Assembly: GCF_034351645.1 (NCBI RefSeq)
Contig: NZ_CP133782.1
Coordinates: 129,001-193,000, forward strand
DNA from: Pseudomonas sp. DC1.2
GTDB lineage: Bacteria > Pseudomonadota > Gammaproteobacteria > Pseudomonadales > Pseudomonadaceae
Length of the DNA: 64,000 nucleotides
Direction: 5' to 3'
Both the position numbers and the translations under genes were made by a program. This document shows, one piece after another, positions 1 to 64,000 of this stretch. The notes beneath the pieces were generated by a model. The model made no database searches, was not told the origin of the DNA, and worked only from the letters and a program-made list of their open reading frames with translations. Within the stretch, counting starts at the first letter, position 1. Every line of letters begins with the position of its first letter.

Positions 1-831
1 GGTTTTGACGAATTCGATAGCGTCATCAATGGCACCCCGGGCAATGCCGGCGTCGATGGCTGCTTGAATCAACTGCGACACCGCGCCTTGAATATTCGGG
101 CTGTCGTTAATCTTCCAGTTATCCACCACCTGCTCGGCGTCGACCCGCACGTTGTTGAGCAAAATGGTGCCGCTGGCCGTGGTGCGTTGGCCAAAGCCCG
201 ACCAGTCATCAACGATGCGCAAACCGGGCGTACCACGGCGGACGAAGGCCAGCACTTGTTTGCCATCGTCGTTCAACGCCTTGACGGCGACCCAGTGGGC
301 GAATAGCGCACCGGTGGAATAAAACTTCTGGCCGTTGATGACAAAACCGTCGCCGTCGGCGGTAATCCGCGCTTTGAGTTCGAGGGTATTTTTGGTGCCG
401 CGCTCCGGCCCCGCATTGCCGATGCGCCAGCCTTCGAGGACGCTGTTGAACAACTGCTTTTTCTGCGGTTCGGTTGCGCAGCCCAGCACCAGATTGAGCA
501 GGCCGAACTGATTCTGCGGAATCTGCCCGAGGGCCGGGTCCGCCGCGGAAATGATCGCGAAAACATCGGCAATGGTGACGAATGAAACCTGGGGGCCACC
601 GTACTCGCGGGGGATGGCAATGCTGCCCAGGCCGCTACGGGTAAAGTGTTCTATTTCCGCCCATGGCAGCTTGCGCTGCTGGTCACGTTTGGCGGCGTGC
701 AGGCGGGCGACTTGCGCCAGCTCATGAGCGGCCTTGATGGCTTGTGCGTCGTTGCGCAAGACCTGCGCGGGCAACAAGGGGGGCGCGACGTCCAGATCAC
801 TCTGGACAATGGCTTCTGCCAGACTGGACAT
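1..831 (-). CDS. sfnB: SfnB-type sulfur-acquisition oxidoreductase (acyl-CoA dehydrogenase fold), 3' end cut by window edge
   Basis: The reverse strand is open from an ATG at 829-831 to the window edge (277 codons), with AAGGAG eight bases upstream of the ATG. The protein has the acyl-CoA dehydrogenase/DszC flavin fold: an N-terminal helical part containing AIPREYGGP, then a middle domain with GNAGPERGTKN and FYSTGALFAHW. This matches the SfnB/DszC-like family, FMN-dependent enzymes of organosulfur use (dimethyl sulfone, methanesulfonate) that are induced under sulfate starvation. The C-terminal part lies outside the window. A function in sulfur scavenging is inferred from the family and fits the later taurine genes. 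A generic acyl-CoA dehydrogenase is the alternative. Confidence 0.8.
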   Translation of the reverse strand, partial: MSSLAEAIVQSDLDVAPPLLPAQVLRNDAQAIKAAHELAQVARLHAAKRDQQRKLPWAEIEHFTRSGLGSIAIPREYGGPQVSFVTIADVFAIISAADPALGQIPQNQFGLLNLVLGCATEPQKKQLFNSVLEGWRIGNAGPERGTKNTLELKARITADGDGFVINGQKFYSTGALFAHWVAVKALNDDGKQVLAFVRRGTPGLRIVDDWSGFGQRTTASGTILLNNVRVDAEQVVDNWKINDSPNIQGAVSQLIQAAIDAGIARGAIDDAIEFVKT

Positions 832-1109
832 CAGTGCCGCTCCTTGGCTGCACGCAATGCCCTGGCGATTTGCACTGGGGTGATTGTGTTCCGGACCATA
901 CCTACCTCACATCTCATGGAGACGCCGCGAACGTTGCGGCGAACGAAAACAAGAATGTCCGGTGGTCCGGTGTATATACCCTAAGCGCGTATAAATAATT
1001 AATAAACTAACTTTTAGGAATATACATAGAAGGGCAGTGGGTATTTCCCTCACCGCAGAAGCCCTGCCACGGAGTTTCCTCTTGCTACAGGGGGCCTCGG
1101 TGAGGGTTC

Positions 1110-1874
1110 TTAGTTGGTACGCGGTTCAGCGGCCATGAGGTGTTCTTTTAACGGCACTTTCAGATAGGGATTGGCGCAGCCGATTTTCAGCGTTCGCGGC
1201 GGCGCCCAGCGCGAGTTGTTACCCACTCGGTCAAGGATGCAGTAGGTCACCTCGAGCCTGAGATCTTCGCCGGCTTCAAGAATGATCGCCGGCGGCACCC
1301 AGACCTGGATTGTCTGCCCCACATCGCCAGCCTTGAGCTTTGGCAGGTCCATGCGCACATCACCCCAGCGCAGGGTGATTTCATCGTCCACGGCCATGTT
1401 CAGGTAGGGTTCGATGGTCAGTGGCACGCCGCGTTTTATCTGGTTCGGGTTGACCCCTTGGCGGCGAATCGTGTCGGGGATGCCTACGGGGGCCAGGCTC
1501 TGGTTTTCGTCACCGCACAACGCGAAGGTTTGTCCGCCGGGGCAGTCGAGTTTGATCTGGACGTGAGTCGTCTTCGACAGTGCCGGTGCTTGCCCGACCT
1601 GCATGACCCGGTAGTGAGTATGTGAAGTGCCATTGTTGATGAAGCTTTCCGGCACCCGCAGCTGGACAGCGTGGCCGACATCACCCGTTATCAGGGTTTT
1701 CGACGCTACGTAGCAGTTGTCCCAGTACAGTTCGATAAGGTCGCCTTCATCCATGCCGGAGTAGGGCTCCACGTCGATCCGCAGGTGCGCGGCGCAAGTG
1801 ATATTGATGCCGCTCCTGTGCGATTGCGCCAGAGTGGGTGCCGCCATTTCGGGTGTGTTCGAGGTACTTGTCAT
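1110..1874 (-). CDS. Hypothetical protein with two tandem Ig-like repeats
   Basis: A 254-residue protein without signal peptide or membrane segment. It consists of two copies of a domain of about 100 residues. Copy one (about residues 22-125) carries IDVEPYSGM, DLIELYWDN, GDVGHAVQLRVP. Copy two (about 135-235) carries LTIEPYLNM, DEITLRWGD, GDVGQTIQVWVP. The pattern is that of a beta-sandwich repeat like those in surface or toxin-associated proteins of Pseudomonas. The function is unknown. It stands alone, with an AT-rich gap upstream that probably holds its promoter. Confidence 0.75.
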   Translation of the reverse strand: MTSTSNTPEMAAPTLAQSHRSGINITCAAHLRIDVEPYSGMDEGDLIELYWDNCYVASKTLITGDVGHAVQLRVPESFINNGTSHTHYRVMQVGQAPALSKTTHVQIKLDCPGGQTFALCGDENQSLAPVGIPDTIRRQGVNPNQIKRGVPLTIEPYLNMAVDDEITLRWGDVRMDLPKLKAGDVGQTIQVWVPPAIILEAGEDLRLEVTYCILDRVGNNSRWAPPRTLKIGCANPYLKVPLKEHLMAAEPRTN

Positions 1875-2360
1875 GGGGTTTCTCCTTGAAGCCTTCCAGC
1901 GAAGTCCATTTCTGAAAAATCAAAAGGCGTGAATTACCAAGCAACAAACTGTTCACTATTTACACATTGAAATAATGATGAAGTGCGATGAATGGCGCCT
2001 GTTGGAGACTAGATAAGAGCGCGCCTTAACAAGTGTCAAGAGAGAGTGTTAGTTGAACGTCAGTTCTTGCGTTATTCAGAATAATCCTACGTTCCGTGGT
2101 TAATAAACCACCTCTCCCTGTCGAATTTTTCCGTGATTTTAGTGAGTATTACGCTGCGGCCCTTTGCATCTGTGGGTGTCGTTTAGTGAACGATGTGGGG
2201 GATTTTAGGCGAGTTAAATCTGTTGCAAGGCATATATATGTACCGCACGCACTGGAAAGTACGAACCTATAGTGCAGGCAGTTTAAATAAAGGAAATGGG
2301 ACTATAAGACGAGGTCGCTGTTACTTCCGTCCATGGAAGTTAAGGCGTGTTACAGGTTAT
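1875..2360. other. AT-rich intergenic region, no gene seen
   Basis: This gap of 486 bases lies between the 5' end of the duplicated hypothetical gene and the 3' end of tcyN. It is clearly richer in A/T than its surroundings and presumably holds the promoter of the hypothetical gene. I see no convincing ORF, RNA or strong terminator in it. Confidence 0.5.
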
Positions 2361-3116
2361 TCAGTTCTGCGCGTTATTCAGGAACTTGCTGAGAAACTGC
2401 CGCGTCCGCTCTTCTTTTGGGTTGGCAAACAGCGCCTTGGCTTCGCCTTGTTCGACGATCACCCCCTTGTCGAAAAACACCACGCGATTCGCCACGTCTC
2501 GGGCAAACCCCATTTCGTGGGTGACGATGACCATCGTGCGCTTTTCTTCGGCCAGGCCGCGAATGGTCGCCAGCACTTCGCCCACCAGCTCAGGGTCCAG
2601 TGCCGAGGTCGGCTCGTCGAACAGGATGACTTCCGGTTCCATCGCCAGTGCCCTGGCAATCGCGACACGCTGTTGCTGGCCGCCGGAGAGGCGTCGCGGG
2701 TAAGCATCTTCCTTGCCCGCGAGGCCAACCTTGGACAGCAGCTTCATGCCCAGGGCAACGGCTTCGTTGCGTGGGATTTTTTTCACCACCAGCGGGCCTT
2801 CGATAACATTTTCGAGGGCGGTGCGATGGGGAAACAGGTTGAAGTTCTGGAACACGAAACCCACGTGCTGGCGCAAACGTCGTACCAGACTCTGTTGCTG
2901 GTTCAGGGGGCGGCTACTATCGATCTCTATGTCACCGACCTTGATCCGGCCGCTGGTGGGTTCTTCCAGAAAATTAAGGCAGCGCAGGAAGGTGGTTTTG
3001 CCCGAGCCGCTGGGACCAATGATCGCCACCACCTCGCCTTCCTTGACTTGCAGATCGATGCCGTTGAGCACCACTTGACCCTTGAACTGCTTTGTCAGTT
3101 TTTCCACGACAATCAT
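2361..3116 (-). CDS. tcyN: L-cystine ABC transporter, ATP-binding protein
   Basis: A 251-residue ABC ATPase that energises uptake of cystine with TcyL and TcyJ. Visible motifs are Walker [11 protein letters not shown]-loop FQNFNLFPH, signature [15 protein letters not shown], Walker [13 protein letters not shown] and the switch histidine in VTHEMGFA. The ATG at 3116 (MIVVEKL) is chosen because the longer frame upstream overlaps the permease gene and lacks ABC sequence. It follows tcyL with a gap of four bases, so the two are co-transcribed. The family also contains other polar amino acid transporters, but the linked dcyD and FliY-type binding protein point to cystine. Confidence 0.9.
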
Positions 3117-3120
3117 TGGG

Positions 3121-3786
3121 TCAGGACTCCTGGTCGTGCCGATTGACCCGCGCTTCCAACCGGTTTTGCAGGTGCGACAGCACCGTTGCAAGTATCCAGT
3201 AGATCAGCGCGGCGGCCAGATACATGGTGAAGATTTCGAAGGTGCGAGCGGTGATCAATTGCGCTTGGCGAAACAGTTCCGGCACTTGAATGGTAGCCGC
3301 AAGCGCGGTGTCCTTGACCAGCGAAATGAAACTGTTACCCAGCGGCGGCAGAGCGGTGCGCGCCGCTTGCGGCAGGATGGCCCGCCGCAAGGTTTGCGCA
3401 CGGGTCATGCCAATACTGGCGGCAGCTTCCCACTGGCCGCGCTCGATGGAGCTGATCGCGGCGCGGAGGATTTCACACGCGTAAGCCGCCATGTTCAGCG
3501 AAAAACCGATCAGGGCCGCGGGCAGCGGATCCAGCTCAAGACCCATTTGCGGCAAGCCGTAATAGATCACGAACAGTTGCACCAACAACGGCGTACCGCG
3601 AAAGAACGAGACGTAGATACGCGCGATCCAGCTCACCAGCTTGAAGCGCGACAGGCGCATGAGTGCCAGGCCGAAGCCCAGCAGCAGGCCGAAGAACATC
3701 CCACCCAGGCTCAAGATAACCGTGTAATACGCGCCCTTGAGCAGGAAGGGCGCGGAGTCCAGCGCGAGTTGGAAACCTTCTTGCAT
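3121..3786 (-). CDS. tcyL: L-cystine ABC transporter, permease protein
   Basis: A 221-residue inner-membrane permease of the His/Glu/Gln/Arg/opine family with about five hydrophobic segments. The cytoplasmic EAA loop is visible as [20 protein letters not shown], which docks the ATPase. The start codon overlaps the stop of tcyJ (TAATG), showing translational coupling in the tcyJ-tcyL-tcyN operon. The length matches E. coli YecS/TcyL. Confidence 0.9.
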
Positions 3787-4580
3787 TATTGAGTGACGTC
3801 AGCGTTGAAGTATTTTTCCGAGATTTTTTTCAGCGTGCCATTAGCGCGCAATTTCTCGATGGCTTGGTTCACGGCGGCCAGCAGTTCAGGCTCGCCTTTG
3901 CGCAGGGCAACACCGGCTTCCTGGCGGGAGAAGGCTTCGCCGGAGATGGCGGTGTCCTTGGCTTTGCTGAGCAGTTCGAGGGCGGCCAGCCGGTCAACCA
4001 AAATGGCGTCGATACGGCCTACGCGCAGGTCCTGATACTTGGTCGGATCATCGTCGTAGGTCTTGATGATGGCTTGCGGGACGTTGTCTTTGAGCCACTG
4101 TTCGTAGTTGGTGCCCAGGCCCACACCGACTTTTTTGCCCGCCAGGTCAGCAGCGGTCTTGATGGTGCCTTCATTCTTTTTCAGGGTCAGGGCCTGAATC
4201 CCAGAGATGGTGTACGGCTCGGAGAAGTCATACTTCTTCTTGCGCTCGTCCGAGATGGTCACTTGGTTGATCACCGCGTCCAGTCGTTTGGATTCCAGCG
4301 CTGCAAGGATACCGTCCCATTTGGTCGGTTGCAGTTTGACCTTTACACCCAACTCTTTGGCCAGGGCTTCGGAGAACTCGACTTCGAAGCCGGCCAGTTT
4401 GCCGTCGGCGTCGACGAAACTGAACGGTGGATAAGTGCCTTCCAAGCCGACGTTGATCACGCCCGCCTGCTTGATTTTTTGCAGTTGCTCACCGGCAACT
4501 GCCTGCCCCAGCAGGCCGGCGCTGAGTGCCAGGCCCAATGAACCCACCAGCAGATTTCGACGTAGTGCGGAAAAATTCAT
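3786..4580 (-). CDS. tcyJ: Cystine-binding periplasmic protein (FliY family)
   Basis: A 264-residue periplasmic solute-binding protein (SBP_bac_3). Residues 1-29 form a signal peptide with cationic start, hydrophobic core and a VAG-like cleavage region. The mature part starts with KIKQAGVINVGLEGTYPPF and has the usual two-lobe markers such as FDVEFS-like GFEVEFSEALAKELG and DGILAALESKRLDAVI. It delivers cystine to TcyL/TcyN. An AGGGG ribosome site precedes the ATG. A gap of 234 bases with a very AT-rich stretch (about 4710-4770) separates it from dcyD, so it may have its own promoter besides read-through. Confidence 0.9.
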   Translation of the reverse strand: MNFSALRRNLLVGSLGLALSAGLLGQAVAGEQLQKIKQAGVINVGLEGTYPPFSFVDADGKLAGFEVEFSEALAKELGVKVKLQPTKWDGILAALESKRLDAVINQVTISDERKKKYDFSEPYTISGIQALTLKKNEGTIKTAADLAGKKVGVGLGTNYEQWLKDNVPQAIIKTYDDDPTKYQDLRVGRIDAILVDRLAALELLSKAKDTAISGEAFSRQEAGVALRKGEPELLAAVNQAIEKLRANGTLKKISEKYFNADVTQ

Positions 4581-4814
4581 GACAAGCCCCTGTGTTTTCT
4601 TATGGAAGACGCTTAAGGAAAGTTGGCAAATTCGGGAGTGAAACGACAGCGGTATCCTGCCTTAAAGCAGCCTGTGCGTCTCGCTGCAAATTCGCCTGCG
4701 GCGCGACTATATGACGTTCCTGTTAGATAGGAAAATACTAAATATTTAATTTGTTATTCTTTTGTGGAATAAGAATTCAGCATCGTTTCCGTACTCTTGC
4801 AGGAGAACGATCGG

Positions 4815-5807
4815 TTACAGGAAGTCTTTGTAGGCAAACAACGCCGGCGCCCCACCGGTGTGCAGGAAGATAATCGGACCTTCATCGAAGCGCCCGCGCC
4901 CAATGCCGTCCAGCAACCCGGCCATGGCCTTGCCGGTGTACACCGGGTCGAGCAGCACACCTTCCTGGCTCGCCAGCAGTTTCACCGCCGCCAGTGTTCC
5001 GGCATTCGGCTCGCCATAACGCGGGCCGAAATACTCGTCCCACAGTTCAACCTTGAAACTCGCTGGCAGGCTCACACCCAACAGCTCGGCGGTACGTTCG
5101 GCCAGGCCCTGAACTTTGGGACGCTGATCTTCATCGCTGCGTGACACTGTGACGCCAATCACCGGTAAATCCGGCAGCACTTCGCTCAGCGCCAGTGCCA
5201 AGCCGCTGTGGGTCCCGGCGCTGCCTGAGGCGAGGACGACGGCGGCGAAGGTCAGCCCGGTGTCCTTGATTTGTTCGGCCAGCTCCAGGCCGGCGCGCAC
5301 GTAACCCAAAGCCCCCAAGGCATTGGAACCACCGATGGGCACCACATACGGTTTTTTCCCGTTATTGCGCAGACGTCCAGCGAGGGCTTGTAGTTGATCG
5401 TCGGCGTTGTCGAGGTTTTCTACCTGCTCAACCTTGGTGTCGAACAGGTCCAGCAGCAGCCGATTGCCGTTGCTGAGGTAGTTGGTGTCGTCGGTCCCTA
5501 GCGGGTTTTCCAGCAACGCCACACAGCCCAGCCCGCATTTTGCCGCCAGCGCCGCCGTCTGACGGACGTGGTTGGACTGGAGCGCGCCAGCGGTGATCAA
5601 GGTGTCGGCGCCCTGTGCCTGTGCATCGGCAACCAGGTATTCGAGTTTGCGCAGCTTGTTACCGCCCATTGCCAGCGGTGTCAGGTCATCGCGCTTAACG
5701 TAAACGTCGCGGCCCAGCCAGGTCGACAGGCGTTCGAGTTTTTCCAGGGCAGTGGGATGGCTGAGCAGGTCGAGGCGATTAAAGCGGGCAAGCTGTTGTT
5801 TGATCAT
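4815..5807 (-). CDS. dcyD: D-cysteine desulfhydrase
   Basis: A 330-residue PLP enzyme of the ACC deaminase/D-cysteine desulfhydrase family, which splits D-cysteine to pyruvate, H2S and ammonia. The PLP lysine lies in [11 protein letters not shown] and the substrate loop in [13 protein letters not shown]; a phosphate-binding SGSAGTH is also visible. The ATG at 5805-5807 (MIKQQLARF) gives the family length of about 328 residues; the frame extends upstream but that part has no family similarity. It leads the dcyD-tcyJLN block, the same grouping as in enterobacteria, so it probably handles D-cysteine brought in by the transporter. Confidence 0.92.
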
Positions 5808-5840
5808 GGGTCCGTACTGGCACAGGAAGATGTCAGGACT

Positions 5841-5854
5841 ATAGGCATGCCTAT
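5841..5854. promoter_or_regulatory. Perfect 14-base palindrome between dcyD and epsC
   Basis: ATAGGCATGCCTAT is a perfect inverted repeat in the divergent gap of 190 bases between dcyD (start at 5807) and epsC (start at 5998). Its position, 34-47 bases upstream of the dcyD ATG, suits an operator. Which regulator would bind is unknown. Confidence 0.35.
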
Positions 5855-5997
5855 TTGGCGCGGCAACCGCCAATTGCATATAGCCAAACGGGTTGGCCAC
5901 CGCACAATTGGTTCTTAATTCGGCTTGAGGGGCATGCCGTAAAGTAACCGCCGTTGACGCGGCCAGACAGTCCGGCCGCCCGTGAGGAGTCTTTACC

Positions 5998-6924
5998 GTG
6001 AGCGAGCGTTCCAGTCATTGGCAATTGCAGACAATCGTTAGCCAACTGCGTATGGCGCGTGACCAGTGGCGCGCACAAAACGGTCGCGCCAGCGGCGAGC
6101 AGGGCGGTCGTGAACTGCCGTCGCGAGCGGCCATGGCCGACATTCTGGAGGCGCTGTGCGGTGCGTTGTTCCCGATGCGCCTGGGCCCGGTGGACTTGCG
6201 CGAGGAGAGTGAAGATTTTTACGTGGGGCACACCCTCGACGTGGCGTTGAATGCCTTACTGGGTCAGGCGCGACTCGAATTGCGTTACGCCGCCCGTCAT
6301 AGTGCCGAGGTCGATACTGAAGTCGAGGTCCGGGCCATTCAGATCATTCAGGACTTCGCCCTCGCGTTACCGGGGCTGCGCAGTCTGTTGGACACCGACG
6401 TGCTGGCGGCCTACCACGGCGACCCCGCGGCTCGCAGTGTTGATGAAGTGCTGCTGTGCTATCCGGGGATTCTGGCGGTGATTCACCATCGCCTGGCTCA
6501 TCATTTGTACCGCGCCGGGTTGCCGTTGTTGGCAAGGATCAGCGCAGAAATCGCGCACTCGGCCACCGGTATCGATATCCATCCGGGCGCGCAGATCGGA
6601 CGTAGCTTCTTTATCGATCACGGAACGGGCGTGGTGATTGGCGAGACGGCGATTATCGGTGAGCGTGTGCGGATTTATCAGGCCGTGACCCTGGGCGCCA
6701 AACGTTTTCCGGCGGATGAAGACGGGCAGTTGCAGAAGGGCCATCCGCGTCATCCGATTGTCGAGGATGATGTGGTGATCTATGCCGGTGCGACGATCCT
6801 GGGGCGGATCACCCTTGGCAAGGGTTCGACCATCGGCGGCAATGTGTGGTTAACCCGCAGCGTCCCCGCAGGATGCAACCTGACGCAGGCCAATTTGCAG
6901 CATGAGGAGGGGGCGCAGAAGTAA
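5998..6924 (+). CDS. epsC: Serine O-acetyltransferase EpsC
   Basis: A 308-residue left-handed beta-helix acetyltransferase that makes O-acetylserine from serine and acetyl-CoA, the first step of cysteine synthesis. The N-terminal helical domain covers about residues 1-185. Hexapeptide repeats then follow: [44 protein letters not shown], with the catalytic His/Asp in IDHGTG. The start is GTG with GAGGAG nine bases upstream. It is longer than E. coli CysE because of the EpsC-type N-terminal extension. It is divergent from dcyD, placing cysteine synthesis beside cystine uptake and cysteine breakdown. Confidence 0.93.
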
Positions 6925-7246
6925 ATCCCGAGGTCTCGGCTGACGGCGACGGCGACGGCCTCGCCGCAAGGCTGCTCACGAAGGGTTTCATGCCGAAGCG
7001 GGATAATGGCCGTTAGCTCATTTATCACTGAACGAATTAGCCGATCCCCGCGTCATACCCTTCCTTGAACTAACGTAGGAAAGGCACCGCCCAGCCCTGC
7101 GATTAGTCCTTAGCGTCCTATTCATGTTTAACTTGAACGTTCATTCAAGTTAAACCGCCGGTTTGCTGCCCGCTCACAACAGGAGGCTTGCCCTTGCCGA
7201 GTCCGTTATTGATTGCCCTGTTTCATCCCTTTGAGGTGCGCCTTTC
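6925..7246. other. epsC-betT intergenic region
   Basis: This gap of 322 bases contains the BetI-like palindrome at 7126-7155 and a strong AGGAGG at 7181-7186 that precedes a possible short leader frame rather than betT itself. I see no terminator of the usual stem plus T-run kind after epsC. Confidence 0.5.
7126..7155. promoter_or_regulatory. BetI-like operator upstream of betT
   Basis: A perfect inverted repeat of 12 bases per arm (GTTTAACTTGAA / TTCAAGTTAAAC) with a six-base spacer; the centre TGAACGTTCA is itself palindromic. TetR-family BetI binds TTGAACGTTCA-like dyads upstream of choline/betaine genes, and the next gene is a choline transporter. Choline-responsive repression of betT is therefore inferred. 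BetI itself is not in the window. Confidence 0.6.
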
Positions 7247-7250
7247 ATGA
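7194..7250 (+). CDS. Possible 18-codon leader peptide overlapping betT
   Basis: AGGAGG at 7181-7186, the best ribosome site in the gap, lies seven bases before a TTG codon. That frame reads LPSPLLIALFHPFEVRLS and ends in TGA at 7248-7250, overlapping the betT ATG as ATGA. This is the geometry of translational coupling. It may be chance, since betT has its own weaker GAGGTG at 7233-7238. Confidence 0.25.
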   Translation: MPSPLLIALFHPFEVRLS

Positions 7251-9241
7251 GTGCGCCGTCCACCCCTATTAGCGGCCAGGTCCGCATGAACCCGCCGGTG
7301 TTCTACTTTTCGGCGGGTTTTATTCTGCTGTTTGGCATTGTCGTCATTGCCATGCCCGAACAGGCCGGTGCCTGGTTACTCGAAGCGCAAAACTGGGCGG
7401 CCAATACGGTCGGCTGGTACTACATGCTCGCGATGACGCTGTACCTGGTCTTCGTGGTGGTTACTGCCTTGTCCGGCTACGGCAAGATCAAGCTCGGTGC
7501 CGACCACGACGAACCCGAATTCAGTTACCTGTCCTGGGCCGGCATGTTGTTCGCGGCGGGGATCAGCATCACGCTGTTCTTTTTCTGCGTCTCCGAACCG
7601 CTGACGCATTTAGCGCAACCACCCCAAGGCACGGCCGGCACGCCAGACGCTGCGCGCCAGGCGATGCAGATTTTGTTTCTGCATTGGGGGCTGCATGGCT
7701 GGGGCGTTTTTGCTTTCGTCGGCATGGCCCTTGCCTACTTTGCCTACCGGCATAACCTGCCGCTGGCCCTGCGGTCGGCGCTTTACCCGCTGATCGGCAA
7801 ACGCATCAACGGCCCTATTGGCTATGCGGTGGACGGCTTCGGCATCATCGCCACTGTGTTCGGCCTCGGCGCCGACATGGGCTTCGGAGTGTTGCACCTC
7901 AATTCGGGTCTGGACTATCTATTCGGAGTCGCTCACACCCAGTGGATTCAGGTGGGCCTGATCACCCTGATGATGGGCGCGGCGATCATTGTTGCAGTCT
8001 CCGGCGTCGATAAAGGCGTGCGGGTGATGTCTGACATCAACATGCTGCTGGCCTGCGCGCTGCTGCTGTTTGTGCTGTTCGCCGGCCCGACGCAGCACTT
8101 GCTCAACACCCTGATCCAGAACATCGGTGACTACCTCGGCGCACTGCCGATGAAGAGTTTCGACCTATACGCCTATGACAAACCGAGCGACTGGCTCGGC
8201 GGTTGGACGGTGTTCTATTGGGCTTGGTGGATTGCGTGGTCGCCATTCGTGGGCCTGTTCATCGCGCGGATTTCCCGTGGCCGGACCATCCGCGAATTCG
8301 TCTTCGGCGTGTTGCTGATTCCGCTCGGTTTCACCCTGGCGTGGATGTCGATTTTCGGCAACAGTGCCATCGACCAAGTGCTCAACCACGGCATGAGTGC
8401 GCTCGGCATGTCGGCCATCGACAACCCGTCGATGACCCTGTACCTGCTGCTGGAAACCTACCCGTGGAGTAAAACCGTCATCGCGGTGACGGTGTTTATC
8501 AGCTTCGTGTTCTTTGTGACCTCAGCTGACTCAGGCACCGTCGTGCTGTCGACATTGTCGGCCAAGGGTGGCAACCCGGATGAAGACGGGCCGAAATGGC
8601 TGCGGGTGTTCTGGGGCGCAATGACGGCGCTGGTGACCAGTGCGCTGCTGTTCTCCGGCAGTATCGATGCGCTGAAGTCCGCCGTGGTACTGACTTCGCT
8701 GCCGTTCTCGATGATCTTGCTGCTGATGATGTGGGGGCTGCACAAGGCGTTCTATCTGGAGTCGCAGAAGCAGATTGCACAGATGCATTCCCTGGCGCCG
8801 GTCTCCGGCTCTAAACGTGGCGGTTGGCGTCAGCGCTTGAGTCAGGCGGTGCATTTCCCTTCGCGCGATGAGGTCTATCGCTTCCTCGACACGACAGTGC
8901 GCCCGGCGATTGAAGAAGTGAGCGCGGTGTTTGTCGAGAAAGGCTTGAGTGTTGTGACTCAGCCTGACCCGGCGAATGACAACGTCAGCCTGGAGATCGG
9001 TCATGGCGAGCAGCACCCGTTCATCTACCAAGTGCAGATGCGCGGTTACTTTACGCCGTCCTTTGCCCGTGGCGGGATGGGTTCCAAGCAACTCAACAAC
9101 CGTCGTTATTACCGGGCCGAAGTGCATTTGGCTGAGGGCAGTCAGGACTACGATCTGGTGGGATACACCAAAGACCAGATCATCAACGACATCCTCGACC
9201 AATACGAACGGCACATGCAGTTCCTGCACTTGGTGCGCTGA
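7247..9241 (+). CDS. betT: High-affinity choline transporter BetT (BCCT family)
   Basis: A 664-residue BCCT carrier with 12 predicted membrane helices over about residues 15-505 and a long cytoplasmic C-terminal tail (about 160 residues) typical of osmosensing BetT proteins. Family signature residues are visible around the aromatic box: WTVFYWAWWIAWSPFVGLFIARISRGRTIREFV. It imports choline for glycine betaine synthesis or catabolism. The ATG at 7247 is preceded by GAGGTG; no in-frame start lies farther upstream because of a TGA at 7232. The BetI-like operator lies about 90 bases upstream. Confidence 0.92.
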   Translation: MSAPSTPISGQVRMNPPVFYFSAGFILLFGIVVIAMPEQAGAWLLEAQNWAANTVGWYYMLAMTLYLVFVVVTALSGYGKIKLGADHDEPEFSYLSWAGMLFAAGISITLFFFCVSEPLTHLAQPPQGTAGTPDAARQAMQILFLHWGLHGWGVFAFVGMALAYFAYRHNLPLALRSALYPLIGKRINGPIGYAVDGFGIIATVFGLGADMGFGVLHLNSGLDYLFGVAHTQWIQVGLITLMMGAAIIVAVSGVDKGVRVMSDINMLLACALLLFVLFAGPTQHLLNTLIQNIGDYLGALPMKSFDLYAYDKPSDWLGGWTVFYWAWWIAWSPFVGLFIARISRGRTIREFVFGVLLIPLGFTLAWMSIFGNSAIDQVLNHGMSALGMSAIDNPSMTLYLLLETYPWSKTVIAVTVFISFVFFVTSADSGTVVLSTLSAKGGNPDEDGPKWLRVFWGAMTALVTSALLFSGSIDALKSAVVLTSLPFSMILLLMMWGLHKAFYLESQKQIAQMHSLAPVSGSKRGGWRQRLSQAVHFPSRDEVYRFLDTTVRPAIEEVSAVFVEKGLSVVTQPDPANDNVSLEIGHGEQHPFIYQVQMRGYFTPSFARGGMGSKQLNNRRYYRAEVHLAEGSQDYDLVGYTKDQIINDILDQYERHMQFLHLVR

Positions 9242-9258
9242 TTGGAGACCGGTGGCGC

Positions 9259-9516
9259 CTAGGCGTTGTTCAACACCCTGAACAGAACCAGTGCCGCCAC
9301 CGGCACCCCAAACACCACGCTGCCGACCACCAGTTCCGCGCTGAGAGACTGGCCGGCAGTGACGATGCCGATGGCGCCGTTGATCACCGTCAGTGCCAGC
9401 CACAAGGCGACGAAGCTGTAGGTCAGGGTCTGGCGACTGAAGCCGATGCGTTCGCCGATGAACAGCATCAGTGCCAGCAGGACCAGGCCGAAGAAGATGA
9501 TGATGGTGGTGTGCAT
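9259..9516 (-). CDS. Small conserved inner-membrane protein
   Basis: An 85-residue protein almost entirely made of three hydrophobic segments (about residues 3-20, 32-52 and 60-80) joined by short polar loops with GERIGFSRQ. It looks like the small uncharacterised membrane proteins common in Pseudomonas. It is convergent with betT, 17 bases from its stop. The ATG has an AAGGACGGGA ribosome site. No function can be assigned. Confidence 0.65.
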   Translation of the reverse strand: MHTTIIIFFGLVLLALMLFIGERIGFSRQTLTYSFVALWLALTVINGAIGIVTAGQSLSAELVVGSVVFGVPVAALVLFRVLNNA

Positions 9517-9599
9517 AGTGGTGTCCCGTCCTTCAGAGGTGTGCTGCTTCGAGGCCGCCTTCTCGTGAAGGTGTCACTGCCGTATCAGGCTGAGCATAG

Positions 9600-10340
9600 T
9601 TAAACCAACCCACCATTGGCGCGCAAAATCTGCCCGTTGACCCACGCCGAATCCGGCCCCACCAGAAACGACACGACGCGAGCGATGTCTTCAGGCTGAC
9701 CCAAACGCTCCAGCGGCGGCATTTTGGCGAAGTTCTGGATCTGCTCTTCACTCTTGCCATGCAAAAACAGCTCGGTCGCCACTGGCCCTGGCGCCACGGC
9801 ATTCACCGTAATGTTGCGCCCACGCATTTCTTTGGCGAAGACCTGCGTCAGCGACTCCACCGCCGCTTTGCTGGCGATGTATACCGCGTAGCCCGGCAGG
9901 TTCATGCCGACCGTACTGCTGGAGAAATTGACGATTCGCCCGCCGTCGTTCATGCGTGTCGCCGCTTCACGCAAGGTATTGAAGGTGCCTCGGGCGTGGA
10001 TGTTGAAGGTCTGTTCGAACAGCTCATCAGTGTGTTGCGCCAGCGGCATCACGTTGAGAATGCCGGCGTTGTTGACCAGCACATCGACCTTGCCCAGTTG
10101 CGCTTCGGTCTCATCAAACAGTCGGCGCACGTCCTCGGCACTGGCCACGTCAGCCTTGACCGCTATGGCTTGATGCCCGGCCTGGCGCAATTCGACTGCC
10201 AGCTTAGAGGCCTCGATGGCGCTGTTGGCGTAGTTGATGGTGACGGCGAAACCTTCACTGGCCAGTTGCTTGGCGATCACTGCGCCAATGCCGCGCGAGG
10301 CGCCGGTCACGATGGCAACTTTCGACGTTTGAGTCGTCAT
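9600..10340 (-). CDS. SDR-family oxidoreductase
   Basis: A 246-residue classical short-chain dehydrogenase/reductase of the FabG-like group. It shows the cofactor motif TGASRGIG at residues 13-20, NNAG at about 89-92 and the catalytic Tyr/Lys in YAVYIASKAAVESL, with the Ser in FSSSTVGM. The substrate is unknown; the family mostly reduces carbonyls with NADPH. SDR genes of this type usually face a divergent LysR regulator. Here the divergent position is occupied by the bacteriocin island, and a LysR 3' remnant lies at its far end (16578-16903). Confidence 0.85.
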   Translation of the reverse strand: MTTQTSKVAIVTGASRGIGAVIAKQLASEGFAVTINYANSAIEASKLAVELRQAGHQAIAVKADVASAEDVRRLFDETEAQLGKVDVLVNNAGILNVMPLAQHTDELFEQTFNIHARGTFNTLREAATRMNDGGRIVNFSSSTVGMNLPGYAVYIASKAAVESLTQVFAKEMRGRNITVNAVAPGPVATELFLHGKSEEQIQNFAKMPPLERLGQPEDIARVVSFLVGPDSAWVNGQILRANGGLV

Positions 10341-10630
10341 GGCGTTGATTCCTTTAGAGGTGTTTGATTGGGTGAAGCCAGACTCACATGTTTACTCAAG
10401 CTGATAAACGGGAGTGTAAGCCGCAACCCCAGAAACTTCCGTCACCTTGGTTGGACCCGTAAGGCCGGCTGCCTTCTAAAGAATAGGCAGTGGTGGCGGA
10501 GTATGATGCTGTAGCCCTCTACCTGCCCCTCCCTCAATAAAAATGGCGATAAGCCGGTATTTGACCACTGGCTTACGGCGGTTACTCTTCGGCCCTCATA
10601 AATGGATTTGACCTGTGAAGAGTGCTGATA
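10341..10630. other. Intergenic region before the bacteriocin gene
   Basis: This stretch of 290 bases must hold the promoters of the SDR gene and of the bacteriocin. I looked for a LexA box and for the PrtN-type pyocin box and found no convincing copy of either. No LysR helix-turn-helix remnant is visible. Confidence 0.4.
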
Positions 10631-12022
10631 ATGCCCCAGAAATTGTCTGAGGAAAGTGATGAAACACTCAAGCGCCGAGGGCTGGTACGGTGTAAAACAT
10701 GGACCTACGTCATTACTCCGATACCGCACAGCATGGAGCCATCTGGCCCCTCTAAAGCAAAAATTGCCTCAGTGCGTGAGCGGGAACAAAAGGAAGAGAT
10801 CCATCGATACGAAGCGCTTCAAAAAGCCGAGCGCGCCCGACAAGAGGAATTTCTTCGTCGATGTGACGAACGTGAAAAAGCCGAGTTACTAAAACCTCCT
10901 CCCGTTCAGGACTGCACATTTGCCAAATCCACTAGCGTGGCGAAGGGGCACGTCTGCCATCCGAACGGCACAGTCCCGTTTGAGGGCTTGGGCAATTACG
11001 GCACCTATGCCGTGCTCAGCACCCGCGAGGCCATCACCTCGGCGGGCACACCTCTTCAACTGATCGGTGGCTCAACCACGGCACTGACCTTGGCTGGCCG
11101 AGTCGGTGGCTCGTTGTCGATGGGTTTGTCCGGTGCTGCCGTCAGCGCAGGTGTTGTCGCGGGAGGTATTGCGGGTACCGTCGCGATGCTCTGGCCCAAT
11201 ACCTTTGCGTCTGACGCCGCGTTTTACAACACCGAAGAATTCGCCAATCTGGCCGCCGCCAACATTGGTGTACGGATCAACGTCAAACACCTACCCGGTG
11301 AATCAGTCAGCGCGTTCGGGGTATACACCGGCAATAACTCCGCGTGGCGAAGTGTCCCGGTGATTGCTGCCACCGCACGCGGTGATCAATTGGTCGCGGA
11401 TCTGGGTGACGGCGTAGAGTTGATCTGGACACCTGCCGTCGATACCGGCAGCGTGCTGGGCATTCCAGCGCTGGAAGGTGCCCCGCAATTACCTGCGGCG
11501 TTTGTCTTTCCCGAAGCCGACCAGGCCGAGCAACGCTATGAGCATCCGGCTAACCCACCGGACTTCCGGGACGCCATTATCTGGTTTCCGAGTCAGCCGC
11601 AAATCCTGCCGGTCTACATCTCGCTCAATGTGCGTGGTGCGCCGGGCGTGGTCACAGGCGTGGGTCAAGACGTGACGGGGATTTGGCTCGCTGGGGCAGG
11701 CATTGGGCTGGGTTCCCCAATCCCAACGCGAATTGCCGACCAGCTCAGAGGGCGCGCGTTTTCGAGTTTTGGCTCGTTCAGACGGGCGTTCTGGGTGTCT
11801 GTTTCGAGAGATCCTGAGTTGAGTTCGCAGTTCTCACCGAGAGACCTTGATCGTATGCGTGCTGGCAGAGCGCCGCGCGTCGACATTGCAGATATTGCAG
11901 GCTCTAGAATTTCACATGAGATACATCACGTTGAGTTAATTTCTGAAGGTGGAGAGGTTTACGACGTGGATAATCTACGGGTCAACACTCCCAAAAATCA
12001 TATTGAAGTACACCAGGATTAA
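10631..12022 (+). CDS. S-type pyocin/colicin-like bacteriocin with HNH DNase tip
   Basis: A 463-residue toxin. Residues 45-90 are a charged coiled coil (REREQKEEIHRYEALQKAER). A glycine/alanine-rich hydrophobic region follows at about 135-185, then the S-type pyocin domain (VADLGDGVELIWTPAVD to PVYISLNVRGAPGVVTG) up to about residue 345. The end is a colicin E9-type HNH DNase with SPIPTRIADQLRG and the metal site HEIHHVELISEGG...NTPKNHIEVH (HH-N-H-H). It would cut target-cell DNA; its immunity protein follows after nine bases. It is shorter than most S pyocins and has no obvious receptor-binding domain, so the delivery route is uncertain. The start could also be GTG 10622. Confidence 0.85.
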   Translation: MPQKLSEESDETLKRRGLVRCKTWTYVITPIPHSMEPSGPSKAKIASVREREQKEEIHRYEALQKAERARQEEFLRRCDEREKAELLKPPPVQDCTFAKSTSVAKGHVCHPNGTVPFEGLGNYGTYAVLSTREAITSAGTPLQLIGGSTTALTLAGRVGGSLSMGLSGAAVSAGVVAGGIAGTVAMLWPNTFASDAAFYNTEEFANLAAANIGVRINVKHLPGESVSAFGVYTGNNSAWRSVPVIAATARGDQLVADLGDGVELIWTPAVDTGSVLGIPALEGAPQLPAAFVFPEADQAEQRYEHPANPPDFRDAIIWFPSQPQILPVYISLNVRGAPGVVTGVGQDVTGIWLAGAGIGLGSPIPTRIADQLRGRAFSSFGSFRRAFWVSVSRDPELSSQFSPRDLDRMRAGRAPRVDIADIAGSRISHEIHHVELISEGGEVYDVDNLRVNTPKNHIEVHQD

Positions 12023-12031
12023 GGTGCAGCC

Positions 12032-12307
12032 ATGAGCGATCCATTTATCAAAAACAGCCTTGCAGATTACACAGAAAACGAGTTCGTGAAATTTCTTGAA
12101 GAAATATTTAGAGAGGATGTTGCTCCGACCGGCGAGCGAGCCGATGTGCTTGTTTTGCATTTCAATAAAATTGTCGGTCACCCCAGTAAAATGAACTTGA
12201 TTTATCGCCCGGAGCCGGGAGCCGACACATCTGCTGAAGGCATCACCAAGACCATCAAAGAGTGGCGCGAAGCCAATGGCCTACCGGGCTTTAAGCCTCG
12301 CTTCTGA
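12032..12307 (+). CDS. Colicin/pyocin DNase immunity protein 1 (Im9 family)
   Basis: A 91-residue acidic protein of the Im2/Im7/Im8/Im9 fold. The conserved helix III stretch NLIYRPEPG and the following EGITKTIKEWREANGLPGFKP are clear, while the helix I-II part (SLADYTENEFVKFLEEIF and following), which sets specificity in the family, differs from most later copies. It binds and blocks the DNase tip of the preceding gene. AAGGTG precedes the ATG. It is most like immunity protein 3 (13911-14186). Confidence 0.88.
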   Translation: MSDPFIKNSLADYTENEFVKFLEEIFREDVAPTGERADVLVLHFNKIVGHPSKMNLIYRPEPGADTSAEGITKTIKEWREANGLPGFKPRF

Positions 12308-12322
12308 TCGATCGTTCAGGAG

Positions 12323-12476
12323 TGTAGTGATCAACTAATTTCGGATACCTCGATAGGGGATTTTGACGCCATCGCTCGCTCGTAAATGGTCGGTGGCAGA
12401 TATCCCAGTTTCGAGTGCAGCCGTTCGTTGTTGTAAAACCCAAGAGGGTGTACTCAGTGATGTCGCGTATCGCTGT
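12323..12476 (-). mobile_element. IS3-type transposase 3' fragment, copy 1
   Basis: 154 bases. The reverse strand encodes the last part of an IS3-family OrfB: FYNNERLHSKLGYLPPTIYE, then the tail ending SEIS and a TGA at 12331-12333. The probable IS end TGTAGTGATCAAC starts at 12323. A frameshift breaks the frame near the GTACTC stretch. No left IS end remains: the fragment is fused straight to bacteriocin sequence at 12477. Confidence 0.75.
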
Positions 12477-12478
12477 AA

Positions 12479-12967
12479 CGCTATGAGCATCCGGCAAATC
12501 CACCGGACTTCCGGGACGCCATTATCTGGTTTCCGAGTCAGCCGCAAATCCTGCCGGTCTACATCTCGCTCAATGTGCGTGGTGCGCCGGGCGTGGTCAC
12601 AGGCGTGGGTCAAGACGTGACGGGGATTTGGCTCGCTGGGGCAGGCATTGGGCTGGGTTCCCCAATCCCAACGCGAATTGCCGACCAGCTCAGAGGGCGC
12701 GAGTTCTCAAGCTTTGATGCGTTCAGGAAGGCGTTTTGGGTTGAGGTTGGAAATGACTCAGAACTGAGCAGGCAATTCAATCAGCAAAACATAGGTCGCA
12801 TGCACGATGGCTATGCACCCAATGCTCGCTACAACGATGCTATAGGGAAAAGAAAAGTTTTTGAATTGCATCATATTGACTTGGTGTCGGAAGGTGGAGA
12901 AGTTTACGACGTAGATAATCTGCGGATTAACACTCCTAAAAATCACATCGATATTCATCGAGGTTAG
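12479..12967 (+). pseudogene. Orphan bacteriocin DNase cassette 2 (no N-terminal domains)
   Basis: The frame is open for 162 residues from RYEHPANPPDF, the point where it matches residue about 302 of the full toxin, directly after a TAA. It has no ATG in frame; the first possible start is GTG 12575, without a ribosome site. The linker region is almost identical to the full-length gene. The DNase part then diverges (EVGNDSELSRQFNQQNIGRM) but keeps an intact HNH site: FELHHIDLVSEGG...NTPKNHIDIH. It is best read as a stored toxin tip, not an independent secreted toxin. Confidence 0.8.
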
Positions 12968-12977
12968 TAGGTACGCC

Positions 12978-13241
12978 ATGAACAACAGTTTCTCGGACTA
13001 CACCGAAGCTCAGTTTATTCGCCTCATGCAGGAAATATTTACGGCTAACAATAACGGTACTCCCGACGACGTCCTGGGCGAGCTTTTGGACCAATTTTGT
13101 AAACTTGCGGAGCACCCCGATGGGACTGATTTGATCTACTACCCTGAATCGGAAGATCAATGCACCCCGGAAGGTATCACCGAAACTGTGAAAAAATGGC
13201 GCGAAGCCAACGGCTTGCCAGGCTTTAAGCCTCGCTTCTGA
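12978..13241 (+). CDS. Orphan immunity protein 2 (Im9 family)
   Basis: An 87-residue Im9-type protein: SFSDYTEAQFIRLMQEIF, DLIYYPESEDQ and EGITETVKKWREANGLPGFKP. The variable N-terminal half is close to immunity protein 5 but differs from 1, 3 and 4. It follows the DNase tip of cassette 2 by ten bases, so the pair is kept as a unit. Unlike the truncated toxin it has a complete frame, and it could be expressed to protect the cell. Confidence 0.85.
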   Translation: MNNSFSDYTEAQFIRLMQEIFTANNNGTPDDVLGELLDQFCKLAEHPDGTDLIYYPESEDQCTPEGITETVKKWREANGLPGFKPRF

Positions 13242-13256
13242 TCGATCTTTCAGGAG

Positions 13257-13410
13257 TGTAGTGATCAACTAATTTCGGATACCTCGATAGGGGATTTTGA
13301 CGCCATCGCTCGCTCGTAAATGGTCGGTGGCAGATATCCCAGTTTCGAGTGCAGCCGTTCGTTGTTGTAAAACCCAAGAGGCTGTACTCAGTGATGTCGC
13401 GTATCGCTGC
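13257..13410 (-). mobile_element. IS3-type transposase 3' fragment, copy 2
   Basis: The same 154-base fragment as at 12323-12476, with a few base changes (GGCTGTACTC instead of GGGTGTACTC) and the same fusion point to bacteriocin sequence. Confidence 0.75.
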
Positions 13411-13412
13411 AA

Positions 13413-13901
13413 CGCTATGAGCATCCGGCAAATCCACCGGACTTCCGGGACGCCATTATCTGGTTTCCGAGTCAGCCGCAAATCCTGCCGGTCTACATCT
13501 CGCTCAATGTGCGTGGTGCGCCGGGCGTGGTCACAGGCGTGGGTCAAGACGTGACGGGGATTTGGCTCGCTGGGGCAGGCATTGGGCTGGGTTCCCCAAT
13601 CCCAACGCGAATTGCCGACCAGTTCAGAGGGCGCGAGTTTTCAAGTTTCAACTCGTTTAGACGGGCGTTCTGGGTGGCTGTTTCGAGAGATCCTGAGTTG
13701 AGTTCGCAGTTCTCACCGAAAGACCTTGATCGTATGCGTGCAGGAAGTGCTCCACGCGCCACAGAGGTTGATATGGTGGGTATGAGACAGTCCCACGAGA
13801 TACATCACGTTGAGTTGATTTCTGAAGGCGGTGAGGTCTACAACGTTGATAATCTTCGGGTCAACACCCCTAAAAATCATGTCGAAGTACATCAGGGTTA
13901 A
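13413..13901 (+). pseudogene. Orphan bacteriocin DNase cassette 3
   Basis: 162 codons from RYEHPANPPDF. Here the TAA before the cassette is CAA, so the frame opens slightly farther (to a TGA at 13392), but there is still no ATG. The tip closely resembles that of the full-length toxin: SRDPELSSQFSPKDLDRMRAG and HEIHHVELISEGGEVY...NTPKNHVEVH. It differs in the segment before the HNH motif (ATEVDMVGMRQS). The HNH residues are intact. Confidence 0.8.
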
Positions 13902-13910
13902 GGTAACAAC

Positions 13911-14186
13911 ATGAGCGATCCATTCATCAAAAACAGCCTCTCGGACTACACCGAATATGAGTTCGTTAAATTCTTGGAAGAGCTTTTTAAGGAGGATGTT
14001 GCACCGACAGATGTCCGTGCAGACATCCTTTTGTTTCATTTCAGGAAAATCATCGGACACCCATGCGGTGCGGATTTGATTTACCACCCTGAGCCGGGAG
14101 CCGACACATCTGCTGAAGGCATCACCAAGACCATCAAAGAGTGGCGCGAAGCCAATGGCCTACCGGGCTTTAAGCCTCGCTTCTGA
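13911..14186 (+). CDS. Orphan immunity protein 3 (Im9 family)
   Basis: A 91-residue protein closely related to immunity protein 1: it begins MSDPFIKNSLSDYTEYEF and shares EPGADTSAEGITKTIKEWRE. Differences concentrate in helix II (VRADILLFHFRKIIGHPCG against ERADVLVLHFNKIVGHPSK), the specificity region of the family. A closely similar toxin tip precedes it. Confidence 0.85.
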   Translation: MSDPFIKNSLSDYTEYEFVKFLEELFKEDVAPTDVRADILLFHFRKIIGHPCGADLIYHPEPGADTSAEGITKTIKEWREANGLPGFKPRF

Positions 14187-14201
14187 TCGATCTTTCAGGA
14201 G

Positions 14202-14355
14202 TGTAGTGATCAACTAATTTCGGATACCTCGATAGGGGATTTTGACGCCATCGCCCGCTCGTAAACGGTCGGTGGCAGATATCCCAGTTTCGAGTGCAGC
14301 CGTTCGTTGTTGTAAAACCCAAGAGGGTGTACTCAGTGATGTCGCGTATCGCTGT
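14202..14355 (-). mobile_element. IS3-type transposase 3' fragment, copy 3
   Basis: Third copy of the 154-base transposase end, almost identical to copy 1. From this copy on, the CGCTCGTAAATGG of copies 1-2 reads CGCTCGTAAACGG, a marker shared by copies 3-5. Confidence 0.75.
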
Positions 14356-14357
14356 AA

Positions 14358-14852
14358 CGCTATGAGCATCCGGCAAATCCACCGGACTTCCGGGACGCCA
14401 TTATCTGGTTTCCGAGTCAGCCGCAAATCCTGCCGGTCTACATCTCGCTCAATGTGCGTGGTGCGCCGGGCGTGGTCACAGGCGTGGGTCAAGACGTGAC
14501 GGGGATTTGGCTCGCTGGGGCAGGCATTGGGCTGGGTTCCCCAATCCCAACGCGAATTGCCGACCAGCTCAGAGGGCGCGAGTTCTCAAGCTTTGATGCG
14601 TTCAGGAAGGCGTTTTGGGTTGAGGTTGGAAATGACTCAGAACTGAGCAGGCAATTCAATCAAGACAACATTAAACGGCTTGTAAAGGGACTGGCACCAA
14701 CGACTCGCGTGCGTGATCAGATAGGAAAGCGGATTTCCTTTGAGTTGCACCATGTTGAGCGTATCGCTGACGGCGGTGCTGTTTATCATGTGGATAACCT
14801 GCGGGCTAACACCCCAAAAAATCATATAGATATTCATAGGGAGGCTCAGTGA
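14358..14852 (+). pseudogene. Orphan bacteriocin DNase cassette 4
   Basis: 164 codons from RYEHPANPPDF after a TAA. The DNase part shares EVGNDSELSRQFNQ with cassette 2 and then becomes DNIKRLVKGLAPTTRVRDQ. The HNH site is intact: FELHHVERIADGGAVYHVDN...TPKNHIDIH. The stop overlaps the immunity start (TGATG). The first 220 codon-bases are almost identical to the other cassettes. Confidence 0.8.
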
Positions 14853-15112
14853 TGGAGCTTAAGGGCGCACTTTCTGATTACACCGAAGACCAGTTCAAAG
14901 CATTGATTCAGTCTATAAAAGACTGTGAAGGGACCGAGGATTTTCAGGCTGGGTTAATAGAACACCTGAACAGCCTTGCAGCGGGTGCCGGTGGTTCTGA
15001 CCTGATCTATTATCCTGAAAATGGTTCGGACAACTCAGCAGAAGGAGTCGTGCAGGCAATTCAGGCTTGGTGCTTGGCCAACGAACTACCAGGCTTTAAG
15101 CCTCGCTTCTGA
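14852..15112 (+). CDS. Orphan immunity protein 4 (Im9 family)
   Basis: An 86-residue Im9-type protein, the most divergent of the five: ALSDYTEDQFKALIQSIKD, SDLIYYPENGSDNSAEGVV and AWCLANELPGFKP. The ATG at 14852 has GGGAGG seven bases upstream, the best ribosome site in the array, and overlaps the toxin stop by one base. A GTG at 14849 would add one residue. Confidence 0.85.
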   Translation: MELKGALSDYTEDQFKALIQSIKDCEGTEDFQAGLIEHLNSLAAGAGGSDLIYYPENGSDNSAEGVVQAIQAWCLANELPGFKPRF

Positions 15113-15127
15113 TCGATCTTTCAGGAG

Positions 15128-15281
15128 TGTAGTGATCAACTAATTTCGGATACCTCGATAGGGGATTTTGACGCCATCGCCCGCTCGTAAACGGTCGGTG
15201 GCAGATATCCCAGTTTCGAGTGCAGCCGTTCGTTGTTGTAAAACCCAAGAGGCGGTACTCAGTGATGTCGCGTATCGCTGT
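15128..15281 (-). mobile_element. IS3-type transposase 3' fragment, copy 4
   Basis: Fourth copy of the 154-base fragment, carrying the GGCGGTACTC variant shared with copy 5, and the same junction to bacteriocin sequence. Confidence 0.75.
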
Positions 15282-15283
15282 AA

Positions 15284-15775
15284 CGCTATGAGCATCCGGC
15301 AAATCCACCGGACTTCCGGGACGCCATTATCTGGTTTCCGAGTCAGCCGCAAATCCTGCCGGTCTACATCTCGCTCAATGTGCGTGGTGCGCCGGGCGTG
15401 GTCACAGGCGTGGGTCAAGACGTGACGGGGATTTGGCTCGCTGGGGCAGGTATTGGGCTGGGTTCCCCAATCCCAACGCGAATTGCCGACCAGCTCAGAG
15501 GGCGCGAGTTCTCAAGCTTTGATGCGTTCAGGAAGGCGTTTTGGAAAGCAGTAGCAGGCGACCCTGAATTGAGTCGGCAATTCAATGAAGACAACTTAGA
15601 CCGTATACAGACAGGCTATGCACCAACTGCTCGGGATAAAGATACTGTAGGGAAAAGAAGTACGTTTGAACTGCATCACGTTGAGCGTATTGCTGACGGC
15701 GGAGCCGTATATGACGTGGATAATCTCAGGGCTAATACTCCCCAAAACCACATAGCCAATCACCGGAAACAATAG
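15284..15775 (+). pseudogene. Orphan bacteriocin DNase cassette 5
   Basis: 163 codons from RYEHPANPPDF after a TAA. The DNase part is a different variant (KAVAGDPELSRQFNEDNLDR) with FELHHVERIADGGAVYDVDN...TPQNHIANH. The HH-N-H-H residues remain, but the end is NHIANHRKQ where the other copies have NHIDIHR or NHVEVHQ. It has no translation start of its own. Confidence 0.8.
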
Positions 15776-15779
15776 ATCT

Positions 15780-16040
15780 ATGAAAAAAAGTATCTCGGAG
15801 TACACCGAAGCTGAGTTCATTCGCTTCATGCAGGAAATACGTGGGGCAAACAAGAGCGCATCAGACGAAGTGCTGGGCGAACTTTTGGAGCAATTCAGGC
15901 AGCTCACAGGCCACCCTGATGGCAGTGACCTAATCTACTACCCTGAAGACGGTGCAGATAATTCAAACGAAGGCATCACCGAAACTGTGAAAAAATGGCG
16001 CGAAGCCAATGGCCTACCGGGCTTTAAGCCTCGCTTCTGA
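15780..16040 (+). CDS. Orphan immunity protein 5 (Im9 family)
   Basis: An 86-residue Im9-type protein: SISEYTEAEFIRFMQEIRG, GSDLIYYPEDGADNSNEG and ITETVKKWREANGLPGFKP. It is closest to immunity protein 2. Four bases separate it from the cassette 5 toxin stop. The ribosome site is weak. Confidence 0.85.
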   Translation: MKKSISEYTEAEFIRFMQEIRGANKSASDEVLGELLEQFRQLTGHPDGSDLIYYPEDGADNSNEGITETVKKWREANGLPGFKPRF

Positions 16041-16055
16041 TCGATCGTTCAGGAG

Positions 16056-16209
16056 TGTAGTGATCAACTAATTTCGGATACCTCGATAGGGGATTTTGAC
16101 GCCATCGCCCGCTCGTAAACGGTCGGTGGCAGATATCCCAGTTTCGAGTGCAGCCGTTCGTTGTTGTAAAACCCAAGAGGCGGTACTCAGTGATGTCGCG
16201 TATCGCTGT
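16056..16209 (-). mobile_element. IS3-type transposase 3' fragment, copy 5
   Basis: Fifth and last copy of the 154-base fragment, identical in layout to copies 1-4 and followed by the truncated cassette 6. Confidence 0.75.
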
Positions 16210-16211
16210 AA

Positions 16212-16577
16212 CGCTATGAGCATCCGGCAAATCCACCGGACTTCCGGGACGCCATTATCTGGTTTCCGAGTCAGCCGCAAATCCTGCCGGTCTACATCTC
16301 GCTCAATGTGCGTGGTGCGCCGGGCGTGGTCACAGGCGTGGGTCAAGACGTGACGGGGATTTGGCTCGCTGGGGCAGGTATTGGGCTGGGTTCCCCAATC
16401 CCAACGCGAATTGCCGACCAGCTCAGAGGGCGCGAGTTCTCAAGCTTTGATGCGTTCAGGAAGGCGTTTTGGGTTGAGGTTGGAAATGACTCAGAACTGA
16501 GCAGGCAATTCAATCAAGACAACATTAAACGGCTTGTAAAGGGACTGGCACCAACGACTCGCGTGCGTGATCAGATA
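16212..16577 (+). pseudogene. Truncated orphan DNase cassette 6, HNH motif lost
   Basis: The frame runs from RYEHPANPPDF and copies cassette 4 exactly through the CGTGCGTGATCAGATA stretch ending at 16577. From 16578 the sequence changes to LysR gene sequence, so the HNH motif and the immunity gene are missing. The hybrid frame ends at 16640. This is the right boundary of the island. Confidence 0.8.
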
Positions 16578-16903
16578 ACTGCGTATCACGCACCACCGCC
16601 AGGCCGTTTCCGTTTGAATTTAGGGTCGATGGCGAACTGAAGGAAGTGGTCATCGACAGCGCGCTTTCAGTGTTCGGCGCGGAAATTTATGCGGCCTCGG
16701 CGATTGCCGGACTTGGCATCATCCAGTGCCCGCATTACCGGATGGAAGCGCTGATTGCCCAAGGGCTGGTGCAGGAAATCCTGACCGACACACCGCCGCC
16801 AACGATGCCGGTTTCCGTGCTGTACCCGCACAACCGACACCTGTCGCCACGGGTTCGGGTGTTTGTGGATTGGTTGGGGGAAGTGTTTGCGGGGGCGGTG
16901 TGA
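16578..16903 (+). pseudogene. 3' remnant of a LysR-family regulator gene
   Basis: The frame reads about 108 residues with the end of a LysR substrate-binding domain: RPFPFEFRVDGELKEVVIDS, AEIYAASAIAGLGIIQCP, HYRMEALIAQGLVQEILTD and SPRVRVFVDWLGEVF. The helix-turn-helix and most of the effector domain are absent, replaced by the bacteriocin array at 16577/16578. It probably derives from the regulator that once faced the SDR gene (9600-10340). Confidence 0.8.
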
Positions 16904-16915
16904 GCCGCGTCCCAA

Positions 16916-16950
16916 ATGATCGTTCCCACGCTCTGCGTGGGAACGATCAT
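16916..16950. repeat. REP-like inverted repeat
   Basis: Perfect 16-base arms (ATGATCGTTCCCACGC and its complement) around a TCT loop, between the LysR remnant and the convergent LacI-type gene. It belongs to the family seen at 22897, 26626, 33743 and 52203. It could also stop transcription from both sides. Confidence 0.8.
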
Positions 16951-16965
16951 GGCCTGAAAAATCCG

Positions 16966-18006
16966 TCAGGCGCTCTCGCGTTCGATCACTCGGCACTCCA
17001 GCAGGTTCAATCGCTGCACCTCGTGCGCCACCGGCAACACCCCCAGACTCTCCAGCACCCGCGTCGCTGCCAGCACGCCGATTTCCAGCGCGGGCGGCTT
17101 GATGGTGCTTAAGCTCGGCAGCAGCATTTCGGCAAACGGGTAATCGCCAAAGCCGAGGACGGCGCAGTCTTCGGGGATTTTCAGCCCGGCGCGTTGCCCG
17201 GCGAGTAGCCCGCCGGCGGCGAGGTTGTCGTTGGCGAAGATGATGGCGTCGGGCGGCGGCGAGGCCTTCATCAGCGCCTCCATGGCCTGCTTCCCGGCGT
17301 CGAACGGCGCACGATCCGCATCCGGAGCGAACACCCACGGTTCCAGTCCCCACTCGCGAACCGTGGCCGCATAGCCGTCACGGCGCTCCAGCGCACTGAA
17401 ATCCCCGACTGCGCTGTTTTGCACAAAGGCGATTCGCCGATAGCCTTTGCGATGCAAATACCGGGCAGCACTAACGCCCACTTCATAGTGCGAAAAGCCG
17501 ATCTGCACGGGCTCGCGTTCGGGTTGGTAATCCCAGGTTTCGATCACGGGGATGTCGGTGTCGGCAATCAGTTTTTCGGTGCCGGCACTGTGGAAGTGGC
17601 TGGTTAGCACCAGCGCTGCCGGTGACCAGCCGAGGAACGCGCGCACCGCGCTTTCTTCCTGTTCGACGCTGAAGTAACTCGACGCCAGCAACAGTTGATA
17701 ACCGTGGCGGCTGAGGGTGTCGCTGAAGCCCTGGAGGGTGTTGGCGAAGATGGGGCCGGAGATGTTCGGGATAACCATGCCGACAATTTTGCCGCGGGCT
17801 GACGCCAGACCACCGGCCACCAGGTTTGGCACATAACCCAACGCGGCCACCACCGCCGCGATGCGTTCGCGTCGTTCCAGCGAGACGTGCTCCGGTTGGT
17901 TGAAGTAGCGCGATACGGTAATCGCCGAGACACCGGCGTGGCGGGCCACGGTATTGAGGGTCACACGGCCGGCGCCACGGCGTTTGCGGGGCTTGTCTGC
18001 ACTCAA
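16966..18006 (-). CDS. LacI-family transcriptional regulator (GntR-like)
   Basis: A 346-residue repressor-type protein. The LacI helix-turn-helix is at about residues 14-60 (VTLNTVARHAGVSAITVSRY), followed by the hinge with VAGGLASARGKIVGMVIPNI and a periplasmic-binding-protein-like effector domain ending near LLPSLSTIKPPALEIG. It is most like the gluconate-type GntR group of the LacI family. No sugar genes adjoin it. It faces the TonB receptor across a gap of 207 bases with a LacI-type palindrome, so it may control that receptor or itself. Confidence 0.85.
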   Translation of the reverse strand: MSADKPRKRRGAGRVTLNTVARHAGVSAITVSRYFNQPEHVSLERRERIAAVVAALGYVPNLVAGGLASARGKIVGMVIPNISGPIFANTLQGFSDTLSRHGYQLLLASSYFSVEQEESAVRAFLGWSPAALVLTSHFHSAGTEKLIADTDIPVIETWDYQPEREPVQIGFSHYEVGVSAARYLHRKGYRRIAFVQNSAVGDFSALERRDGYAATVREWGLEPWVFAPDADRAPFDAGKQAMEALMKASPPPDAIIFANDNLAAGGLLAGQRAGLKIPEDCAVLGFGDYPFAEMLLPSLSTIKPPALEIGVLAATRVLESLGVLPVAHEVQRLNLLECRVIERESA

Positions 18007-18093
18007 CGGGAAATCCCTCTTAAAAACTAAAACGCATATAAAAGTAATTTTTCAGTATTGGACGGTCTATGCGCGGCTTGTTGATACTGGCGA

Positions 18094-18107
18094 TGTTAGC
18101 GCTAACA
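18094..18107. promoter_or_regulatory. LacI-family operator candidate
   Basis: TGTTAGCGCTAACA is a perfect 14-base palindrome with the central CG of LacI-family sites, in the divergent gap between the LacI-type regulator and the TonB receptor. Its TAGCGCT core resembles the site I recall for Pseudomonas GntR. It lies 107 bases before the receptor ATG and 88 bases before the regulator start. Confidence 0.6.
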
Positions 18108-18213
18108 AAGCGCGCTGTCTGCTACTCGCTCGAGCGAATGCCCAAGACATATTCACAGGCGCTGTCCCCGCAGAAGGGCAGCGGTTCAGGGCAATTTTTC
18201 GAGCGGGCAGACC

Positions 18214-20463
18214 ATGCACAACATTCCTGGGGATCCACACCCACTGGCGCAATCGATTCGCGCCACCACATTTCGACATAAGCCGCCTCTGGGCTGGTGT
18301 CTGGCCGCACTGGCGGCGTTGTCGTTGCCGCAAGCGTTCGCCACCGACAGCGTGGAGCAGGAGCCCACACTCAAACCGGTCACGGTCACCGCCACCCGTC
18401 GTGAGGAGTCGCTGCAAAAAGTCCCGGTGGCGGTGTCGGTGATTGAGGGCGAGCAGCTTGAGCGCGACAACCGCAACGGCGTCGCGAGCCTTGTCCAGCA
18501 AGTACCGTCGCTGAATTTCCGCACTGGCGCGTCGAACAAAGACACCTCGCTGTTCGTTCGGGGCGTGGGGACGATCTCTACCTCGCCCGGCGTCGAGCCC
18601 ACCGTGGCCACGGTGATCGACGGCGTGGTCTACGCCCGTCCGGGACAGGCGACCCTTGATCTGCTGGACTTGGAGCGCATCGAAGTCCTGCGCGGGCCGC
18701 AAGGCACGCTGTTCGGCAAAAACGCTTCGGCCGGGGTGCTCAACATCACCAGCAAAGCGCCGACCAGCGAGACCCACGGCTACATCGATCAGTCGTACTA
18801 CAGCGGCAATGAAAGTCGCACCCGGTTCGGCCTCGGAGGAAGTTTGATTCCCGGCACGTTGAAGGGTTCGATGACCACCCTGTTTGGCAGCTACGACGGT
18901 AACGTCGATAACCAGCACAACGATCAGGAGGTTAACGGTTACAACCACAAAGGCGTGCGCGGCAAACTGGAGTTCACCCCCAGCGACGACCTCAAACTCA
19001 CCCTGATTGCCGACTATATGCAGTCCCACGATGACGCGCCCAATGGTGTGGTCAGCCAGTCTCTGACCCCGGCGTTTGCCACGGCCCTGAACCCGGTACG
19101 GGCCTCCAGCGACAACCGCGATATCAATACCGACACTCGCAGCCACGTCGATGACATCAACAAAGGCCTGTCGGCTCAGCTCGACTGGAACCTCGGTGAC
19201 TACACCCTGACCTCGATCACTGCGTGGCGCGGTTGGGACAACACTCAGTATCAGGACGGTGACCGCCTCGGCACCGTGACCGCCGCGTTCCCCGGTACGG
19301 CTGACAAGGGCGCTCTGGCATTTGATCAGTATTCGCAAGAGTTACGTCTGGCCTCGCCGAAGGGTGAGTTCCTCGAATACGTGGGGGGCCTGTTCTACAT
19401 GCACGGCAAGGATGACGAGACGTATCAGCGCACGTTGACCACGCCCACCAGCCTCAACCGGGGCGTTGCCGATTACAGCACCACCAGCGACAGTTACGCA
19501 GTGTTCGGCGAAAGCACGCTCAATTTCACGTCGGACTTTCGTGGTATTGCCGGCCTGCGCTGGACCCACGACGACCTGGAATATGATCACCGCCGGGTCT
19601 CTACGTCGGCCACCACCGTCAGCGGCATTCAGCCGGACACCAGCAGTTCCGGGTCGGTGGACGAGGACGGCTGGTCTGGGAGACTGGGCGTGCAGTACGA
19701 CCTGAGCGACGCGGTGACCACCTACCTGACTTATTCGCGCGGCTACAAAGGCCCGGCCTATAACGTGTTCTTCAACATGCAGCCCAGGGACACCGAGGCG
19801 CTGAAACCGGAAACCTCCAACACTTGGGAAGCCGGGATCAAAGCCACTTCATGGAACCATCGCCTGACCACCAACCTCGCGGTGTTCCACAGCGCTTACG
19901 ACAACTATCAAGCGAACTTTTTTGACACCGTCGCCGGGCAAGTAGTGACGCGTCTGATCAACGCCGGCAGCGTCAGCACCGAAGGCATAGAGCTCGATTA
20001 CGCCTTGCAAGCCACCCAGCAACTGAAGTTCTCCGGCGCCCTGGCCTACACCCGCGCGCGCATCGATGAGTTCGCTTGCCCCGCAGGCGCGGCGGCGGCG
20101 TGCAACGTCAATGGCAAGCCGCTGCCCTTCAGCCCGGACTGGAAAAGCTATGTGCGCGCTGACTACACAATCGCGCTGGATAACGGTCTGGATATCGAGC
20201 TGGGCACCGACTACAGCTGGCAGAGCGAAGTGCAGTACGACATCAGCCAGAACGCTGACACTAAACAAGGTGCCTACGGCATCTGGAATGCCAGCGTTGC
20301 CCTGGCCGACTACAGCAATGGTTGGCGCGTGGCGTTGCTGGGCAAAAACCTCGCCGACAAGTCCTACTCACCGCTCCTGGCCAGCGGCGGTAATTACATC
20401 TACCGCGCCGTGCCGCGAGACGACGAGCGCTACTTCGGCGTGCAACTGCGCAAGGACTTCTGA
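18214..20463 (+). CDS. TonB-dependent outer-membrane receptor
   Basis: A 749-residue receptor. A signal segment with hydrophobic core (GWCLAALAALSLPQAFA) ends near residue 46. The TonB box region TLKPVTVTATRR follows, then the plug (VAVSVIEGEQLERDN to RIEVLRGPQGTLFGKNAS AGVL) and the beta-barrel ending in a C-terminal Phe (QLRKDF). The substrate is unknown; linkage to a flavin monooxygenase and to tau genes suggests an organosulfur compound. The start region has no strong ribosome site, so the true start may differ slightly. The next gene begins two bases after its stop. Confidence 0.88.
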   Translation: MHNIPGDPHPLAQSIRATTFRHKPPLGWCLAALAALSLPQAFATDSVEQEPTLKPVTVTATRREESLQKVPVAVSVIEGEQLERDNRNGVASLVQQVPSLNFRTGASNKDTSLFVRGVGTISTSPGVEPTVATVIDGVVYARPGQATLDLLDLERIEVLRGPQGTLFGKNASAGVLNITSKAPTSETHGYIDQSYYSGNESRTRFGLGGSLIPGTLKGSMTTLFGSYDGNVDNQHNDQEVNGYNHKGVRGKLEFTPSDDLKLTLIADYMQSHDDAPNGVVSQSLTPAFATALNPVRASSDNRDINTDTRSHVDDINKGLSAQLDWNLGDYTLTSITAWRGWDNTQYQDGDRLGTVTAAFPGTADKGALAFDQYSQELRLASPKGEFLEYVGGLFYMHGKDDETYQRTLTTPTSLNRGVADYSTTSDSYAVFGESTLNFTSDFRGIAGLRWTHDDLEYDHRRVSTSATTVSGIQPDTSSSGSVDEDGWSGRLGVQYDLSDAVTTYLTYSRGYKGPAYNVFFNMQPRDTEALKPETSNTWEAGIKATSWNHRLTTNLAVFHSAYDNYQANFFDTVAGQVVTRLINAGSVSTEGIELDYALQATQQLKFSGALAYTRARIDEFACPAGAAAACNVNGKPLPFSPDWKSYVRADYTIALDNGLDIELGTDYSWQSEVQYDISQNADTKQGAYGIWNASVALADYSNGWRVALLGKNLADKSYSPLLASGGNYIYRAVPRDDERYFGVQLRKDF

Positions 20464-20465
20464 GC

Positions 20466-21785
20466 ATGACCCGTCAACTGAAACTGGGGGCTTTCCTGAT
20501 GGCCACCGGGCACCACGTTGCTGCTTGGCGTCATCCCGACGTGCCAGCGAACGCTGGACTCGATTTCGCCCACTACAAGCGACTGGCACAGATTGCCGAG
20601 GCGGCGAAGTTTGATGCGTTGTTCGTCGCCGACAGCGTGGCGGCGCCGATTGGTGAGAGTGCGAGCCGCATGGCGCGCTCAGACCACTTTGAACCCCTGA
20701 CGTTGCTGTCGGCATTGAGCGCTGTGACAGAACGTATCGGGCTGATCGCCACGGCCACCACCAGCTATAACGAGCCGTACCATGTGGCACGAAAATTCGC
20801 TTCGTTAGACCATCTTTCAGGGGGGCGCGCGGGGTGGAATCTGGTGACTTCCGACAACGCCGCCGAAGCGCAAAATTTCGGCCGCGACCAGCATATTGGC
20901 CATGCTGAGCGCTATAGCCGGGCGCGGGAGTTTCATCAGGTGGTCACGGGGTTGTGGGACAGTTGGGCAGACGACGCCTTTGTACGCGACAAAGCCAGCG
21001 GTACGTACTACCACCCGGAAAAAGTACACGTGCTGGATCATGTCGGCGAACACTTCCGCGTCAAAGGACCGCTGAATGTCGCGCGCTCACCCCAGGGCCA
21101 GCCGGTGATTGTGCAGGCCGGTTCTTCCGAGATTGGTCGGGAGCTGGCGGCAGAAACCGCCGAGGTGGTGTTCACTGCTCAGACATCGCTGGCCAATGCC
21201 CAGGCTTTCTATGCCGACCTCAAAGGTCGCCTGAGTCGGTACGGTCGCGGCGCCGATTCGCTGAAAATCATGCCCGGCGTTTTTGTGGTGGTCGGGCGGA
21301 CGGAAAGCGAAGCACAGGAAAAATATGAAACGTTTCAGCAATTAGTCGAACCACAGGTTGGCGTGGCATTGCTTGGGCGTATGCTGGGCAACTTCGATTT
21401 GTCGAAGTACCCGCTGGGCGGACCGCTGCCGGCGTTGCCGCTGACAGAAAGCGGTCAGCAAAGTCGTCAGAAACTGCTGACGGAGCTGGCGGGTCAAGAG
21501 AACCTCAGCCTCGCCGAACTGGGTCGCAAGGTTGCCGGTGGTCGGGGTCATTACAGCCTGGTGGGAACGCCGGTGCAGATTGCCGACCAATTACAGGCGT
21601 GGTTCGAGCAGGGCGCGGCGGATGGTTTTAATGTGCTGGTGCCGCACCTGCCGGGTGGCCTGGAAGACTTCGCCAACGGTGTGGTCCCGGAACTGCAGCG
21701 ACGCGGACTGTTCAGAACAGAGTATGAAGGTCGAACGTTGCGCCAGAACCTTGGCCTGGCGCGGCCGAGTAATCGATTGATGTAA
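20466..21785 (+). CDS. LLM-class flavin-dependent monooxygenase (NtaA/SnaA/DszA family)
   Basis: A 439-residue TIM-barrel monooxygenase using FMNH2 from a separate reductase. Family motifs are LKLGAFLMATGHH, YNEPYHVARKFASLDHLSGGRAGWNLVTS and the late ADGFNVLVPHLPGGLEDF. Members oxidise nitrilotriacetate, dibenzothiophene sulfone, dimethyl sulfone or similar compounds. AAGGA near the end of the receptor gene serves as its ribosome site, so the two genes are translated from one message. The substrate is unproven; desulfonation or C-S cleavage is inferred from the neighbouring tau operon. Confidence 0.88.
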   Translation: MTRQLKLGAFLMATGHHVAAWRHPDVPANAGLDFAHYKRLAQIAEAAKFDALFVADSVAAPIGESASRMARSDHFEPLTLLSALSAVTERIGLIATATTSYNEPYHVARKFASLDHLSGGRAGWNLVTSDNAAEAQNFGRDQHIGHAERYSRAREFHQVVTGLWDSWADDAFVRDKASGTYYHPEKVHVLDHVGEHFRVKGPLNVARSPQGQPVIVQAGSSEIGRELAAETAEVVFTAQTSLANAQAFYADLKGRLSRYGRGADSLKIMPGVFVVVGRTESEAQEKYETFQQLVEPQVGVALLGRMLGNFDLSKYPLGGPLPALPLTESGQQSRQKLLTELAGQENLSLAELGRKVAGGRGHYSLVGTPVQIADQLQAWFEQGAADGFNVLVPHLPGGLEDFANGVVPELQRRGLFRTEYEGRTLRQNLGLARPSNRLM

Positions 21786-21790
21786 TGCCA

Positions 21791-21810
21791 TTCGCGAGCA
21801 GGCTCGCGAA
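21791..21810. repeat. REP-type hairpin
   Basis: TTCGCGAGC / GCTCGCGAA with a two-base loop, the core of a common Pseudomonas REP sequence, in the gap of 64 bases between the monooxygenase and the reductase. It may lower expression of the downstream gene. Confidence 0.6.
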
Positions 21811-21849
21811 GACGTCGACACCATTTCAAAACAAACAAGAGAGGATTCG

Positions 21850-22887
21850 ATGACTTACACCGCTGCCGAAAACCGCTACAACTCCATTCCCTACCGCCGT
21901 GTTGGTCGCAGCGGGTTGGTGCTGCCCGCGCTTTCGTTGGGCCTGTGGCACAACTTTGGCGACAGCACGCCGATCGATACCCAGCGCTCGTTGCTGCGTA
22001 CTGCGTTCGACCTCGGCATCAATCACTTCGACCTGGCCAACAACTACGGCCCGCCGTATGGCAGCGCCGAGATCAACTTCGGTCGCTTGCTGCGTGAAGA
22101 CTTCAAGCAGTACCGCGACGAGTTGATCATCTCCAGCAAGGCCGGCTGGGACATGTGGCCAGGCCCTTACGGCCAGGGCGGCGGTTCGCGCAAATACGTA
22201 CTGGCCAGCCTCGACCAGAGCCTGCAACGCCTGGGCCTGGACTACGTGGACATTTTTTACTCCCACCGTTTCGACCCCGACACCCCGTTGGAAGAAACAG
22301 CCAGCGCTCTGGCCACCGCTGTGCAGCAGGGCAAGGCTTTGTACATCGGTATTTCGTCCTACTCCGGGGTAAAAACCCGCGAGATGGCCGCGTTGTTGAA
22401 AGAGTGGAAAGTGCCGCTGCTGATTCACCAGCCAGCCTACAACCTGCTCAACCGATGGGTCGAAAAGGATCTGCTGGACGTTACCGACGAACTGGGCACC
22501 GGAGTGATTGCCTTCACACCGCTGGCTCAGGGCCTGTTAACCGACAAATACCTCAACGGCATTCCGAAAGACGCGCGCGTTAACCGTCCGGGTGGCGGCT
22601 CATTGCAGTCCTCGCACTTGTCCGACGCCAACATCGCGCATGTGCGCGGGCTTAACGAAATCGCCAAACGTCGCGGCCAGAGCCTGGCGCAACTGGCGTT
22701 GGCCTGGACCCTGCGTGATCCGCGCGTGACCTCGGCACTGATCGGCGCGAGCCGGCCGGAGCAGATCATCGAGAACGTCGGGGCGTTGAAGAATTTGACC
22801 TTTAGCGCTGAAGAATTGGCAGAAATTGATCGGTTTGCCCAAGAGGGCGGTATCAACCTTTGGGAGAAGCCTTCGACGGCGGAGTAA
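21850..22887 (+). CDS. Aldo/keto reductase (YghZ/MgrA type)
   Basis: A 345-residue NADPH-dependent aldo/keto reductase resembling L-glyceraldehyde-3-phosphate reductase YghZ. The catalytic tetrad can be placed: Asp and Tyr in FDLANNYGPPYGSAE, Lys in IISSKAGWDMWPGPYG and His in IFYSHRFDP. The C-terminal cofactor region is ALIGASRPEQIIENV. GAGAGGA precedes the ATG. It probably reduces an aldehyde or ketone released by the upstream monooxygenase. It is convergent with tauD. Confidence 0.88.
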   Translation: MTYTAAENRYNSIPYRRVGRSGLVLPALSLGLWHNFGDSTPIDTQRSLLRTAFDLGINHFDLANNYGPPYGSAEINFGRLLREDFKQYRDELIISSKAGWDMWPGPYGQGGGSRKYVLASLDQSLQRLGLDYVDIFYSHRFDPDTPLEETASALATAVQQGKALYIGISSYSGVKTREMAALLKEWKVPLLIHQPAYNLLNRWVEKDLLDVTDELGTGVIAFTPLAQGLLTDKYLNGIPKDARVNRPGGGSLQSSHLSDANIAHVRGLNEIAKRRGQSLAQLALAWTLRDPRVTSALIGASRPEQIIENVGALKNLTFSAEELAEIDRFAQEGGINLWEKPSTAE

Positions 22888-22896
22888 GCGCGTTCT

Positions 22897-22925
22897 GATC
22901 GTTCCCACTCCGCGTGGGGACGATC
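22897..22925. repeat. REP-like inverted repeat between convergent genes
   Basis: GATCGTTCCCAC / GTGGGGACGATC (one mismatch) around TCCGC, filling the gap of 41 bases between the convergent reductase and tauD genes. Same repeat family as at 16916. Confidence 0.7.
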
Positions 22926-22928
22926 GGT

Positions 22929-23771
22929 TCATCTGAAAAACGGCACATCCCCCAGCACCGTCGCCCGCTGCATCACTCGCCGTGCCGGACGGTAGTCATC
23001 CACCGCGTAATGCTGGGTTACGCGGTTATCCCAAAATGCCACGTCATCCTTCTGCCAACGCCAGCGAATCGTGAAGTCCGGCCGTGTGGTATGCGCGAAG
23101 AGAAACCTCAAAATCGTCTCGCTTTCGGTCTCCGACAGCTCATTGATCTTCGACGTGAACCCTTCATTGACGAACAGCGCCCGACGCCCGCTCACCGGAT
23201 GCGTGCGGATTACCGGGTGCGACAGCGGCGGATTCTTGCGCCGTGCTTCTTCCCACTGTGCCAACGCTTCGGGTGTGTTGCCATAGCGCTCCAGCGGGAA
23301 CGAACGGATGAAGTCGTGCGTAGCGGTCAACCCTTCGAGCAAGTTTTTCATCGGTGCCGACAGCGCCGCATAAGCCGCTATGCCGCTGGCCCACAAGGTG
23401 TCGCCGCCGAACGGCGGGAGTAACTTGGCGCTGAGCACCGCGCCCATGGCCGGGGTGGGCAGGAAGGTCACGTCGGTGTGCCAGATCGCGTTGTCGCGCA
23501 CGTCGGTCACGGCGGTATCGAGCACCAGCACTTCGGGCTGCTCGGGCACGTTCGGATAGATCGGGTGAATGTGCAGGTCGCCGAAATAGGCGGCGAAGCG
23601 CGCCTGTTGCTGCGGCGTTATCGGTTGATCGCGAAAGAACAGCACTTGATGTTCGAGCAGCGCCTGTTCGACGGCGTTGCGTTGTTCCATGTTCAGCGGT
23701 TGGCTGATGTCGATGCCGCTGATGTGCGCGCCGAGGGCGCAGCTTAGGGGGACTATGCTCAGTTGGCTCAT
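22929..23771 (-). CDS. tauD: Taurine dioxygenase
   Basis: A 280-residue Fe(II)/2-oxoglutarate dioxygenase that oxidises taurine, releasing sulfite and aminoacetaldehyde. The iron ligands are visible as HTDVTF (H-x-D) and the distal His in [13 protein letters not shown]; the 2-oxoglutarate arginine follows in [10 protein letters not shown]. The start is taken at 23771 ([10 protein letters not shown]), which gives the family length. It is the last gene of tauABCD, 39 bases after tauC. Confidence 0.93.
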
Positions 23772-23810
23772 GGTGATTCTCTTCAGTTCGCGGGGCTCAC
23801 GCATGAACAA

Positions 23811-24641
23811 TTAGTTTGCCTGACCATGCCACGGCACCAGTTTGCGTTGCAGGGCGCGCAGGCCCATTTCCATGGCGAAGGCGATTAGCGCGATGACCAA
23901 AATCCCCAGCACCACCACATCGGTGACCAGGAATTGCGCAGCCGACTGCACCATGAAACCGAGGCCGCTGGTGGCGGCGATTAATTCGGCGGCAACCAGC
24001 GTCGACCAACCCACGCCCAGGCCGATGCGCACGCCGGTCAAGATGTCCGGCAACGCGCTCGGCAAAATCACATGGCGGATCAGCTGCGCCCGCGTCGCGC
24101 CCAGAGACTGCGCCGCGCGCAATTTGGCGGGATCGACCGTGCGCACACCGGTGGCGGTGGCGATGGCAATTGGGGCGAAAATCGCCAGGTAGATCAGCAG
24201 GACTTTCGACAGCTCACCGATGCCGCACCAGATCACAATCAGCGGCAGGTACGCCAGCGGCGGAATAGGGCGGTAGAACTCGATCAGCGGATCGAGAATG
24301 CCGCGAGCGATGCGGTTATGGCCGATAGCAATGCCGACTGGGACGGCGGTCAACACCGCAAAACCGAGGCCCAGACCGATACGGCTCAGACTCGCGCCCA
24401 AGTGCTGCCACAAGGTCGAATCCATGTAGCCAGTGGTCGCCAGCAGCCAACCTTTTTGCAGTACGGCGGAAGGTGGCGGTAGGAACAGCGGTTCGATCAG
24501 CCCCGTGGCGGTGACAGCCCACCAAATGGAGACGAGCGTCAACAGAGTCAGCAAGCTGATCCAACGTGTACTGACGCTACGTTTTGACGGCTTTGCAGGC
24601 GCAGGTTTCACTGCCACGGCTGGAATTTCATAGCTGCTCAT
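23811..24641 (-). CDS. tauC: Taurine ABC transporter, permease protein
   Basis: A 276-residue inner-membrane permease of the SsuC/TauC group with about six membrane helices, the first at about residues 28-48. The EAA-type loop is [20 protein letters not shown]. The ATG overlaps the tauB stop (ATGA). It works with TauB and TauA to import taurine and possibly other sulfonates. Confidence 0.92.
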
Positions 24642-25432
24642 ACGCGCTCCTGGCGCTGGGCGGCGCTGCGTTGCGAGAATACTTTGGCGAGCACGTGTTC
24701 ACGGGTTTCGATAAAGCGTGGGTCGGATTTGATCGCGCGTGCCGACTCGCCGGTAGCGTAACGCTGGCCGAAGTCCAGGCTCAGGCGCTCGACAATTTGC
24801 CCTGGATGAGGGGCCAGCAGGATCAGGTCGGTGGCGAGGAACACCGCCTCTTCAATGTCGTGGGTAATCAGGAACACCGGTTTGGCGGTGCGCTGCCAGA
24901 CTTGCAGCAGCAGCTCCTGCATCTGTTCACGGGTGAAGGCATCGAGGGCGCCGAAGGGTTCGTCCATCAGCAGCACGCGCGGGTCTGCGGCGAGCGCACG
25001 GGCCAGCCCGACACGCTGTTTCTGGCCGCCCGAGAGCTGCCAGATGCGACGCGTGTCAAAGCCGTCGAGGTCCACCAGTGCGAGCATTTCCCTGGCGCGG
25101 ATCTCGCGTTTGCCCCGAGGAACCCCTGCCAGTTCAAGACCAAAACCAACGTTGGCCAGCACGTCCTGCCACGGCAGCAAGGCGTCGTCCTGGAACACCA
25201 CGCCGCGCTCGGCACTCGGGCCTTTGACCGGCACGCCGTCAAGGGTAATGCGCCCGGCGCTGGGCTCGACGAAACCGGCAATCAGGTTCAACAGCGACGT
25301 CTTGCCACTGCCGGAGGGGCCGAGGGCTACCAGCAATTGCCGTGGCCCCAGGCTCAGCGAGATATCCGCCAGCACCGGTTCCGGGCTGCCGGGGTACTGT
25401 GCGCTGATGCGCTCCAGCTGTAGCAAAGCCAT
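24638..25432 (-). CDS. tauB: Taurine ABC transporter, ATP-binding protein
   Basis: A 264-residue ABC ATPase with Walker [12 protein letters not shown]-loop [10 protein letters not shown], signature [15 protein letters not shown], Walker [13 protein letters not shown] and switch His in LITHDIEEA. It drives TauC. The gene overlaps tauC by four bases and begins 16 bases after tauA. Confidence 0.93.
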
Positions 25433-25448
25433 TGCGGTTAACTCCCGA

Positions 25449-26426
25449 TCAGTGGGTGATGTATTGAGCGCTGACGTAGGGTGCGTAGTCCGGCAGTACG
25501 GCTTCGACTTTGCCTTGTTCTTTCAGGAACGCAGCGGTGTCGGTGATGGCTTTGGTGGTGGGTGCGCCGAGGGTGATTACTTGATCAGCTGCCAGTGGAT
25601 AGACGTTGCCTTGCAGCAGCAGCGGAATATCGCTGGCTTTGGCGCCGGAGAGCTTCACCAGTTTGTCGATGTTGGATTGGTTGGCGAGCCAGGCTTGCGG
25701 ATCCTTGCGGTAGTTGGTGTAGGCGTCGAGGGTGACTTTGGCGAACGCGGTGACGATTTCGGGGTGCTTCTGGGCGAAGTCTTTACGCACGATCCAGGCA
25801 TCGAAGGTCGGTGCGCCGAATTTGGCCAGCTCGCCGGAGGTGATCAAAACTTTGCCGTTTTCCTTGGCCACGCCAAGGGCTGGATCCCACACGTAGGTCG
25901 CGTCGATGTCACCGCGTTTCCAGGCGGCGACGATTGCCGGTGGCGCGAGGTTGAGGACGGTCACTTTCGACGGATCGATGTTCCAGTGCTTCAGCGCGGC
26001 GAGCAGGCTGTAGTGGCCGGTGGAAACGAACGGCACGGCGATTTTCTTGCCGATCAGGTCCTGCGGGGTTTTGATTCCGGAGCCATCACGCACGACCAGC
26101 GCTTCAGCAGCGCCGATCTGGGTCGCGATGAGGAAGGTTTCCACCGGGACTTTGCGGGTAATTGCAGCGGTCAAGGGGCTGGAACCGAGGTAGCCGATCT
26201 GCACATCGCCGGAGGCGATGGCGGCGATGATGTCGGCACCGTTATCGAATTTGCGCCAGTCGATCTTGGCGTGGGTGGCTTGTTCGTAGGCGCCGTCAGC
26301 CTGGGCGACTTTGGCCGGGTCTACGGTGGTCTGGTAGGCGACGGTGAAGTCGGCTGCCTGGGCAAAGAAGCTCGCCGCCGCCAACGATACGACCGCCAGG
26401 AGGCGAAGGGGGAAATGCAGTGTCAT
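25449..26426 (-). CDS. tauA: Taurine-binding periplasmic protein
   Basis: A 325-residue binding protein whose residues 1-24 form a signal peptide ([18 protein letters not shown]). The mature part starts [21 protein letters not shown], typical of TauA, with [18 protein letters not shown] and [11 protein letters not shown]. It captures taurine for TauBC. It is the first gene of the operon; the AT-rich gap upstream should carry a sulfur-starvation promoter (CysB type), though I could not define its boxes. Confidence 0.93.
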
Positions 26427-26625
26427 GAGGGGAAGCTCCTTGTCCGCGACCGAGCGTCGGCGTGAAAGGAGACTAAATGATCTAAGAATTCGAAAATAAA
26501 TAACTTTTTCGAATGAGCTTATGAGCGGAAAATTCTAAGCAAGCGCACTGATCGACCCCTCACTCTGTTTAGGAATGCAGCCCGTGAAGCTCCGCGTCAC
26601 TCGACGCAGAGCGTCCTTTGAGGCA

Positions 26626-26646
26626 TTCCCACGCAGCGCGTGGGAA
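26626..26646. repeat. REP-like inverted repeat
   Basis: TTCCCACGC / GCGTGGGAA around AGC, within a REP-like stretch at about 26570-26650 that also contains a related imperfect stem. It lies between the tauA start and the gshA stop. Confidence 0.7.
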
Positions 26647-26701
26647 CGATCTGCCCCCTACAAAAGGTTGCCCGCGAAAAGGTCCGCAGGACCTTCAGAG
26701 G

Positions 26702-28300
26702 TTAATTGCTGATTGCCAGAATGCTCGCCTGATACGACCCGACAAACACATCGAAATCGCCGACTTCGTTCTGCTCCAACTCCGCCTGTTCCGCCAGCGA
26801 AGAACGCGCCCGCGCTTCAAACTTCGCCTGATCTTCAACACTCAGCGGCTCGCTACGGAAGTAATCCGCGTGTACGCGGCTCTGGCGCAGGGAGAACTGA
26901 GCAAAGCTTTCCTTATGCTCGGCCATGGCTGCCAGCACCTGGGCCGACGGGGTCCGGGACGAGTCCTTGACCTTCTCCATCTGCACATCCAGCGCTTTGC
27001 TGTGAGCATCGCCGCCATGGCTCTGATCCAGCAACGCCGACAGGGGGGCAATTTTTTCCAGCAACTCACTGGCCCATTGCTTCATTTCCACGGCTTCACC
27101 GTCGCGCTGCAGTTGCAGACCCGGACGGCGACCTTCCTTGACGACGCTGAGGAAGTTCGAGGTGGCGTTGTTGCAGGTGGTGTAGTCCAGCAGTGGGCTG
27201 TCGTTCAGCGCGCAATAGAGCAGGAATGCATCAAGGAAACGCGACTCTTGCAAGTCGATGCCCATCGGCAGGAACGGATTGATGTCCAGGCAGCGCACTT
27301 CGACGTACTGAATACCGCGCGCCACCAGCGCCTGAATCGGCCGTTCGCCGGTGTAGGTCACGCGTTTCGGACGGATGTTGGAGTAATACTCGTTTTCGAT
27401 TTGCAGGATGTTGGTGTTGAGCTGAACCCACTCACCGTCCTTGTGCGTGCCGACTTCGACGTATGGCGCATACGGTGTGGCCACGGCTTTGCGCAGGCTG
27501 TCGGTGTAGCTCTCCAAATCGTTGTAGCACGGCGTCAGTCCTGCCTGGGCGTTGCTCTGGTAACCCAAGTCGCTCATGCGCAGGCTGGTTGCGTAAGGCA
27601 GGTACAGGGTGTCTGGATCAAGCTGTTCGAGCTGGTGTGAACGGCCGCGCAGGAAACCGGCGTCCAGCGCCGGCGATGCGCCGAACAGGTACATCAGCAG
27701 CCAGCTGTAGCGACGAAAGTTGCGGATCAGCGCGATGTAGGACGATGACTGATAGTCGCGGTCGGTGCCGACAAAACCTTCAGCCTCTTTAAGCAGCGGC
27801 CAGAGCTTTTCCGGCAGGGAAAAGTTGTAGTGAATCCCGGCAATGCACTGCATGGTCTTGCCGTAACGCAGGGCCAGACCCTTGCGGTAGACGTATTTAA
27901 GCTGACCGATGTTGGACGTGCCGTAATACGCAATCGGGATGTCTTCCTCAGCCGGCAACGGGCACGGCATCGACGGACTCCACAGGTACTCGTTGCCGAG
28001 TTTGCTGTAGGCAAAGCGGTGAATTTTGTCCAGGCTCGCCAGGGTGTCGGCGGGGTCCGGCAGGGCGGGCGTTATGAATTCAAGCAGCGACTCGGAATAG
28101 TCGGTGGTGATTTGTTCGTTGGTCAGCGCAGAGCCCAATTCGTCTGGGTGCGGCGTTTGCGCCAGGCGACCTTCGCCCGTCACGCGCAGGCATTCACGTT
28201 CGATGCCGTGAAGGCACTGTTCGAGCAGAGAGAGGTTAGCGCGCTCGCCAAGCAGAGCCAGGCGGCGGTTGAGAAGTTCGCTCAAGTTGGATTCCTTCAC
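26702..28300 (-). CDS. gshA: Glutamate-cysteine ligase
   Basis: A 532-residue enzyme that joins glutamate and cysteine using ATP, the first and controlled step of glutathione synthesis in the cytoplasm. It is the proteobacterial GshA type, starting [20 protein letters not shown] with the family blocks [24 protein letters not shown] and [12 protein letters not shown]. The length is as expected. It stands alone, 199 bases from the thioesterase gene, and has REP repeats downstream. Confidence 0.95.
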
Positions 28301-28499
28301 GCGTCAGTCGCCCCAATATGGGGGTGGGCAGGACGGTCTACAAGGGTGAAGTAGAAACTGGCGTTTTCGCCCGGTTTTTGAGCCGCACAGGCTCACGTTG
28401 AAATGCAGACTTCACTCCTTGAGTCTGGCAATCGCAGACACGGAAAAGTTCGACGCCGTATTCACAGCGCCGAAACTAACTCAATTTGATGACGTTCAT

Positions 28500-28883
28500 C
28501 TACAGGACAGCGAACGTGCCTTGTGCTTTTGCGACTAATTTTTCGCCTTGCCTCACTTCCGCTTCGACCACCAGCGTGCGACGGCCCGGATGAATTACCC
28601 GCGCCGTACACATCACTTCGCCGTCAGAAACAGCGCGAATGTAGTTGATCTTGCATTCGATGGTTGCGCTCTGCTGGTCAAAGCCGTGGGTGCTGGAGCA
28701 GGCCAGCCCCATGGCAATGTCCACCAGACTGAACAAGGCCCCGCCGTGCAGCTTGCCGCCGCGATTGCGCAGTTCCGGTGCCAGCGCCAGGGCGACGTGC
28801 GCCACCCCGGTTTCCAGACTGTGCAAGCGACACCCCAGCCGCTTGAAAAAAGCGCTTTCGGTCAGCTCGGCAGGAATGTCCAT
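28500..28883 (-). CDS. PaaI-family hotdog thioesterase
   Basis: A 127-residue single hotdog-fold protein with HGGALFSLVDIAMGLACSS, the helix carrying the catalytic Asp of PaaI-type acyl-CoA thioesterases. The substrate is unknown. Its ATG overlaps the stop of tex (TAATG), so it is translated from the tex message. The same pair occurs in other pseudomonads as I recall. Confidence 0.85.
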   Translation of the reverse strand: MDIPAELTESAFFKRLGCRLHSLETGVAHVALALAPELRNRGGKLHGGALFSLVDIAMGLACSSTHGFDQQSATIECKINYIRAVSDGEVMCTARVIHPGRRTLVVEAEVRQGEKLVAKAQGTFAVL

Positions 28884-31207
28884 TAGCGTTTCTTCAGTTG
28901 TTTGGCGTTGGCGAACAGCGAAGCCATTGCCTGGTTGGCCGGGGCCGCTGCCGTGGTTTCCTTGCGCGGTGCGGTGCTTTGCGACTGGCGCGGTGCCGAC
29001 CCTGGACGCGCGCCACGGGCGCCGTCGATTTTCTCGCCCGGCGTGTCGCTCATGCGCATCGACAGGCCAACCCGTTTGCGCGGGATGTCGATTTCCATGA
29101 CCTTGACCTTGACCACATCACCGGCCTTCACCGCTTCCCGTGGATCCTTGATGAACTTCTCCGAAAGCGCGGAGATATGCACCAAGCCGTCCTGATGCAC
29201 GCCGATGTCGACGAATGCGCCGAAGTTGGTCACGTTGGTCACCACGCCTTCCAGAACCATACCCAGTTGCAGGTCCTTGAGGTCTTCTACGCCTTCCTGG
29301 AACTCAGCGGTCTTGAACTCGGGACGCGGGTCGCGGCCAGGTTTTTCCAGTTCTTGCAGGATGTCGGTAACGGTTGGCAGACCGAAGGTTTCGTCGGTGT
29401 ACTTCTTCGGATCGAGGCGCTTTAGGAAGCTGGCATCGCCGATCAGCGAACGGATATCGCGGTCGGTTTCAGCGGCAATTCGTTGCACCAGCGGGTAGGC
29501 TTCCGGGTGAACGGCGGACGAGTCCAGTGGATTGTCACCGTTCATGACGCGCAGGAAACCGGCGGCCTGTTCGAAAGTTTTTTCACCCAGGCGTGCGACT
29601 TTTTTCAACGCGGCGCGGGTTTTGAATGCGCCGTGCTCGTCGCGGTGGCTGACGATGTTCTGCGCCAGGGTAGCGTTGAGGCCCGAAATACGCGCCAGCA
29701 GTGCGACGGAGGCGGTATTCACGTCAACGCCCACGGCGTTCACGCAGTCTTCGACTACCGCGTCCAGGCCGCGCGCCAGCTTCAGTTGCGACACGTCGTG
29801 TTGGTACTGGCCGACACCGATGGACTTTGGATCGATCTTCACCAACTCGGCCAGCGGATCTTGCAGGCGGCGAGCAATGGACACCGCGCCACGGATCGAC
29901 ACGTCCAGGTCCGGGAATTCTTTGGACGCCAGTTCCGACGCCGAGTAAACCGATGCGCCAGCCTCGGAGACCATGACCTTGGTCATTTTCATGGCCGGGT
30001 ATTTTTTGATCAGTTCAGCGGCCAGCTTGTCGGTTTCACGGCTGGCGGTACCGTTGCCGATGGCGATCAGGTCCACGGCATGCTTGGCGCACAGGGCGGC
30101 GAGCACGGCGAGGGTTTGGTCCCATTTGTTGTGCGGCACGTGCGGGTACACCGTGGCGTGGTCCAACAGCTTACCGGTCGCGTCGACCACCGCCACCTTG
30201 CAACCGGTGCGTAGGCCGGGGTCGAGGCCCAGCGTCGCTCGCGGACCGGCCGGGGCTGACAGCAGCAAGTCGTGCAGGTTGTGTGCAAATACGTTGATCG
30301 CTTCGGTTTCGGCACCGTCGCGTAGTTCGCCCAGCAAGTCAGTTTCCAGGTGCGTGTAGAGCTTGACCTTCCAGGTCCAGCGCACCACTTCGCTCAGCCA
30401 TTTGTCGGCAGCGCGGTTCTGGTTGGCGATGCCGAATTGCTGACCAATCATGCCTTCGCACGGGTGCATGGCGCCCGGCAGCTCTTCGCCGACTTTCAGC
30501 GAGGAGCTCAGAATGCCTTCGTTACGGCCACGGAAAATCGCCAGCGCGCGGTGCGACGGCATGCTTTTCAGCGGTTCGTCGTGTTCGAAATAATCGCGGA
30601 ATTTGGAGCCTTCCTCTTCCTTGCCGGCGATCACGCGGGCACTGAGGATGGCTTCCTGTTTGAGGTAGCTGCGCAATTTGTCCAGCAGGCCGGCGTGTTC
30701 GGCGAAGCGTTCCATCAGGATGTACTTGGCGCCTTCGAGGGCGGCCTTCACATCGGCCACGCCTTTTTCGGCGTCGATGAACCGCGCTGCTTCAGCCTCT
30801 GGCGCCAGCGTCGGGTCGTTGAACAGGCTGTCGGCCAGTTCGCCGAGGCCGGCTTCCAAAGCGATCTGACCCTTGGTGCGGCGCTTTTGCTTGTACGGCA
30901 GGTACAAGTCTTCGAGGCGGGTCTTGGTGTCGGCGAGTTTGATGTCGCGTTCCAGTTGAGGGGTCAGCTTGCCTTGCTCTTCAATGCTGGCAAGGATGCT
31001 GATGCGCCGTTCGTCGAGTTCTCGCAGGTAGCGCAGACGCTCTTCCAGGTGACGCAACTGGATGTCATCAAGGCTGCCGGTCACTTCTTTCCGGTAGCGG
31101 GCGATGAAGGGAACGGTAGAGCCTTCATCGAGTAGCGCGACGGCCGCTTCGACCTGTTGTGGGCGTACACCGAGTTCCTCGGCGATGCGGCTGTTGATGC
31201 TGTCCAT
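28883..31207 (-). CDS. tex: Transcription accessory protein Tex (RNA-binding)
   Basis: A 774-residue Tex protein: N-terminal helical region ([20 protein letters not shown]), YqgF-like RNase H fold ([20 protein letters not shown]), helix-hairpin-helix region ([19 protein letters not shown]) and a C-terminal S1 domain ([28 protein letters not shown]). It acts in transcription and stress fitness through nucleic-acid binding. The start at 31207 (MDSINS) has AGGTGG upstream; an ATG five codons earlier has no ribosome site. Confidence 0.94.
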
Positions 31208-31568
31208 AAAACCACCTGACAAATTGTGAAAGCAGGCTCGCAGGCACAGGAATAAAGGCTCGGCGAGACTGGTTGAACGGCCTGGCCTGCGCCGCTACCT
31301 GGATCAACAGGCATCCCGTTGACCCGTGAAATCGAACAATGACTGCTGGCGCAATGAAAATAAAAAGCGTCGATTTGCAGTCACGATCAGACGTTGCCTG
31401 ACACAAAACGCTGGGCATTATAACCAGCGTTCTGTCATTCGGGGGCATCACAGGTTGTAGGCACAATGGCCGGTTTTCTGGCGTTGAAGGAAAAATCTGC
31501 TAACAATGCACACGGTGCGTATAACGGCAGCTACGCCATAATGCGCGCCGAGCTAAAAGGAGCATCCA
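31208..31568. promoter_or_regulatory. tex/ompR divergent promoter region
   Basis: A gap of 361 bases between divergent genes. The reverse strand carries a perfect TATAAT at 31417-31422, fit for tex. It sits inside an inverted repeat AACGCTGG (31407-31414) / CCAGCGTT (31424-31431), which could be an operator. No credible gene is present; the frames seen here are overlaps of these signals. Confidence 0.45.
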
Positions 31569-32309
31569 ATGAGCAGCACTGCACAAAATGCTGAAGGCGA
31601 AAAAATTCTTATTGTTGACGACGATCCGGGGCTGAGCAGCCTGTTGGAACGCTTTTTCGTCAGCAAGGGCTATCGTGCCCGCGCCGTACCGAACACTGAA
31701 CAAATGGACCGTCTGCTGGCGCGTGAAGTGTTCAATCTGGTCGTCCTCGACTTGATGCTGCCCGGCGAAGACGGCCTGACGGCTTGCCGCCGCCTGCGCG
31801 GCGCGAACAATCAGATCCCGATCATCATGCTGACCGCCAAGGGCGATGAGCTGAGCCGCATCAAGGGCCTGGAACTCGGCGCCGACGATTACCTGGCGAA
31901 GCCGTTCAACCCCGACGAGCTGATGGCGCGGGTCAAAGCGGTCCTGCGTCGTCAGTTGACCCCAGTACCAGGCGCACCGGGCAGCGAAGACGAAAGCGTG
32001 ACCTTCGGTGATTACGAGCTGTCCCTGGCCACCCGTGAGCTTAAACGCGGCACCGAAGTACACATGCTCACCACGGGTGAATTTGCGGTGCTCAAGGCGC
32101 TGGTCATGAACGCTCGTCAGCCACTGACCCGTGACAAACTGATGAACCTGGCCCGTGGCCGGGAATGGGATGCACTGGAGCGTTCCATCGACGTGCAGAT
32201 CTCCCGTCTGCGGCGGATGATCGAACCGGATCCGTCCAAGCCGCGCTACATCCAGACCGTCTGGGGCGTGGGTTATGTGTTCGTTCCGGATGGCGCCGCC
32301 ACCAAGTGA
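31569..32309 (+). CDS. ompR: Osmolarity response regulator OmpR
   Basis: A 246-residue OmpR/PhoB-type response regulator. The receiver domain has the acidic pocket DDDP, the phosphoacceptor Asp61 in LVVLDLMLPGEDG and the Lys in YLAKPFNPDEL. The C-terminal winged helix includes LTRDKLMNLARGREWDALER and ends YIQTVWGVGYVFVPDG. It is phosphorylated by the EnvZ kinase encoded next. The ribosome site is AGGAGCA. Confidence 0.94.
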   Translation: MSSTAQNAEGEKILIVDDDPGLSSLLERFFVSKGYRARAVPNTEQMDRLLAREVFNLVVLDLMLPGEDGLTACRRLRGANNQIPIIMLTAKGDELSRIKGLELGADDYLAKPFNPDELMARVKAVLRRQLTPVPGAPGSEDESVTFGDYELSLATRELKRGTEVHMLTTGEFAVLKALVMNARQPLTRDKLMNLARGREWDALERSIDVQISRLRRMIEPDPSKPRYIQTVWGVGYVFVPDGAATK

Positions 32310-32318
32310 TCGGCGATT

Positions 32319-32405
32319 TGTAGGAGCGGGTGGGCGGGCAATGGGTCAAACGACTTTGCCCGCAGACTCGCGATCCGCAATGTGCGAGCATCGCTCGCTC
32401 CTGCA
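32319..32405. repeat. REP element inside the ompR-envZ operon
   Basis: TGTAGGAGCG (32319-32328) pairs with CGCTCCTGCA (32396-32405), the known Pseudomonas TGTAGGAGCG...GCTCGCTCCTGCA repeat. It nearly fills the gap of 114 bases between ompR and envZ and could uncouple kinase from regulator expression. Confidence 0.7.
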
Positions 32406-32423
32406 AGTATGTAGCGGTTATCC

Positions 32424-33737
32424 ATGAAAACCCCCGTTTGGTTCCCCCAGAGTTTCTTCTCCCGCACCCTGTGGCTGGTGCTGATCGTCGTCCTGTTTTC
32501 CAAGGCGCTGACCCTGGTTTATCTGCTGATGAACGAAGACGTGCTGGTGGACCGCCAATACAGCCACGGCGTCGCCCTGACGTTACGCGCCTATTGGGCG
32601 GCCGATGAAGAAAACCGCGCCAAGATCGCCGATGCCGCGACCCTGATCCGGGTGGTGGGTGCCGGCGTGCCGGAAGGTGAACAACATTGGCCCTACAGTG
32701 AAATCTATCAGCGGCAGATGCAGGCGGAGCTGGGTGCCGACACCGAGGTCCGATTACGCATGCACTCGCCGCCGGCGCTGTGGGTTCGGGCGCCAAGCCT
32801 GGGTGATGGCTGGCTGAAAGTGCCGCTGTACCCGCACCCGTTGCGTGGCCAGAAAATCTGGAACGTACTCGGCTGGTTCCTCGCCATCGGCCTGCTGTCC
32901 ACCGCCTCGGCGTGGATTTTCGTCAGTCAGCTTAATCAGCCGTTGAAACGTTTGGTCGATGCCGCGAGGCAACTCGGCCAGGGTCGCAGCGTGCGCCTGC
33001 CGATCAGCGACACGCCGAGCGAGATGGCCGAGGTGTATCGGGCCTTCAACCAGATGGCGGAAGACGTCGAACAGGCGGGGCGCGAGCGCGAATTGATGCT
33101 GGCCGGGGTGTCCCATGACCTGCGGACGCCGTTGACCCGGTTGCGCCTGTCGCTGGAGTTGATGGGTAACCACAGCGACCTTAGCGACGACATGGTGCGT
33201 GACATTGAAGACATGGACGCGATTCTCGATCAGTTTCTGGCGTTCATTCGCGATGGCCGTGACGAGTCCGTGGAAGAGGTGGACCTGACCGAGCTGGTTC
33301 GTGAAGTGGTAGCCCCTTACAACCAGAACGAACAGAAAGTGCATTTGCGCCTGGAGCCGATCCAGCCGTTTCCATTACGCCGGGTGTCGATGAAACGGTT
33401 GCTCAATAACCTCATCGGCAATGCCTTGAACCATGCCGGTGCTGGGGTTGAAGTCGCGGCTTATGTGTCTGGCGATACCAGTGCGCCGTATGTGGTGCTG
33501 AGCGTCATGGACCGTGGAGCAGGTATTGATCCGTCCGAATTGGAGGCGATCTTCAACCCATTCACACGTGGCGACAGTGCACGGGGCGGCAAGGGCACAG
33601 GGTTGGGACTGGCGATTGTGAAGCGGATTGCGTCGATGCATGGCGGCAATGTTGAGTTGCGTAATCGGTCGGGTGGCGGGCTTGAAGCTCGGGTCCGATT
33701 GCCGTTGGGTTTGATGCTGCCGCGAGATGCTGTGTAA
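32424..33737 (+). CDS. envZ: Osmosensor histidine kinase EnvZ
   Basis: A 437-residue inner-membrane kinase/phosphatase for OmpR. Membrane helices lie at about residues 14-36 and 150-172 around a periplasmic domain. A HAMP linker follows, then the H-box VSHDLRTPLTRLRL with His231, the N-box LLNNLIGNALNHA, G1 VMDRGAGI and G2 GGKGTGLGLAIVKRI. It follows ompR across a REP-containing gap. Confidence 0.93.
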   Translation: MKTPVWFPQSFFSRTLWLVLIVVLFSKALTLVYLLMNEDVLVDRQYSHGVALTLRAYWAADEENRAKIADAATLIRVVGAGVPEGEQHWPYSEIYQRQMQAELGADTEVRLRMHSPPALWVRAPSLGDGWLKVPLYPHPLRGQKIWNVLGWFLAIGLLSTASAWIFVSQLNQPLKRLVDAARQLGQGRSVRLPISDTPSEMAEVYRAFNQMAEDVEQAGRERELMLAGVSHDLRTPLTRLRLSLELMGNHSDLSDDMVRDIEDMDAILDQFLAFIRDGRDESVEEVDLTELVREVVAPYNQNEQKVHLRLEPIQPFPLRRVSMKRLLNNLIGNALNHAGAGVEVAAYVSGDTSAPYVVLSVMDRGAGIDPSELEAIFNPFTRGDSARGGKGTGLGLAIVKRIASMHGGNVELRNRSGGGLEARVRLPLGLMLPRDAV

Positions 33738-33742
33738 GCCGA

Positions 33743-33769
33743 GCATTCCCACGCCCCGCGTGGGAATGC
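33743..33769. repeat. REP-like inverted repeat after envZ
   Basis: Perfect 12-base arms GCATTCCCACGC / GCGTGGGAATGC with a CCC loop, six bases after the envZ stop. A second, imperfect member continues to about 33846, in front of the convergent rimK end. Confidence 0.75.
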
Positions 33770-33854
33770 AGCGCTGGACGCTTCGCGCGCCATCCACAGC
33801 GCAACGCGGAGCGTCCGTTGAGGTGTTCCCACTCCGCGTGGGGCGATCAGTGCC

Positions 33855-34760
33855 TTAACCTTTGCCTTTGGTGCGCGTCATGTTCGGCCCACCATTCTTC
33901 TCCAGATGCTCAATGATGATGCCTGCTACGTTCTTGCCGGTGGTGGTTTCAATCCCCTCAAGCCCCGGCGACGAGTTCACTTCCATCACCAGCGGTCCGT
34001 GATTGGAGCGCAGGATATCCACGCCAGCCACGGCCAGCCCCATCACCTTGGCCGCACGCAATGCGGTCATACGTTCTTCGGGGGTGATTTTGATCAGGCT
34101 CGCACTGCCGCCGCGATGCAGATTGGAACGGAATTCCCCCGGTTTGGCCTGGCGCTTCATCGCCGCGATTACCTTGTCGCCGACCACGAAGCAACGAATG
34201 TCCGCACCGCCCGCCTCCTTGATGTATTCCTGAACCATGATGTTCTGTTTCAGGCCCATGAACGCTTCGATCACCGATTCCGCTGCCGTTGCCGTTTCAC
34301 ACAGCACCACGCCGATGCCTTGGGTGCCTTCCAGCACTTTGATCACCAGCGGTGCGCCGTTGACCATGTCGATCAGGTCGGGAATGTCATCCGGCGAGTG
34401 CGCAAAACCGGTTACCGGCAAGCCGATGCCCCGTCGCGACAGCAGTTGCAGCGAGCGCAGTTTGTCCCGCGAACGGGCGATGGCCACCGACTCGTTGAGA
34501 GGAAACACGCCCATCATTTCGAACTGGCGTAACACCGCGCAGCCATAAAACGTCACCGAGGCACCGATCCGTGGGATCACCGCATCGAAACCTTCCAGCG
34601 GCTTGCCGCGGTAGTGGATCTGCGGTTTGTGGCTGGCAATGTTCATGTAGGCGCGCAAGGTGTCGATCACCACCATTTCATGGCCACGCTCGGTACCGGC
34701 TTCGACCAGACGACGGGTGGAATACAGACGCGGGTTTCGCGACAGCACAGCGATCTTCAT
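33855..34760 (-). CDS. rimK: Ribosomal protein S6 glutamate ligase RimK
   Basis: A 301-residue ATP-grasp ligase that adds glutamates to the C-terminus of ribosomal protein S6. Motifs are [38 protein letters not shown] and the metal site [15 protein letters not shown]. Its ATG overlaps the rimB stop (ATGA), so it is the last gene of rimABK. In P. fluorescens this operon links c-di-GMP to ribosome modification and plant colonisation. Confidence 0.94.
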
Positions 34761-35236
34761 TCAACACCTGTGGAGGAGGTAGATACCGGGAACACCGGCT
34801 TGTCTTGAACGTACTTAATGCCCGGGTTGACCACCAACTGGCCGTCGATCAGGGCTTTGGAACCGAGTAGCAGGCGATAACGCATCGACTTGCGGCAAGC
34901 GAGTGTGAACTCGACCCGCCAGACCCCATCACCGAGGGCCAGGGTGGTGCTGATCACATAGCGCACCTGCGTGTGACCGTTGGAGCTTTTGATGGTTTTC
35001 ATCGTCACCAGCGGCGCCTCGCAACGCCGATGCCGCAGTTGCACCACCGTGCCCAGGTGCGCCGTGAAGCGCACCCACTTTTGCCCGTCGCGCTCAAACG
35101 GCTCGATGTCGGTGGCATGCAGGCTGGAGGTACTGGCGCCGGTGTCAATTTTTGCCCGAAGACCAGCGACTCCCAACTCAGGGAGCGCCACCCACTCGCG
35201 CAGACCGACAACGGTCAAATGGTCAAATGTCTTCAA
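34757..35236 (-). CDS. rimB: RimB, retropepsin-like protease of the rimABK operon
   Basis: A 159-residue protein with the aspartic-protease-like motif [14 protein letters not shown] near residues 28-41 and later [14 protein letters not shown]. It belongs to the ATP-dependent zinc protease/RimB family, which counteracts RimK by acting on glutamylated S6. It lies 17 bases after rimA and overlaps rimK. Confidence 0.9.
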
Positions 35237-35253
35237 TAGGAATAAACCGGCAA

Positions 35254-36033
35254 TTAACGCGTCCAGGCTTCAGGCGTTACCTGGGCCAACGCTTTGAATG
35301 CAGGTTTGGCGAACCAGTAACCCTGCATCAGAAATATTCCACAGTCCGCCAGGAAGTCTCGTTCTCCGGCGCTTTCGATGCCTTCGGCGATGACTGTAAC
35401 GTTCAACTCTGCACAGATTGTGACAATCCCCCGAACAATCGCCTGACGAACGCGGTCGCGGTCGACATCGCGTATCAGCGCCATGTCGAGTTTGATCAGG
35501 TCCGGTTGAAAGTCGGCGAGCAGGTTTAGCCCCGAGTAACCAGCACCGAAATCGTCGATGGCGGTCATGAAGCCGAATTCGCGGTATTCACGCAGAATAT
35601 TGGTCAAATGGCGATAGTTATCTACGTGCTCGCTTTCCAAGGTTTCAAAAATCAGTCGATCAATGGGGAAATTGTGTTTTTTCGCCGCCTCCAGGGTGCT
35701 GCGAATGCACAACTCTGGACGGTAGACGGCGTTAGGCATGAAGTTGATCGACAGAAACGACTGCATGCCTAGCGTCGCGGCACCTTCAATGGCACGCATC
35801 CGGCACAGCTGGTCAAAGCGATAGCGGTTACCTTCGTTGACCTGGTCAAGCACCGACAGTGCCCCTTCGCCGTTCACCCCCCGTACCAAGGCTTCGTGGG
35901 CAAAAATCGATTGGTCCCGCAGGTCAACGATCGGTTGGTAGGCGAAGGAAAAATCGAAACCTAATGGCTCGCTTTGCTGGCATCCCTGGCAACCGCCGTT
36001 GGGCGAGGTCAATGAAGACGGAAATTTAGTCAC
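35254..36033 (-). CDS. rimA: RimA, EAL-domain c-di-GMP phosphodiesterase
   Basis: A 259-residue stand-alone EAL domain with no membrane segment. Catalytic residues appear present: EALVRG for the EAL signature, SINFMPN, FETLESE, the loop-6 AIDDFGAGYSG, LIKLDM and IAEGIES. It degrades c-di-GMP and, as first gene of rimABK, tunes RimK activity. The N-terminal 27 residues contain three cysteines (CQGCQQ). Confidence 0.92.
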   Translation of the reverse strand: MTKFPSSLTSPNGGCQGCQQSEPLGFDFSFAYQPIVDLRDQSIFAHEALVRGVNGEGALSVLDQVNEGNRYRFDQLCRMRAIEGAATLGMQSFLSINFMPNAVYRPELCIRSTLEAAKKHNFPIDRLIFETLESEHVDNYRHLTNILREYREFGFMTAIDDFGAGYSGLNLLADFQPDLIKLDMALIRDVDRDRVRQAIVRGIVTICAELNVTVIAEGIESAGERDFLADCGIFLMQGYWFAKPAFKALAQVTPEAWTR

Positions 36034-36149
36034 TTGATCACTCCATGCCGATTAATTGGCCAAGATCGCATTCTATCTGGCATGGCGGGTTCTTGCGCCC
36101 GACAGAAACGGTAGTACAGTTCCGACTACGGTCTGAATGAGGAATTCCA

Positions 36150-36557
36150 GTGGCGCAAAAACAGGAAGAGGACGACAAGGTCCGTCTCGATAAGTGGTTG
36201 TGGGCGGCGCGTTTTTACAAAACACGTGCCTTGGCCAAGGCGGCGATTGAAAGCGGCAAGGTGCATTGCCGGGGCGAACGCTGCAAACCTGGCAAAGAGC
36301 CGCGGATCGGCGACGAGTTTCAGATTCGTGCAGGCTTTGAGGAACGTAGCGTTGTGGTTCAGGCGCTGTCGATTGTGCGTCGCGGTGCGCCAGAGGCTCA
36401 GGCCTTGTATGCCGAGACCGACGCGAGCATCGCCAAACGTGAGGCCGCGGCCGCGATGCGCAAGGCCGGAGCGCTCGGCGTGAGTACCGATGGCAAGCCG
36501 AGCAAGAAGCAGCGCCGCGATTTGTTCAAATTTCGCGGCAGCAGCAACGACGAATAA
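36150..36557 (+). CDS. hslR: Ribosome-associated heat-shock protein Hsp15
   Basis: A 135-residue S4-domain RNA-binding protein. Residues 11-70 form the S4 domain (VRLDKWLWAARFYKTRALAK, then GKVHCRGERCKPGKEPRIGD); the C-terminal tail is basic (KPSKKQRRDLFKFRG). It recycles 50S subunits carrying stalled nascent chains after heat shock. The start is GTG at 36150 with AGGA seven bases upstream. It lies upstream of hslO, as usual for Hsp15 and Hsp33. Confidence 0.92.
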   Translation: MAQKQEEDDKVRLDKWLWAARFYKTRALAKAAIESGKVHCRGERCKPGKEPRIGDEFQIRAGFEERSVVVQALSIVRRGAPEAQALYAETDASIAKREAAAAMRKAGALGVSTDGKPSKKQRRDLFKFRGSSNDE

Positions 36558-36931
36558 GGCAGGCATCCCTCGATTGACGTTAGGCCCTGTGGCGAACAAG
36601 CGCCCGCCTACATTAATAGGCGCGTCAAATGGACGCAGCCTTGCCATTGTCCGCCAGTGAAGCCATATGGGCTGACTGGCTTGCGGCGTGTTGAGCCTCG
36701 GCAAAAGCCACTCGTCGAAAATCGCACATAATATCCGGCCCTTAGGCCATAACCAAAAGGCCCAAAGGGTGCAAAACCCAGCGGCCGAGGCTGCGCCTCG
36801 CTTGGAACAAACCCGGATTGTTCATAAAATGCCGCACATGGCTGAACTTCGAGCACCCCAGGGGTGCCGCATAGGTGCAGTAAGCACTTTTTTGTAATCT
36901 ATTCTCGTCATCACTTCAGATACCCAGACCT
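36558..36931. other. hslR-hslO intergenic region
   Basis: A gap of 374 bases with no credible gene. It holds a stem CGCCTA/TAGGCG at about 36607-36624 and the stem GCACCCC/GGGGTGC at 36853-36867. I could not identify a clear sigma-32 promoter for hslO. Confidence 0.45.
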
Positions 36932-37834
36932 ATGACCGATCTACCGGATACCGACTTCACCCAACGCTTCATCTTTGATGACAGCGACACCCGCGGCGAG
37001 CTGGTGGCGTTGGAACGTAGCTATGCCGAAGTGCTCGCCAAACACCCCTACCCAGAGCCGGTCGCGCAACTGCTGGGCGAGCTGATGGCAGCAGCGTCGC
37101 TGCTGGTTGGGACTTTGAAGTTCGATGGCTTGCTGATTTTGCAGGCCCGTTCTGATGGCCCGATCCCGCTGCTGATGATCGAATGCTCCAGCGAGCGCGA
37201 AATCCGTGGCCTGGCCCGTTACGAAGCGGACCAGATCGCCCCCGACGCGACCCTCGCCGACATGATGCCCAATGGCGTGTTGGCGCTGACCGTCGACCCG
37301 ACTCACGGCCAGCGCTATCAGGGCATCGTCGACCTTGACGGCGAAACCCTGTCCGAATGCTTCACCAACTACTTCGTCATGTCCCAGCAGGTGGGCACCC
37401 GTTTCTGGCTGTACGCTGATGGCCGTCGCGCCCGCGGCCTGCTGTTGCAGCAACTGCCCGCCGACCGCTTGAAAGACGAAGAAGAACGCGCCGCCAGTTG
37501 GCAGCACATTACCGCGCTGGGCAGCACGTTGACCGCCGATGAATTGCTGAGCCTGGACAACGAAACGGTGCTCCATCGCCTCTACCACGAAGAGCAGGTG
37601 CGCCTGTTCGATGTGCAGAAACTGCGCTTTCATTGCAGTTGCTCACGCGAACGTTCGGCCAATGCGCTGATCAGCCTGGGTCTGGAAGATGCCCAGGCAC
37701 TGGTCATCGAACATGGCGGCAATATCGAGATCGACTGCCAGTTCTGCAACCAGCGCTACCTGTTTGATGCCGCTGACATGACGCAATTGTTCGCGGGTGC
37801 GGGTGTCGATACGCCGTCAGATACCCGTCACTAA
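36932..37834 (+). CDS. hslO: Redox-regulated chaperone Hsp33
   Basis: A 300-residue holdase activated by oxidation and unfolding. The zinc/redox switch is complete: Cys235 and Cys237 (CSC) and Cys269 and Cys272 (CQFC). The N-terminal chaperone domain carries [21 protein letters not shown]. It protects proteins during oxidative heat stress. It lies between hslR and pckA on the same strand. Confidence 0.94.
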
Positions 37835-37953
37835 ACCGTTTCAGCGCAGGTAAATTCACTGCTCCACGCCGCAATAACGCCGTTACGACGGGAGGGCCCT
37901 ACTTTTTTTGGGCTTTTCTGGCATAATCCGGCCCACTTTTTTCGCGGTAGTAG

Positions 37954-39561
<1,608 letters not shown>

Positions 39562-39580
39562 GGCTTGGGTTTAGCGAATG

Positions 39581-39615
39581 AAAAAACCGCCCTTTGAGGG
39601 CGTTTTTTTTTATTT
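39581..39615 (+). terminator. Rho-independent terminator of pckA
   Basis: Stem CGCCCT/AGGGCG with TTG loop, flanked by an A-run and followed by eight T residues and a further T-rich stretch. Confidence 0.9.
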
Positions 39616-39736
39616 TTTATCGCCCTTGTAAGGCTTCACATTGCAAAGCCACTGCATCTGTATTCCAAGGTTCGAACGCGGAGCGTCCGTTGGGGCGCCC
39701 CCACGCACAGCATGGTTACGATCTTTATCCAGAGTG

Positions 39737-40036
39737 TCAGGCAGGTGCTTTCCAGCTCATCAGGCGTTGCTGAGCCACTTGCAGCAGGTCGCAGCCATCC
39801 TGTGTTAGCAGGTACACGGCGTGGGTGATGTGCGGGATGTCTTCGACGTCGCCGTGCTTGAAGCATTGGCAGTGCAGGGTCTTCAGAAGATCACTGGAGG
39901 CGCGGATGCGCTGGAGAGCGGCTTCGAGGATGTCCTGAGGATTGGCCTCTGTGTCGATGATCATGGGCGGAGAGTCGGTGAGATTGGTTTGCAGCGGGAG
40001 GTAACGATTGTTTGTGGCCGGATTCCAAGTGTTCAT
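39737..40036 (-). CDS. Small Pseudomonas-specific hypothetical protein
   Basis: A 99-residue soluble protein. Residues 1-33 carry NNRYLPLQ...PPMIIDTEA; the rest is helical (DILEAALQRIRASSDLLKTL, LLTQDGCDLLQVAQQRLM). It resembles the many short uncharacterised helical proteins of Pseudomonas. Its ATG overlaps the stop of the next upstream frame, whose N-terminus is similar, suggesting a duplicated pair. No function can be assigned. Confidence 0.6.
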   Translation of the reverse strand: MNTWNPATNNRYLPLQTNLTDSPPMIIDTEANPQDILEAALQRIRASSDLLKTLHCQCFKHGDVEDIPHITHAVYLLTQDGCDLLQVAQQRLMSWKAPA

Positions 40037-40242
40037 TGTGAGTTATCTCTGAAAGTGTCGGATGAACCGCCATCGCCGTGAACAAGCGTTGGCGGCAGGC
40101 GGTGTTCAGGTTGATCAAACCGGCAGAGATAACGGATTTTGTGTGCGTCGTTCGCGGTGTCGATGACCCGCATTGGCGTTTCGCTGTCGCGGCGGTTGAG
40201 TGGGCGGTAGCGGTCTGTCGGCGGGTGGATGTGGTTCATCAA
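40033..40242 (-). CDS. Short paralogue of the downstream hypothetical protein
   Basis: A 69-residue frame whose N-terminal part (DRYRPLNRRDSETPMRVIDTA) follows the same pattern as the 39737-40036 protein (NRYLPLQ...PPMIIDTEA). The helical C-terminal half of that paralogue is missing, so this may be a degenerate or shortened copy. Stop and start overlap (ATGA type). Confidence 0.4.
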   Translation of the reverse strand: MMNHIHPPTDRYRPLNRRDSETPMRVIDTANDAHKIRYLCRFDQPEHRLPPTLVHGDGGSSDTFRDNSQ

Positions 40243-40743
40243 GGCTTGTCCTGTGCGAAATCGGGAGGTGGCTCCCGGCAGGCCGAGACACTTTCAGCCG
40301 CGCCGCCGACTATAGAAGTGCGGGGCGTAGCGTGGCAATACGGCTGCGATGGACAGGTTTTGTAGGGCGTTACCCGTCTTTTGGGAACATGCCTACGCGT
40401 TTTTCAAGGGTTTTCATCGTAAAACCCTTGGGGAGAAGATTTCCTACGAGGTGGTCAGGTTAAGTGCAACCTGCCTCGGTACGGGGCGCGCCAGACCCTG
40501 TAGGGCATTTCGAAGGTGCCGGGTTAGAAACTCACGTGAATCAGGACGGCAATGGCTGCCTAGGGCCACAAGTGTGTCGCCTGGCGGAGGTGGACGCCGC
40601 CTCCGGCGCCGATGGCGCGTTGACCGGTGAAATCAACCCGGCTCAAGCCGCATGGGGAGGTAAGAGCCAGGCGTTTCAAGCGTAGAAATTAAGCGGGTAA
40701 CAATGGCTGGCCGCAGGGGACTTAGTGAGGTGTTCCGTAGCCA
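40243..40743. other. Intergenic region, no supported gene
   Basis: This stretch of 501 bases contains only short frames. One on the + strand (40464-40685, 73 codons) has no ribosome site and no recognisable family. I call nothing here. Confidence 0.4.
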
Positions 40744-40887
40744 TCAGGCTGTTCGCCAGCCCTGTAGAGCGGCGCACGCCAAGGTGTCGCACGCGGCGAG
40801 TAGCGGCTCTTCAGGAAATGGATAGCAGCCGCTCAGCAGCAGCGATGCCAGGATCAGGGCGATTACAAATGTCGGTTTTTGAGGCAT
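40744..40887 (-). CDS. Small predicted lipoprotein
   Basis: A 47-residue protein. Residues 1-20 are a lipoprotein signal peptide (PTFVIALILASLLLSGC) with lipobox LLSGC; the mature part is only about 27 residues with two further cysteines. The ATG at 40887 has AAGGA six bases upstream, better than the longer in-frame starts. The function is unknown. Confidence 0.5.
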   Translation of the reverse strand: MPQKPTFVIALILASLLLSGCYPFPEEPLLAACDTLACAALQGWRTA

Positions 40888-41138
40888 GGCCATTCCTTGT
40901 TCAAATGCCGCGTCCATCAGGCGTCCTGCCTTGATGTGAAGTCCGCGGACGAAAGACCTTAGCGTCTGCCGAGTGCAGATGTCAGTCGGCAATGTGCTTC
41001 GTTTGTTTCAACGTGTGGCGAGGTCGGGGGAGTGGACGCTGTATCATCCGGTATCGTTTTTGCCCCCGACCTTTTCTCGACTCGCTGTAATCGCCAGCTA
41101 GGCTTTTGGCATGACAGCGGTCAATGGAGTGACAGCTC

Positions 41139-43073
41139 ATGCACAACACCCTGGAACAGGTTTTCGGTTATCCACAGTTTCGGCCCGGTCAGGAGGCCAC
41201 GGTCAGTGCGGTGTTGGCTGGGCGCTCGGCGGCGGCGATTTTCCCCACCGGTTCAGGCAAATCCCTGTGCTACCAATTGCCGGCGGTGTTGCTGCCCCAC
41301 CTGACATTGGTGGTGTCGCCACTCTTGGCGTTGATGCAGGACCAGTTGGCTTTTTTGCAGCGCCACGGTATTTCGGCGGGCAGTATCGATTCGGCCCAGA
41401 GCCGTGATGTCGCAAACGATGTGATGGCACGGGCCAAGTCCGGCGAGCTGAAGATTTTGATGATTTCCGTCGAACGCTTGAAAAACGAGCGTTTCCGTAA
41501 TTTCTTGCAGCAGGTGCCGATCTCGCTCTTGGTCGTGGACGAGGCGCACTGCATCTCGGAGTGGGGCCATAACTTCCGCCCCGACTACCTCAAGCTCCCG
41601 GATTATCAGCGCCAGTTCAACATTCCCCAGGCCTTGCTGCTGACGGCCACCGCCACCCCAAAAGTGATCGCGGACATGGAGGCGAAATTCGCTATCGCTC
41701 GCGAGGACGTGGTGACCACCGGTTTTTACCGGCCGAACCTCAACCTGCTGGTGGAACCGGTGCGGGGCCAGGACAAGCGCCGCCGTCTGGTGGAGTGGAT
41801 GAGCCAGCGCCCGGATCAACCCAGCATCGTTTACGTCACCTTGCAGAAAACCGCCGAGCATATTGCCGAGCACCTGGGCCGTAATGGCATTCAGGCCGAG
41901 GCCTATCACGCCGGTTTGCCGCATGAGCAACGGGAGGCGATCCAGAAACGCTTCATGGGAGGGCAGTCCAATTGCATCGTTGCCACCATCGCTTTTGGCA
42001 TGGGTATCGACAAAAGTGACATCCGCAACGTGGTGCATTTTGACCTGCCAAAATCGATCGAAAACTACAGTCAGGAAATCGGTCGCGCCGGCCGTGACGG
42101 GCAGCCGTCCGACTGTCTGGTGCTGGCCAACCGCGATAGCCTCAACGTGCTGGAAAACTTCGTTTACGGTGATACACCGGAATTGGATGGCATCCGCTGT
42201 GTGCTCGACGAGTTGCAAGCCGCCGCACCTGAGGGGCAGTGGGAGTTTTTGTTGGGACCGCTGGCGGACCAGAGCAATATTCGCCAGTTGCCGCTCAAGA
42301 CCTTGCTGGTGCAACTGGAGTTGCGCGCCATCATCGCCCCGCGTTACGCGTATTACGCCGAGTACCGTTTTAAATACTTGCAGGAACCCGAGGCGTTGCT
42401 CGCCCGGTTCGAGGGCGAACGGAAGGATTTCGTCGCAGCGATCATTCAGACCTCCCCTCGCGCACGGACGTGGGCCACGGTGAATTTCGATGCGCTTTAC
42501 GAGCAGCATTCAGCAGAGCGCAATCGGGTGGTCAAGGCGCTGGATTACTTCCAGGAGAAGGGTTGGGTAGAGTTGGAAAGTAAGCAGATGACCGAGGTTT
42601 ACAGCCTGCTGCACGCCGACTTCGATGCCCAGGCGCTAAGCTCGGAATTACACGCCTATTTCACTCGCCATGAACAGACTGAGATCGCCCGGATTCACGC
42701 GATGCTTGATCTTTTCGCCACGGAACACTGCCTGGGTTATCGCCTGGCGGAATACTTCGGCGATGAAAAGGCACCTCGACAATGCGGGCATTGTTCGGTG
42801 TGTCATGGCGATGTGGCGCGGTTGCCTGCACCGCCCGAGTTACCGGCGCTTGTGGATAAAAACTTCGAAACGTTGTGCGGCGATTTTATCCACAGGCACG
42901 AGCAGCACACAGGGAATGTGCCTTCGGCTGAGCGGGTGACCCGGTTCCTGTGCGGGATCAGCGTGCCGCTGTTTACCAAGCTCAAGGCACGGACGATTCA
43001 GGGGACGGGTGCGCTTGAGGACTATCCATATGCCGAAGTGCGGGAGTGGGCGCAAGTGCATCTCTCAGGCTGA
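41139..43073 (+). CDS. RecQ-family ATP-dependent DNA helicase
   Basis: A 644-residue SF2 helicase: Walker A FPTGSGKSLCYQL (residues 33-45), DEAH box VVDEAHCISEWGH, motif III LTATATPKV, motif VI QEIGRAGRDGQPS, then the RecQ zinc-binding region with Cys in EHCLGYRLAEYFGDE and CGHCSVCHG. The C-terminal HRDC domain typical of RecQ is not evident, so this is a second RecQ-like helicase rather than RecQ proper. It unwinds DNA 3' to 5' in the family. Confidence 0.88.
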   Translation: MHNTLEQVFGYPQFRPGQEATVSAVLAGRSAAAIFPTGSGKSLCYQLPAVLLPHLTLVVSPLLALMQDQLAFLQRHGISAGSIDSAQSRDVANDVMARAKSGELKILMISVERLKNERFRNFLQQVPISLLVVDEAHCISEWGHNFRPDYLKLPDYQRQFNIPQALLLTATATPKVIADMEAKFAIAREDVVTTGFYRPNLNLLVEPVRGQDKRRRLVEWMSQRPDQPSIVYVTLQKTAEHIAEHLGRNGIQAEAYHAGLPHEQREAIQKRFMGGQSNCIVATIAFGMGIDKSDIRNVVHFDLPKSIENYSQEIGRAGRDGQPSDCLVLANRDSLNVLENFVYGDTPELDGIRCVLDELQAAAPEGQWEFLLGPLADQSNIRQLPLKTLLVQLELRAIIAPRYAYYAEYRFKYLQEPEALLARFEGERKDFVAAIIQTSPRARTWATVNFDALYEQHSAERNRVVKALDYFQEKGWVELESKQMTEVYSLLHADFDAQALSSELHAYFTRHEQTEIARIHAMLDLFATEHCLGYRLAEYFGDEKAPRQCGHCSVCHGDVARLPAPPELPALVDKNFETLCGDFIHRHEQHTGNVPSAERVTRFLCGISVPLFTKLKARTIQGTGALEDYPYAEVREWAQVHLSG

Positions 43074-43217
43074 ACCGTGGCCCCTGTGCGCGCGCTGCGG
43101 TGTATTTGTGGCCGCATCCATCCGCTGAATGTCGCTCATCACGGGAATAAATTTCAAAAATGCGCTGCGCCTGACTATGGTGATGGTTGTCTTTGGGTCG
43201 CCAACAAGAGAACAACA

Positions 43218-44444
43218 ATGAGCCAGACGTCGTTCGATATTCAGCGCGCCGCCGTGATCGGTGCGGGCACCATGGGCCGTGGCATTGTCATGTGCCTGGC
43301 TAACGCCGGCGTGCCGGTGCAATGGGTGGATAACAATCCGCAAATGCTGGAGCAGGCGCTGACGGCCGTGGCTGACATCTACGCCCATAACGTGCGTCAG
43401 GGGCGGATCGATCAGGCTGAGGCCGATGTCCGTATTGCACGGATCACCTCAGAGGCTGATTACTCGGCGATCCGCGAGGTCGATCTGGTGATCGAAGCGG
43501 TCTACGAAAACCTCGAACTGAAGCAGCAAATTTTCCGCGAACTGGATGGCTTGCTTAAACCCGGCGCGATTCTGGCCAGTAACACGTCGGCACTCGATAT
43601 CGACGCGATTGCTGCGGTCACTCGCCGCCGACAACAGGTCCTGGGCCTGCACTTCTTCAGCCCGGCGCACATCATGAAACTGTTGGAAATTGTCCGTGGA
43701 GAGCAAACCGCCCCGGCGGTGCTTGAAGCGGCCCTGGTGCTGGGTAAGCGCATGGGCAAAGTCAGCGTGGTGTCGGGTAACTGCTACGGTTTTATCGGTA
43801 ACCGGATGCTGCATACCTACGTGCTGGAGGCGCGCAAGATGCTGCTCGAAGGTGCCTTTCCTTATCAGGTTGACGCTGCACTGCAAGGTTTCGGTTTCGC
43901 CATGGGGCCGTTTCGCATGTATGACGTGGTTGGCGTTGATCTGGAGTGGCGCGCCCGGCAACTGGCCGGCAAAGGCCATGATGCGCCTGAGGTTCAGGTG
44001 GATAACCGCTTGTGCGAGCGGGGCCGGTTCGGCCAGAAAAGTGGCAACGGCTATTACCATTACGAGCCGGGCAGCCGCCAGGCTGAACACGACCCGGTCG
44101 TTGATGCGTTAGTGCTGGAGGTTAGCGAAGGCCTGGGTTTCCAACGCCGCGATATAGGCCCTGATGAGATTCTGGAGCGCTGCCTGCTGGCCTTGGTCAA
44201 TGAAGGCGCGAAGATTTTGCAGGAGGGCATCGCTGCCTCGGCGCATGACATTGATCGGGTGTACCTCAATGGTTATGGTTTCCCGGCAGACAAGGGTGGG
44301 CCGATGGCGTGGGCAGATCAGCAGGGGTTGGCGGATATTCATCGGCGATTGTTGGCGCTGGAGACCCGGCAAGGCGCGCAGTGGAAACCGGCGCAGTTGA
44401 TTGGGGAGCTGGCGGCGATGGGCAAGGGGTTTGCGGACCGATAA
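43218..44444 (+). CDS. 3-hydroxyacyl-CoA dehydrogenase
   Basis: A 408-residue enzyme: NAD-binding domain with VIGAGTMGRGIVMCLANAG at about residues 11-29, catalytic region GLHFFSPAHIMKLLEIVRG and two C-terminal 3HCDH domains (NCYGFIGNRMLHTYVLEAR, then ALVNEGAKILQEGIAASAHD). It oxidises 3-hydroxyacyl-CoA to 3-ketoacyl-CoA. It lacks the hydratase half of FadB/FadJ proteins. The ATG at 43218 is used; the frame upstream overlaps the helicase end and has no family similarity. Confidence 0.9.
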   Translation: MSQTSFDIQRAAVIGAGTMGRGIVMCLANAGVPVQWVDNNPQMLEQALTAVADIYAHNVRQGRIDQAEADVRIARITSEADYSAIREVDLVIEAVYENLELKQQIFRELDGLLKPGAILASNTSALDIDAIAAVTRRRQQVLGLHFFSPAHIMKLLEIVRGEQTAPAVLEAALVLGKRMGKVSVVSGNCYGFIGNRMLHTYVLEARKMLLEGAFPYQVDAALQGFGFAMGPFRMYDVVGVDLEWRARQLAGKGHDAPEVQVDNRLCERGRFGQKSGNGYYHYEPGSRQAEHDPVVDALVLEVSEGLGFQRRDIGPDEILERCLLALVNEGAKILQEGIAASAHDIDRVYLNGYGFPADKGGPMAWADQQGLADIHRRLLALETRQGAQWKPAQLIGELAAMGKGFADR

Positions 44445-44525
44445 CTGATGTGGTGCCTGCGGGCGCTGAACAATAACGTGGTTTTCACCTTAGACTGGGT
44501 AGCCATCCCTCAGGAACCAACGCTA

Positions 44526-44957
44526 ATGTCCACCCCGACGCCCCAACGCAATGACTACCCGCACTTTCAGCCCATCACCACGCGCTGGCACGATAACGAC
44601 GTCTACGGTCACGTCAACAACGTCACGTATTACAGCTTTTTCGACACAGCGGTGAATACTTACCTGATTGAGGCGGGCGGGCTGAATATTCAGGAGGGTG
44701 AAGTGGTGGGGTTTGTCGTGAGTTCTGCGTGCGACTATTTTGCCTCTATCGCTTTCCCGGATCGGATCGAGATCGGTCTGCGGGTCGGTAAGTTGGGCAA
44801 CAGTTCGGTGCAGTACGAACTGGCGGTGTTCAAACAAGACGACCAAGAGGCCTGCGCGGCAGGGCGCTTTGTGCATGTGTTTGTGGATCGGGCATCGAAT
44901 CAGCCTGTGGCGATTCCGCTCGGCTTGCGTCGGGCACTGGAGCGTTTGGTGGTTTGA
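44526..44957 (+). CDS. Acyl-CoA thioesterase (4HBT hotdog)
   Basis: A 143-residue hotdog protein with the 4-hydroxybenzoyl-CoA thioesterase motif RWHDNDVYGHVNNVTYYSFFD, holding the catalytic Asp. It follows the hydroxyacyl-CoA dehydrogenase by 81 bases and probably acts in the same fatty or carnitine-type acyl-CoA breakdown. The ATG at 44526 is chosen by family alignment. Confidence 0.85.
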   Translation: MSTPTPQRNDYPHFQPITTRWHDNDVYGHVNNVTYYSFFDTAVNTYLIEAGGLNIQEGEVVGFVVSSACDYFASIAFPDRIEIGLRVGKLGNSSVQYELAVFKQDDQEACAAGRFVHVFVDRASNQPVAIPLGLRRALERLVV

Positions 44958-44967
44958 GGGGCAAAAA

Positions 44968-44993
44968 AAATCGCAGCCCTAGGGCTGCGATTT
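44968..44993. terminator. Bidirectional terminator between convergent genes
   Basis: Perfect 13-base inverted repeat AAATCGCAGCCCT/AGGGCTGCGATTT. The run of A at 44963-44970 gives a T-run on the reverse strand, so it best stops the glycine-zipper gene; it also follows the thioesterase. Confidence 0.8.
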
Positions 44994-45024
44994 CATGAGA
45001 GGCCGGTAGCGGGGGATGTCAGCC

Positions 45025-45504
45025 TCAGTCGTCATCGTGATGATGCTTGCGATGGCCATAGGCATGGCCGCGATGGCGGTGGTCGTCGCGGTAGTAGCCG
45101 CGATCGTCATGGCCACGATAGCCGCGACGATCATCCTGTTCGTTGCTTGAGTTGCCCATGTAGTTACCCAGTGCGCCACCCGCTCCGCCGCCTGCTGCGG
45201 AGCCGATCAGGCTGCCGGTGTTGCCGCCCATGCTGCGTCCGACCACGTTACCGCCGGCAGCGCCCAACGCACCGCCGATGGCGGCTTGGCCACGGCTGCG
45301 TTTGTCGGCGCCGACTGCGCTACCACCCGCGCCACCCAACGCCGCGCCAATGGTTGAACCGGTATTGCCGCCTAACGACTGACCGACGACCGAGCCTAGA
45401 ACCCCGCCCAACGCGCCGCCCACGCCTGCTTCGGCGGTGCCGCCGGCAGAGGCAAAGCCACTGACCAGGCCAAGGGACAACAAGAGAATCGAGGAGAACT
45501 TCAT
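45025..45504 (-). CDS. Exported glycine-zipper protein with His/Asp-rich tail
   Basis: A 159-residue protein. Residues 1-20 form a signal peptide ending SGFASA. Residues 21-115 repeat glycine-zipper units (GGALGGVLGSVVGQSLGGN, GNTGSLIGSAAGGGAGGALG), which insert in or pack against membranes. The last 40 residues are rich in His, Asp and Arg (HRHRGHAYGHRKHHHDDD) and could bind metal. Similar envelope proteins are common in Pseudomonas; the role is unknown. Confidence 0.75.
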   Translation of the reverse strand: MKFSSILLLSLGLVSGFASAGGTAEAGVGGALGGVLGSVVGQSLGGNTGSTIGAALGGAGGSAVGADKRSRGQAAIGGALGAAGGNVVGRSMGGNTGSLIGSAAGGGAGGALGNYMGNSSNEQDDRRGYRGHDDRGYYRDDHRHRGHAYGHRKHHHDDD

Positions 45505-45603
45505 AGAGGAACCTCAGGGGGATGACGGCGCGATCCTGAGGGTGTGTCTTGATTGTGACAATCGGTTTCCGACGAGTAACACGACGTGTACACATTTCTA
45601 TAA

Positions 45604-45692
45604 CTTGCTGTTTTAGCAAGGGAACTTAAGTAATTTTTGCCGGTCTTTAGCTACTTGTAATTGGCCGCTTTTTCGCAAAAGCGGCCTTTTTT
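45604..45692 (+). ncRNA. Candidate small RNA with its own terminator
   Basis: In the gap between two reverse-strand genes, the forward strand has a -10-like TATAAC (45599-45604), a hairpin CTTGCT/AGCAAG (45604-45620) and a strong terminator: GGCCGCTTTT/AAAAGCGGCC (45663-45686) followed by six T. No forward-strand protein gene precedes this terminator. I recall that P. aeruginosa has an annotated sRNA (P34) beside the homologue PA5181, which supports the call. Confidence 0.5.
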
Positions 45693-45753
45693 GTGGGCGT
45701 GGGAAAGTGATTGATTGGGATATGTGCCCGATGAAGCCGGCTCTGCCGGCGCC

Positions 45754-48102
45754 TTACGCCGACTTCGCCATGATCAAGCCGGTCTCACTCGCCATTTCCA
45801 AACGAATCGCCACAAACTTCGACGTCGGTGTATGGCTGCCATCTCCGGTGCTTTCCAGCGGCACCAGCGGGTTTACTTCCGGGTAATAAGCCGCCGCCTG
45901 CCCAGCAGGAATATCAAACGCCAGCAGCGTGAAGCCTTTCACCCGACGCTCGCGACCGTCATCCCAGATCGAAACGATGTCAGCCTTCTGTCCCGGTTTG
46001 AAGCCCAGGCGAATGATGTCGGCCTCGTTGACGAACAATACATCGCGCTGACCCTTGACCCCGCGATAACGGTCATCAAGGCCATAAATCGTGGTGTTGT
46101 ACTGATCGTGTGAGCGCATCGACTGCATGATCAGGTCTGGCAGCACGCCTGTGGCGCGGGTACGTTCGTGTACCAGATCTTTCGGCAGGACGTTTGCACG
46201 AAAGTTGGCACGGCCCGACGCGGTGTTCCACTTGCGTGCGCCCGCACTGTTGCCGAGGTAGAAACCACCGGGGTTCTTGAGCTTCTCGTTGAAGTCGCGG
46301 AAGCCGGGAATGGTGTCGGCAATCAGGTCGCGGATACGGCGGTAGTCGGCCACCAGCCAGTTCCAGTCCACCGGTTTGCTGCCCAAGGTGGCGGCGGCGA
46401 TACCGGCGATGATGGACGGCTCCGAGCGCATCTGGTTCGACAGCGGCTGCAACTGGCCGTTGGAGGCATGGACCATGCTGAACGAATCCTCCACGGTCAC
46501 TGCTTGTGGGCCTTCGGTCTGGATATCGATGTCAGTACGGCCCAGGCACGGCAGGATCAGCGCGTTTTTACCGTGGGCCAAATGGCTGCGGTTGAGCTTG
46601 GTGCTGATTTGTACCGTCAGGTCGCAACTGCTCAGGGCCTGGAAGGTGCGCGGGCTGTCGGGGGTGGCTTGAGCGAAGTTGCCGCCCAGGCCAATAAAGA
46701 CTTTTGCACGGCCATCGGCCATGGCATGAATCGCCTCGACCACGTTGTGGCCGTTCTCGCGAGGCACCTTGAACTGGAAACGTCGCTCCAGGGAATCGAG
46801 GAAGGCCACCGGCGGACGTTCATTGATGCCCATGGTCCGGTCGCCCTGCACGTTACTGTGGCCACGCACCGGGCACAGACCGGCACCCGGTCGGCCAATG
46901 TTGCCGCGCAGCAGCATCAGGTTAGCGATTTCCTGAATGGTCGCCACCGAATGGCGATGCTGGGTGATGCCCATCGCCCAGCACATGATGACGTTCTTGC
47001 CCTTGGCATACATGCGTGCCGCTTGCTCGATTTCCACCAGGGTCAGGCCGGATTGCTCGACGATCTGCTCCCACGGGGTGTCGTCGAGGCTGCCCAGGTA
47101 TTCCAGGACGTTAACGCTGTGTTCATTGAGGAAGTCGTGATCAAACACCGCTGGCCCGCCGACGTTCTGTGCGTCGCGTTCCCATTGCAGCAGGAATTTC
47201 GCCATGCCGCGCAGCAACGCCATGTCGCCACCCAGCGCCGGGCGGAAGTAGGCCGTGTTGGTCGGTTTGTCGCCGTTGGTGAGCATCTCCAGCGGGTGCT
47301 GCGGGTGCTGGAAACGTTCCAGGCCTCGCTCTTTCAGCGGGTTGACGCACACCACCTGTGCGCCGCGCTTCACGGCTTCACGCAGCGGTTCGAGCATCCG
47401 TGGGTGATTGGTGCCAGGGTTTTGGCCCCAGACGAAAATCGCATCGGCGTGTTCGAAGTCATCGAAGGTCACGGTGCCTTTACCCACGCCGACACTTTGC
47501 GCCAGTGCCACACCGCTGGCTTCGTGACACATGTTCGAGCAGTCGGGAAAGTTGTTGGTGCCATAGGCGCGCACGAACAGTTGATAGAGGTACGCCGCCT
47601 CGTTGCTCGCGCGGCCCGAGGTGTAGAACTCCGCCTGATTGGGGCTGGACAGTCCTTGCAGGTGTTTGCCGATCAGTGCAAACGCGGCTTCCCAACTGAT
47701 GGGTTGGTAACGGTCGGTCTGCGCGTCGTAGCTCATCGGCTCGGTCAAGCGCCCCTGATATTCGAGCCAGTAGTCGCTCTGTTCCAGCAACGAGGTGACG
47801 CTGTGCTTAGCGAAGAACGCGGCGTCTACCCGGCGCTTGGTCGCTTCCCAGTTCACCGCTTTGGCGCCGTTTTCGCAGAACTTCACCATGCCGCTTTCTG
47901 GCGAATCACCCCAGGCGCAGCCCGGGCAATCGAAGCCGCCGTTTTGGTTGGTCTTGAGCATCATGCGCAGGTTTTTTAGCGCGTTATCGCTGGTCAACCA
48001 TGCCTGGGCGACGCTGATCAGCGCGCCCCAGCCACCGGCCGGGCCTTTATAAGGCTTGTAGCGCGGGATGGGCTTCTGGTCGGCTTGATGATGTTGGCTC
48101 AC
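45754..48102 (-). CDS. FdhF/YdeP-family molybdopterin oxidoreductase
   Basis: A 782-residue bis-MGD enzyme of the formate-dehydrogenase alpha-like group. The N-terminal cysteines are in GGFDCPGCAWGD (Cys59, Cys62), followed by blocks such as SNMCHEASGVALAQSVG, FVWGQNPGTNHPRM and MCWAMGITQHRHSVATIQEI. The C-terminal MopB domain includes QSMRSHDQYNTTIYG. The reaction is unproven; formate oxidation or acid-stress-related activity as for E. coli YdeP are options. The start is GTG 48102 with GGAGA upstream, overlapping the fdhD stop as GTGA; the longer open frame is fdhD shadow. Confidence 0.88.
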   Translation of the reverse strand: MSQHHQADQKPIPRYKPYKGPAGGWGALISVAQAWLTSDNALKNLRMMLKTNQNGGFDCPGCAWGDSPESGMVKFCENGAKAVNWEATKRRVDAAFFAKHSVTSLLEQSDYWLEYQGRLTEPMSYDAQTDRYQPISWEAAFALIGKHLQGLSSPNQAEFYTSGRASNEAAYLYQLFVRAYGTNNFPDCSNMCHEASGVALAQSVGVGKGTVTFDDFEHADAIFVWGQNPGTNHPRMLEPLREAVKRGAQVVCVNPLKERGLERFQHPQHPLEMLTNGDKPTNTAYFRPALGGDMALLRGMAKFLLQWERDAQNVGGPAVFDHDFLNEHSVNVLEYLGSLDDTPWEQIVEQSGLTLVEIEQAARMYAKGKNVIMCWAMGITQHRHSVATIQEIANLMLLRGNIGRPGAGLCPVRGHSNVQGDRTMGINERPPVAFLDSLERRFQFKVPRENGHNVVEAIHAMADGRAKVFIGLGGNFAQATPDSPRTFQALSSCDLTVQISTKLNRSHLAHGKNALILPCLGRTDIDIQTEGPQAVTVEDSFSMVHASNGQLQPLSNQMRSEPSIIAGIAAATLGSKPVDWNWLVADYRRIRDLIADTIPGFRDFNEKLKNPGGFYLGNSAGARKWNTASGRANFRANVLPKDLVHERTRATGVLPDLIMQSMRSHDQYNTTIYGLDDRYRGVKGQRDVLFVNEADIIRLGFKPGQKADIVSIWDDGRERRVKGFTLLAFDIPAGQAAAYYPEVNPLVPLESTGDGSHTPTSKFVAIRLEMASETGLIMAKSA

Positions 48103-48938
48103 GCTTGATTCTCCATCGCAGGACTGTAGACCCGCGGCGCACTTTTCTGCGGCAGGTGGATGAGGTTGAGGTTGTGGCGACGGGCCCATTGCACGGCAAG
48201 GCCGGTGGGCGCCGACAGGCTGACGAGGGTCTGGATGCCAGCGCGCAGCACTTTCTGGATCAATTCGAGACTGCAACGGCTGGTGACAATCGCCAGGCCG
48301 CCGGTGGTTGGGATGTTCTGGCGGATCAAGCCGCCGATCAGTTTGTCGAGGGCGTTGTGCCGGCCGATGTCTTCGCGCCCCAGCAGCAGTTCGCCCTGGC
48401 CGTTCATGAACACAGCGGCATGCACCGCGCCGCAATGTTGGCCCAACGGCTGAAACGCGCCGATGCGCTGACGCAGGCCGTCTAGCCATGCGGCCGGCGG
48501 CAACGGCGCGCCGGGCAGCACTTTCAGGTCGGGCAACGCCTGTTCGACGGCTTCCACGCCGCAGAGCCCGCAACCGCTGGTGCCCGCCAATTGCCGACGC
48601 TGCTGTTTGAGGTTCCAGAAGGCCCGGTTGGCGATGGTCACTTGCGCGTATTGCGCTGAACCCGAGCCGCTGAGTTGCAGGTCATAGAGGTCGGTGACGT
48701 CTTCAATAATGCCGCTACCCAGGCTGAAGCCGACGATGAAGTCTTCGAGATCAGTCGGGGTGACCAACATCACCGCCTGGCTGATGCCGTTATAGGCAAT
48801 TGCCAACGCCACTTCTTCGGCCAGCGCGGTGCTGTCCGATTCGGTGTGGCACAGATTGCTGTAACTGTAGGTCTGGCTGGCGGCGGGCGCTGGCGTTTCC
48901 AGGGCAGGCGCCGCGCAGACTGGGCGCTTGGCGTTCAT
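48099..48938 (-). CDS. fdhD: Formate dehydrogenase accessory sulfurtransferase FdhD
   Basis: A 279-residue protein needed to sulfurate the molybdenum cofactor of FdhF-type enzymes. The two active cysteines are in GTSGCGLCGVEAV, and the conserved EDIGRHNALDKLIG binds the cofactor nucleotide. It overlaps the oxidoreductase gene by four bases, so chaperone and enzyme are made together. It begins about 95 bases after the LysR gene on the same strand. Confidence 0.93.
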   Translation of the reverse strand: MNAKRPVCAAPALETPAPAASQTYSYSNLCHTESDSTALAEEVALAIAYNGISQAVMLVTPTDLEDFIVGFSLGSGIIEDVTDLYDLQLSGSGSAQYAQVTIANRAFWNLKQQRRQLAGTSGCGLCGVEAVEQALPDLKVLPGAPLPPAAWLDGLRQRIGAFQPLGQHCGAVHAAVFMNGQGELLLGREDIGRHNALDKLIGGLIRQNIPTTGGLAIVTSRCSLELIQKVLRAGIQTLVSLSAPTGLAVQWARRHNLNLIHLPQKSAPRVYSPAMENQA

Positions 48939-49032
48939 GGGGCATCACCGACGGTTTGATCAGCTCTAAGCCTAGGCGCGGCAAGTTGTCGCGTCTAATC
49001 GCTAATACTGATCTACCGATAGATGACGTCGA

Positions 49033-49920
49033 TCAAGTGTCTGTCGGTGATTTCTGATAGATCGCAAAACAGGCTTCTGCCAGCGCCGAGCGCGGCGCGC
49101 TACGGCGCATGATCAGCCCAAGCCGGGCGAGGGTTTGAGCGCTTTCGATGGGCTGTAGGCGTAGGTGGTCGGTGAGGGTTTCCAGGCCGCCGTCCAAGGG
49201 CATTACGGCGCAGCAGAACCCGCCATGTACCGCTTGTAACAATTGATGGACCGCATCGGTTTGCAGTAACGGCTTTGGCGTCAGGCCGCGACTGTGAAAG
49301 TTGTGGTCAATCGACTGACGAAAATGCATGCCGCTGGTGAGCATGCCCAGCGGCAGTTCGATCAGCGACTCCCAACTCAGCGGCGCTTCGCCGAAACTGA
49401 AGAACCGCTGATCGTAGAGCAGGCCCATGCGGGTTTCGCTGAAAGCCAGGGAATCGAAGCGTTCGCTGTCCAGCCGTTCCAGGTAGGACACACCGAGGTC
49501 CAGGCGATTGCTCGCCAGTTGTTCGAGGATCTGCTCGGAGCTGAGGGCCGACAGTTCGAAGTGCAGGTTCGGGTGCTCGGCGTGCAGGCGCTGCATCAAC
49601 GGCAGCGGATCGAAACTGGACAGCGGGACCACGCCCAGGCGTAACGTACCGACCAGATGGCCGCGACACGCTGCCGCCTCGGCTTGCAAACCGTCGTAGG
49701 CGGCCAGCACCGTGCGCGCCCAGGCCAGCACCCGTTCGCCGGGGGCGGTAAAGCCCTCGAAGCGTTGGCCACGATTGACCAGCGGCAGTTCCAGTTCTTC
49801 CTCAAGGCTGCGCAAGCGCATGGACAGCGTCGGCTGGGTGATGTGGCAGCGGGCGGCGGCCTGGCCGAAGTGCCGGGTTTCGTCGAGGGCGATGAGGAAT
49901 TTCAGCTGTTTGATGTCCAT
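49033..49920 (-). CDS. LysR-family transcriptional regulator
   Basis: A 295-residue LysR protein: helix-turn-helix at residues 1-60 (FGQAAARCHITQPTLSMRLR), then an effector-binding domain with GTLRLGVVPLSSFDPLP. It lies directly upstream of fdhD on the same strand and probably controls the fdhD-oxidoreductase pair. A possible sulfur or formate effector is not visible from sequence. Confidence 0.88.
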   Translation of the reverse strand: MDIKQLKFLIALDETRHFGQAAARCHITQPTLSMRLRSLEEELELPLVNRGQRFEGFTAPGERVLAWARTVLAAYDGLQAEAAACRGHLVGTLRLGVVPLSSFDPLPLMQRLHAEHPNLHFELSALSSEQILEQLASNRLDLGVSYLERLDSERFDSLAFSETRMGLLYDQRFFSFGEAPLSWESLIELPLGMLTSGMHFRQSIDHNFHSRGLTPKPLLQTDAVHQLLQAVHGGFCCAVMPLDGGLETLTDHLRLQPIESAQTLARLGLIMRRSAPRSALAEACFAIYQKSPTDT

Positions 49921-50051
49921 CTTCGTTCCTGGGCGCGTTAAGGTTCGGATTCTAGCGCTTGCGCTTGAACGGCGTCATGCGGCGGTTTGGAGCCGGGCGG
50001 TCGTGGCGAACTGTTGCGCGCGTCTCCCGTTCGCGAGGGTGACGGTTCGGT

Positions 50052-50714
50052 CTAAAGCCCTGCGATTAAGTGTCGATAATCCTCAACCGCCGCGAACTCG
50101 GCTGTGTCTTTCGGTCCTTTGCGGCTGTCCGGCTCGCTCACGGCCAACAAATGCGCGACGCCAAAATTCCGAGCGCTGCGCAGGATTGGCAAGGTGTCAT
50201 CAATAAACAGGCTGCGCGCGGGGTCAAAATCGATATCCGCCTGCAGGGCGTCCCAGAACTGGGGGTTTTCCTTGGCGAAGCCGTAATCGTGGGAGCTGAT
50301 CAAGCGCTCGAAGTACGGCGCCAGTTCAATGCGCTCCAGCTTCAACGACAGCGAGTCGCGATGGGCGTTTGTGATCATCACTACGCGTTTGCCGGCCTGT
50401 TTGATCGCCGCCAGGAAGGTGTCTGCGTCCGGGCGCAGGGCGATCAGATGAGCGGTCTCCAGTTTCAGCTCGCGCACTGGCAGCTTCAGTTCGGCGCTCC
50501 AGAAGTCCAGGCAGTACCACTGCAATTGGCCGGCATTGCGCTCGAACAGCGGCTGCAATTCCATTTCCGCCATCGCCCGGCTCACCCCGTGCAACTCGGC
50601 GTAACGCTGAGGCAGGTGCTCCATCCAGAAATGGTTGTCGTAGTGCAGGTCCAGCAACGTGCCGTCCATGTCCAGCAGCACGGTGTCGATATCGGACCAG
50701 GGTAAAGAAGGCAT
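50052..50714 (-). CDS. HAD-family GMP/IMP nucleotidase (YrfG type)
   Basis: A 220-residue HAD hydrolase with motif I LLDMDGTLLDLHYDN, motif II VMITNAH, the Lys in YGFAKENPQFW and motif III FIDDTLPILRSARNFG. It resembles E. coli YrfG, which dephosphorylates GMP and IMP. The ATG at 50714 is chosen; a TTG 14 codons upstream is possible. It faces nudE, which also acts on nucleotides. Confidence 0.88.
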   Translation of the reverse strand: MPSLPWSDIDTVLLDMDGTLLDLHYDNHFWMEHLPQRYAELHGVSRAMAEMELQPLFERNAGQLQWYCLDFWSAELKLPVRELKLETAHLIALRPDADTFLAAIKQAGKRVVMITNAHRDSLSLKLERIELAPYFERLISSHDYGFAKENPQFWDALQADIDFDPARSLFIDDTLPILRSARNFGVAHLLAVSEPDSRKGPKDTAEFAAVEDYRHLIAGL

Positions 50715-50803
50715 GGCAAATGTCTCGAACGGTAGAAAGATATCCGACGTAAACAATCGGGAAAGCCGCGTTATAGTAGCGCGTTCACGCCAAGGAGCTT
50801 TGC

Positions 50804-51370
50804 ATGCGCCAGAAACCCACCGTACTCGCCCGCGAGATCGTCGCCACCAGCCGTTTATTCTGTGTCGAAGAGCTGAAGCTGCGCTTTTCCAATGGCGTGG
50901 AGCGCACTTACGAGCGCTTGGTCGGCAAAGGCGCAGGTTACGGCGCCGTGATGATCGTGGCGATGCTCGATTCAGACCACGCGATATTGGTCGAAGAGTA
51001 TTGCGGTGGCACCGATGAATACGAACTGTCCTTGCCCAAGGGCTTGATCGAGCCCGGCGAAGACGTGCTTGCGGCGGCTGAGCGTGAACTCAAGGAAGAA
51101 GCCGGGTATGGCGCGCGGCAGTTGGAGCATCTGACTGAGTTGTCGTTGTCTCCCGGTTACATGAGCCAGAAAATCCAGGTGGTCCTGGCCACTGATCTGT
51201 ACGAAGAAAGCCTGGAGGGCGACGAGCCCGAGCCGATGGGCGTGGACAAGGTCAACTTGCGCGAGTTGTCTGCCCTGGCCCAGAACCCGCAATTCACTGA
51301 GGGTCGGGCCTTGGCGGCGCTGTATCTGGCCCGTGATCTGTTGACGCAACGCGGAGTGTTTTTGCCATGA
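50804..51370 (+). CDS. nudE: ADP-compounds hydrolase NudE
   Basis: A 188-residue Nudix hydrolase of NADH, ADP-ribose and diadenosine compounds. The full Nudix box is visible: GLIEPGEDVLAAAERELKEE followed by AGY. AAGGAG precedes the ATG. Its stop overlaps the cysQ start (ATGA), giving a nudE-cysQ operon for adenine-nucleotide housekeeping. Confidence 0.93.
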   Translation: MRQKPTVLAREIVATSRLFCVEELKLRFSNGVERTYERLVGKGAGYGAVMIVAMLDSDHAILVEEYCGGTDEYELSLPKGLIEPGEDVLAAAERELKEEAGYGARQLEHLTELSLSPGYMSQKIQVVLATDLYEESLEGDEPEPMGVDKVNLRELSALAQNPQFTEGRALAALYLARDLLTQRGVFLP

Positions 51371-52200
51371 CCTTGAATTTCCCTCATCCGTTGATGGCAC
51401 CCGTGGTTGCGTTGGCCTTGCAGGCCGGCGAAGCGATCCTGCCGTTCTGGCGCGTCGATGTGGCCGTGACAGCCAAGTCTGATGATTCGCCCGTCACGGC
51501 TGCCGACCTGGCGGCTCATGAGGTGATTCTGGCGGGGCTGGTCGCCCTCGACCCGAGCATTCCGGTGTTGTCCGAAGAAGACGCCAACATCCCCCAAAGC
51601 GTGCGTGCCGGCTGGCAGCGCTGGTGGTTGGTGGACCCGCTGGACGGGACCAAGGAATTTATCAGCGGCAGTGAAGAATTTACCGTCAACATCGCTCTGA
51701 TCGAGCAGGGCCGTGTGGTGTTTGGCGTGGTATCGATCCCGACCAGTGGGCGTTTCTACGTCGGTGGTGCGGGGCTGGGAGCCTGGCGGGGTGATAACGC
51801 TGGCGAGCCGTTGCCGATTCAGGTCCGCGAAGTGCCGGCGCCGGGCGAAGCTTTTACGGTGGTGGCCAGTCGTCGGCATTCGAGCCCGGAGCAGGAGCGT
51901 TTGTTATCTGGACTGAGCGAGCGTCTCGGTGAACTGCAATTGGCCAACATCGGCAGCTCGTTGAAATTTTGCCTGTTGGCGGAAGGTGCCGCGGACTGTT
52001 ACCCACGCCTGGCGCCAACGTCCCAGTGGGACACGGCGGCGGCGCAAGGTGTGCTGGAAGGTGCGGGCGGTGAGGTACTGGATCTGAGCGGTGCGCCGTT
52101 CTGCTATCCGGCGCGTGAATCGCTATTGAATGAGTTCTTTTTGGCGTTGCCGGCGAAGGCCGCCTGGCGTGAAAAATTGCTGGAACTCGCACGGGGATAG
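51367..52200 (+). CDS. cysQ: 3'(2'),5'-bisphosphate nucleotidase CysQ
   Basis: A 277-residue inositol-monophosphatase-fold enzyme that hydrolyses PAP from sulfate assimilation to AMP. Metal-site motifs are LSEEDA and WLVDPLDGTKEF (read here as WWLVDPLDGTKEFISGS), with WDTAAAQGVLEGAGG at the C-terminal metal site. It overlaps nudE by four bases. Confidence 0.94.
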   Translation: MTLNFPHPLMAPVVALALQAGEAILPFWRVDVAVTAKSDDSPVTAADLAAHEVILAGLVALDPSIPVLSEEDANIPQSVRAGWQRWWLVDPLDGTKEFISGSEEFTVNIALIEQGRVVFGVVSIPTSGRFYVGGAGLGAWRGDNAGEPLPIQVREVPAPGEAFTVVASRRHSSPEQERLLSGLSERLGELQLANIGSSLKFCLLAEGAADCYPRLAPTSQWDTAAAQGVLEGAGGEVLDLSGAPFCYPARESLLNEFFLALPAKAAWREKLLELARG

Positions 52201-52202
52201 GG

Positions 52203-52226
52203 CGTTCCCACCCGCGCGAGGGAACG
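52203..52226. repeat. REP-like inverted repeat after cysQ
   Basis: CGTTCCC / GGGAACG around a ten-base G/C-rich loop, between the convergent cysQ and thioesterase genes. Confidence 0.6.
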
Positions 52227-52237
52227 ATCAGCGAACC

Positions 52238-52696
52238 TCAGCGGTGGAGGACGTACTGCCCCGTAAACGTCACCGCATCCTCTTCAGTCCCTGCATTCAC
52301 AATCCGTGAATGCAGCGTCAGTCGCGCCCGCCCATAACGCTGATACATCGCCAAGAACTTCTTCCACATCGCCGCACTCGGCGCCTGGCAAATCGCCGTG
52401 GCGTCGCGGGTCACCGGCAATGGGTAGCTGATCTGCCCTTCCTGAATCACGATGTGCCCGTCTTCAATGCCTTCTTCGCGCAAGCGCAAATGCAGCCAGC
52501 CCCAACCGGCCAGGACCGCGCCGCAATACAGGCTGCCGCCGAACATGGTGCTCTTGTGGTTGACGTTGGCCGCCAGCGGCAAACTCAGGCGTAGTTGCTG
52601 GTCGTGCCAGTCGAGCACGGTCAGGCCCATGTCCCGCGTGAGCGGGATGTCGTGGTGCAGGATCGATTCCAGGTAGCGACTGTCGCGGTTCATCAA
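52238..52696 (-). CDS. Thioesterase-domain protein (YiiD C-terminal type)
   Basis: A 152-residue hotdog-fold protein with the block HKSTMFGGSLYCGAVLAGWGWLHLR, as in the putative thioesterase domain of YiiD. It also contains GHIVIQEGQISYPLPVTRDA. The substrate is unknown. It is the only gene between cysQ and dctD. Confidence 0.82.
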   Translation of the reverse strand: MMNRDSRYLESILHHDIPLTRDMGLTVLDWHDQQLRLSLPLAANVNHKSTMFGGSLYCGAVLAGWGWLHLRLREEGIEDGHIVIQEGQISYPLPVTRDATAICQAPSAAMWKKFLAMYQRYGRARLTLHSRIVNAGTEEDAVTFTGQYVLHR

Positions 52697-52733
52697 TGGA
52701 CCTCTGGCATGAAAAGGAAGATTGGACGGGCGC

Positions 52734-54128
52734 TCAATCGGAGTCCTCTGTAGGGCTATGAGCGCCGCTGTCGGCGAAATTCAGCCCGTGTTTCCGCAGT
52801 TTGTCGTGCAGGGTCTTGCGCGGAATACCCAGCGCTTCGGCAAGGCTGCGCACGGAACTGTGGGCGCGCGTCAGTTCAGCGGCGATCAGGTTTTTTTCAA
52901 AGTTTTCCACCTGCTCGCTGAGCCCGCCGCTCACCACATCGACCGGGGGGCTGATGCCGCCATCCGGCGCGCTGTTGTCCAGCGCCAGTTCCAGCCCCAG
53001 GGCAAAGCGTTCGGCGGCGTTTTGCAGTTCCCGCACGTTGCCTGGCCAGGTATGACGCAGCAAGAGCGCGCGTTGCCCCGGTTGCAGTGCGTGCGGCGGC
53101 AAGCCATGGCGAGCGCTGGCTTCACTGGCAAAGTGCTGGAACAGCATCAATGCATCTTCGCCGCGCTCACGCAGTGGCGGAATGCGCAGTGGCGCGACGT
53201 TCAGGCGGTAGTACAAGTCGGCCCGGAAGCGGCCCTGATCGGCGGATTGGCGCAGGTCTTCCTTGGTGGCGGCGATGATGCGGATGTCCAGCGCGATCAA
53301 CTGATTGCCGCCCAGGCGCTCGACCACGCGCTCTTGCAGCAAGCGCAGGAGTTTGACTTGGACATCCAGGCTCATGCTTTCGATTTCATCGAGGAACAGT
53401 GTGCCGCCATTGGCAAACTCGAACTTGCCGATGCGGCGCTTTTGCGCGCCGGTGAACGCGCCGGGCTCATGACCAAACAGCTCGCTTTCGACCACCGATT
53501 CGGCCAGCGCCCCGGCGTTGATTGCCACGAACGGGCCGTTACGCCGGCTCGACAGATCGTGCAACGCTCGGGCGACCACTTCCTTGCCGGCCCCGGTTTC
53601 GCCAAGGATCAGCACGTCGGCCCGGGTGGCCGCCAGCGCACCGATCTGTTCACGCAGGCGCAGCATTGGTGCCGATTGCCCGACCAGTCGAGTGCTAAGT
53701 TCGTTGCGATCACTCAGGGCCAGACGCAAGCTGCGGTTGTCCAGCACCAGGCGCCGCAGGGCAAGCGCGCGGCGCACGCTGTCGAGCAGGGCGTCACTGG
53801 CGAAGGGTTTTTCCAGAAAGTCATACGCCCCGGCGCGCATGGCCTGTACCGCGAGCGGCACATCGCCGTGGCCGGTGATCAACAGCACCGGCAGTTCCGG
53901 GTCCTGGGCGTGAAGCTCGCTCAGCAGTTCGAGCCCGTCCATGCCGGGCATGCGGATGTCGCTGACCACCACACCGGGCCAGTCACGCTCCAGTTGTCCT
54001 GCCAGGCCTTTGGCCTCGGCCAGCGGCAGGATCTTCAGGCCGGCGAGGTCCAGGGTCTGGCTCAGGGCCTGACGCAAGTGGGGGTCATCGTCGATCAACA
54101 CGACCTGAATGCGGTTATCAATACTCAT
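52734..54128 (-). CDS. dctD: C4-dicarboxylate sigma-54 response regulator DctD
   Basis: A 464-residue NtrC-family activator. Receiver with Asp57 ([13 protein letters not shown]); AAA+ domain with Walker A GETGAGKE, the sigma-54 loop GAFTGAQ and Walker B TLFLDEI; Fis-type helix-turn-helix [20 protein letters not shown] at the C-terminus. It activates sigma-54 promoters of dicarboxylate uptake genes, which are outside this window. It overlaps dctB by four bases. Confidence 0.9.
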
Positions 54129-55939
54129 GCACTGCGGTCCTCGGACGGTTGAACACTCACACCTGGCGCACCGGCGCGCAGCTTCAGGGTAATCAGGGCG
54201 CCGCCCTCCTTGTGGTTGGAGAACGACAGTTCACCGCCGAAGGCGCGCATCAATGTGTCGCAGATCGCCAGCCCCAGGCCGAGGCCCTGGGTGCGAGTCT
54301 TGGTGGTGTAGAAGGGTTCGCCGGCGCGTCCCAGGGCTTCCATGCAAAACCCCGGGCCGTTGTCGCGAATGCACAGGTTGACGCCGTCGGCGGTGGATTG
54401 GGCACTCAGCCAGAGTTTGCGCGGAGGGCCTTTTTCGGTGAGGGCATCCAGGGCATTGGCGAGCAGATTGCCGAGCACTTGCCGCAACCTGGTTTCTCCG
54501 GCCTCGACCCACAGGGTCGCGGCTGGCAAGTCGCGGATCAGTTCGACCTCCATGCTTCGGCGCCGTTTGGCGAGCAAGGCCAGAGCGTCGTCCAGCGCCG
54601 GTTGCAGGGCAACACTTTCCGGGGCGTGGCGATCACGGCGCGCGAAGGCGCGCAGGTGAGCGATGATCGAGGCCATGCGCCCGGTCAGTTCGCTGATCAG
54701 TTTGAGATTGCCCCGGGCCTCTTCCGTCCGTTGATGATCGAGCAGCACTTCGGCGTTTTCCGCGTAGCTGCGGATGGCCGCCAGTGGTTGATTGAGTTCG
54801 TGGCTAATGCTCGCGGACATCGTCCCCAGCGCGGACAGCTTGCCGGCTTGCACCAAGTCATCCTGGGCGCGCACCAGTTCCTGCTGGGCCTGCTCGCGTT
54901 CGAGCACTTCCTGTTTCAGGCGCCGGTTGAGGCCTTCGAGGTCGCTGGTACGCTCCGCCACTCGTCCTTCCAGTTCTCGCCGAGCCTTGGCTTCGAAGGC
55001 AATCCGGTCCAGATAGTGGCGGCGGCGCTGCATCATCAGACCGAGCAGCAGCATCACCACCAGCAACGTCGCGCCTCCGACCGCCACGACCGTGCGCACG
55101 GGGCGGTCGATCAAGGTTCGTGGCGCGAGGATGCTCACGCTCCAGCCGGTCTCTTCGATCTGTTGAGTTTGAGTCAACCAGGCGTTGGGGCTGAGTCGCA
55201 GCGGTTTGGGCTCGCGGGTCGGATACGGTTGAATCGCGGTGATTGCCTTGTTTTCTGCGTCACTCAACTCACGGGTCGAGCGGAAGCGCCACTCGGGACG
55301 CGAGGTCAGGATAACGACGCCGTTTTGATCGGTCATCAGCAACTGTTCCGGGGTTTTGCCCCAGAGGCTTTCTGTGCGGTCGAGGTCGACCTTGACCACC
55401 AGCACGCCGATCACCTTCTCACGGTCGCGCACGGCGGCGGCGAAGAAGTAACCGCGTTTGGCCGAGGTAGTGCCCAGCCCGAAAAAACGCCCCAGATGCC
55501 CGGCCATGGCTTCACTGAAATAAGGTCGGAAGGAAAAGTTGCGGCCGACGAAGGTGTCCTTTTGGTCCCAATTGGAGGCGGCCAGTGTTTTGCCTGTGGT
55601 GTCCATCAGGTACATGACTTCGGCACCGGTCTGGGCGCTGATGTTTTTCAGCAGGCGATTGGCGTTGCCCTGTGTCACGCCGTCGTCCGGCGCGGCGAGG
55701 GTGGCGCGCAGGGCGGGCAGGTCGCCGAGGATCTGCGGCAGCACTTCATAGCGGTGCAGGGTGCCCAGCAGGTTGGCGACGTAGAGATCGAGGGTCTGGC
55801 GGTTCTGCCCGGCCAGTTCGCTACGGTAATAGCGCTCGGCCAGGTGCTCGAGCGGCCACAGCAACGGAGCAAGGCATAGCGCGAGCAGGGCCAGGCTGCG
55901 CCAACGGGGTCTGCGGGGAAGGGTCGGAGTCATGAGCAT
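54125..55939 (-). CDS. dctB: C4-dicarboxylate sensor histidine kinase DctB
   Basis: A 604-residue membrane kinase. Helix one at about residues 15-33, a periplasmic double-PAS-like sensor to about 285 (SFRPYFSEAMAGHLGRFFGLG), helix two about 287-308, a coiled coil, then the H-box SASISHELNQPLAAIRSYAE, N-box LRQVLGNLLANALDAL and ATP lid boxes DNGPGF and GLGLGLAIC. It senses succinate, fumarate or malate and phosphorylates DctD. Its place beside rml genes matches the P. aeruginosa order as I recall it. Confidence 0.9.
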   Translation of the reverse strand: MLMTPTLPRRPRWRSLALLALCLAPLLWPLEHLAERYYRSELAGQNRQTLDLYVANLLGTLHRYEVLPQILGDLPALRATLAAPDDGVTQGNANRLLKNISAQTGAEVMYLMDTTGKTLAASNWDQKDTFVGRNFSFRPYFSEAMAGHLGRFFGLGTTSAKRGYFFAAAVRDREKVIGVLVVKVDLDRTESLWGKTPEQLLMTDQNGVVILTSRPEWRFRSTRELSDAENKAITAIQPYPTREPKPLRLSPNAWLTQTQQIEETGWSVSILAPRTLIDRPVRTVVAVGGATLLVVMLLLGLMMQRRRHYLDRIAFEAKARRELEGRVAERTSDLEGLNRRLKQEVLEREQAQQELVRAQDDLVQAGKLSALGTMSASISHELNQPLAAIRSYAENAEVLLDHQRTEEARGNLKLISELTGRMASIIAHLRAFARRDRHAPESVALQPALDDALALLAKRRRSMEVELIRDLPAATLWVEAGETRLRQVLGNLLANALDALTEKGPPRKLWLSAQSTADGVNLCIRDNGPGFCMEALGRAGEPFYTTKTRTQGLGLGLAICDTLMRAFGGELSFSNHKEGGALITLKLRAGAPGVSVQPSEDRSA

Positions 55940-56039
55940 CGAGCGCCTGTGGTGACAGGCGCATTATGCCTAGGCTTGCGGGCGCAGTCTGCGCGCCGTG
56001 GATCAGGCGCGCGGCTGGCACGAAAATTCAGGCAGCCTT

Positions 56040-56585
56040 TCAGGAAAAGACGTCAGCGTCCTTGAAGAAGGCAGCGGCCGCATCCTTGCCCGACAGTTTT
56101 GGCGCCTCGTCCAGTTGCCAGTCGATGCCCAGGTCCGGATCGTCCCAGCGAATGCTGCGCTCGGCTGACGGCGTGTAGTAATCGGTGGTCTTGTAGAGGA
56201 ATTCAGCGAACTCGCTGAGCACCACGAAACCGTGCGCGAAGCCTTCCGGGACCCAAAGTTGACGATGATTGTCGGCGGACAGGCGCACGGCGACCCATTG
56301 GCCGAAATGCGGCGAGCTGCGACGGATGTCTACGGCGACGTCCAGCACTTCACCAGCGGTCACGCGAACGAGCTTGCCTTGGGTGTTTTCCAGCTGGTAG
56401 TGCAGGCCGCGCAGCACGCCTTTCTGCGAGCGGGAATGGTTGTCCTGGACGAATTGGGTGTCCAGGCCCGTCGCGTCTTCGAACGCCTTGGCATTGAAGC
56501 TTTCGTAGAAAAAGCCGCGCTCATCACCAAATACCTTGGGCTCGATGATCAGAACACCGGGCAGGTCGGTGGTGACTATGTTCAT
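56040..56585 (-). CDS. rmlC: dTDP-4-dehydrorhamnose 3,5-epimerase
   Basis: A 181-residue cupin epimerase of dTDP-rhamnose synthesis. Family blocks are GFFYESFNAKAFE, FVQDNHSRSQKGVLRGLHYQ with the catalytic His, and LWVPEGFAHGFVVLSE. The ATG at 56585 (MNIVTTDLPG) is chosen by family alignment. It follows rmlB by 76 bases. The other rhamnose genes (rmlA, rmlD) are not between them. Confidence 0.93.
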   Translation of the reverse strand: MNIVTTDLPGVLIIEPKVFGDERGFFYESFNAKAFEDATGLDTQFVQDNHSRSQKGVLRGLHYQLENTQGKLVRVTAGEVLDVAVDIRRSSPHFGQWVAVRLSADNHRQLWVPEGFAHGFVVLSEFAEFLYKTTDYYTPSAERSIRWDDPDLGIDWQLDEAPKLSGKDAAAAFFKDADVFS

Positions 56586-56660
56586 GGTTTTCTCCAGCAG
56601 TGGGCGTTGATGGCCGACATTCTTGCGCAAAGTATCGGCCGGCGCGAGTCGTGAAATCGT

Positions 56661-57743
56661 TCAAGCTATTAAATCCTTGAAATCGCTGTTGCCCAGGCGC
56701 TGTCCCTGATAACTGCCGTCCTGGACCCGAGCGCACCACTGATGGTTATCGAGGTACCACTGCACGGTTTTTCGCAGGCCGCTTTCGAAGGTTTCTGCGG
56801 GCGTCCAGCCGAGTTCACGCTCGATCTTGCCGGCATCGACGGCATGGCGCTGGTCGTGAGCGTGGTGGTTCCCGACTAAGGTAATCAAGTCGGCAAAGTG
56901 TTTGATACCGTTGGGCTTTTGCGGCGCAAGCTCTTCGAGCAACGCACAAATACTGCGCACCACGTCGATGTTTGTTTGCGCGGCGTGGCCACCGATGTTG
57001 TACGTCTGGCCGACCGTGCCGGCGGTGAGAACCTTAAGCAGCGCCTGGACATGATCGTCGACGAACAGCCAGTCGTGCATTTGCTGGCCGTCGCCATCCA
57101 CCAGCAACGGTTGACCGGCGAGGGCGTTAAGAATGATCTGTGGGATCAGCTTCTCGGGAAACTGAAACGGCCCGTAATTGCTTGAACAATGCGTCAACAG
57201 CACTGGCAAGCCATAGGTGCGTTGCCAGGCGCGGACCAGGTGGTCGGACGCCGCTTTGCTGGCGGAATAGGGTGAGTGGGGGGCGTAAGGCGTGGTTTCG
57301 GTGAGTGGTCCATCAACGCCCTGCGAGTCGCCGTAGACTTCGTCGGTCGAGACGTGATGGAAGCGCAATGCCCGCTTCTCGGGCGCGGCCAAGGTCAGCC
57401 AGTAAGCGCGGGTGGCTTCCAGCACGCTGTAGGTGCCGAGGATGTTGCTCTGAATGAAGTCCGCTGGACCGTTGCTGGCGCGATCAACATCGGATTCGGC
57501 AGCCAGATGCATGATTGCGTGGGGTTCAAAGCGGCTCAGCACCTTACTGACCACGGCCTGATCGACGATGTTGGCCTGCACCCATTCGTAACGCGTGTTA
57601 GTGGCGATGCTGCTCAGGGACTCGAGATTGCCGGCGCAGGTCAACGTGTCCAGGTTGAGCACTTCATGCTCGGTGTGCTGGATCAGATGCCGAATCAGCG
57701 CCGAGCCGATGAACCCGGCGCCGCCGGTGATGAAAATGCGCAT
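56661..57743 (-). CDS. rmlB: dTDP-glucose 4,6-dehydratase
   Basis: A 360-residue extended SDR. Cofactor motif [15 protein letters not shown] at residues 6-20, active-site STDEVYGD and [15 protein letters not shown], then [13 protein letters not shown]. It makes dTDP-4-keto-6-deoxyglucose for rhamnose or related sugars in O-antigen. The ATG at 57743 (MRIFITG) has AGG seven bases upstream; a TTG two codons earlier is less likely. Confidence 0.94.
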
Positions 57744-57876
57744 GGGCAAGCCTGAGTGCGGTTGTTGAGCGACAGAGCATAGCGGTTTGTTCGCGTGGGG
57801 TGATGGCGGATGGGGGTTGCGTATCGCCCGGAGCAGTGGCGATATAGGCGCCTAATAAAATTCCAGGGGTTGTTGT

Positions 57877-60789
57877 ATGCCGCTCGCCACGTTAATTCAT
57901 CGCGCCAGTCTGTCCGGTCCGCAAGTGTCTGCGCAGCAAGCGCTTGAGCTGTTGGCGCGGCATTACGGCTTGAGTGGACAGTTGCACGCGTTGGGGAGCC
58001 AGCAAGACCTCAATTTGCGCGTCGACAGTGAGCGCGGGCGCTTCGTGCTGAAAATCTGCCGTGGCGATTACTCGGCGCTTGAACTCCAGGCCCAGCATGC
58101 CGGGCTCAAGCATGTGAGCGAGCATTGCGGCGTACACGTGCCACGCGTGATTGCGACCGACAGCGGTGCAGACCTGCTGTCGCTGAACGTTGGCGGTCAG
58201 GCTCTGCACGTGCGCTTGCTTGATTACATCGACGGCCAGCCCCTGACTCACCTCAATCATCTTCCGCGTTCCGTGGTCGAAGGCTTCGGTCGGCTGTGCG
58301 GCGAAATGGACCTGGCACTGGCCGGTTTTGACCATCCGGGCCTTGAACGCACATTGCAATGGGACGCCCGTCACGCCAGTGCGTTGATCGCTCATTTGCT
58401 GCCGATCATCAAGGATGAACAGCAACGTGCGTTGATCGCTGGCGCGGCTGACCACGCCGAGCGGCGTTTGCAACCCTTGGTGGCGCGGCTGCCGGTGCAG
58501 GCGATCCACATGGACATCACCGATGACAATGTGGTCTGGCAGCGGGACTCGCTACGTCAGTGGCAGGTGCAGGGGGTGATTGATTTTGGCGACCTGATCC
58601 GTACCTGGCGCATCGCCGACCTCTCGGTGACCTGCGCGGCCCTGTTGCACCATGCCGACGGCGACCCGTTCTACATTTTGCCGGCGGTCCGGGCGTATCA
58701 CGCCGTCAATCCATTGCAACCTGAAGAGCTGCTGGCGTTGTGGCCGCTGATCGTCGCCCGCGCGGCGGTGCTGGTGCTCAGCGGTGAGCAGCAGGTGAGC
58801 ATCGATCCTGGCAATGCCTACAGTCGCGACAACCTGACTCACGAGTGGCAGATTTTTCGCGTCGCCACGTCGGTGCCGTTGGCGTTGATGGAAGCGGCGA
58901 TCCTCACGGCTGTCGGCCAGACCTTGCCGACCCTGGGCGGTGAAGGTGTTGCGCCGCTGCTACCGGGCCTGGTGGGACGCGAGTTTGCGTTGATTGATCT
59001 GGGCGTGCTCAGCCCGCATTTCGAGGCGGGTAATTGGGAGCAGCAGGGCATCGATCAGCGCCTGCTAACCGAGGCCGCGCTGGCTCACGGTCTGGCGGCC
59101 AGCCGCTACGGCCAGTACCGTTTGTCACGCACTCGGCCAGACACCTCCGGCGAACCCGATACGTGCCCGCTGCATGTGGAGCTGCGGGTACCCGACGGCA
59201 CGGCGGTTGAAGCACCGTTTGCCGGCGTACTCCGGCAGTCTGCGGCAGGCGTACTGCATGTGGACGGCGCGCAATTAAGCGTGCGCCTATGGGGTGTGAC
59301 GCCGTCGCTGCACGGTGGTTCGGCATTGGTTAAAGGCCAGGTGCTGGGGACGGTCAGCGGGCCGTTGGTGGTGCAGTTGTGCCGAGACGCTTCGCTTGAG
59401 GCGCCGTTGTTCTGCACGCCCTCGCAGGCGCCCGCGTGGCAGGCCGTGTGTCCGTCGCCGGCAACACTGCTGGGATTGGCCTGTGATGCTGAAGAGGAAC
59501 TCGACCCGCAGACCTTACTGGCGCGACGCGACGCGAGCTTCGCCCGTTCCCAAAAGCACTATTACGTCGACCCGCCGCGCATCGAACGTGGCTGGCGCAA
59601 TCACCTGATCGATATGCAGGGTCGCTCTTACCTCGACATGCTGAACAACGTCGCGGTGCTGGGCCACGGTCACCCGCGCATGGCCGCTGTCGCCAGCCGT
59701 CAGTGGTCGCTCCTTAACACCAACTCGCGCTTCAACTATGCGGCGGTGGCCGAGTTGTCCGAGCGCTTGCTAGAACTGTCGCCGGACGGCATGGACCGGG
59801 TGTTTCTGGTTAACAGTGGCACCGAGGCCAACGACTTGGCGATTCGCCTGGCGTGGGCCTACAGCGGCGGCCGCGACATGCTCAGCGTGCTGGAGGCCTA
59901 TCACGGTTGGTCAGTGGCGTCGGATGCGGTTTCGACCTCGATTGCCGATAACCCTAAAGCCCTGAGCAGCCGTCCGGATTGGGTGCATCCGGTCACCGCA
60001 CCCAACACCTATCGTGGCCAATTTCGAGGCCTCGACAGCGCGCTGGATTACGTGCGCAGCGTCGAACACAACCTGGCGAAAATCGCCGCTCAGAAACGCC
60101 AGGTGGCCGGTTTTATCTGCGAACCGGTGTACGGCAATGCCGGCGGTATCTCGCTGCCACCGGGGTATCTGAAGCACGTTTATGCGCGGGTTCGTGCGCA
60201 GGGCGGTGTCTGCATCGCCGATGAAGTGCAGGTCGGTTATGGCCGCATGGGCAAGTTTTTCTGGGGATTTGAAGAACAAGGTGTGGTGCCAGACATCATC
60301 ACCATGGCCAAGGGTATGGGCAACGGCCAGCCGTTGGGTGCAGTGATCACCCGCCGGGAAATTGCCGAGGCGCTGGAGGCCGAGGGGTATTTCTTCTCGT
60401 CGTCGGGCGGCAGTCCGGTGAGCTGCCAGATCGGCATGGCGGTGCTGGATGTGATGCAAGAAGAAAAACTCTGGGAAAACGCCCAGGTGGTTGGCGCGCA
60501 CTTCAAGGCGCGGCTTGAAGCGCTGATCGAGCAGCATCCGCTGGTGGGCGCGGTGCATGGCTCGGGCTTTTATTTGGGGGTTGAGTTGATCCGCGACCGT
60601 GAAACCCTGGAGCCCGCGAGCGAAGAAACTACGGCGCTGTGTGAGCGTCTGCGTGAGCTAGGAATTTTCATGCAGCCGACCGGCGACTACCTGAATATCC
60701 TCAAAATCAAACCGCCGATGGTCACGTCGCGTCAGAGCGTGGATTTCTTCGTCGACATGCTTTCAAAGGTTCTCGCAGAAGGTCTGTAA
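57877..60789 (+). CDS. Fusion of APH-type kinase, M23-like hairpin domain and class III aminotransferase
   Basis: A 970-residue three-part protein. Residues about 1-330 are an aminoglycoside-phosphotransferase fold with catalytic HMDITDDN and metal site VIDFGDLIRTW. Residues about 420-510 resemble a peptidase M23/lipoyl-type beta domain (EAPFAGVLRQSAAG). Residues about 545-970 are a PLP aminotransferase-fold domain with SGTEANDLAIRLAW and the PLP Lys812 in ITMAKGMGNG. The kinase plus AGXT2-like lyase pairing recalls hydroxylysine kinase and phospho-lyase, so it may phosphorylate and then eliminate from an amino alcohol. It precedes aguBA, suggesting polyamine-related catabolism. The substrate is unknown. 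Confidence 0.85.
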   Translation: MPLATLIHRASLSGPQVSAQQALELLARHYGLSGQLHALGSQQDLNLRVDSERGRFVLKICRGDYSALELQAQHAGLKHVSEHCGVHVPRVIATDSGADLLSLNVGGQALHVRLLDYIDGQPLTHLNHLPRSVVEGFGRLCGEMDLALAGFDHPGLERTLQWDARHASALIAHLLPIIKDEQQRALIAGAADHAERRLQPLVARLPVQAIHMDITDDNVVWQRDSLRQWQVQGVIDFGDLIRTWRIADLSVTCAALLHHADGDPFYILPAVRAYHAVNPLQPEELLALWPLIVARAAVLVLSGEQQVSIDPGNAYSRDNLTHEWQIFRVATSVPLALMEAAILTAVGQTLPTLGGEGVAPLLPGLVGREFALIDLGVLSPHFEAGNWEQQGIDQRLLTEAALAHGLAASRYGQYRLSRTRPDTSGEPDTCPLHVELRVPDGTAVEAPFAGVLRQSAAGVLHVDGAQLSVRLWGVTPSLHGGSALVKGQVLGTVSGPLVVQLCRDASLEAPLFCTPSQAPAWQAVCPSPATLLGLACDAEEELDPQTLLARRDASFARSQKHYYVDPPRIERGWRNHLIDMQGRSYLDMLNNVAVLGHGHPRMAAVASRQWSLLNTNSRFNYAAVAELSERLLELSPDGMDRVFLVNSGTEANDLAIRLAWAYSGGRDMLSVLEAYHGWSVASDAVSTSIADNPKALSSRPDWVHPVTAPNTYRGQFRGLDSALDYVRSVEHNLAKIAAQKRQVAGFICEPVYGNAGGISLPPGYLKHVYARVRAQGGVCIADEVQVGYGRMGKFFWGFEEQGVVPDIITMAKGMGNGQPLGAVITRREIAEALEAEGYFFSSSGGSPVSCQIGMAVLDVMQEEKLWENAQVVGAHFKARLEALIEQHPLVGAVHGSGFYLGVELIRDRETLEPASEETTALCERLRELGIFMQPTGDYLNILKIKPPMVTSRQSVDFFVDMLSKVLAEGL

Positions 60790-61035
60790 GCTCATGCCGT
60801 TGTGGGGGCGAGTAGATTCGCTTGCACCCGACGCGGGCTTAAGTTCGATTATTATCGTGTTTTTAGTGGTTATTTTTCATTAAATCTATATTTATCGCTT
60901 TTAAGGCAGATTTTTATCGGCTATAAAGTCGTCACTGCACACGGTGTGGCTGAATCACGTCCAGTGCTTCCCATTTCTGTCATGGGCCGATGCCACACTC
61001 GACCCTCACGCATCATGTTGCCCAGGAGATGATTC

Positions 61036-61914
61036 ATGAGCCGTATCGTTACCGTTGCCGCTACCCAGATGGCGTGTTCCTGGGACCTTGAAGCCAATAT
61101 CGAGACCGCTGAGAAGCTGGTCCGTGAGGCGGCGGCCAACGGTGCGCAAATCATCCTCATCCAGGAACTGTTCGAGGCCCCGTACTTCTGCCAGAAGCCG
61201 AACCCGGATTACCTGCAACTGGCCACGACCGTTGAAGATAACGTGGCCATCAAGCACTTCCAGAAAGTCGCCAAAGAACTGCAAGTGGTGCTGCCGATCA
61301 GCTTTTACGAATTGGCGGGCCGCGCGCGTTTCAACAGCATCGCGATCATTGATGCCGATGGCTCGAACCTCGGGATTTATCGTAAAAGCCACATACCGGA
61401 CGGGCCTGGCTATCACGAAAAGTATTATTTCAACCCTGGCGACACCGGCTTCAAGGTCTGGAATACCCGTTACGCGAAAATCGGCGTGGGTATCTGCTGG
61501 GACCAGTGGTTCCCGGAATGCGCCCGCAGCATGGCGTTGCTCGGCGCAGAAATTCTGTTCTACCCGACCGCCATCGGTAGCGAGCCACATGACAAGAGCA
61601 TTTCTTCGCGTGACCATTGGCAGCGCGTGCAGCAAGGCCATGCCGGTGCCAACCTGATGCCGCTGATTGCCAGTAACCGCATCGGCAACGAAGAACAAGA
61701 CGGCTACGACATTACGTTCTATGGTTCGTCGTTTATCGCCAATCCGTTCGGCGAAAAGGTCCAGGAACTCAACCAGACCGAAGAAGGCGTATTGGTACAG
61801 AGTTTCGACCTTGATGAACTGGAACACATTCGCAGCGCCTGGGGTTCGTTCCGCGACCGCCGCCCGAACCTGTACGGCGCCCTCAAAACACTCGACGGTT
61901 CCCTGGAGTCCTGA
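61036..61914 (+). CDS. aguB: N-carbamoylputrescine amidase
   Basis: A 292-residue nitrilase-family enzyme that converts N-carbamoylputrescine to putrescine, CO2 and ammonia. The catalytic triad is visible: Glu in [12 protein letters not shown], Lys in [13 protein letters not shown] and Cys in [11 protein letters not shown]. The ribosome site is AGGAGA. It is five bases upstream of aguA, and the two form the agmatine-to-putrescine pathway. Confidence 0.95.
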
Positions 61915-61919
61915 TCACC

Positions 61920-63026
61920 ATGACCACTTTAAACAGCACCCCGCGCACTGACGGTTTCTACATGCCCGCCGAGTGGGCGTCACAAACCCAGGCCTGGATG
62001 ATCTGGCCCGAGCGCCCGGACAACTGGCGCTTGGGCGGCAAGCCGGCGCAAGCCGCGCATGTAGCCATCGCCAAGGCCATCGCGCGTTTTGAACCGGTGA
62101 CGGTGGGGGTTTGCGCCGGCCAGTATGAAAACGCCCGTGCTCGCTTGGACGTGCCGAATATTCGAGTGGTCGAGATGTCCAGCGACGATGCCTGGGTCCG
62201 CGACACCGGCCCGACGTTTGTCATCAATCACAGCGGCGAAGTCCGAGGCGTGAACTGGGATTTCAATGCCTGGGGCGGTTTCGACGGTGGTTTGTATTCG
62301 CCCTGGAATCGCGATTCGCAGGTGGGTGGCAAGATCCTCGAGATCGAGCGCAGCCAGCGCTACCGCACTGAGGGTTTTGTGCTGGAGGGCGGTTCGATCC
62401 ATGTCGATGGCGAAGGCACCCTGATCACCACAGAAGAATGCCTGCTCAATCGCAATCGCAATCCGCACCTGAATCGTGCGGACATCGAAGCGGTACTCAG
62501 CGCGAACCTGGCGGTGGATAAAATTATCTGGTTGCCGGACGGTTTGTTCAACGACGAAACCGACGGCCATGTGGATAACTTCTGCTGCTATGTGCGTCCC
62601 GGTGAAGTGCTACTGGCCTGGACCGACGACCCGCAGGACCCGAACTACGCGCGCTGCCACGCGGCAATGAGCGTGCTGCAAAGCAGCACCGACGCCAAAG
62701 GTCGCTCGTTCACGGTGCATAAAATGCCGATTCCCGGACCGCTGTATGCGACCGAAGAAGAGTGCGCCGGCGTCGATCCTGTCGACGGTACTCAGGAGCG
62801 TAATCCAACGGTACGTTTGGCGGGTTCCTACGTGAATTTTTTGATCGTCAACGGGGGCATCATCGCGCCGAGTTTTGACGACCCGTTGGATGCTGCGGCC
62901 AAGGAGATTTTGCAGGGACTGTTCCCACAGCACGAAGTGGTCATGGTGCCAGGCCGCGAATTGTTACTGGGGGGCGGCAATATTCACTGCCTTACCCAAC
63001 AGCAACCCGCACCGCACAGGGAGTGA
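61920..63026 (+). CDS. aguA: Agmatine deiminase
   Basis: A 368-residue enzyme that hydrolyses agmatine to N-carbamoylputrescine. Family motifs are [54 protein letters not shown] and the nucleophile Cys in [13 protein letters not shown] near the end. It is co-transcribed with aguB and ends at a strong terminator. Confidence 0.95.
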
Positions 63027-63095
63027 GTGAGGTCGTAACAGCTTGAGTTGATTGCTTATTCAGCTTGGCGCCGATGACAGGGCAGCCTTCCTCAG

Positions 63096-63130
63096 AAAGC
63101 CCGCGGTCCGTGAGGACCGCGGGCTTTTTT
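63096..63130 (+). terminator. Rho-independent terminator of aguBA
   Basis: Perfect 14-base stem AAAGCCCGCGGTCC/GGACCGCGGGCTTT with a GTGA loop, running into a run of T. Confidence 0.92.
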
Positions 63131-63158
63131 GTGTCCGCTCATCGACAGTCGAGACACA

Positions 63159-63175
63159 TTGGCACAGCTCTTGTA
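63159..63175 (+). promoter_or_regulatory. Sigma-54-like promoter candidate
   Basis: TTGGCACAGCTCTTGTA matches the -24 element TTGGCAC and correct spacing to a -12 TTG, but the -12 has GT instead of the conserved GC. It lies 96 bases upstream of the 70-residue protein gene. Confidence 0.3.
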
Positions 63176-63270
63176 TCTCTCATTGTGTAATACAGGGAGG
63201 GGAGAACTGTGATGTTCTGTCACAAACCTTGGATAACTTAGCCGCTCACTTACCGGGAGAGAGCGCCGAA

Positions 63271-63483
63271 ATGAACGCCGAAGTGAATATAGGCAGCGAG
63301 CGGGCATTGCATCCCTTGGCCGTAAACGGCGAATCGCTTCAGGTCCTGGCGCACTGGTTAAAGTCTAATGGAACGCGTCAGATCAGAGACACTGATCCGC
63401 GCCGGATGATGATCGAGCGTTACCCTGCTGGTTTTTTCAGCGAGGCGGAGTTGGAAGCATTGTGGGATGTTATAGAAGGATAA
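63271..63483 (+). CDS. Small conserved hypothetical protein
   Basis: A 70-residue soluble protein. The C-terminal two-thirds are well-formed: SLQVLAHWLKSNGTRQIRD, DPRRMMIERYPAGFFSEAEL and EALWDVIEG. GGGAGA precedes the ATG and a terminator follows 17 bases after the stop, so it looks like a genuine single-gene unit. No function is known to me. The frame extends upstream, but that part overlaps the aguA terminator. Confidence 0.6.
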   Translation: MNAEVNIGSERALHPLAVNGESLQVLAHWLKSNGTRQIRDTDPRRMMIERYPAGFFSEAELEALWDVIEG

Positions 63484-63500
63484 GAACAACAAGGATGGAT

Positions 63501-63530
63501 AAAGCGCTGCCGGGAAGGCGGCGCTTTTTT
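63501..63530 (+). terminator. Rho-independent terminator
   Basis: AAAGCGCTGCC / GGCGGCGCTTT imperfect stem followed by a T-run, after the 70-residue protein gene. Confidence 0.8.
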
Positions 63531-63682
63531 ATGGGCGGCATAAAAGCAGTGCGTGAGATGGGTGTTTCTGGATTTGACCGTTTCATGAAACAGACTAAGA
63601 GCCATTCCGGCGTTTTTCCGAAAAGAGCAGCGGGCTAGTCTGCGGCCATCGATTTTCCCTAGGCTTTTTCCGGAGCTATCCC

Positions 63683-64000
63683 ATGACCCTTCACTACATT
63701 TACGACCCATTGTGCGGCTGGTGCTACGGCGCAAAACCTTTGGTGCAAGCCGCCCAAACACTGCTTGAGGTGGCTGCGCACGGCGGTGGCATGATGGCTG
63801 GGGCCCATCGGCAGACCGTTTCACCACAGCTGCGCGACTACGTGATGCCCCACGACCGACGCATCGCCGAGTACACCGGTCAGCCTTTCGGTGAGGCGTA
63901 TTTCGAAGGTCTGTTGCGTGATGACACGGCCGTCTTCGATTCTGCACCGCCGATTGCGGCCGTGCTGGCAGCCGAACAGATCGCCGGATGCGGACTGGCG
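63683..64000 (+). CDS. DsbA-family thioredoxin-like protein, cut by window edge
   Basis: Open for 106 codons to the window edge from an ATG with GGAG upstream. The N-terminus reads LHYIYDPLCGWCYGAKPLV, with a CGWC active site in the thioredoxin fold of the DsbA/FrnE family. There is no signal peptide, so it is probably a cytoplasmic oxidoreductase or isomerase. The remainder lies outside the window. Confidence 0.8.
   Translation, partial: MTLHYIYDPLCGWCYGAKPLVQAAQTLLEVAAHGGGMMAGAHRQTVSPQLRDYVMPHDRRIAEYTGQPFGEAYFEGLLRDDTAVFDSAPPIAAVLAAEQIAGCGLA

What the first reader, a model, noticed from the sequence alone, without database searches (positions are those of the whole stretch)
10631..16577. 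Bacteriocin locus with a tandem reservoir of toxin-tip/immunity cassettes
One complete colicin-like DNase bacteriocin plus immunity gene is followed by five tandem units of about 0.93 kb; immunity stops at 12307, 13241, 14186, 15112 and 16040 are 926-945 bases apart. Each unit repeats the toxin's pyocin-domain linker almost unchanged (from the RYEHPANPPDF point), then a different HNH DNase tip, then, in four of five, a matching Im9-type gene. None of the tips has a start codon with a ribosome site or any delivery domain. Near-identical blocks flank variable cores, so recombination between the linker in the full gene (11532 to about 11750) and any later copy would put a new DNase and its immunity gene behind the delivery domains in one step. 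This resembles orphan CdiA-CT/Rhs tips, but in an S-type pyocin setting.
Basis: partly seen in the sequence, partly recalled or inferred. Interest (0 to 1): 0.88.

Follow-up and report, generated by a model that had tools for sequence, protein, structure and literature searches.

The report
Spare toxin-tip cassettes behind DNase toxin
Behind one complete antibacterial DNA-cutting toxin gene, this Pseudomonas genome keeps a row of unstarted spare toxin tips, most with an antidote gene, in near-identical wrappers that look suited to swapping by recombination; such rows are known for other toxin families and are new here mainly in their setting and regularity.

Summary
A 463-aa Pyocin_S/colicin-type HNH DNase toxin (10631-12022) and its immunity gene are followed by five tandem units, four of 926-945 bp and one truncated. 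The 216-bp linker differs by 0-3 bases between any two of its six copies; the tip/immunity cores are 51-78% alike. No orphan tip has a start codon with a ribosome site. Four units carry an Im9-type gene. The fifth tip is unit 3's tip behind a unit-4-type linker.

Pseudomonas sp. PD9R has an 82% identical delivery half carrying our orphan tip 4 (96%), then a linker remnant and our orphan immunity 3 (92%); strain R37 carries another tip. In 17 toxins, delivery half and linker co-vary, delivery half and tip do not.

Best reading: a silent tip/immunity cassette array of a polymorphic toxin, exchanged through shared linkers, like CDI, Rhs and MafB orphans. Present-day switching and delivery route are unproven. 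New variant of a known kind.

The parts
10409..16576 (.). segment absent from the SDR-LysR site of relatives, where 624 bp (short upstream stretch and 5' part of LysR) stand instead; base 16577 matches both the toxin tip and LysR
   Evidence: blastn against the G002 and G005 sites, the same 624-bp gap in both
10631..12022 (+). full toxin gene: N-terminal part with a predicted long helix, Pyocin_S domain (11231-11620), linker (11534-11749), HNH DNase tip D0 (11750-12019)
   Evidence: low-confidence model
12032..12307 (+). Im0, Im9-type immunity gene next to the full toxin
   Evidence: PF01320, E 4.5e-29
12323..12474 (-). IS3-family remnant 1: element end and transposase C-terminus
   Evidence: 87-93% to the close IS copies in the genus, 71-74% to two others; weak rve_3 hit below cut-off; match annotated 'IS3 family transposase' in plasmid NZ_CP039632; boundary
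12479..12694 (+). unit 1 linker copy, no start codon
12695..12967 (+). unit 1 orphan DNase tip D1
   Evidence: PF21431 E 4e-55
12978..13241 (+). unit 1 immunity gene Im1
   Evidence: PF01320 E 1.2e-28
13257..13408 (-). IS3-family remnant 2
13413..13628 (+). unit 2 linker copy
13629..13901 (+). unit 2 orphan DNase tip D2, 82% aa to D0
   Evidence: PF21431 E 9.5e-52
13911..14186 (+). unit 2 immunity gene Im2
   Evidence: PF01320 over cut-off at G000:C1:142929-143174
14202..14353 (-). IS3-family remnant 3
14358..14573 (+). unit 3 linker copy
14574..14852 (+). unit 3 orphan DNase tip D3
   Evidence: PF21431 E 3.5e-54
14852..15112 (+). unit 3 immunity gene Im3; 92% aa to the orphan immunity gene of PD9R
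15128..15279 (-). IS3-family remnant 4
15284..15499 (+). unit 4 linker copy
15500..15775 (+). unit 4 orphan DNase tip D4; 96% aa to the tip of the full toxin of PD9R
15780..16040 (+). unit 4 immunity gene Im4; 93% aa to PD9R
16056..16207 (-). IS3-family remnant 5, identical to remnant 4
16212..16427 (+). unit 5 linker copy, identical to the unit 4 linker
16428..16577 (+). unit 5 truncated tip, identical to D3 up to the break; HNH region and immunity gene missing
16577..16903 (+). 3' remnant of the disrupted LysR gene
   Evidence: PF03466 E 1.5e-12 for 16646-16903; intact LysR frame next to SDR in G002

Best explanation
The locus is a polymorphic antibacterial toxin (short N-terminal part, Pyocin_S module, colicin-E7-like HNH DNase) followed by an array of silent tip/immunity cassettes. 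The toxin parts of the orphans are not expected to be made, because they lack initiation; their immunity genes have their own starts and may be. A founding duplication or homology-assisted insertion joined the downstream flank, by then the end of an IS3-family element, to the start of a toxin linker, giving a unit [linker-tip-immunity-IS end]. Near-identical linkers and immunity-tail/IS blocks then served as arms for homologous recombination, so cores could be swapped or displaced down the row while flanks stayed uniform. Shown: anatomy, lack of initiation, mosaic joints, different tips behind related N-termini across species. Inferred: the founding event, newer tips entering at the front, and use of the row today.
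For: Linkers differ by 0-3 of 216 bases and IS spacers are 97.4-100% alike, while cores of u0-u4 are 51-78% identical. Linker dS to PD9R is 0.67, about that of D4 (0.61), so cores are old and flanks freshly homogenised. Joints: u5 = u4-type linker + u3 tip; u1 and u3 identical ~89 bp into the tip; Im0/Im2 and Im1/Im4 share longer 3' tails than other pairs. PD9R carries D4-Im4 behind an 82% identical N-terminus, then a linker remnant (alignment score reached by 0 of 500 shuffles) and Im3; R37 carries another tip. In 17 toxins N-terminal (aa 95-301) and linker identity correlate (rho 0.68, Mantel p 0.001), N-terminal and tip identity do not (-0.12, p 0.83). D4 orphan versus PD9R tip: dN/dS 0.035, 4 amino-acid changes in 90, so at most ~14-16% of its branch was unconstrained. 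Units 1-4 have open frames through the tip and keep the HH...N...H...H residues. A second array with another spacer (phage lambda tail I fragment): linkers 95-99%, cores 72-85%.
Against: No same-species strain was available, so no junction variant within a population was seen. The low dN/dS covers one of four full-length orphan tips and also fits recent arrival from a strain where D4 was the live tip. D4 dS is not lower than that of the N-terminus (0.61 against 0.42), so no recent transfer between these two lineages is visible. Some array tips are as close to one another as to any outside tip found: D0-D2 82% (outside best also 82%), D1-D3 74% (outside best 72%), so part of the diversity may have arisen by duplication within the row. 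Intact rows are rare: of 99 genomes only this one had more than one intact extra tip. Orphans elsewhere carry stops or frameshifts in G116, G388 and G055, though those in G106 and G250 are open. The ordering argument rests on one relative with a decayed remnant, and u3-u4 in the window also reads D3 then D4.
Confidence: 0.7

Rival explanations
1. Immunity bank: the row is kept because the orphan Im genes protect against toxins of neighbours; the tips are passengers.
For: Orphan Im genes keep start codons, and purine-rich stretches precede at least Im0, Im2 and Im3 (my reading). Rows of extra immunity genes with few or no tips occur in relatives (L093, L095, L096). Im4 and Im3 are conserved against PD9R (dN/dS 0.04 and 0.12). 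Protection by an orphan immunity gene is reported for P. aeruginosa PAO1 (pyocin S6; passages) and suggested for V. cholerae T6SS (abstract).
Against: Tip D4 is as constrained as Im4 (0.035 against 0.038), and the four full-length orphan tips are open with their H-N-H residues kept; pure passengers should decay, as in L094.
Confidence: 0.2
2. Debris: a recent tandem amplification plus past displacement left remnants that have no use and are decaying.
For: Truncated fifth unit, IS remnant and loss of LysR are marks of unselected rearrangement. Broken orphans are seen in G116, G388 and G055, and a broken toxin fragment sits at 4.537 Mb of the same genome.
Against: Four full-length open tips and four intact orphan immunity genes; constraint on D4, Im4 and Im3.
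Confidence: 0.2
3. One ancestral cassette was amplified in place and the copies diverged by selection, with no import or swapping of tips.
For: All units share one IS/linker junction. D0-D2 (82%) and D1-D3 (74%) are about as close to each other as to the best outside tips found (82% and 72%).
Against: Core dS is 0.5 to saturated while linkers differ by 0-3 bases, with abrupt edges, which divergence in place cannot give. D4 is 96% identical to PD9R's tip but 57-73% to the other array tips.
Confidence: 0.05

Closest known systems
Orphan cdiA-CT/cdiI modules of CDI loci (Poole et al. 2011, PMC3150448; passages read)
   Same: Row of C-terminal toxin fragments downstream of the full gene, generally without translation start, with immunity genes and homologous lead-in; orphan of one strain found as the live tip of another; transposable-element sequence at the locus
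   Different: There the toxin is CdiA of a two-partner system with a VENN boundary and lead-in homology that varies between orphans; here a 463-aa Pyocin_S/DNase protein with a 216-bp linker boundary, tips of one DNase family, units on one IS-derived scaffold
Rhs orphan tips (Koskiniemi et al. 2014, PMC3967940; abstract seen)
   Same: Silent tip downstream of a main gene; recombination puts it behind the delivery part
   Different: Supported by experiment there; here inferred from comparison
MafB-CT silent cassettes of Neisseria (PMC4287609; passages read)
   Same: C-terminal cassettes without initiation codon, followed by immunity genes; cassette of one strain is the live C-terminus of another
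   Different: Different delivery protein
V. cholerae T6SS immunity arrays by sequential displacement (PMC5361080; abstract and section 13 read)
   Same: Older modules displaced down an array after entry at a conserved anchor
   Different: There orphan immunity genes remain; here whole tips remain
P. aeruginosa PAO1 pyocin S2 locus with S6-type orphan immunity gene and a 250-nt S6 toxin remnant (PMC4905994; passages read)
   Same: Tip remnant plus immunity gene left behind at an S-type pyocin locus
   Different: One remnant, not a row of open cassettes

Membership tests
Polymorphic toxin with orphan cassette array | Constant N-terminus, variable C-terminal tip between related genomes | tested here: met
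   PD9R, R37 and window: N-terminus 82% aa; tips D4, another tip, D0; Mantel test on 17 toxins
Polymorphic toxin with orphan cassette array | Downstream tip fragments without initiation signals, linked to immunity genes | tested here: met
   four of five units have an immunity gene
Polymorphic toxin with orphan cassette array | Recombination that loads an orphan onto the main gene | tested here: inconclusive
   Cross-species tip difference and mosaic joints; no within-population junctions available
S-type pyocin / colicin-like DNase bacteriocin | Pyocin_S domain plus HNH DNase plus Im9-type immunity gene | tested here: met
   DNase closest in PDB to colicin E7, then pyocins S8 and S2
S-type pyocin / colicin-like DNase bacteriocin | N-terminal receptor-binding domain | tested here: inconclusive
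   No Pfam hit before aa 201; AlphaFold2 model of low confidence (mean pLDDT 57.7) shows a long helix at 42-87
S-type pyocin / colicin-like DNase bacteriocin | P-box upstream (motif recalled) | tested here: inconclusive
   No ATTGnn(n)GT in 10341-10640 by one simple scan on one strand
T6SS effector | PAAR, VgrG, Hcp or MIX part in the protein | tested here: not met
   Pfam shows only Pyocin_S and Col-Pyo_DNase; best NCBIfam hit is the T6SS DNase VPA1263 at 199 bits against a cut-off of 900, aligned over aa 119-461 only
T6SS effector | T6SS genes next to the gene, or T6SS-dependent release | tested here: inconclusive
   No T6SS gene seen by eye among the frames of 8-19 kb (not all searched by profile); a T6SS sheath gene (VipB) lies at 5,524,714 of the genome; release not testable
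CDI (CdiA) | VENN motif and CdiA two-partner protein | tested here: not met
   No VENN in the toxin; only Pyocin_S and Col-Pyo_DNase in Pfam

The most novel reading that the evidence does not exclude
A working tip-switching locus for a short Pyocin_S DNase toxin: a decayed IS end was captured as a uniform spacer, so every cassette has the same two homology arms and any of four spare DNase/immunity pairs can be placed behind the delivery half by ordinary recombination, giving within-population variation of toxin type.
Probability: 0.35. Interest if true: 0.7.

Novelty: new variant of a known kind. Interest (0 to 1): 0.52.

Why it matters
Orphan tips of CDI, Rhs and MafB are explained as reservoirs. 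In the CDI passages I read the homologous lead-in varies between orphans, though some rows are called well ordered. Here length, spacer and linker are almost the same in every unit, so the exchange model makes sharp predictions (which junctions, which arms, recA dependence) that a culture and a PCR can test. It also extends the orphan-tip theme to small Pyocin_S/DNase toxins, for which the searches made here turned up a single remnant and orphan immunity genes but no multi-unit tip row.

Tried and rejected
Tried without result: AlphaFold2 of the toxin on a 17-row alignment gave mean pLDDT 57.7, too poor for a fold search, so none was run. The phage records gave no match to toxin plus Im0 at blastn sensitivity. 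The plasmid records gave three matches, each covering 16% of unit 0-1 and lying in the IS spacers. The tandem-repeat finder reported nothing, its longest period being 500. Promoter scan: one site against 4.4 expected, inside tip D1; terminator scan: 14 against 6.5 expected, including one short stem-loop in each IS remnant, not pursued. Twenty-five viral loci with relatives were fetched and not analysed.

Considered and rejected: divergence in place after amplification as the whole story (rival 3); assembly artefact (the genome is one contig, and unit cores differ); recent transfer of D4 between PD9R's lineage and this one (dS too high).

Selection to know: the 17 toxins were picked from the best hits in hand; broken or partial ones (L094, L104, L106, L108, L109, L110) and duplicates (L091, L092) were left out, and L100 and L107 entered with incomplete N-termini. 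In one search the number of nonsynonymous sites was typed in (207); one search recomputed it as 211.

Literature searches: in an open-licence library only, so 'not in print' means not found there. read 'Pyocin_S' as 'pyocins'.
Full report
What is there. The toxin at 10631-12022 (463 aa) has a Pyocin_S domain and a Col-Pyo_DNase tip; Im0 follows at 12032-12307. By sequence the tip is closest in the PDB to colicin E7, then pyocins S8 and S2. Repeat copies follow at spacings of 945, 934, 945, 926 and 928 bases. Each unit holds a 216-bp linker copy, a DNase tip and, in units 1-4, an immunity gene. The orphan tips have no usable start: an in-frame stop lies 3 nt (units 1, 3, 4, 5) or 21 nt (unit 2) upstream of the linker, and the first possible start in all five is the same GTG inside the linker, preceded by CGGTCTACATCTCGCTCAAT, which by my reading holds no ribosome site. 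Unit 5 ends at 16577 in the middle of the tip.

The ~150-bp spacer between each immunity gene and the next linker is the end of an IS3-family element, carrying the transposase C-terminus on the minus strand. It is 87-93% identical to the close copies elsewhere in the genus and 71-74% to two others. IS copies in other genomes share an element of about 1.25 kb (L008/L011) or 1.4 kb (L012/L036) beginning or ending at this sequence, and a plasmid match is annotated 'IS3 family transposase'. The reading frame of the remnant is shifted (my reading of the sequence). The insert, about 10409-16576, lies where relatives have an SDR gene beside a divergent LysR gene. Against both G002 and G005 exactly 624 bp, mostly the 5' part of LysR, are missing, and the 3' end of LysR remains.

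Identity along the unit. Aligning u0-u4, the linker is 98-100% identical, the cores fall to 49-72% per 50-bp step, and identity returns to 93-100% from the end of the immunity gene through the spacer. Over all 15 pairs the linkers differ by 0-3 of 216 bases; the five spacers are 97.4-100% identical. Edges differ between pairs. Nine of 15 pairs part at column 219-220, three or four bases into the tip; u1 and u3 stay identical to column 304; u3 and u5 to the truncation. On the 3' side, of the ten pairs among u0-u4, u0/u2 rejoin at column 686, u1/u4 at 724, the others at 745-763. u5 has the linker of u4 but the tip of u3. These are recombination joints. Synonymous divergence between cores is 0.5 to saturated.

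Relatives. The one scan of the named genome collection gave four relatives. Two have an N-terminus 82% identical to ours. In Pseudomonas sp. PD9R it carries tip D4 (95.6% aa) and Im4 (93%), which are orphans in our window. Behind them lie a linker remnant of about 80 bp, whose alignment to our linker beats all of 500 shuffles and which is closer to our linker than to PD9R's own live one (scores 60 and 34), and an immunity gene 92% identical to our Im3. In Pseudomonas sp. R37 the tip is a third kind, 67% identical to D3. DNA identity of window and PD9R is 85% for N-terminus and linker, 89% for D4, 87% for Im4 and 90% for Im3; the neighbourhood of the PD9R site is 82-84% identical in our genome. 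So these cassettes look about as old as the species split, and no recent transfer between these two is needed. PD9R and R37 keep the toxin between a LysR gene and a ketosynthase gene. In our genome that site holds other genes over 7.8 kb, so the toxin sits at a different place here.

Constraint. Orphan D4 against the live D4 of PD9R: dN/dS 0.035, against 0.24 for the N-terminus. Four amino acids of 90 differ; with the 95% Poisson upper limit and half of dS on our branch, at most ~14-16% of that branch could have been unconstrained. So D4 was a working tip until recently, here or in a donor. This could be tested for one of four full-length orphan tips; Im4 and Im3 give 0.04 and 0.12.

Exchange in general. 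In 17 aligned toxins, identity over aa 95-301 predicts linker identity (rho 0.68, Mantel p 0.001 with 999 shuffles) but not tip identity (rho -0.12, p 0.83). The window's D0 is 82% identical to the tip of G016, whose N-terminal part is 46% identical; it is also 82% identical to D2 of the same array. D1, an orphan here, is 71-72% identical to tips in long open frames (447-497 aa) of G199, G353, G396 and G162, and 74-75% to D3 of the same array. So the linker travels with the N-terminus and the tip is the moving part, while some cassettes of the row may be older duplicates of one another.

Other arrays. L094 (G116) has a main gene, itself broken in the N-terminal part, and two orphan linker-tip-immunity units. 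Spacers there hold a fragment of a phage lambda tail I gene; linkers are 95-99% and cores 72-85% identical; the orphans carry a frameshift, stops or a changed histidine. It is an independent case of the same geometry. L160 (G388) has one orphan unit with a stop behind a full gene, and L159 (G106, cut by the contig end) two open linker-tip-immunity units. L111 (G055) has an orphan with a stop behind a gene with a 648-aa frame. In G116, G388, G106 and G250 similarity to the toxin begins some 19-31 codons upstream of the linker. In the 99-genome search with the DNase profile 45 had a hit. By reading the table, 7 of the 45 (G000, G011, G020, G024, G045, G055, G058) have two or more separate DNase-domain hits within about 1.5 kb that are not in one frame, several of them fragments and one below the cut-off; only G000 has more than one intact full-length extra tip. 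The larger searches (398 genomes) list only top rows, so no rate is claimed from them.

How it most likely works. Shown: a full toxin and a row of tip cassettes that lack translation starts, uniform arms, joints of past recombination, and different tips behind related N-termini across species. Inferred: the founding unit arose when a downstream flank ending in an IS was joined to the linker start, by duplication or by homology-facilitated illegitimate recombination as proposed for V. cholerae immunity arrays (section 13 of PMC5361080). Later exchange ran through linker and immunity tail/IS. A single crossover loads a new tip but deletes what lies between, including Im0; a double exchange does not. 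Not shown: that it happens now, whether orphan immunity genes are expressed, and how the toxin is delivered. Pfam recognises no receptor-binding or T6SS domain in the protein. A Yersinia PAAR effector ends in a Pyocin_S-type DNase part (passages of PMC11237486), and the NCBIfam model of the Vibrio T6SS effector VPA1263 matches our toxin below its cut-off. The genome has a T6SS sheath gene elsewhere.

Compared with what is known. [quoted passage not shown] Switching of an Rhs orphan is supported by experiment (abstract of PMC3967940). Zhang et al. 2012 state the general cassette principle and list PyocinS among contexts of the ColE7-type tip (passages of PMC3482391). For pyocins, PAO1 keeps a 250-nt S6 remnant and its immunity gene (passages of PMC4905994), and extra immunity genes as a possible reservoir are mentioned in PMC5358913 (passages). 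A survey of nuclease bacteriocins does not use the word orphan (term count). I therefore file it as a new variant of a known kind: same principle, new carrier, unusually regular.

Noticed in passing
L109, 7096-7972 on the minus strand (own genome about 4.537 Mb): A broken toxin fragment (last ~43 residues of the N-terminal half, linker with stops, open DNase tip 71% to D1, immunity gene 76% to Im4) is fused into what looks like a secretin-type gene (recalled): a second place where this toxin family lies inside another gene.
   Followed up: partly
L133 4334-12155 (own genome about 342-350 kb): The site where PD9R and R37 carry this toxin holds 7.8 kb of other genes here, among them two similar frames in tandem (300 and 270 aa) and a queC-like frame (recalled); it may be a variable insertion spot.
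   Followed up: partly
L094 3921-4406 and 6275-6964: The G116 array lies against a reading frame related to phage lambda tail I, and its spacers carry fragments of it, so that toxin may sit in a prophage or prophage remnant.
   Followed up: partly
L100 6983-10804 (G367): Two toxin genes of this family in tandem share an 882-bp stretch at 97% but have different tips, with a partial tip and immunity genes between them.
   Followed up: partly
window 16916-16953: Palindromic repeat (GTTCCCACGCTCTGCGTGGGAAC) just downstream of the LysR remnant, of the kind scattered through Pseudomonas genomes (recalled).
   Followed up: no
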